Program-made: the position numbers and the translations under genes
Part shown: positions 1 to 22,313 of the stretch, one piece after another
Numbering within the stretch: the stretch's first letter is position 1
Layout: each line of letters opens with the position of its first letter
Notes under the pieces: generated by a model
Told to the model about the DNA's origin: nothing
What the model saw: only the letters and a program-made list of their open reading frames with translations
The model's database searches: none
From: a virus
Virus record (IMG/VR): IMGVR_UViG_3300027917_000184
Location: 1 to 22,313 of that record
Reading direction: 5' to 3' (one strand)
DNA length: 22,313 nucleotides

Positions 1-380
1 CCCGAAACTGATACAGTAGAACCAATACCTGTTACGGAAACCTCTGTGACTGGATTGAGGACATTTACATCTACTGTATTACCAGCACCAATATTAACTG
101 TTCCATCTATTGTGAATGGATTTGATGCTGTGTATTCATCTTCATTCTCATCATATAGATGTGTATGAGTTGGAATTGGATTTCCCTCGTCATTACTGAT
201 TTCAATTGTTCCAGGAATAACAACATCACCATTAATGGTAATGGTTGAACTTCCAAGAGATACTGGAAATGGATTATCAAAAGTTACTTGCTGTCCATCA
301 ATTGTTGCTACATTAAAGACTTCAAAGAGACTTCTCTCTTGATTTAAATAATCTTGTTCATTCTTATTCCATTGTGCCAT
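1..380 (-). CDS. Virion structural protein, N-terminal part (cut by left edge)
   Basis: The frame opens at an ATG at 380-378 and stays open to base 1, so about 126 residues are visible and the C-terminus lies outside the window. It begins MAQWNKNEQDYLNQERSLFE, a start I recall from structural proteins of T4-like cyanophages; this is memory, not a search. After about residue 25 the sequence becomes beta-rich and repetitive, with alternating short strands (TITINGDVVIPGTIEISNDE), a G-N-P-I-P turn and a second similar stretch (TIDGTVNIGAGNTVDVNV). This suggests a fibrous or prism-like fold such as a fibre or head/tail decoration protein. The start lies 3 nt after the stop of the upstream 106-aa gene, so the two are probably co-translated. 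In T4 this place would hold gene 17; nothing visible here resembles a terminase ATPase. The function is not known to me beyond 'structural'. Confidence 0.7.
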   Translation of the reverse strand, partial: MAQWNKNEQDYLNQERSLFEVFNVATIDGQQVTFDNPFPVSLGSSTITINGDVVIPGTIEISNDEGNPIPTHTHLYDENEDEYTASNPFTIDGTVNIGAGNTVDVNVLNPVTEVSVTGIGSTVSVS

Positions 381-383
381 AAT

Positions 384-704
384 TTAAATCCACTCTAATT
401 TTGCGGGATGATATCTTTTTGTATTGGAAATATTTAAACCAGATGATGGAGTTGCTGGATATATGTTATGGACAATTGCTCCAGGATATTCCCCCTGCAA
501 TTGCTCTGCAAGACCTTGTTTTGAAGGAATTCCCTCAGAAACTAGTTCAAGTCTGTAAATACTTCCCATCCAAGTTATATCTGCAACATAACTCTCACCA
601 ACTTGATGTTGCTGTGGTGGTTCAGAACTATTGATATAAAGATTTCCGTTGAAATCTCCTTGTATATTTACTGACTCGGATAAAAACTCTTTGAAGGATT
701 TCAT
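384..704 (-). CDS. 106-aa conserved phage protein with capsid-targeting-like N-terminus
   Basis: I chose the ATG at 704-702, giving the N-terminus MKSFKEFLSES. The frame also runs 4 codons further up to a GTG at 716, but that start overlaps the upstream stop codon (712-710) and is less likely. The first ten residues resemble the capsid-targeting sequence of T4 internal head proteins (MKTYQEFIAE), and L-S-E followed by S fits the general cleavage rule of the T4 prohead protease gp21 (hydrophobic-x-Glu, then Ala/Gly/Ser). The rest is a small acidic/aromatic domain with a strand-rich middle (ESYVADITWMGSIYRLEL) and a C-terminus YHPAKLEWI that I recall from cyanophage hypothetical proteins. It lies 5 nt after the 438-aa gene and 3 nt before the next one. 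Inference: it may be packaged inside the head and trimmed; it could equally be a virion protein that merely shares this N-terminus. Confidence 0.8.
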   Translation of the reverse strand: MKSFKEFLSESVNIQGDFNGNLYINSSEPPQQHQVGESYVADITWMGSIYRLELVSEGIPSKQGLAEQLQGEYPGAIVHNIYPATPSSGLNISNTKRYHPAKLEWI

Positions 705-709
705 TTTAA

Positions 710-2026
710 TCACCACTTAACTTTGTTAGCCCAGTATGCTGCAGACATTTTGCCCTTAGCAATATTCTTAGCGTGTCTTGCCTTAAACCTTTCTCTTCTA
801 TTTGCATATGCTTCAGATTCTCCTTCCTTTTTAGGAGAACCCTTCACACCAACCTGCCCGAAACGAATAATATTTTCCTTTCCACCTTCACATGCTTTGA
901 CTACATGGGACTTTCCCTGTTCACCAGAACCGTGTGCTTGTGCTTTTGGTGAATTGCATTTCATTGAGGACTTATCAATCGCTTCCTGCATAAATTGTCC
1001 AAAAGTTTTCAAATCAGTTGAATTTGCAAGAGGAAGTTGAATTCCTGTAATTTTTTTCTTAGCAGCATCAGCACCTTGTTGTCCAGATTGTGCTCTCTTA
1101 ATAATTTTATCTTGCCTTAAAGCACGTCTAGTATCTGCAGAAGTATGTCCTATTTCAAAACTAATACCCTCTTCCACACCCTGCTCAACAGGTTCTTTCT
1201 TTTTAAATTTATCTTCGATTCTTTTTTGAATGTGTTGTTGAGTTGCGGCACCTGCCATTTCACCTGCTTTTTGACCGACTAATGCTCTGAGACTTCCTTG
1301 TGCTGCAGGCCCAGCAATTCTTGCAGTAACTGCAGGTGCAACAGCACGACCAGCAGCACCACCTAATAATCTACCCAGAAGCATACCAATAGCAGGCAAT
1401 GCCTCTTGAATATTTTCTTCATGCATTTCGCCACTATCAGCATAATCTGCTGCAGTATCAATATAATCTGCTGCTCTTGTAATCTTTGATTGGACCCAAG
1501 CAGGAAGATTACCTTCTCCTTTAACCTTTCCTCTCAGTCTTTTTGCTGCAGAAATAATCTTTGAAATTTCTGCTCTTGCCATTGAGTGCTCATGATCCTT
1601 TTCTTCATTTGTTGGATGTACTTGAGCAATATCAAATTTTAAACTATTTGGTGTTAATGATGAGGGCAATGAAAACATATCCCAGTAGTTTCCACCATAT
1701 TTGCATTCCGAACGTGTTTCATCTTTACCGCATTTGGGACAGTATCTTACAGGTTCTTTTTTTCCTCTTATATCTAAAGATTCATCGACACAGTTTGGGA
1801 CTTCCTTTCCACCTTTTATTTTTGTAGGTGGATTTCCAATTTTTTTACCATCCCAACATTTACTAGCGCCAACATTTTTTTTAGCTTGTGCAAGTCCTTC
1901 TCCAATATCTAATGTCTTTGGATATCCTTTTTCTCCTGGACGGGCAGCTCTTTCTCCACGCTTTCTTTTTGCATGAATATTATCCCACAAACCTTTTTTC
2001 TTCCCCTCAGTAATCATCTTCGCCAC
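710..2026 (-). CDS. 438-aa basic mosaic protein, possible processed head-internal protein
   Basis: No enzyme family is recognised. Segments in order: a basic N-terminal peptide (residues 4-30, KKKGLWDNIHAKRKRGER); a Cys-containing piece (C57 to C79); a possible metal-binding cluster C96-x2-C99 with C108; a helical segment at about 148-200 (LPAWVQSKITRAADYIDTAA); an Ala/Gly-rich hydrophobic stretch (209-244); a charged linker; then a basic C-terminal domain (about 352-438, with KACEGGKENIIRFGQ and a KARHAKNIAKGK tail). Several of these pieces recur separately in marine T4-like phages, from memory. Junctions between segments carry hydrophobic-x-Glu/(Ala,Gly) sites: ITE-G at 7/8, IQE-A at 208/209, MQE-A at 348/349, the last inside a capsid-targeting-like peptide LKTFGQFMQEA. 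The longest frame starts with GTG at 2026; the ATG at 2017 (MITEGKKKG) is an equally plausible start and gives 435 aa. It sits 8 nt after gp16, where T4 has gene 17. Role in the head is inference. Confidence 0.8.
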   Translation of the reverse strand: MAKMITEGKKKGLWDNIHAKRKRGERAARPGEKGYPKTLDIGEGLAQAKKNVGASKCWDGKKIGNPPTKIKGGKEVPNCVDESLDIRGKKEPVRYCPKCGKDETRSECKYGGNYWDMFSLPSSLTPNSLKFDIAQVHPTNEEKDHEHSMARAEISKIISAAKRLRGKVKGEGNLPAWVQSKITRAADYIDTAADYADSGEMHEENIQEALPAIGMLLGRLLGGAAGRAVAPAVTARIAGPAAQGSLRALVGQKAGEMAGAATQQHIQKRIEDKFKKKEPVEQGVEEGISFEIGHTSADTRRALRQDKIIKRAQSGQQGADAAKKKITGIQLPLANSTDLKTFGQFMQEAIDKSSMKCNSPKAQAHGSGEQGKSHVVKACEGGKENIIRFGQVGVKGSPKKEGESEAYANRRERFKARHAKNIAKGKMSAAYWANKVKW

Positions 2027-2034
2027 AGTCGAAA

Positions 2035-2472
2035 CTACTTTTGCTCTTTATTATTTAGAAAATTTGTTTTGATAGTTTTAAGAAGTTCTGATGTTGAACC
2101 AATAAAAACAGCATTATTAGTGACAGAATTTGGACCCTTTGGTGCCCTGTCCTCATCTAAATCTTTCATTTTTTTCTGAAGGTCAACTAGTTTATCAGTA
2201 ACATCGCCAATATTTTTAATCAACTGTCCAGCAACTTCATATGCCCTAGGACTATCACCTTCTCCAGCAAGTTCTAAAATTCCATTAACTGCTTCTTGTC
2301 CTTTTTCAATAAGAGAATATAAATTTGCTCTTGTATATTCATAATCTTTTTTTATATCAATTTCAATCTGAGATGGTTCTACTTTTTCTATTTGTGTGGG
2401 AGAACTCTCCACCTCAACAATAGAACTCTCTATGTTGAGTGCCTTATCAATGGAATCAAAATTCTTTGACAT
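2035..2472 (-). CDS. gp16: Terminase small subunit gp16
   Basis: The 145-residue length is close to T4 gp16 (164 aa). The order gp13-gp14-gp15-gp16 is the T4 order. The N-terminal 40 residues are acidic and low in complexity. The central part (about 42-105) is predicted helical by eye (YTRANLYSLIEKGQEAV, SPRAYEVAGQLIKNIGDV, LVDLQKKMKDL), matching the helical core that oligomerises into a ring in T4-type small terminases. The C-terminal part contains NNAVFIGSTSELLKTI, a signature I recall from cyanophage gp16. In the family, gp16 recognises DNA for packaging and stimulates the large terminase gp17. The start ATG lies 6 nt after the gp15 stop, which is followed by a second in-frame TAA (2478-2476). 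No clear Shine-Dalgarno is seen, so translation is probably coupled to gp15. Confidence 0.88.
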   Translation of the reverse strand: MSKNFDSIDKALNIESSIVEVESSPTQIEKVEPSQIEIDIKKDYEYTRANLYSLIEKGQEAVNGILELAGEGDSPRAYEVAGQLIKNIGDVTDKLVDLQKKMKDLDEDRAPKGPNSVTNNAVFIGSTSELLKTIKTNFLNNKEQK

Positions 2473-2478
2473 AATTTA

Positions 2479-3279
2479 TTAGATATCTTGTTGTTGTGTT
2501 GGGCTATATTCTCTTCCATCAAAGAATTGCTCTATTGATTCATTGAATCCATAGTCTTCATATGGTTCTGCATCAATTGGGTCTGGTGTTACTGTATATC
2601 TTAATTCTCTCTTAGCAGTATTGATATCTGTTGTAGTATACATATCAACCTGTGCCTTACGGATGAGTGAATCGGTAGAATCCTCAAGAGGACCAAACAG
2701 ATATGTTTTTGCAGTAAAATTAAAAGTATAAATTAAATTTCTTCTTGATGAAAAATCGCCTTCATAATCATCCTGAAACTGGATATTATCCAAAACGATT
2801 GGAATATCTCTTTTCTCACCAATAGAATCTAATAAATCTATTGTTAGATTAAATGATGGTTGAAAAAATGGCAATACCTGCTCAACGATTTGCAAAGCAT
2901 CATCATTCAATTTTGCAAGTACGCTTAGTTGAAATCCAATGTTGTATGGAACTGGAAGATAAACTTTATTTATCTTTCCACCATTGTCTAAGGTCTTAAA
3001 TGCCTGAGTTATTCCAGATTTCCTGGAACCATCATACGATATTGAAGTCATCTCAAATGACATTCTTGGCAAAGTGATTGCAATCGGTTGATTTAATTCT
3101 TCTTGCTGCTGAACTTTAGCAAGAAATTTTTGAATAGGGCCATATGCAACAGGAACCTTTAAATCAGATATAACACCATCACTGGAATTTTTATGCTTGA
3201 TATGAATATCATTGAATAATGTGCCAAATCCAATTATAGTTTTTCTAATTATTTGGTGGTAAAAATATGTTCCTAGCAT
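2479..3279 (-). CDS. gp15: Tail completion / proximal tail sheath stabiliser gp15
   Basis: At 266 aa it is near the length of T4 gp15 (272 aa) and aligns to it by eye along the whole chain. The N-terminus MLGTYFYHQIIRK with LFNDIHIKH matches T4's short start followed by LFSNIQIK. Residues 41-52 (KVPVAYGPIQKF) match T4 VPITYASKEHF, residues 66-75 (IAITLPRMSF) match ETILPRINL, and the best signature, IVEQVLPFFQPSFNLTI (131-147), matches T4 IVEQILPYFQPHFNTTM. Residues 178-198 (SRRNLIYTFNFTAKTYLFGP) fit the later beta region. In T4, gp15 forms a hexameric ring at the head-proximal end of the tail that stabilises tube and sheath and docks to the neck. The ATG overlaps the gp14 stop by 1 nt (TGATG), indicating translational coupling. 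Confidence 0.96.
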   Translation of the reverse strand: MLGTYFYHQIIRKTIIGFGTLFNDIHIKHKNSSDGVISDLKVPVAYGPIQKFLAKVQQQEELNQPIAITLPRMSFEMTSISYDGSRKSGITQAFKTLDNGGKINKVYLPVPYNIGFQLSVLAKLNDDALQIVEQVLPFFQPSFNLTIDLLDSIGEKRDIPIVLDNIQFQDDYEGDFSSRRNLIYTFNFTAKTYLFGPLEDSTDSLIRKAQVDMYTTTDINTAKRELRYTVTPDPIDAEPYEDYGFNESIEQFFDGREYSPTQQQDI

Positions 3280-4694
3280 CAGTAGAATCCAAATGGGTTA
3301 CTTTCTGTCGTATCTAAGATTTCCTCTCCCTCAAGTTGGAAATCTTCGTTTTGATTGTATTTAGCATCTTTATAATTATCATCATATATCTTGACCGAAT
3401 ATTGTGCAGATGAAGCTGTTCCAACAATAACTTCCCCAGGTAAAAATTCACCATTAGTAATACTAATCTCAAGAGTTTTTTCAGAATTTGCTGTCGTATT
3501 GACCCATTTCCTTACAATACCATTCGCATTTGATTTTTCTCCAACAACAATCTCACCAATTTGGAATGTGCCAAATCCAACTAAAGGTGGATCGGATATA
3601 GTTACTAATGGTGGATCGGTATATCCAGAACCAGAATCCGTAATGTAAATATCTGAAACTGTTCCTCCAGCAGATATTCTTGCTATTGCTGTTGCCGTTC
3701 TTCCACTACCAATCGGTGGGTCAATAGTTACGGATGGGGTCGTATAATAATGCTCCCCACCATCAGTAATATTAACTTTATAAACAGCACTAGTTCCAAC
3801 AGAACAAGTTGCAGCAGCTCCAGCTCCACCACCACCACTTATTATAATATTCGGTGCTACAGAATAACCATAACCAGCGTTGGTTAATACTATTTCTTTT
3901 ATAGCTCTAAAAGAACCTGAAATTGCTGTAGTAATTGCTACTGCAGTTGCTCTAAGTCCTCCAGGAGGTGGTTCGTCAATAGTAATAGTTGGTGCTGAGG
4001 TATATCCGTATCCATCATTATTAAGTATTATTTTGTTGACAACTTTTCTAACTGTTTCCGTAAATGCCAATGCCTCTGCAGTTGCAGTTGAACCAAGACT
4101 AACTAGAGTTAATGTTGTTATATATCCCTTATCCGCAAGTTTTTCTTGCAGTTCTGGAATATTAGTATCAATCTCCTCATCCTCATATTCAAAGAGTTCA
4201 CATTTCAATTCATAGACATAATTTTTTCCAAGTTGATAAAAAGGATTTTCAAATTCAACATGTTTAATTTCAAAAAGTCTTTCTCCCAATGGGAAATAAA
4301 TTAAATCTCCCTCCTTTGGTCTTGTTGAAAACAGTAAATCACCACTAGAAGTATTGCCTGCAGAAATGATACCCTGCATCAATGGTGCAATGTATGATTC
4401 AAACCTCTCTCTGGAAATTACTAAAGAAACTTCATTTTTTAGTTGGATTCCAAATTTAGTCATTATATCCATTCCAGAACCATATCCCTCATAATTATTC
4501 ATATATGCTTCAATTGGGAAAGATTCTTTAAATGATGAAGACTGAACCTCTCTTATAATGTTATCTGTGCGAATATATCTTCTAGGAATGTATGTGACTT
4601 CTAGTCCATACATTCTTATCTGTTCATTGATTAAATTTTGAACGAGTCCTTGTTCTCCTTTGGACCCATGTAGAAAAAAGGGATTTAATGCCAT
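3279..4694 (-). CDS. gp14: Neck protein gp14, enlarged by beta repeats
   Basis: Residues 1-170 carry the gp14 core: NPFFLHGSKGEQGLVQNLIN at the start, LEVTYIPRRYI, IEAYMNNYEGYG, DIMTKFGI, VISRERFE. In T4, gp14 joins gp13 to close the filled head and make the neck to which the tail attaches. At 471 aa it is far longer than T4 gp14 (256 aa). The extra length lies in the C-terminal half: four G-Y-x-x-x-P-x-(V/I)-x-I repeats (residues 227-367, about 42 aa apart), followed by a G-E-x-(V/I)-V-G module repeated twice (380-427). A tail ending ESNPFGFY follows. The start overlaps the gp13 stop by 1 nt (TAATG), so it is probably coupled to gp13. The core identification is firm; the function of the repeat insertion is unknown. 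Confidence 0.95.
   Translation of the reverse strand: MALNPFFLHGSKGEQGLVQNLINEQIRMYGLEVTYIPRRYIRTDNIIREVQSSSFKESFPIEAYMNNYEGYGSGMDIMTKFGIQLKNEVSLVISRERFESYIAPLMQGIISAGNTSSGDLLFSTRPKEGDLIYFPLGERLFEIKHVEFENPFYQLGKNYVYELKCELFEYEDEEIDTNIPELQEKLADKGYITTLTLVSLGSTATAEALAFTETVRKVVNKIILNNDGYGYTSAPTITIDEPPPGGLRATAVAITTAISGSFRAIKEIVLTNAGYGYSVAPNIIISGGGGAGAAATCSVGTSAVYKVNITDGGEHYYTTPSVTIDPPIGSGRTATAIARISAGGTVSDIYITDSGSGYTDPPLVTISDPPLVGFGTFQIGEIVVGEKSNANGIVRKWVNTTANSEKTLEISITNGEFLPGEVIVGTASSAQYSVKIYDDNYKDAKYNQNEDFQLEGEEILDTTESNPFGFY
3580..3619 (-). repeat. 24-bp tandem duplication at the end of the gp14 repeat block
   Basis: A 16-bp sequence (plus strand actaaaggtggatcgg, 3580-3595) recurs with one mismatch 24 bp later (actaatggtggatcgg, 3604-3619). 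It encodes the neighbouring 8-residue units DPPLVTIS and DPPLVGFG. The near identity suggests a recent slippage event. Confidence 0.7.
3594..4016 (-). repeat. Four degenerate beta repeats in the C-terminal half of gp14
   Basis: The encoded protein has four copies of the pattern [N/D]-x-G-x-x-Y-[T/S]-x-x-P-x-[V/I]-[T/I]-I: DGYGYTSAPTITID (227-240), NAGYGYSVAPNIIIS (272-286), DGGEHYYTTPSVTID (311-325) and DSGSGYTDPPLVTIS (353-367). Spacing is 39-45 residues. Similar units occur in gp8, the 1718-aa protein, the 2509-aa protein and the right-edge protein. The DNA copies are diverged, so they are old protein modules and not a recent expansion. Confidence 0.75.
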
Positions 4695-5533
4695 TATCCA
4701 ATAAAGTCGTAAGGTGGTAATTCATACTCAGATGCCATTCTTTGCTTAATCGCCTGCAATTCTCTCTCAGCATCATCATATATTTGCCTACCATTCATTT
4801 CTATTCCACCAGGAAGCTTAACTCCATTAAATTTAATTAAATTCTGACCCCACTGTCTCTTTATAAGAGCAGTAAGATACATCTTTAGGAATGAATCGTT
4901 ATAAACTTGAGTAAAATCATTCGGGTCCAAGATTCTATAGCAATCTAATACTATAAATGTATCTGTACTCTGAGAACCCCAATCTATATCTAAATATAAT
5001 CTATCTTGTCTTTTATTAAATCTTACTTGCTTATCAGTTGTCAAAAGAAAATCAATATCCTCCAAGTAACTCTTAGTCATAGCATATTGCAATAATTCTA
5101 CAGAGTTAAAATAATATAAATCATTTAAAAATAACTGATACTTGATACTAAACATTCCTCCAGAAATAGAACTAGTATCAAATTTAAATATCTTTTCAAT
5201 TCCAATTACAGAATCTGGAACCTGAAGGTAATTAGATGTTTCGTAAAAATTAAACGTGGTTGACTGCCCATCAATAATTGAAGTACCTGAGGTTGTAACT
5301 ATTCCTACACCAGAAGTACCGTTTGCTTTACCACGGTCAATATCTTCCTGTGAAATCTTGTATTTCAAGTACATTCTTTCCACACCATCAAAATGCCTTT
5401 CGTGAAAGTATTGAAGGGCATCATCAACTAAATCATCAATCTGTTCTTCTGCAACATTAATTTCCAGTACAGGAGCACCTAGGCGTCTTAGACAATAATC
5501 TATTAATCCTTGCCTACTAGATGGTTTTGCCAT
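4694..5533 (-). CDS. gp13: Neck protein gp13
   Basis: At 279 aa it is close to T4 gp13 (309 aa). The N-terminal SRQGLIDYCLRRLGAPVLEI with a following acidic helix (EEQIDDLVDDALQYFHERHF) is typical of the family. The C-terminal signatures RQWGQNLIKFNG (226-237) and LPGGIEMNGRQIYDDA (240-255) match T4 gp13's QWG...LPGG...NG.QIY region. In T4, gp13 with gp14 completes the DNA-filled head and forms the neck ring that accepts the tail. The start has a strong Shine-Dalgarno (AGGAGT, 8 nt upstream) and an exact late-promoter box about 50 nt upstream, so this gene probably heads its own late transcript. A G-T/S-rich loop at 71-90 (ANGTSGVGIVTTSGTS) is an expansion of the kind seen in marine T4-like phages. 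Confidence 0.96.
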   Translation of the reverse strand: MAKPSSRQGLIDYCLRRLGAPVLEINVAEEQIDDLVDDALQYFHERHFDGVERMYLKYKISQEDIDRGKANGTSGVGIVTTSGTSIIDGQSTTFNFYETSNYLQVPDSVIGIEKIFKFDTSSISGGMFSIKYQLFLNDLYYFNSVELLQYAMTKSYLEDIDFLLTTDKQVRFNKRQDRLYLDIDWGSQSTDTFIVLDCYRILDPNDFTQVYNDSFLKMYLTALIKRQWGQNLIKFNGVKLPGGIEMNGRQIYDDAERELQAIKQRMASEYELPPYDFIG

Positions 5534-5541
5534 TATTGGTT

Positions 5542-5547
5542 ACTCCT
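5542..5547 (-). promoter_or_regulatory. Ribosome binding site of gp13
   Basis: AGGAGT on the minus strand, with 8 nt to the gp13 ATG. It is the strongest Shine-Dalgarno I see in the window and fits independent initiation of the neck gene block. Confidence 0.75.
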
Positions 5548-5582
5548 GCAGTATTAATCTTAATTATATAATGGTTCAATTT

Positions 5583-5590
5583 TATTTATA
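5583..5590 (-). promoter_or_regulatory. T4-type late promoter box upstream of gp13
   Basis: The minus strand reads TATAAATA, an exact match to the T4 late-promoter -10 element recognised by the gp55 sigma factor. It overlaps the stop codon of the 58-aa gene and lies about 50 nt before the gp13 ATG in the only sizeable gap of the neighbourhood (5534-5585). Expected transcription start is a few bases downstream, leaving a leader of roughly 40-45 nt. By eye this is one of only two exact matches in the window, both in intergenic positions before core genes. Confidence 0.65.
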
Positions 5591-5762
5591 TATCGTCGTC
5601 AGAGAAGAGAGACAAAACCTCCTGCTGCTTAAGATATAATTTACAATAAACTTTAGAAAAATTTTTCAACTCACTAAAACTCATTTCATCAATAAATCTT
5701 GAATGTTTTTCATATTCAAACATTTTATCAATACTACTCAGTTCTATTTCGTCTGGATTCAT
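5586..5762 (-). CDS. 58-aa conserved small protein
   Basis: A small reading frame from ATG at 5762-5760 to TAA at 5588-5586. It begins MNPDEIELSSIDKMFEYEKH and has a helical middle (SFSELKNFSKVYCKLYLKQQ) and an acidic end (LFSDDDI). Two things support it as real: it has a good Shine-Dalgarno, GGAG 7 nt upstream, and it fills what would otherwise be a gap in a tightly packed array. The pattern '(E/Q)LxSIDKxFEYEK...KxYxKLYxKQQE' is one I recall from small proteins near gp13 in T4-like cyanophages; I did not search it. It overlaps the end of the upstream 77-aa gene by 29 nt in another frame, and its stop codon sits inside the gp13 late-promoter box. The function is unknown; the mainly helical composition suggests a small assembly factor or binding partner, which is speculation. 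Confidence 0.8.
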   Translation of the reverse strand: MNPDEIELSSIDKMFEYEKHSRFIDEMSFSELKNFSKVYCKLYLKQQEVLSLFSDDDI

Positions 5763-5967
5763 TTAGTAACTCCATTAGTAGAGATTTAATTTCACCCACT
5801 TCATTTTTTAAAGATTCAATTTCTTCTCTTTGATTTTTTTTATACTCCGATCTTCTTTTTTTAGAGGATACATACATCTCGTATGCAATATCATCAGTAT
5901 TAATTATAGCACCAGTGTTATCGTCTCTATAAAGATTTGTGTATCCCTCAACTCTTATTTTATCCAT
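5734..5967 (-). CDS. 77-aa coiled-coil small protein
   Basis: The N-terminal half, MDKIRVEGYTNLYRDDNTGA followed by IINTDD, is a compact motif I recall from short hypothetical proteins of T4-like cyanophages, where 'LYRDxxTGAIINTD' is conserved. The second half is highly charged and heptad-like (about 35-72: KKRRSEYKKNQREEIESL, then NEVGEIKSLLMELL), predicted by eye to be a coiled coil. It starts 8 nt after the 2509-aa gene and overlaps the next small gene by 29 nt. No clear Shine-Dalgarno precedes it, so it is probably coupled to the gene upstream. The position between the giant tail protein and gp13 might suggest a chaperone or trimerisation helper for the tail protein, but nothing in the sequence proves that. 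Confidence 0.85.
   Translation of the reverse strand: MDKIRVEGYTNLYRDDNTGAIINTDDIAYEMYVSSKKRRSEYKKNQREEIESLKNEVGEIKSLLMELLNESRRNRTE
5770..5773 (-). promoter_or_regulatory. Ribosome binding site of the 58-aa gene
   Basis: GGAG on the minus strand, 7 nt before the ATG at 5762, inside the coding end of the 77-aa gene. It decides the start of the small downstream gene. Confidence 0.6.
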
Positions 5968-5975
5968 AATTTATA

Positions 5976-8900
5976 TTAAGCAAGTGCAATTACCCTTATA
6001 TTTTTAATGATTGGTGGTTTCGCTTGATTGGTTCCAGACATAACAACTTTAATAGAGAATCCAACAAATTCAGGTAAACTGGATGCAGTGTACTCATATT
6101 CCAAAAATTCATTATCTAAACTTGGTCTAACCAATTTATCTGGAAGTCCACTATTCAATGAAGGATTGACAACATCCAAGAATCCATCCTGGTTATTGTC
6201 TATTGTTAAATTATTATATCCTGGGAATAAAACAAATCCTTGGTCAACTGCAAAAGAATCTGCAGAAACTAAATTGTAAAGAACTCTGAAGTCAGATGAA
6301 GAATCTCTATAAGCACTAATTAAAACCTTCAATGAAGTGGATGGTTGCTCCAATGCGATTATAGATGAGACATATGTTGCGCTATGAGAACCGTCTATAA
6401 TATTATTAACTCTACCATCAGTTATATAATCAGAAACTGGACTATTTAATCTATAGAATCCAAAATCAGTAACACTATTATCTATAAAAATTTGTGGAGA
6501 AAGATTGGGGTTCTTAGTTTGAAGATTTAATGCAGTTGTAAAAGACCTGGAATCGGGGAGTTCAGTTAAATATGAAGTCTCATTTGCTCTAGAAGCAACC
6601 ATTCTAACATCATTAAATTTATTTGGTCTATTTAATTGAATTGGAGAATAACCAAGATCTAAGAAGGATGTTTCCGTCCCATCAACACTAGTTCCACTAA
6701 CCATTCTAGCAAATGCTTTAACAGAAACTTGTCCACCACCTGGAGCATATACATCATATGATGGAGTTATTTCATTGTATAATAGGTTAGTGCCAGCAGC
6801 CACAATATTTCCACCAACTCTTGCACCAGCATTAAATGATAATTGTGGAGCGTCTGTTGGTGTATTATCACTAGATCTATTGACACCATTGGTAGTTCTA
6901 CTGAATTCTACATAATAACTATCAAGATCAGATTTAATATCTGCAACTTCAAGTAAGGTTTGATATACATCTAATCCAACTTCGTTAATTCTTCTTAAAG
7001 AAACACCCCCAACTTCATATTTGTAAACTTTTTGTCCAACCTCATATGAAGATGTGCGACTGGAATCAACACCTCTAGTTATATTTGTAAGTGAGTTTGC
7101 AGTTACTCCAGTGTACTGTATTATTTCATTTTCGATAATAATATATCCTGGATTTGAACCACTAACAGCAATTCCCTCAAATGTAGTTAGATTTGAAGTA
7201 TCTTCAACATTAATTAATGTTGAATTGCTAAGAAGTTGAGATGTAAGTTTAGTAGACTTTTTATCACTATAAATCTTTGCTAAAGTTACTTTATTTGCGG
7301 TGGAATACATTCCATGAGAGAACTGATTAACTTTCATAATATTTCCCGCATTGATTCCAGTTGGTTCTGGGCAGGACAAAACAGTTAATCCTGAAGATTG
7401 AATTCCAGAATCATAATATTGTACGGTTGATGTTATTGGGAAGTTTTCTCCCTGAACATTCGTCAGATATAAAGTATCGTAATAATTTACATCTGATATT
7501 GTAAGCAATGCACCATACCCAGTAGAATTTGATACGGAAGATGTTACAATACCTACAACATCACCAGAAACATATCCACTTCCACTACTACCAGCACTTA
7601 CTGAAACTGAGGTAATAGTACTGCCAGTTACTGTAATGTCCAATTTTAATCCAGAACCTTTTCCTGAAACATTATATGTATCTACAGCAGAAGTATTGGC
7701 ATAATTAAATCCACCTGTTGTTATACCTATAGTTGAATCTGCTGGTCCACCTAGTTCATCGATAAATCCATAATTATATTGCTTTGAACTTGATGTTACT
7801 TTTCTTCCAAGTGTCAAACTAGTGAATATTGCATCATCTTTTGATGTTGTTGTAACTCCAACTGCAAGTTTTCTTGGGAATATTTCAATAGGGTCTTTAC
7901 TTAAAGGCCCAAAATAATTCTTTGTTGCTTGTGCAATTAATGGGGGATTATTGAATACTGCTGTACCAACTGAAGAAGTAAACTTGGCTTTATATAATTT
8001 AAATTTCAAATCTTGATTTTGATCAGCTGTCCAAATTGAACCATTTTGAGATTTGAATAGACTTCCAATTGCAAATTGTTTAGAGTATTTTGATGCCTCT
8101 GCTTCTGGAAGACCAGTCAAAGACTTCTCATTTAGAGACTTCTCATTCATTTCTGCAATAAAGACTTCATATCCAATACTTTGTGGTGCTAATAATACAA
8201 TTGCATACTCATCATCTGGTGGAAGATATATTGGATACGGGAAAGTAATGCGACAAGGAATAGAAGCATCTTCAGAAACTAATTGTTTTAACTTTTTACC
8301 ACCATTTCCAGGAACAATAGAATTTGGTCGCAATGTAACAGATTCTCCAATTTGCACCAACGTTGGAGTTCCAAGTTCCATACTTCTAACCTGAATAGTT
8401 ACAGGAGAATTTCCACTATCAACCTTTCTAAAATAAATGTCAACTGCAGTTAAAAATGCACCATCACTATCGGAAATTTTATCTAGTTTAGTTGATGTAT
8501 TTTGTGGTGCCTGAGAAGTTCTTCCAACTTCAAAAGATTGAGCCAAAGGATCATATCTTTCAAGAACAGTTCTTCTTCTTGTAGTGGTAGTAGTTATTGT
8601 AGTTGTATTTACAGTTGTTGTTACTGTTGTATTTAAGTTTGTTGTTATATTGGTAGTTTCATCTTGGAATGTATTGAGTCTTCCAGTTGCAGTATAATTT
8701 GTCTCTGCTCTAGAAATATCAGTGGACCCCGGTAAAGGTTCCTCATTAGTTTTACTACTTGTCAATTTATATGTTTTTGTTCCAGTATTAAATTTAACTA
8801 CTGGTGCAGGAATAGAAAATGGATCTTCAATAAAGAAGCAACCTTGAAGGTCTCCATTTGCATCACTTATAAGAGCACTTCTAGATAACCAAGCAACTGC

Positions 8901-11900
8901 TCCACTAGTTCTTCCAACGAACTTCATATATCTGGTTAAATATCCACCAAAATTAATATTGTTTGCTAAAGAGTTTGTATCTATGTTCAAATAACCAAGA
9001 CCAGAACTGTACTGTGAAGGAAGAGTTGTATTTTGGTTGTATGGGTTTGTTATATAAGCATCAGTTGGATTATTAAAATCTCCATACTTGTGATTTGGCC
9101 TACAAAGACTAAAAGATATAGTTGGATTTGCTTCAGTTGGGCCTGTAAGGTTACCTTCTGATACAGATACTACTTGATATCCATCAACAACTTCACCAGT
9201 TATGAATGAACTTCCTGAAGCATTTTTTTGTACTGCAATAATTTTTGGAATATATTTTAATTTTGATTGACTATCTAAGAATTGATAATGCCTTGCAAAA
9301 GGCATTAGGTTTGATGCATTAAATTCAACATTTCTTGATCGCATGAATTTTTCATCATCAACAGAAATGAGTCTTCTTACTGTAGAAGAAGCTGTATCCG
9401 ATGTTGTAAATGTTTCATCTGATGGAGTTCCAGGAACTGTATCTACGCTAACTGATGTTGATGATGATCTTGATGTAGTTCTTTGTGTTCCATTTGGCCA
9501 CCTATCACCATTTGGTTGCCTTCCAAACATTTCATCGAAAGCAGATGCCCTAATTCTTGTAACTTCATCTATAGTTATAGGATCGCCAGTTGCTTGTACT
9601 ACAACAGTTTGTGTGTCAAATACTTGGTTATTTAAATTTATTGTTTTGTTTATTACTTTTGCAGGTTCTTTAATAAAAGTTCTGACCCATCTATCTTCAG
9701 AAGGACTTAAAGAAAGCGTACCAACATATTCCACAACATGGAATGGGTTTACATTTTCAACTCTAGTAGCTATTGGTTGCTCAATCCAACCAACTTCTTC
9801 ATAATTTAATGTTAGTGATTCAAGATTTGAACCTCTAGATACAAATCTAATGTTTCCATCTTTACTGTAGTAAACACCATTAACTCTTTTTGTTTCCGGA
9901 ATATTTGGAAGAGTATTTTGATTCTTAAATGCACTAATTCCCTTGTCAACTTCGATAGTGCTTAAATATCCATCAATATAAGAATTGTTTTGGAAGTTAT
10001 CTACAAAAAATCCAGTTTTAAATTGATCTAATCCATCAGCATCTTTAATTTGTAAAGCCTCAGTATTTACTTCTAATAGAGATAGTGTAGTAGTTCTTTC
10101 CAAATTTTTAAGTCTTGTGTCTATCTTACCAATATCTTTCATAGTATATCGTCTATTTGACTCAAGACTTATTATTGCATGACTAGTCTCACTTAAATAT
10201 GGAGGTAAGAACAATGTTGCAAGTAACATTCCTTCACCCTCATCTACTGGTGCAGTTGGACTCAATGCAGGTGTTCCATTTTTAACTATAAATTGTCCAT
10301 TTCTGTTTAAATATAATTTATCAATTCTTCCAATATAGTATTCAATTCCCAGAATTAGAACTTCATCTGGAGCAATAATTTCATAAGATGATAATGCTCT
10401 TGAATCAAAATCAAATGGAGATTCAGTTAGTGAAGATAAATTTGTAATAGCAGAAACTCTTGGTCTAAAGTCCAGAGTATTTGATGCTAGAACATTTTCT
10501 TTACCTATTCTTGGTATGAGTTTTTGGTATTGATTCTTTGAATAACTTAGTGCTGTAAAAACTTGCCCATTGTCATTAGTAGGAACTGTATAATGATCAA
10601 AAATAACAGTTACTTTCTTACTTGGTTCTACTTCGCCACTCTTTCTGATGAGTTTTGAATAATCATAATATTGATTATTTTGTCCCTGGTCGAGTATGTA
10701 TCTATTAGTAATATCTTTGTATTCACCATCAATTATCGTATCAATGGGAGTGATAATTTCAGATTCTTCAAAAGTGACAACTTCTCCAGTTGTAAATCTT
10801 TCAGCGTTTAAATATACAACTTCTAGATTATTTGGGAGACTTGTTGGTTTTCTAATAACTCTACAAGCAGCTCCAGAAACAGACCCAATAATCTTTTCGC
10901 CAATAATAGCATTGTTCGCTACATTAACTAAGGAACTAAATGTTAATTGATCCAACTCCGGAAAATCTGAATCTAATGACTCATATATTTTAATAATTTT
11001 TGAAACATCTGGATATCCAAGACATATTGCATCATCCTGGACTCTAATTCCATAAACAGAAGAATATGTCAATCCATCAGAAATAGTTGCATCCGAATCT
11101 GTGCCAGATTTTTTATATTTTGATAGTGAGTAATTGACTATAGTATTTCTATTATAGTTTTTGACCTTACTTTGAATACCAGTTTTTGTTAGAGTTGCTA
11201 TTAAAGTATCTACTGTTCTGGAAGCGGTAATATTATTAAATGTTACCTGATTCTGTGTAGTATCCAAAGAAACTTTATCTGCAGATAAAGTTTCTATAGC
11301 TCTAGTTGTATAATGTAAACTATATCTTTCCTGGTCAAAAGATTCAAAGAAAGCTGTAGAAATTCCTGCAGATAAACTAAAATTGCTAGAATCTACTGTA
11401 AATGTCCCTGCTCCAGTGGAAAACTCATTTATAGTTTGTGCTTTAAAAGAAAGTGATGAAGATGATAAATCTACTGAAGATATATTTGATTTTGGTAAGT
11501 TAACATAGAATGAACCATTGTTATAATCAACTATTTTCGCAGTTCTTAGGTATAATTTTAACTTAGTGTCTGCACTAACTCCAATTGTTCCATCAGAAAC
11601 TCCAGATACAGTTGTACTGGTGCCAAGTGTTATAGAGGATAAATCTGCTGCAATTGAAGATACAACATTATAATGTGGAACAGTTCCATCTCCAATATAA
11701 GATATCACATCACCCACTTTTATCTGATTACTGAAGAATTTTCCGGGGCAAGTAACTACTCCACCGCTAGTTAAAATAAACTCATCTGAAGAAGTAAATC
11801 CTGGTAGAACTCTTCTATACAAAATTGTGTCGGCAGTAAAAGATAATAAACCCCCCGCAGTTGCTTTAAATAAAGATTTAACATCTTTTAATGAATATGC

Positions 11901-13505
11901 TATAACATTAGTTATAGTTCTTGAATACTCATCAACACCATTAATGCTAATTTTTTCACCTTCCTGAAATGTTCCAGAAGTTTGTCTAAGATATACTGTT
12001 GTAGAATCACCTCCAGCGGAAACGGCATATCCAGAAGCACCACTACTTACTCCTTTTACAAAAGATGATTTTGGTAATTCGGTATTACTCACTGCGGAGT
12101 TAAGTGTTATTTTTGTATAAGTTTGTATATCATATAGATATAAATCCCATGATGACGCTGCAGAACCATATGCAGCATCGGTTAAATTGCAGTTATATAA
12201 TCTAGCATCTCCAATTTTTGTTCCAGAAGCAGCGGTATTTGAAGTTTTTCTGGAATCATACAGTCCGATAGTTTCTCTAAAATTTGGAGAACCATTGACA
12301 TTATTTACCCTTATAAAATTACCAAGTTTTACTTGTGATGAAATTCTATCAATTTTTTCAGTAGTTCTTGGTTTTTGAATATCTACTACTGTTGAATTTT
12401 GCTTAACAATATCATAACCCGAAACATATGCTATTCCGGGCGATAATTTAATGCAAGCGATATCTTCTGAAGGAATATTTCCATCATCTGTAGTATCTCC
12501 GGGAAAAAATAAACCATCATTTCCCTCATAGTCATTTAATGATTCTTTGAGATTAATAATAAATGGGTCTACACTATAGTCTCCAGATTCATCATATGTT
12601 CTTTTTGCCAAATAGTCTCTAATTAAACTATATTGTGTAGTAGTTTCCTCCTTCTTGAGTTCACCTTCATCTGTTCTCAAATACTCAATAAAGTTTGGAT
12701 CTCCCAAATCATCTAATGGTCTTTTATCTAACTTCAGCGAAATTGAAAATCTATCTGCCCCAGGAGCTGCAAAATTTGTAAATCCCTTTGCATTATCATA
12801 TAATGAATTGTCTTCTTTAGCATTTACTATAGTTTCATTTACAGTAAATCCAACTTTATATGATGGAACATTGTTGTAGTAATCTAAAATTATTGTTTGT
12901 GGGAGTACTTCAACAAAGTATCCCCTTACGAAATAAACTCCTCTACTGACATGAGCTGCAGAACCTATTGCAGTAGAATTTATAGCAATAGTTGTAGCAA
13001 ATGGAGTCTCTGATGAAATTAAGGTATTACCATACAAAATATCTTCGTCACAATATAAAGATTCGCCATCAGAAAATTGTGCAATTGCATTATCATTATC
13101 AGATTTAATGTATTTTACATAAAGTGTTATATATTCTACTTCATCACTATCACTTGGATATGCAATATAATCTACTTCTGCACCTACTCCAGATGTTTTT
13201 CCGTATATTCTTTTCCCAATAAAACTATCAATATAAATGTTAATATCTATTCCAAATTGTCTTGGTTCTAACTTTACTGCATAAAATCTAGAATCATAAG
13301 TAACTCCCCCAGGAATTACCATAGATCCATCTTTAAATATATGACTACCAAACTTTTCAATTTGATTTTGAATTTGTGACTGAATATTATTCAGTTCTCT
13401 AGCTTGAATAGGTCTCCCTGGACTAAAAAGAACTTTATAATACTCTTTAGATGAGTCAAAATCATCAAAATATGGACTTACATTTAAATTAGTTTTTTGG
13501 GCCAT
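5976..13505 (-). CDS. Giant 2509-aa DUF4815-type virion protein (peripheral baseplate / fibre-network candidate)
   Basis: The N-terminus (VSPYFDDFDSSKEYYKVLF, PGRPIQARELNNIQ at 29-42, IFKDGSMVIPGG at 56-67) is the signature I associate with DUF4815 structural proteins of marine T4-like phages. Beta-rich repeats fill the middle, with G-E-x-(V/I) modules and Ser/Thr linkers. A Thr-rich stretch (1617-1642) ends in RRR and leads into a DPLAQSF domain (about 1652-1840, with QIYLP-like and LFKSQNGSIWT motifs) that recurs in myovirus tail proteins. Later come a G-Y repeat, an ENEIIQYTGV/ITRGVDSS module, a D-x-N-x-D-G-x-x-D loop (2436-2444), and a C-terminus ending PPIIKNIRVIALA. It starts 3 nt after gp8 and occupies the T4 gene 9-12/wac interval, so it probably serves as the tail-pin or fibre-attachment protein. 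I see no frameshift. The exact role is inference; the structural class is firm. Confidence 0.88.
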   Translation of the reverse strand: MAQKTNLNVSPYFDDFDSSKEYYKVLFSPGRPIQARELNNIQSQIQNQIEKFGSHIFKDGSMVIPGGVTYDSRFYAVKLEPRQFGIDINIYIDSFIGKRIYGKTSGVGAEVDYIAYPSDSDEVEYITLYVKYIKSDNDNAIAQFSDGESLYCDEDILYGNTLISSETPFATTIAINSTAIGSAAHVSRGVYFVRGYFVEVLPQTIILDYYNNVPSYKVGFTVNETIVNAKEDNSLYDNAKGFTNFAAPGADRFSISLKLDKRPLDDLGDPNFIEYLRTDEGELKKEETTTQYSLIRDYLAKRTYDESGDYSVDPFIINLKESLNDYEGNDGLFFPGDTTDDGNIPSEDIACIKLSPGIAYVSGYDIVKQNSTVVDIQKPRTTEKIDRISSQVKLGNFIRVNNVNGSPNFRETIGLYDSRKTSNTAASGTKIGDARLYNCNLTDAAYGSAASSWDLYLYDIQTYTKITLNSAVSNTELPKSSFVKGVSSGASGYAVSAGGDSTTVYLRQTSGTFQEGEKISINGVDEYSRTITNVIAYSLKDVKSLFKATAGGLLSFTADTILYRRVLPGFTSSDEFILTSGGVVTCPGKFFSNQIKVGDVISYIGDGTVPHYNVVSSIAADLSSITLGTSTTVSGVSDGTIGVSADTKLKLYLRTAKIVDYNNGSFYVNLPKSNISSVDLSSSSLSFKAQTINEFSTGAGTFTVDSSNFSLSAGISTAFFESFDQERYSLHYTTRAIETLSADKVSLDTTQNQVTFNNITASRTVDTLIATLTKTGIQSKVKNYNRNTIVNYSLSKYKKSGTDSDATISDGLTYSSVYGIRVQDDAICLGYPDVSKIIKIYESLDSDFPELDQLTFSSLVNVANNAIIGEKIIGSVSGAACRVIRKPTSLPNNLEVVYLNAERFTTGEVVTFEESEIITPIDTIIDGEYKDITNRYILDQGQNNQYYDYSKLIRKSGEVEPSKKVTVIFDHYTVPTNDNGQVFTALSYSKNQYQKLIPRIGKENVLASNTLDFRPRVSAITNLSSLTESPFDFDSRALSSYEIIAPDEVLILGIEYYIGRIDKLYLNRNGQFIVKNGTPALSPTAPVDEGEGMLLATLFLPPYLSETSHAIISLESNRRYTMKDIGKIDTRLKNLERTTTLSLLEVNTEALQIKDADGLDQFKTGFFVDNFQNNSYIDGYLSTIEVDKGISAFKNQNTLPNIPETKRVNGVYYSKDGNIRFVSRGSNLESLTLNYEEVGWIEQPIATRVENVNPFHVVEYVGTLSLSPSEDRWVRTFIKEPAKVINKTINLNNQVFDTQTVVVQATGDPITIDEVTRIRASAFDEMFGRQPNGDRWPNGTQRTTSRSSSTSVSVDTVPGTPSDETFTTSDTASSTVRRLISVDDEKFMRSRNVEFNASNLMPFARHYQFLDSQSKLKYIPKIIAVQKNASGSSFITGEVVDGYQVVSVSEGNLTGPTEANPTISFSLCRPNHKYGDFNNPTDAYITNPYNQNTTLPSQYSSGLGYLNIDTNSLANNINFGGYLTRYMKFVGRTSGAVAWLSRSALISDANGDLQGCFFIEDPFSIPAPVVKFNTGTKTYKLTSSKTNEEPLPGSTDISRAETNYTATGRLNTFQDETTNITTNLNTTVTTTVNTTTITTTTTRRRTVLERYDPLAQSFEVGRTSQAPQNTSTKLDKISDSDGAFLTAVDIYFRKVDSGNSPVTIQVRSMELGTPTLVQIGESVTLRPNSIVPGNGGKKLKQLVSEDASIPCRITFPYPIYLPPDDEYAIVLLAPQSIGYEVFIAEMNEKSLNEKSLTGLPEAEASKYSKQFAIGSLFKSQNGSIWTADQNQDLKFKLYKAKFTSSVGTAVFNNPPLIAQATKNYFGPLSKDPIEIFPRKLAVGVTTTSKDDAIFTSLTLGRKVTSSSKQYNYGFIDELGGPADSTIGITTGGFNYANTSAVDTYNVSGKGSGLKLDITVTGSTITSVSVSAGSSGSGYVSGDVVGIVTSSVSNSTGYGALLTISDVNYYDTLYLTNVQGENFPITSTVQYYDSGIQSSGLTVLSCPEPTGINAGNIMKVNQFSHGMYSTANKVTLAKIYSDKKSTKLTSQLLSNSTLINVEDTSNLTTFEGIAVSGSNPGYIIIENEIIQYTGVTANSLTNITRGVDSSRTSSYEVGQKVYKYEVGGVSLRRINEVGLDVYQTLLEVADIKSDLDSYYVEFSRTTNGVNRSSDNTPTDAPQLSFNAGARVGGNIVAAGTNLLYNEITPSYDVYAPGGGQVSVKAFARMVSGTSVDGTETSFLDLGYSPIQLNRPNKFNDVRMVASRANETSYLTELPDSRSFTTALNLQTKNPNLSPQIFIDNSVTDFGFYRLNSPVSDYITDGRVNNIIDGSHSATYVSSIIALEQPSTSLKVLISAYRDSSSDFRVLYNLVSADSFAVDQGFVLFPGYNNLTIDNNQDGFLDVVNPSLNSGLPDKLVRPSLDNEFLEYEYTASSLPEFVGFSIKVVMSGTNQAKPPIIKNIRVIALA
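8118..8147 (-). repeat. 15-bp tandem duplication (NEKSL twice)
   Basis: Two adjacent copies encode NEKSLNEKSL at residues 1787-1796 of the giant protein, in the DPLAQSF domain where a single copy would be expected. The core (AATGAGAAGTCT) is identical in both copies, so the duplication looks recent. Confidence 0.75.
8571..8657 (-). other. Thr-rich linker ending in Arg-Arg-Arg
   Basis: It encodes residues 1617-1645 of the giant protein: 17 Thr in 26 residues, broken only by N, I, L and V, then RRR directly before TVLERYDPLAQSF. It separates the N-terminal two thirds from the DPLAQSF domain. Likely a stalk or extended linker; the tribasic end could be a protease-sensitive hinge. Confidence 0.8.
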
Positions 13506-13508
13506 TTG

Positions 13509-15080
13509 TTAGAATTCCAAGATAATTTTTACGTCTTCTTTTTGTCGGGAACTTCTTCCTACCAGAGGTCTATTATCTATGTAAATAACATCCCCACTAT
13601 TATTATTTATCTCAGGATTTGAAAGACCTTTAGTAAACTGTGAACCCAGATTTATTATTTGGTCATTGACAGTTGTACTAATTCCGGTAAAAGCACTATC
13701 AATTGTCCCTTTAAATCCAGTTTCTGGAGATATTACTGAACCACCATCGAATTCAAATTCTATATTCTGATTTCCAGATGTGGAAATTCCAATATAATCA
13801 GTTTCATCTAATCCATCACCAAAATATAAAGATCTATCTTTAAAATACTTTAAAACTTTAGTCGTTGGATCGTATGCTGCAACATAACCAGTTGCAACAA
13901 AACCACTACTCAAAACTTGGCGTATTGTGTCTCCAGGATTGGGAACTTGTACGGTTTCTACAGTAGAAAATTTGATAGAATATAAACTTGAAAATTCATT
14001 TTCAATAAATGTTTCTGCAGATAAAAATTTTGAAGGATTTTTTATTATACCAATTTGTGAAAAATTAGTATTAGATGGAAAATCCCTTGTAGAGTCATCA
14101 AATCTAGCATATAGTAATGCTCTATCTGCACCCAATTCTTGATAGATGTTGTATCCATGACCATAAGATGGTGGAATTATCGGTATTAATCTTGCAGGAT
14201 TTGGAATACTATTTGCTGGTTGTAAAGAACCCAAATCAACTAATCCATAAGTATATCCACTTCCTCCAGCAGTAACAATAGCATTAATAATACTTCCAGA
14301 AGCATTTACTTCGATAAAGGCTTTGGCACCTACCCCATCACCGATTATATTAACTTCACCTGATGTATATCCTGCACCAGCAGAATCAATATAGATTTTT
14401 TTTATTTGGTTTGTATTTACTCTAGAATCTCCATTTTCTCTTACCGATGAAATCTGAGAATCTGTAGATGTTTCCCAAGAATTTGGTAGTGTTATATATT
14501 CAGTTGAATCAAATTTGACAATATCTGCAGGATTTACTGTAAATAGATACTTCCAAATATATCCATCACCACTTTCTCCAGCCTTTGATGGTTCTAAATC
14601 GGTAAATGTTGGTTCATCCTGAGAAGTGTTTCCATTTGGGTTTGATCCAGAAGAACCATTATCTAAACAAATATAAACCTTATACTCCGAATTAATAACA
14701 TAATAATTTGCATCATATAATCTTGATTTCTTGGTCACAGGACTCAAATTATTAATACTATAATCATGTCTATAGAGATCGTATTTTGAACCTCTAGACC
14801 AATCAACTCGACGAACAACTCTTCTTATATTTGAAGATGTTACTCTTTTTCCAAAAAGAATCGTATCTTTATAGTGACTAATATATGAATTATTATCTAC
14901 TGGATTTGGAACAACAGTTCCACCTAAAGGAGTTTCCCATTCAGAATCTCTGCCAAATAAATCTACATCTGGGTTTGCTAATCCCAAAAATATATAATAA
15001 GAATTAGAATTATCCTCTACAGAACTAATAAAATTATTAGTATTATTAATTCTAAATTTATCGGTTACTATTGCAGGCAT
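13509..15080 (-). CDS. gp8: Baseplate wedge protein gp8, enlarged
   Basis: Ends and core match T4 gp8: PAIVTDKFRI at the N-terminus (T4 AIVTSKFR), RRVVRRVDWSRG at 86-97 (T4 IPRRDWGD), GDGYIWKYLFTV at 171-182 (T4 GDGYVWEYLFEI), EYITLPNSWE at 194-203 (T4 EYIVVPWPEE), IGIIKNPSKF at 343-352 (T4 ISIITNPLEA), and the C-terminal GDVIYIDNRPLVGRSSRQKE then ILEF (T4 GEMIYMENRPPI...ILFTF). T4 gp8 (334 aa) is a dimer in each baseplate wedge that binds gp10, gp7 and gp6. Here it is 523 aa; the extra residues are a G-x-G-Y beta repeat pair (227-283) and a second module (about 385-475). It has an exact late-promoter box 20 nt upstream but only a weak Shine-Dalgarno. The giant protein follows after 3 nt. Confidence 0.95.
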   Translation of the reverse strand: MPAIVTDKFRINNTNNFISSVEDNSNSYYIFLGLANPDVDLFGRDSEWETPLGGTVVPNPVDNNSYISHYKDTILFGKRVTSSNIRRVVRRVDWSRGSKYDLYRHDYSINNLSPVTKKSRLYDANYYVINSEYKVYICLDNGSSGSNPNGNTSQDEPTFTDLEPSKAGESGDGYIWKYLFTVNPADIVKFDSTEYITLPNSWETSTDSQISSVRENGDSRVNTNQIKKIYIDSAGAGYTSGEVNIIGDGVGAKAFIEVNASGSIINAIVTAGGSGYTYGLVDLGSLQPANSIPNPARLIPIIPPSYGHGYNIYQELGADRALLYARFDDSTRDFPSNTNFSQIGIIKNPSKFLSAETFIENEFSSLYSIKFSTVETVQVPNPGDTIRQVLSSGFVATGYVAAYDPTTKVLKYFKDRSLYFGDGLDETDYIGISTSGNQNIEFEFDGGSVISPETGFKGTIDSAFTGISTTVNDQIINLGSQFTKGLSNPEINNNSGDVIYIDNRPLVGRSSRQKEDVKIILEF

Positions 15081-15099
15081 TATTCATTGATTTTTCTTT

Positions 15100-15107
15100 T
15101 ATTTATA
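15100..15107 (-). promoter_or_regulatory. T4-type late promoter box upstream of gp8
   Basis: TATAAATA on the minus strand, in the 41-nt gap between the 1718-aa gene and gp8. It matches the T4 late -10 element exactly. The ATG of gp8 lies 20 nt downstream, so the leader would be short (roughly a dozen bases). The matching box before gp13 supports it as a real promoter. Confidence 0.65.
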
Positions 15108-15121
15108 TTGGAGAATGTATT

Positions 15122-18100
15122 TTATAAAATCGATTTTTTGATGGAACCATTGTTCCTCAATCCATAACCTCTTCTTTGAATAATTGGAAATGTTGATAAT
15201 CCACTTATAATACTTCCTTTAACATTAAACGCTAATGGGGTATCAGAAGTTCTTGTAATACCTGAAATTTTTCCCCAAGAAAATCTTCCAACTGGATAGT
15301 ATCTACTAGTCAATCCAAAACCAGGACCAACATTATTTTGTATTGATGTTGGTAATCCAGAAATCGAAGTTGTTGACAATACATTGCAAGTAACAATTCC
15401 AGTGGAAGCGTTCCAAGAATGTACATAATATATGTTATCGACTGAAACTGTACTTATTCCAATTATATCAGAATCCGATGTATCGATAGATGTTATTCCA
15501 TTACCAGCAGTGGTTCCATAGACATATATTGGATATCCAACACTGAACCCCTGAATTGTTAAATCATTTAAAACAGCATCATCAACTGTAAATTCTATTG
15601 CTTTGGGAACACCAATACCATTTACTAATTTTATGGAAGTTATTCCAACATCTAAACCATTTATTGCAGATGAATTTGATGTTAAATTATAATATTGTTC
15701 TGGTGGTTCAATAATTACTTTCGGTGGATTTGTAAATGTATAACCAGAACCAACATTTAAATCTATAAAAGATGCTGGTTCAACAATTTCACCATTGGAA
15801 ATTTCGATAGTACCTGAAATAGTTACTGAATCTAATGCGTTTTGCACTTCTTCTGATGTTGATAATGAAGTAATTCCTGGGTTTATTGCAAATATACCAT
15901 TATTCAAATATGAGTATGGTTTTGGGCAACTGAATGATGCAACAGTTCCGATGTATCCCTGACCAACATTGCTTAAAATTAATGAACTAAATTGTCCATT
16001 TGAACCTATTAGCACTGTAGCAGCTGCAGATACTTTTTCTACACTTTCATCATAAACTGCTAAATTTATATCATTTACTGGTATAGATGTATTATCATAT
16101 TTAAATAAATCAATACTCTCTACAAATACTTCACTATCTGAAGATGAGAAATTTTTAATAATTCTAGCAGTTGGATAAATCTGTGCTTCTAAAGAATCTC
16201 TGGATTTTGAAACCTCAGTATTATTAATAATCAAATCTCTTTTTTGCTTTATCCAATTAAATGGGCGATAATTAACATCATCTATTCCATTTCCAAGATA
16301 TAAGGATGTTTGTAATTTATCCGATCCAGAAAGGTCCAAAATATATCTTGATGATTGTGGTTTTACTGGAGGATCAGTAATACCCAAAACTTCAACACTA
16401 TCTCCAACCTTTAAGGTCTCAACAACATCAACCAATACAGAATCTTCATTTTCAGTACCAATATAGAAGAATATATCTATCCTATCTTCTGGTTTTGGTG
16501 CTGTAGTAAAAGTAAAAGATGTTCCTCCCAAAAATTCATATGCTTCTCCTGGATTTTGGAGAACTCCATTGATAAAAATAACTAAAAGTGAATTCATATC
16601 AATCAATTGCGATTCTGCAGATTCAGAATTTTTTTCAAAACTTAATAATTGGGAATTGTAAAATAGTGGAAATCTTACTCTGCTTCCATCCTGATAATTT
16701 TTAACTGAATCGATGAAATTTAAGCTTCCAAAATTCCATAGAGCAAAAGAATCGTTATATACATCAACCACTGTAAGTTCAAATTCATTTCTAGGGGAAT
16801 TTAATTCAGCAGCAGTAACTAATCCAACTGGTTTAAACACATCACCTCTTCTAAATGCATATCCATTCTTTACAATTTTAAAATTTTTAACTTCAAATAA
16901 TGTTGGAGAACTTATAACCTTATTTGGGAGAGTACTTTGTCCAATTGCAACGGTGACTATTCCAACAAATTGTGTTATTGCGGAGGCAACATCTGAACAG
17001 TATGGGGGACCTTCGGGATCAACAATAATTGTAGTATCAAAAATTTGTGAGTATTGAGTTGTTGCTGCACTTACAGTAACACTCTCATTTCTCATTACTT
17101 GAATAGCAATATCTCTTGCTTGCTCAAAGGTATAAATTGATTCAACTTCTTCTCCTTGCAGATATGGATTGTCAATATAAATTTTAGCCGCTTCATAAAC
17201 TAAATCATTACCACCATACTGCAAATTATAATTAATAGTTGTTAATACACCAACAACATCATCTTCACAATCGGTAGAAGTTCCTGGTCCAGGATATCCG
17301 CCATAATTTACAATCATTCTATTTACTGCTTCATTTGCAATAAATCTTTTGTTTCTATCAATCAAAGATGCTGCATCTGCAAATCTTCCACCAGTAGTTG
17401 TTGGAATTCCAAGAACATTTACATCAGCCCCAACACCAGTTATTTTAACTGCTGATGGTTGCACATCAACATTAAGACGCAATCCAATTCCAGTTTCGGT
17501 AGTTTGCCCAATCCCTAATCTGGAAACACCAATAACTTCTAAGTTTTCATAATTTGGGGGTTCAATAATAATTTTTGGATTTGAATATCCAGTTCCTCCA
17601 TTATTAATTATAAATGATAGAGTTCCTCCTACCCCAACAACAACATCTATATCTGCTACCGAGCCACTGTGTCCATCTTCCTCAATTGAAAATGTAACAG
17701 GACTCCTATATCCAGATCCATAAGAACCAAATTCAATATTAGTAGTTATGCCAACAATCGATCCAGAACTGACCACAGCAGTAACAGATGCTCCAACTAG
17801 AGGTGCATATCCAAGTCCAGATGTTGAACCCAGAGATACAATTAAACCACCTCTTGGAAGAGAGTTTTTGTTTACATCATCTAATGATATCTCAATCTCT
17901 CCAGTTGATGTAATTATTCCAGTAAATGATACTGTACTTACTCCAGAAACCTCATCTTCAATAATAAAAAAGTTATTGCCAGGATTTGTTTCTGTTGTTG
18001 GAGTTTGGAAAAATCCATTTATTAATAAAATTCCATTCCCCCCATCAGAACCCAATCCAACAGTACTAATTCCTTGAACGGTTATCTCATAATCTGTACT

Positions 18101-20278
18101 TAAACCATCAAATCTTTCTGAAATATCATCATATATCTGATTACTTTCATAATTTTTTCTTAAGAAAACTCTACCATTGAAAGTTGCTTTAGCTCTGGTT
18201 AGATTTGAAAAATCTTCCTCTTCAATAAAAAACGCACTTCCTCTGGGAGGTTCTGCAAAGTTAATTTCATTCCCAACAATATTGTATGATCCCCTATAAA
18301 TTCTTGCTGAAGTGCCATCTAAGTGTGAAGTTGCAGACGTTCCAACTGCACCCCTAACACCATCTATCAAGAAAAAGTTTCCAGAATATGTTATTGGACC
18401 AGAACTAGTAGTTCCTAAACCGACATTATTTACAAATACATATTCATCTTCAATCTTTAGTAAATCTTTTGGATTTATACTGCTAATTCCACTTAAGGAA
18501 AAGATAGTTGTTCCAGCTCCAATTTGTCCACCAATATTATTGAACAAATTAAATTCCAAAGATGAATATGAAAGTGGGTATTGAATAATATCATTAACTG
18601 CAACTAAAGATTTTTCATTCTTTTTATACATTTCCAATTCGTGAGCATTTCCACTCCCACTATCAGTAAATGTTACATATATTCCAACTTCAGCATAATC
18701 TTTTCTTGTGGAAAGTTTAAACTGGTCAGTATTTAATTTAATTACATAAACTTCTTCGGGTAATTTTGTAGTTAAAACCCCAACAGAATTTAAAGTTTCT
18801 CCAATACCTATTGGACTTGCATCAATTCCCTCAAAAGTTGATTTTGGAGTATAAATTAATCTTTCTAAATTGCTGAAAAAATGATTATCTATTTTAAATA
18901 TTCCAGTCTCTTTATCTAAAATTGAAGTATTGCTGGGATTAAATGTTTTACTAAAAATCGGTATTCCATTATAATACATACCAAATTCTTTTCGATTTAT
19001 TGTATCCAGGTTTTTACCAAAAAATGTTGTTTGAGTTAAAAATTCCTCACTGGGCAAGTAATTTAATGGTTCAGGAATATTTTCATCAAAATTTTTATAT
19101 ATTTTTTCATTATATGAAAGTACTGTTGTAATTCCAGATAATCCAGAATCTGGATAAAATTTAACAACTAATTGATTTCCAGAATATTCTCCACCAAAAG
19201 TCCCTATTCCCGATGTACTACCCACAGACACAAATGGAAATTGACTGACATTAATATTTGTCCCATCATGTATTACTGAGAGTTCATGTAAACTTTTTGA
19301 GGTCTCTGATGCGCAATCTACAGTAACTAAAGATTTACATGAAGTAAAGAGATCTTTACGCATGGAAAAGACCTGTACTGGAGAAGATGAACTCCCAGAA
19401 TAAAATTCAGATTCATAGATACAAGTTCTCTCAGATTCATCTGGTTGTCCTAAGGATTTAAATCTATATGTACCAACACCAACAGATGTTGATCCAAACC
19501 CAATATTTTTACATCTAATATAAACTGGATTCTCTATATCATTAATATAATCGATACGAAGAGTATCACCTTGAATATAAGAAGTAAATGTTCCAATAAA
19601 TCTTCCATTATATTGAGGAACATCATCAAAATTCCACTCAGTTATATAGGAGTTAGTTCCATCATGAGTAACATGCAATTCTACATAATTTTTAAAATCC
19701 AAAGACGAATCTATCAAATTAACAGTTGCATATACTGAACTGTATTGATTTTTATCAAAGGAGAAGAAAGAAACTGAAGATCCACTAGATACCAAATTTG
19801 TATATGATAGTAAGTCAACAAATCCAACTGAAACAGTATTAATTCCAGTAGATTTTGTTAAAAATCTGTTCTGAATTACTTTTATATAATAATCTTTATC
19901 ATTCGGGTCCAAAGGGTCAAATTGAAGGTAAAAATTACCAACAGAATCAGTAATTGCCTCAAGATTTGAAATAATTTCTTCAGAACCAGTTGGTGATATA
20001 GTGTTTTTTACAAGATTTATAATGTCAGAATCATCATTTAAAGTTACAATTTCAGTTAATTGTGAGTGCTCGCCATCATTTGATGTAACTTGTACTAAAA
20101 ATCTATTGAAATTATTATTTGGATCTATTGTTAAGACATTACTAAAATTGTCCCTGTTATCATCGGAACTAGAAAAATTTCCACTAATATCATCTATTTG
20201 TAAGACCCTATTAGTTCTTACTTCAATATAGTCAGAAAGTTTAGTATTTTGTAACTTTAAAAACTTTGATTTTGCCAT
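15122..20278 (-). CDS. 1718-aa modular baseplate/virion structural protein
   Basis: No T4 homologue is recognised, though its position before gp8 makes it baseplate-associated. The N-terminus (LKLQNTKLSDYIEVRTNRVL) is one I recall from cyanophage structural proteins. Three tandem beta domains follow (about 48-140, 170-260, 300-395), sharing an H-D-G-T-N/T-E-type core. Then come a KLNTDQFKLS module, a SGNAHELEMYKKNEKS module, a FNGRVFLRKNYESNQIYDDI module, G-x-G-Y beta repeats, a helical insertion (966-1114), a VRFPLFYNSQLLSFEKN/LLVIFINGVLQNPG region, and more G-x-G-Y repeats. The C-terminus carries FSWGKI and RRGYGLRNNG motifs. The length and order suggest an extended, multi-domain wedge or baseplate arm. 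It begins 16 nt after the upstream gene. There is no signal peptide or membrane segment. Identity as a virion protein is confident; a function such as wedge scaffold is inferred from neighbours. Confidence 0.85.
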   Translation of the reverse strand: MAKSKFLKLQNTKLSDYIEVRTNRVLQIDDISGNFSSSDDNRDNFSNVLTIDPNNNFNRFLVQVTSNDGEHSQLTEIVTLNDDSDIINLVKNTISPTGSEEIISNLEAITDSVGNFYLQFDPLDPNDKDYYIKVIQNRFLTKSTGINTVSVGFVDLLSYTNLVSSGSSVSFFSFDKNQYSSVYATVNLIDSSLDFKNYVELHVTHDGTNSYITEWNFDDVPQYNGRFIGTFTSYIQGDTLRIDYINDIENPVYIRCKNIGFGSTSVGVGTYRFKSLGQPDESERTCIYESEFYSGSSSSPVQVFSMRKDLFTSCKSLVTVDCASETSKSLHELSVIHDGTNINVSQFPFVSVGSTSGIGTFGGEYSGNQLVVKFYPDSGLSGITTVLSYNEKIYKNFDENIPEPLNYLPSEEFLTQTTFFGKNLDTINRKEFGMYYNGIPIFSKTFNPSNTSILDKETGIFKIDNHFFSNLERLIYTPKSTFEGIDASPIGIGETLNSVGVLTTKLPEEVYVIKLNTDQFKLSTRKDYAEVGIYVTFTDSGSGNAHELEMYKKNEKSLVAVNDIIQYPLSYSSLEFNLFNNIGGQIGAGTTIFSLSGISSINPKDLLKIEDEYVFVNNVGLGTTSSGPITYSGNFFLIDGVRGAVGTSATSHLDGTSARIYRGSYNIVGNEINFAEPPRGSAFFIEEEDFSNLTRAKATFNGRVFLRKNYESNQIYDDISERFDGLSTDYEITVQGISTVGLGSDGGNGILLINGFFQTPTTETNPGNNFFIIEDEVSGVSTVSFTGIITSTGEIEISLDDVNKNSLPRGGLIVSLGSTSGLGYAPLVGASVTAVVSSGSIVGITTNIEFGSYGSGYRSPVTFSIEEDGHSGSVADIDVVVGVGGTLSFIINNGGTGYSNPKIIIEPPNYENLEVIGVSRLGIGQTTETGIGLRLNVDVQPSAVKITGVGADVNVLGIPTTTGGRFADAASLIDRNKRFIANEAVNRMIVNYGGYPGPGTSTDCEDDVVGVLTTINYNLQYGGNDLVYEAAKIYIDNPYLQGEEVESIYTFEQARDIAIQVMRNESVTVSAATTQYSQIFDTTIIVDPEGPPYCSDVASAITQFVGIVTVAIGQSTLPNKVISSPTLFEVKNFKIVKNGYAFRRGDVFKPVGLVTAAELNSPRNEFELTVVDVYNDSFALWNFGSLNFIDSVKNYQDGSRVRFPLFYNSQLLSFEKNSESAESQLIDMNSLLVIFINGVLQNPGEAYEFLGGTSFTFTTAPKPEDRIDIFFYIGTENEDSVLVDVVETLKVGDSVEVLGITDPPVKPQSSRYILDLSGSDKLQTSLYLGNGIDDVNYRPFNWIKQKRDLIINNTEVSKSRDSLEAQIYPTARIIKNFSSSDSEVFVESIDLFKYDNTSIPVNDINLAVYDESVEKVSAAATVLIGSNGQFSSLILSNVGQGYIGTVASFSCPKPYSYLNNGIFAINPGITSLSTSEEVQNALDSVTISGTIEISNGEIVEPASFIDLNVGSGYTFTNPPKVIIEPPEQYYNLTSNSSAINGLDVGITSIKLVNGIGVPKAIEFTVDDAVLNDLTIQGFSVGYPIYVYGTTAGNGITSIDTSDSDIIGISTVSVDNIYYVHSWNASTGIVTCNVLSTTSISGLPTSIQNNVGPGFGLTSRYYPVGRFSWGKISGITRTSDTPLAFNVKGSIISGLSTFPIIQRRGYGLRNNGSIKKSIL
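16937..17383 (-). other. Alpha-helical insertion domain in the 1718-aa protein
   Basis: Residues 966-1114 differ from the surrounding beta-rich, Gly/Ser/Thr-rich sequence. They read as amphipathic helices (FADAASLIDRNKRFIANEAV, LVYEAAKIYI, TFEQARDIAIQVMRNES, YCSDVASAITQFV) with two Cys, one before EDDVV and one before SDVAS. I recall the same block inserted in other cyanophage structural proteins. Its function is unknown. Confidence 0.65.
19094..20137 (-). repeat. Three tandem copies of a roughly 100-residue beta domain
   Basis: In the 1718-aa protein, three stretches share the same strand-turn-strand core: LVQVTSNDGEHSQLTE (61-76), VELHVTHDGTNSYITE (199-214) and HELSVIHDGTNINVSQ (331-346). 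Copies 2 and 3 also share a G-T-F then G-[D/N]-x-L stretch about 25-40 residues later. Copy 1 is the most diverged. They look like duplicated beta-sandwich domains. Confidence 0.65.
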
Positions 20279-20294
20279 TTTACAAATGTGATTT

Positions 20295-22313
20295 TTAACT
20301 TAGTATGTCTACATCAACAGATAGGTCAAAATTATTGATAATATCAACTCTTCTCTCAGATATATTATCATTTAGCAACAAAATATTTGATTCCAATGCC
20401 GTTCCTATTCCAGCATAGGGGTTCGCTTTGACAGAAGTTATGAACTGAGTATCTGCGAAATTTTTTAATCCACTTGTATGTAGGAGATCATTTACAGTGG
20501 ATACAATTTCATCCCACCCCTTATCACTCTTTATAGTGTATGATAGATTTTGATAATAATCATTGTCTTCAATTACTTGGAAATCTTCACTTAGTTTGCC
20601 TGTTTCATTTGCCCATCCAATATCTTTACTGCTATAAGCACTAATTTTAAATGTACCACTAGATGTCTTTATTAAATCTATTGTTGCTTCATTTAAAGAA
20701 TCATTTCCTCGTAATACTTCACCTTCAGATAAAGTATATGTTCCATAAACTCTTATTGAATTTTCTGTAGGTTGCTTTACAATAAGATCTCTTTTCTCAA
20801 ATCCAAACCCATTATCTGAAGATATAGATTCACCTTCAACAAACAATCCAACATTTTGATTTACTGCAAATGTTGGATAATCTATAGAATTTACAACAGT
20901 TGCAAAAGAATCCTGAATTGTTTTAGCGATTCCTGGATTTGTAGTGAGTCCAGAAAGGCTATAAGTTAAAGTTCCAGGATTTGATGCTGGTTCATATGAA
21001 AGAACATCAAAAAACTGGTAATTATAATCGGAAGAATTAAATCCATCCCCACCAGAACTATATTTTTGTATACCCTCAACAAAAATCTTATCACCAAATT
21101 TAAATGGATCGGTGGAAAATCCTGCAATTGGAGTTGTTAATATACATGTAACAATTCCGCTACTAGAAGATCTAACTTCTGATATTGCCAATCCATTAGT
21201 ATTATCTATTGCCTTAATTGTCACTGGTGTTGGAGAAAGTCCCTTTGGAGAAACTTCTACTTTAACAGAACCCACACTAAGACCGGATAATTCAGCCTTG
21301 ATTATACCATTATTGATAACTTGATTGGTAGATGAATCTAATATTATTAATGTTGGTGTAGTTAAGTATTTGTTTCCACCACTAATAACATCAATGCTGT
21401 TTATTATATAATTATTTTTTATAGTGAGTATTACTGGAATTGCTGCGCTTGGTCTTAAAGTATTATCTGATGGATAATCAAAACCATTTGTAAATAACTT
21501 TATTTGGTTTGGATTTCCAATATCATTAGAGACTGGAATAATATATGCACCAACACCAGAACTTGATGATGAAAATCCGCTGAAAATTGGTAAAGTGTCT
21601 ATACTGCTACCTTTAGATAATATTTTAATTCTATAAATTTCCCCATCAGTATTAGTAGAATTTGTATAATATCCAATAAAATCACAATCAGTATCTGAAT
21701 AAGATAGTGATTCTGGTTTTCTATTTAAGGAAAGATTAAATGTAGTAGATCCAACTCCGTAAGCATTATATGCAGGAAATTCTCCATTATAAACACTATC
21801 AACATATGAAATTTCAGTATAATCTAATGTTGATATGTCGGAAGTATTAATAAAATTGGACTTTGTTATATTATAGAATAATTTCTCTGGCAAATTATCA
21901 GAATATTTTAATATTAAATTTGCACCTGGAGTAATTCCTGGTGTCCCAAAGCCAATTAAACTATAATCCTCCTGAGTCTCTATTGTTGTAAATTCTCTAT
22001 AATATTGATTATCATAGAATAATTTAAATTCATATCCAAATAATGAAGAGTCTGATAAATCAAAGATAATGTCATTGTTCCTAACAATAGAAATTTTTGG
22101 ATTTATTCTTGATAGAGTTTGACCACTACCACCAGAACTGGTTATTGTTATTGTTCTTGGAATCTGATTTTGAGTGTCTTTATATGTTTCCGAAAGTTTA
22201 AATGTATCGTCATCAAGCCTTAAAATATAATAGTAACCTGTAGTAAGACCACCTGCAACAGAATCTGTAGAATCATAGTATACTTTCTGACCATTTATAA
22301 ATCCATGATCATT
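20295..22313 (-). CDS. Large baseplate protein, C-terminal 672 residues (gp7-like candidate, cut by right edge)
   Basis: The frame stays open from the TAA at 20297-20295 to the right edge, so the true start lies outside the window; a TTG at 21893 is internal and not the start. At the edge is an HGFINGQKVYY...TGYYYI...TFKLS module, related to the KLNTDQFKLS stretch of the next protein. A beta-rich middle contains a NIDVISGG-like G-G-x-x-Y...P-T-L-I-I repeat. Near the C-terminus, DNDYYQNLSYTIKS (starting at visible residue 583), a Trp and HTSGLKNFAD fit the 'D-x-Y-Y-Q-x-x-S-Y...W...H-x-x-G-x-x-x-F' pattern I associate with the C-terminal domain of gp7-like baseplate wedge initiators. In T4 the order is 6-7-8, so gp7 fits here except for the 1718-aa protein between. 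The gp7 assignment is tentative; virion baseplate protein is likely. Confidence 0.75.
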   Translation of the reverse strand, partial: NDHGFINGQKVYYDSTDSVAGGLTTGYYYILRLDDDTFKLSETYKDTQNQIPRTITITSSGGSGQTLSRINPKISIVRNNDIIFDLSDSSLFGYEFKLFYDNQYYREFTTIETQEDYSLIGFGTPGITPGANLILKYSDNLPEKLFYNITKSNFINTSDISTLDYTEISYVDSVYNGEFPAYNAYGVGSTTFNLSLNRKPESLSYSDTDCDFIGYYTNSTNTDGEIYRIKILSKGSSIDTLPIFSGFSSSSSGVGAYIIPVSNDIGNPNQIKLFTNGFDYPSDNTLRPSAAIPVILTIKNNYIINSIDVISGGNKYLTTPTLIILDSSTNQVINNGIIKAELSGLSVGSVKVEVSPKGLSPTPVTIKAIDNTNGLAISEVRSSSSGIVTCILTTPIAGFSTDPFKFGDKIFVEGIQKYSSGGDGFNSSDYNYQFFDVLSYEPASNPGTLTYSLSGLTTNPGIAKTIQDSFATVVNSIDYPTFAVNQNVGLFVEGESISSDNGFGFEKRDLIVKQPTENSIRVYGTYTLSEGEVLRGNDSLNEATIDLIKTSSGTFKISAYSSKDIGWANETGKLSEDFQVIEDNDYYQNLSYTIKSDKGWDEIVSTVNDLLHTSGLKNFADTQFITSVKANPYAGIGTALESNILLLNDNISERRVDIINNFDLSVDVDILS

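Follow-up and report, generated by a model that had tools for sequence, protein, structure and literature searches.

An internal capsid-targeting-like sequence and junction-associated protease-like sites in a candidate head polyprotein of a marine T4-like phage

Background

Does the gene that follows gp16 in a marine T4-like phage encode a set of peptides which are cut apart and packaged in the phage head? The gene lies in a 22.3-kb fragment of such a phage (G000), the whole of which is referred to here as the window. Its 438-aa product had been predicted, from sequence alone, to be a mosaic of unlike segments with prohead-protease-like sites at its module boundaries, and to yield several processed, co-packaged or ejected peptides. 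In T4, the first 10 residues of the capsid-targeting sequence (CTS) are enough for targeting, residues 4 and 7 controlling targeting and residues 8 and 10 processing (PMC9026906). As described in work on T4, each CTS cargo is one protein that is tagged at its N-terminus (PMC9026906, PMC3012670).

Results

Gene order and modules of the mosaic protein

The open reading frame of the candidate head polyprotein (710..2026, minus strand; GTG start, pI 9.7) is preceded by gp16 (2472..2035, minus strand) and is located within the gp13-gp17 neck/packaging cluster. The minus-strand order in the window is gp13, gp14, gp15, gp16, the mosaic, a 110-aa ORF and a phrog_1645 virion protein. Synteny with cyanophages is shown: cyanophage S-T4 has the same succession of gp16, mosaic, 110-aa gene and gp17, and S-SCSM1 shares the gene order of the window, but there three additional genes separate gp16 from the mosaic. 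In S-SRM01, an endonuclease VII-like gene (L323:19591-20001) separates the mosaic from the 110-aa gene. A 5.4-kb contig from another record (L082, IMGVR_UViG_3300001687_000370) is identical to the window in gp15, in the first 90 aa of the mosaic and in the 110-aa gene.

The mosaic, whose N-terminus is MAKMITEGKKKG, matched no Pfam family, and DUF5661 and DUF6321 are present in its relatives. No sequence relative was found in the PDB for the whole mosaic protein or for the 110-aa protein. That the segments are true separate modules is shown by PHROG matches at N-terminal, central and C-terminal positions, which come from unrelated families, and by the matches to other phages, each of which covers only part of the length; the mosaic character proposed by the original prediction therefore held.

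From the N-terminus, all on the minus strand, the first unit is the basic module A (GLWDNIHAKRKRG..GYPKTL, residues 12-39, 1910..1993), defined by an HMM of relatives and matching phrog_28131 and phrog_22379. It is followed by module B, a Cys hairpin (CW-G..VPNCV, residues 57-80, 1787..1858; HMM, with a modelled beta hairpin at 61-81), by the Cys module C (RYCPKC..SECKYG.YWD, residues 94-119, 1670..1747; HMM of relatives) and by module D, a helical hairpin (..LPAWVQSKITRAADYIDTAADY.., residues 144-199, 1430..1597; HMM, model pLDDT 70-79). A glycine-zipper-like hydrophobic segment, ALPAIGMLLGRLLGGAAGRAVAP (residues 209-231, 1334..1402), comes next, then module E (SFEIGHTSADTRR.., residues 289-332, 1031..1162; HMM of relatives), directly ahead of which other phages carry KSFSxFMxEA. 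The chain ends with the basic C-terminal module F (residues 355-438, 713..964; phrog_7595), which exists as a standalone protein in many other phages.

The full-length AlphaFold model, built with 18 sequences, is of low confidence, and its use was limited to telling linkers from folded islands; with that reservation, the islands it predicts are modules B, C and D. Module F was modelled with moderate confidence (pLDDT 78.5), and comparison of this model with PDB folds gave nothing at E<=0.001, while a PDB sequence search with the module returned chance-level matches only. An assignment of module F to Pfam DUF6321 or DUF5754 was rejected, as it rested on sub-threshold matches in some homologues only (best E 0.0036 and 0.019).

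Candidate cleavage sites in the window protein

A strict site was defined as [LIVMF]xE↓[AGS], the arrow marking the candidate bond. The protein contains six, against 1.76 expected (P=0.007, 5000 shuffles of the same protein), and none of them falls inside the conserved modules, which take up 60% of the residues. In the low-confidence full-length model, all six are in or adjoin predicted linkers (pLDDT <50).

Site 1, ITE↓G (residues 5-8, 2003..2014, minus strand, as for all six), is kept in relative G002 and also occurs near the start of the relatives' gp21 protease. Site 2, IGE↓G (residues 41-44, 1895..1906), is likewise kept in G002. Site 3, VDE↓S (residues 80-83, 1778..1789), is the weakest and is lost in G002, which reads VDEE. 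Site 4, IQE↓A (residues 206-209, 1400..1411), has the same letters in relative G001; the glycine-zipper-like segment starts exactly at this bond and is possibly a membrane-active peptide once released. Site 5, VEE↓G (residues 284-287, 1166..1177), is VLE↓G in G001. Site 6 coincides with an internal capsid-targeting-like sequence, KTFGQFMQE↓A (residues 340-349, 980..1009).

The original prediction had listed four sites, starting new segments at G8, A209, G287 and A349, all of which were confirmed at those residues, but its count was too low: IGE↓G44 and VDE↓S83 had been overlooked. The span it gave for the feature, 980-2014, has the MQEA codons and the ITEG codons as its exact limits, the ORF itself being 710-2026.

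Cutting at all six sites is predicted to give fragments of 36, 39, 126, 78, 62 and 90 aa (4-14 kDa). Five of these six larger fragments are basic (pI 9.4-10.2, 4-10 kDa), and the 126-aa fragment has a pI of 6.1.

Sites at module junctions across related mosaics

The relatives in IMG/VR were divided into twelve recurring modules (A-L) by profile HMMs made for this analysis, with module seeds picked after the sequences had been read. Two or more module types were found in 161 proteins, arranged in 79 different orders; in most complete mosaics the terminal module is H, B or F.

Junctions were scored for a site within 22 aa upstream of the module start, each such stretch being shuffled with its composition preserved. 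Enrichment is shown: of 251 non-redundant module starts, 115 have a strict site ahead of them, compared with 27.1+-4.9 in the shuffles (maximum 45 in 2000), with the P1' residue mostly 1-5 residues ahead of the module. Control motifs were enriched weakly or not at all, namely hxD[AGS] (5 vs 12.8 expected), hxK[AGS] (25 vs 28.3) and the reversed motif (43 vs 26.8), and strict sites in random ORF stretches were on a par with those in their shuffles (107 vs 104). A chance origin of the sites is ruled out by the shuffles and control motifs together. Roughly one junction in two has no strict site, and the junctions counted are related by descent. An apparent depletion of sites inside modules was rejected as a second line of evidence: a strict site was found in none of 336 interior windows, which is unconvincing because these are homologous copies, and when each module is represented by a single consensus the expectation is only 1.1 sites (P=0.3, not significant).

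Module F illustrates how the bond persists. A Glu-Ala/Gly/Ser bond precedes it in 8 of 9 non-redundant upstream contexts despite wholly different surroundings, in the forms FMQE↓A, IIE↓A, LIGE↓A, EISE↓G, LDE↓A, LAE↓A, AFAE↓S and VEE↓A. Where module F stands alone with at least 8 residues upstream, a site is present in only 4 of 66 cases. As a check independent of the module definition, glycine-zipper-like segments were sought in the mosaic linkers; most start right after an acidic-residue bond, that of the window (NIQE↓ALPAIGMLLGRLLGG) included.

The placement of sites at module boundaries, the main argument of the original prediction, thus proved stronger than claimed, both in the junction counts and in the position of all six window sites outside modules. 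The shuffle count it had proposed revealed an excess in the window protein and a much larger one across homologues. The homologue comparison, in which loss of the Glu residues would have counted as refutation, gave the opposite outcome, with the Glu-Ala/Gly/Ser bond kept at junctions while the flanks change.

Site density differs among the late proteins of three reference cyanophages: per 1000 aa it is 17-27 in gp21 and gp22, 4-8 in gp23 and 3-8 in the mosaics, and it falls to 1.4-2.8 in the remainder, tail and neck proteins included.

The capsid-targeting-like sequence inside the mosaic and at the start of the next gene

KTFGQFMQE↓A, which closes with the MQE↓A site, matches the T4 CTS (MKTYQEFIAE↓A in IPII/IPIII, T4 record). 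The element fits all four key classes, with an aromatic residue at 4, Phe at 7, a hydrophobic residue at 8 and Glu at 10, and is then followed by Ala. Its position is internal, and the criterion of an N-terminal CTS is therefore not met by the 438-aa protein.

That criterion is met by the next gene (384..704, minus strand; 110 aa, phrog_1742; conserved ATG start at 704), a standalone cargo candidate which begins with MKSFKEFLSE↓S (672..704, minus strand). Across 19 aligned homologues M1, K2, F7, S9 and E10 of this tag are invariant, and the domain behind it is a homologue of module G from other mosaics (hhalign 93.7%, E 1.9e-7). In annotated phages, all matches to the 110-aa protein belong to Synechococcus phages, cyanophages or Prochlorococcus phages. 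The strongest argument for the reading, which the original prediction had overlooked, is this T4-type capsid-targeting motif, present both directly ahead of the MQE↓A bond and at the N-terminus encoded by the next gene.

Recurrence of the tag is shown in a broader set. Across 10,919 ORFs, the frequency of the CTS-plus-Glu motif per 100,000 residues is 50 in mosaic linkers, 55 in N-terminal 15-mers and 0.9 elsewhere, and modules have none. An IMG/VR scan that used the pattern only, and was blind to modules, detected 56 distinct matches in 80 loci; 25 were classed as N-terminal and 31 as internal, although 2 of the 31 seem to be N-terminal if an alternative start is used. Of the internal matches, 20 stand directly ahead of module E, F or H, which begins no more than 14 residues away. 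Module H is found in both formats, standalone with an N-terminal CTS (L400) and in mosaics behind the same motif (L353, L351, L390). A general aromatic-x-x-aromatic junction signal was considered and discarded, being barely enriched (30 vs 22); only the KTFxxF and FSxW forms are enriched.

Virion and protease evidence from related phages

For S-SCSM1, 45 virion proteins were identified by mass spectrometry (PMC9602691). Its syntenic mosaic, SSCSM1_29, is labelled 'virion protein' in the record, which does not state a location in the head interior or cleavage; scaffold gp22 is labelled likewise. The record carries 48 such labels against the 45 proteins of the paper, and the label is therefore no proof. 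SSCSM1_29 has four strict sites of its own, VSE↓GTLHKW, MTE↓GKDKKG, IEE↓SVRVPA and VSE↓GAAWTK.

The NMNAT of the same phage, SSCSM1_91, was detected in virions by mass spectrometry (PMC9602691), and its N-terminus is MKSFLQFLKEA; only one other S-SCSM1 gene has a clear N-terminal CTS match. The candidate bond is LKE↓AAESG in SSCSM1_91 and MSE↓SVNIS in SSCSM1_30, which also bears an N-terminal CTS-like tag. Virion proteomes of several cyanophages are reported to include NMNAT-like proteins, and S-CREM2 virions a SAM hydrolase, the S-CREM2 authors warning of possible carry-over during purification (PMC10665884). N-terminal CTS-like tags are present on a SAM-lyase domain, a DPBB lytic transglycosylase and several NMNAT/cytidyltransferases, and these tagged enzymes are possible candidates for injection. 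Loci of this kind are L368:3704-4408, L334:2654-3046, L292, L307, L326:38819-40045 and L331:3494-4621. Some cyanophage cytidyltransferases, those of P-HM1 and Syn1, have no CTS.

The window contains neither gp21 nor gp23, because it is a fragment. Their presence in relatives is shown, since all three of the closest-relative records tested encode gp21 (PF03420) and gp23. In two of these relatives the gp23 propeptides carry MRE↓A plus FLSE↓A or FLSE↓T.

Discussion

A head-interior polyprotein as the preferred reading

We lean, by a modest margin, towards a polyprotein of the head interior, which would be recruited to the prohead core and processed by gp21, giving payload peptides that are mostly basic and co-packaged; there is no experimental evidence for cleavage, packaging or ejection. 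The modules would be concatenated payload or DNA-associated domains. The protein would enter the prohead scaffolding core at least partly via the internal KTFGQFMQE↓A, and perhaps via the N-terminal MITE↓G too. A gp21-type prohead protease would then cleave up to six hydrophobic-x-Glu↓Ala/Gly/Ser bonds, each on the C-terminal side of the Glu, releasing about six mature pieces, most of them basic and one a glycine-zipper hydrophobic peptide, and these may remain with the DNA and enter the host at infection. Sites at nearly every join, together with an internal CTS, suggest many small payloads made from one gene and cut apart in the virion. Several processed, co-packaged or ejected peptides are therefore supported by the sequence, while targeting by an internal tag, cleavage, co-packaging and ejection all remain inferred. 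Against this reading stands the fact that the CTS of T4 is N-terminal, and the function of an internal CTS is unproven.

Comparison with known systems

The closest known counterparts are the T4 internal proteins IPI, IPII and IPIII, which are CTS-targeted, gp21-processed and ejected, and with which the mosaic shares the ten-residue element K-T-aromatic-x-x-F-hydrophobic-x-E↓A, a basic product and diverse cargo behind a conserved tag. In T4, however, the CTS is N-terminal and each gene gives one small protein, whereas the mosaic carries its CTS internally, directly before the last of six chained modules, and has five more cut sites. The T4 ADP-ribosyltransferase Alt is a packaged, early-acting protein with a 7-residue N-terminal propeptide, comparable to the MxxMITE↓G of the mosaic, and more than one gp21 cut (PMC9026906), but it is a single enzyme trimmed at its ends and has no separable chain of modules. 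The prohead core proteins gp22 and gp67 of T4 are also cut several times by gp21 to give peptides; unlike the mosaic, they are scaffold, their pieces mostly leave the head and they lack shuffled conserved modules. The ejection proteins of the jumbo phages phiKZ and SPN3US resemble it in their head-interior location and gp21-like processing after Glu (PMC9026906, PMC7411985), and differ in having long N-terminal propeptides; the relevant sections of those two papers describe for them neither a KTFxxF element of CTS type nor a module chain.

The mosaic thus falls outside the T4 internal-protein class on tag position, and it is likely that the working principle is shared. In the literature searched, which was short on subscription papers, no description was found of internal tags in a shuffled multi-module chain; on cyanophage capsid targeting it yielded only a T4 review, and on phage capsid-targeting polyproteins nothing relevant. 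Within that literature, the novelty lies in an internal CTS within a multi-module chain, as a variant of the T4 CTS/internal-protein cargo.

Alternative explanations

The main rival, which remains possible, is that the tags and sites are scars of in-frame fusion between once-separate CTS-tagged cargo genes, persisting as tolerated linker seams in a protein that is packaged intact or cut at the first site only. It is supported by module H, which exists as a separate protein with an N-terminal CTS and also in fusions that place the same motif ahead of it, and by the highly variable module order (79 architectures). Vestigial motifs should decay, however, yet the Glu bond is kept across unlike upstream sequences and also at junctions without any CTS (115 of 251 vs 27), and sites are conserved between the window protein and the relatives G001 and G002.

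An unlikely alternative is that the protein is a core filler, a scaffold or core component like T4 gp22, gp67 or gp68, which would be cut to make room for DNA and not delivered. In its favour, the gp21 and gp22 of the same phages have the highest site density (17-27 per 1000 aa), and T4 core proteins are cut into fragments which mostly leave the head (PMC9026906). Against it, the modules are conserved, Cys-containing or basic, present also beyond the T4-like group and freely swapped, so a payload fits better than a scaffold; moreover, site density in the mosaics is moderate (3-8 per 1000 aa), and the syntenic S-SCSM1 protein is among the listed virion proteins.

That this is an ordinary multi-domain neck- or tail-associated protein whose acidic linkers merely resemble gp21 sites is very unlikely: its position in the gp13-gp17 cluster and the chance matches raised by Glu-rich linkers speak for it, but composition-preserving linker shuffles yield only a quarter of the observed sites, CTS-like motifs are almost missing from other late proteins, and tail and neck proteins carry 1.4-2.8 sites per 1000 aa.

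Possible payload polyproteins in marine T4-like phages

A bolder form of the polyprotein reading is that marine T4-like phages use modular payload polyproteins, built of swappable cargo units of which several stand behind an internal CTS and a gp21 site, with one gene loading and releasing many effectors, a glycine-zipper membrane peptide included, and with the linker motif [FY]S[ND]WR as a second class of targeting tag. The balance of the evidence tips slightly against so broad a claim. Were it so, T4's pattern of a single tag at a single N-terminus for a single cargo would be extended to a multi-cargo polyprotein system in phages that are among the most abundant in the sea, and a large group of mosaic proteins in cyanophages, so far without annotation, would be accounted for. 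Furthermore, the CTS motif plus the Glu bond would provide a sequence rule predicting which proteins a phage injects, and the mosaics would offer natural designs for putting several proteins into T4-type heads.

Additional observations

The second linker motif, in full [FY]S[ND]WR(E/D)(E/D)(L/F), has 57 occurrences in mosaic linkers, whereas the 1.28 million other residues contain it only once, in SSCSM1_92, which is labelled virion protein. Its aromatic-x-x-Trp spacing is CTS-like and it often stands ahead of a site; examples are found in L323:17713-19539, L125:1708-2835 and L120:2630-4135. CTS-like sequences were also seen at the extreme C-terminus, at the end of a 267-aa ORF (L401) and in SSCSM1_93 (L326:41626-41832), with the sequences KTFKQFMSEAKGV and KKKRTFKEFLEYIE; these possibly represent a C-terminal version of the targeting signal. 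Finally, module J of some mosaics (L089:2381-4471, L092:3017-5059 and also L345) is split by an intein-like insert of ~280 aa starting CVPENSTKALTRDSWKNVNDLNIGDEIL.
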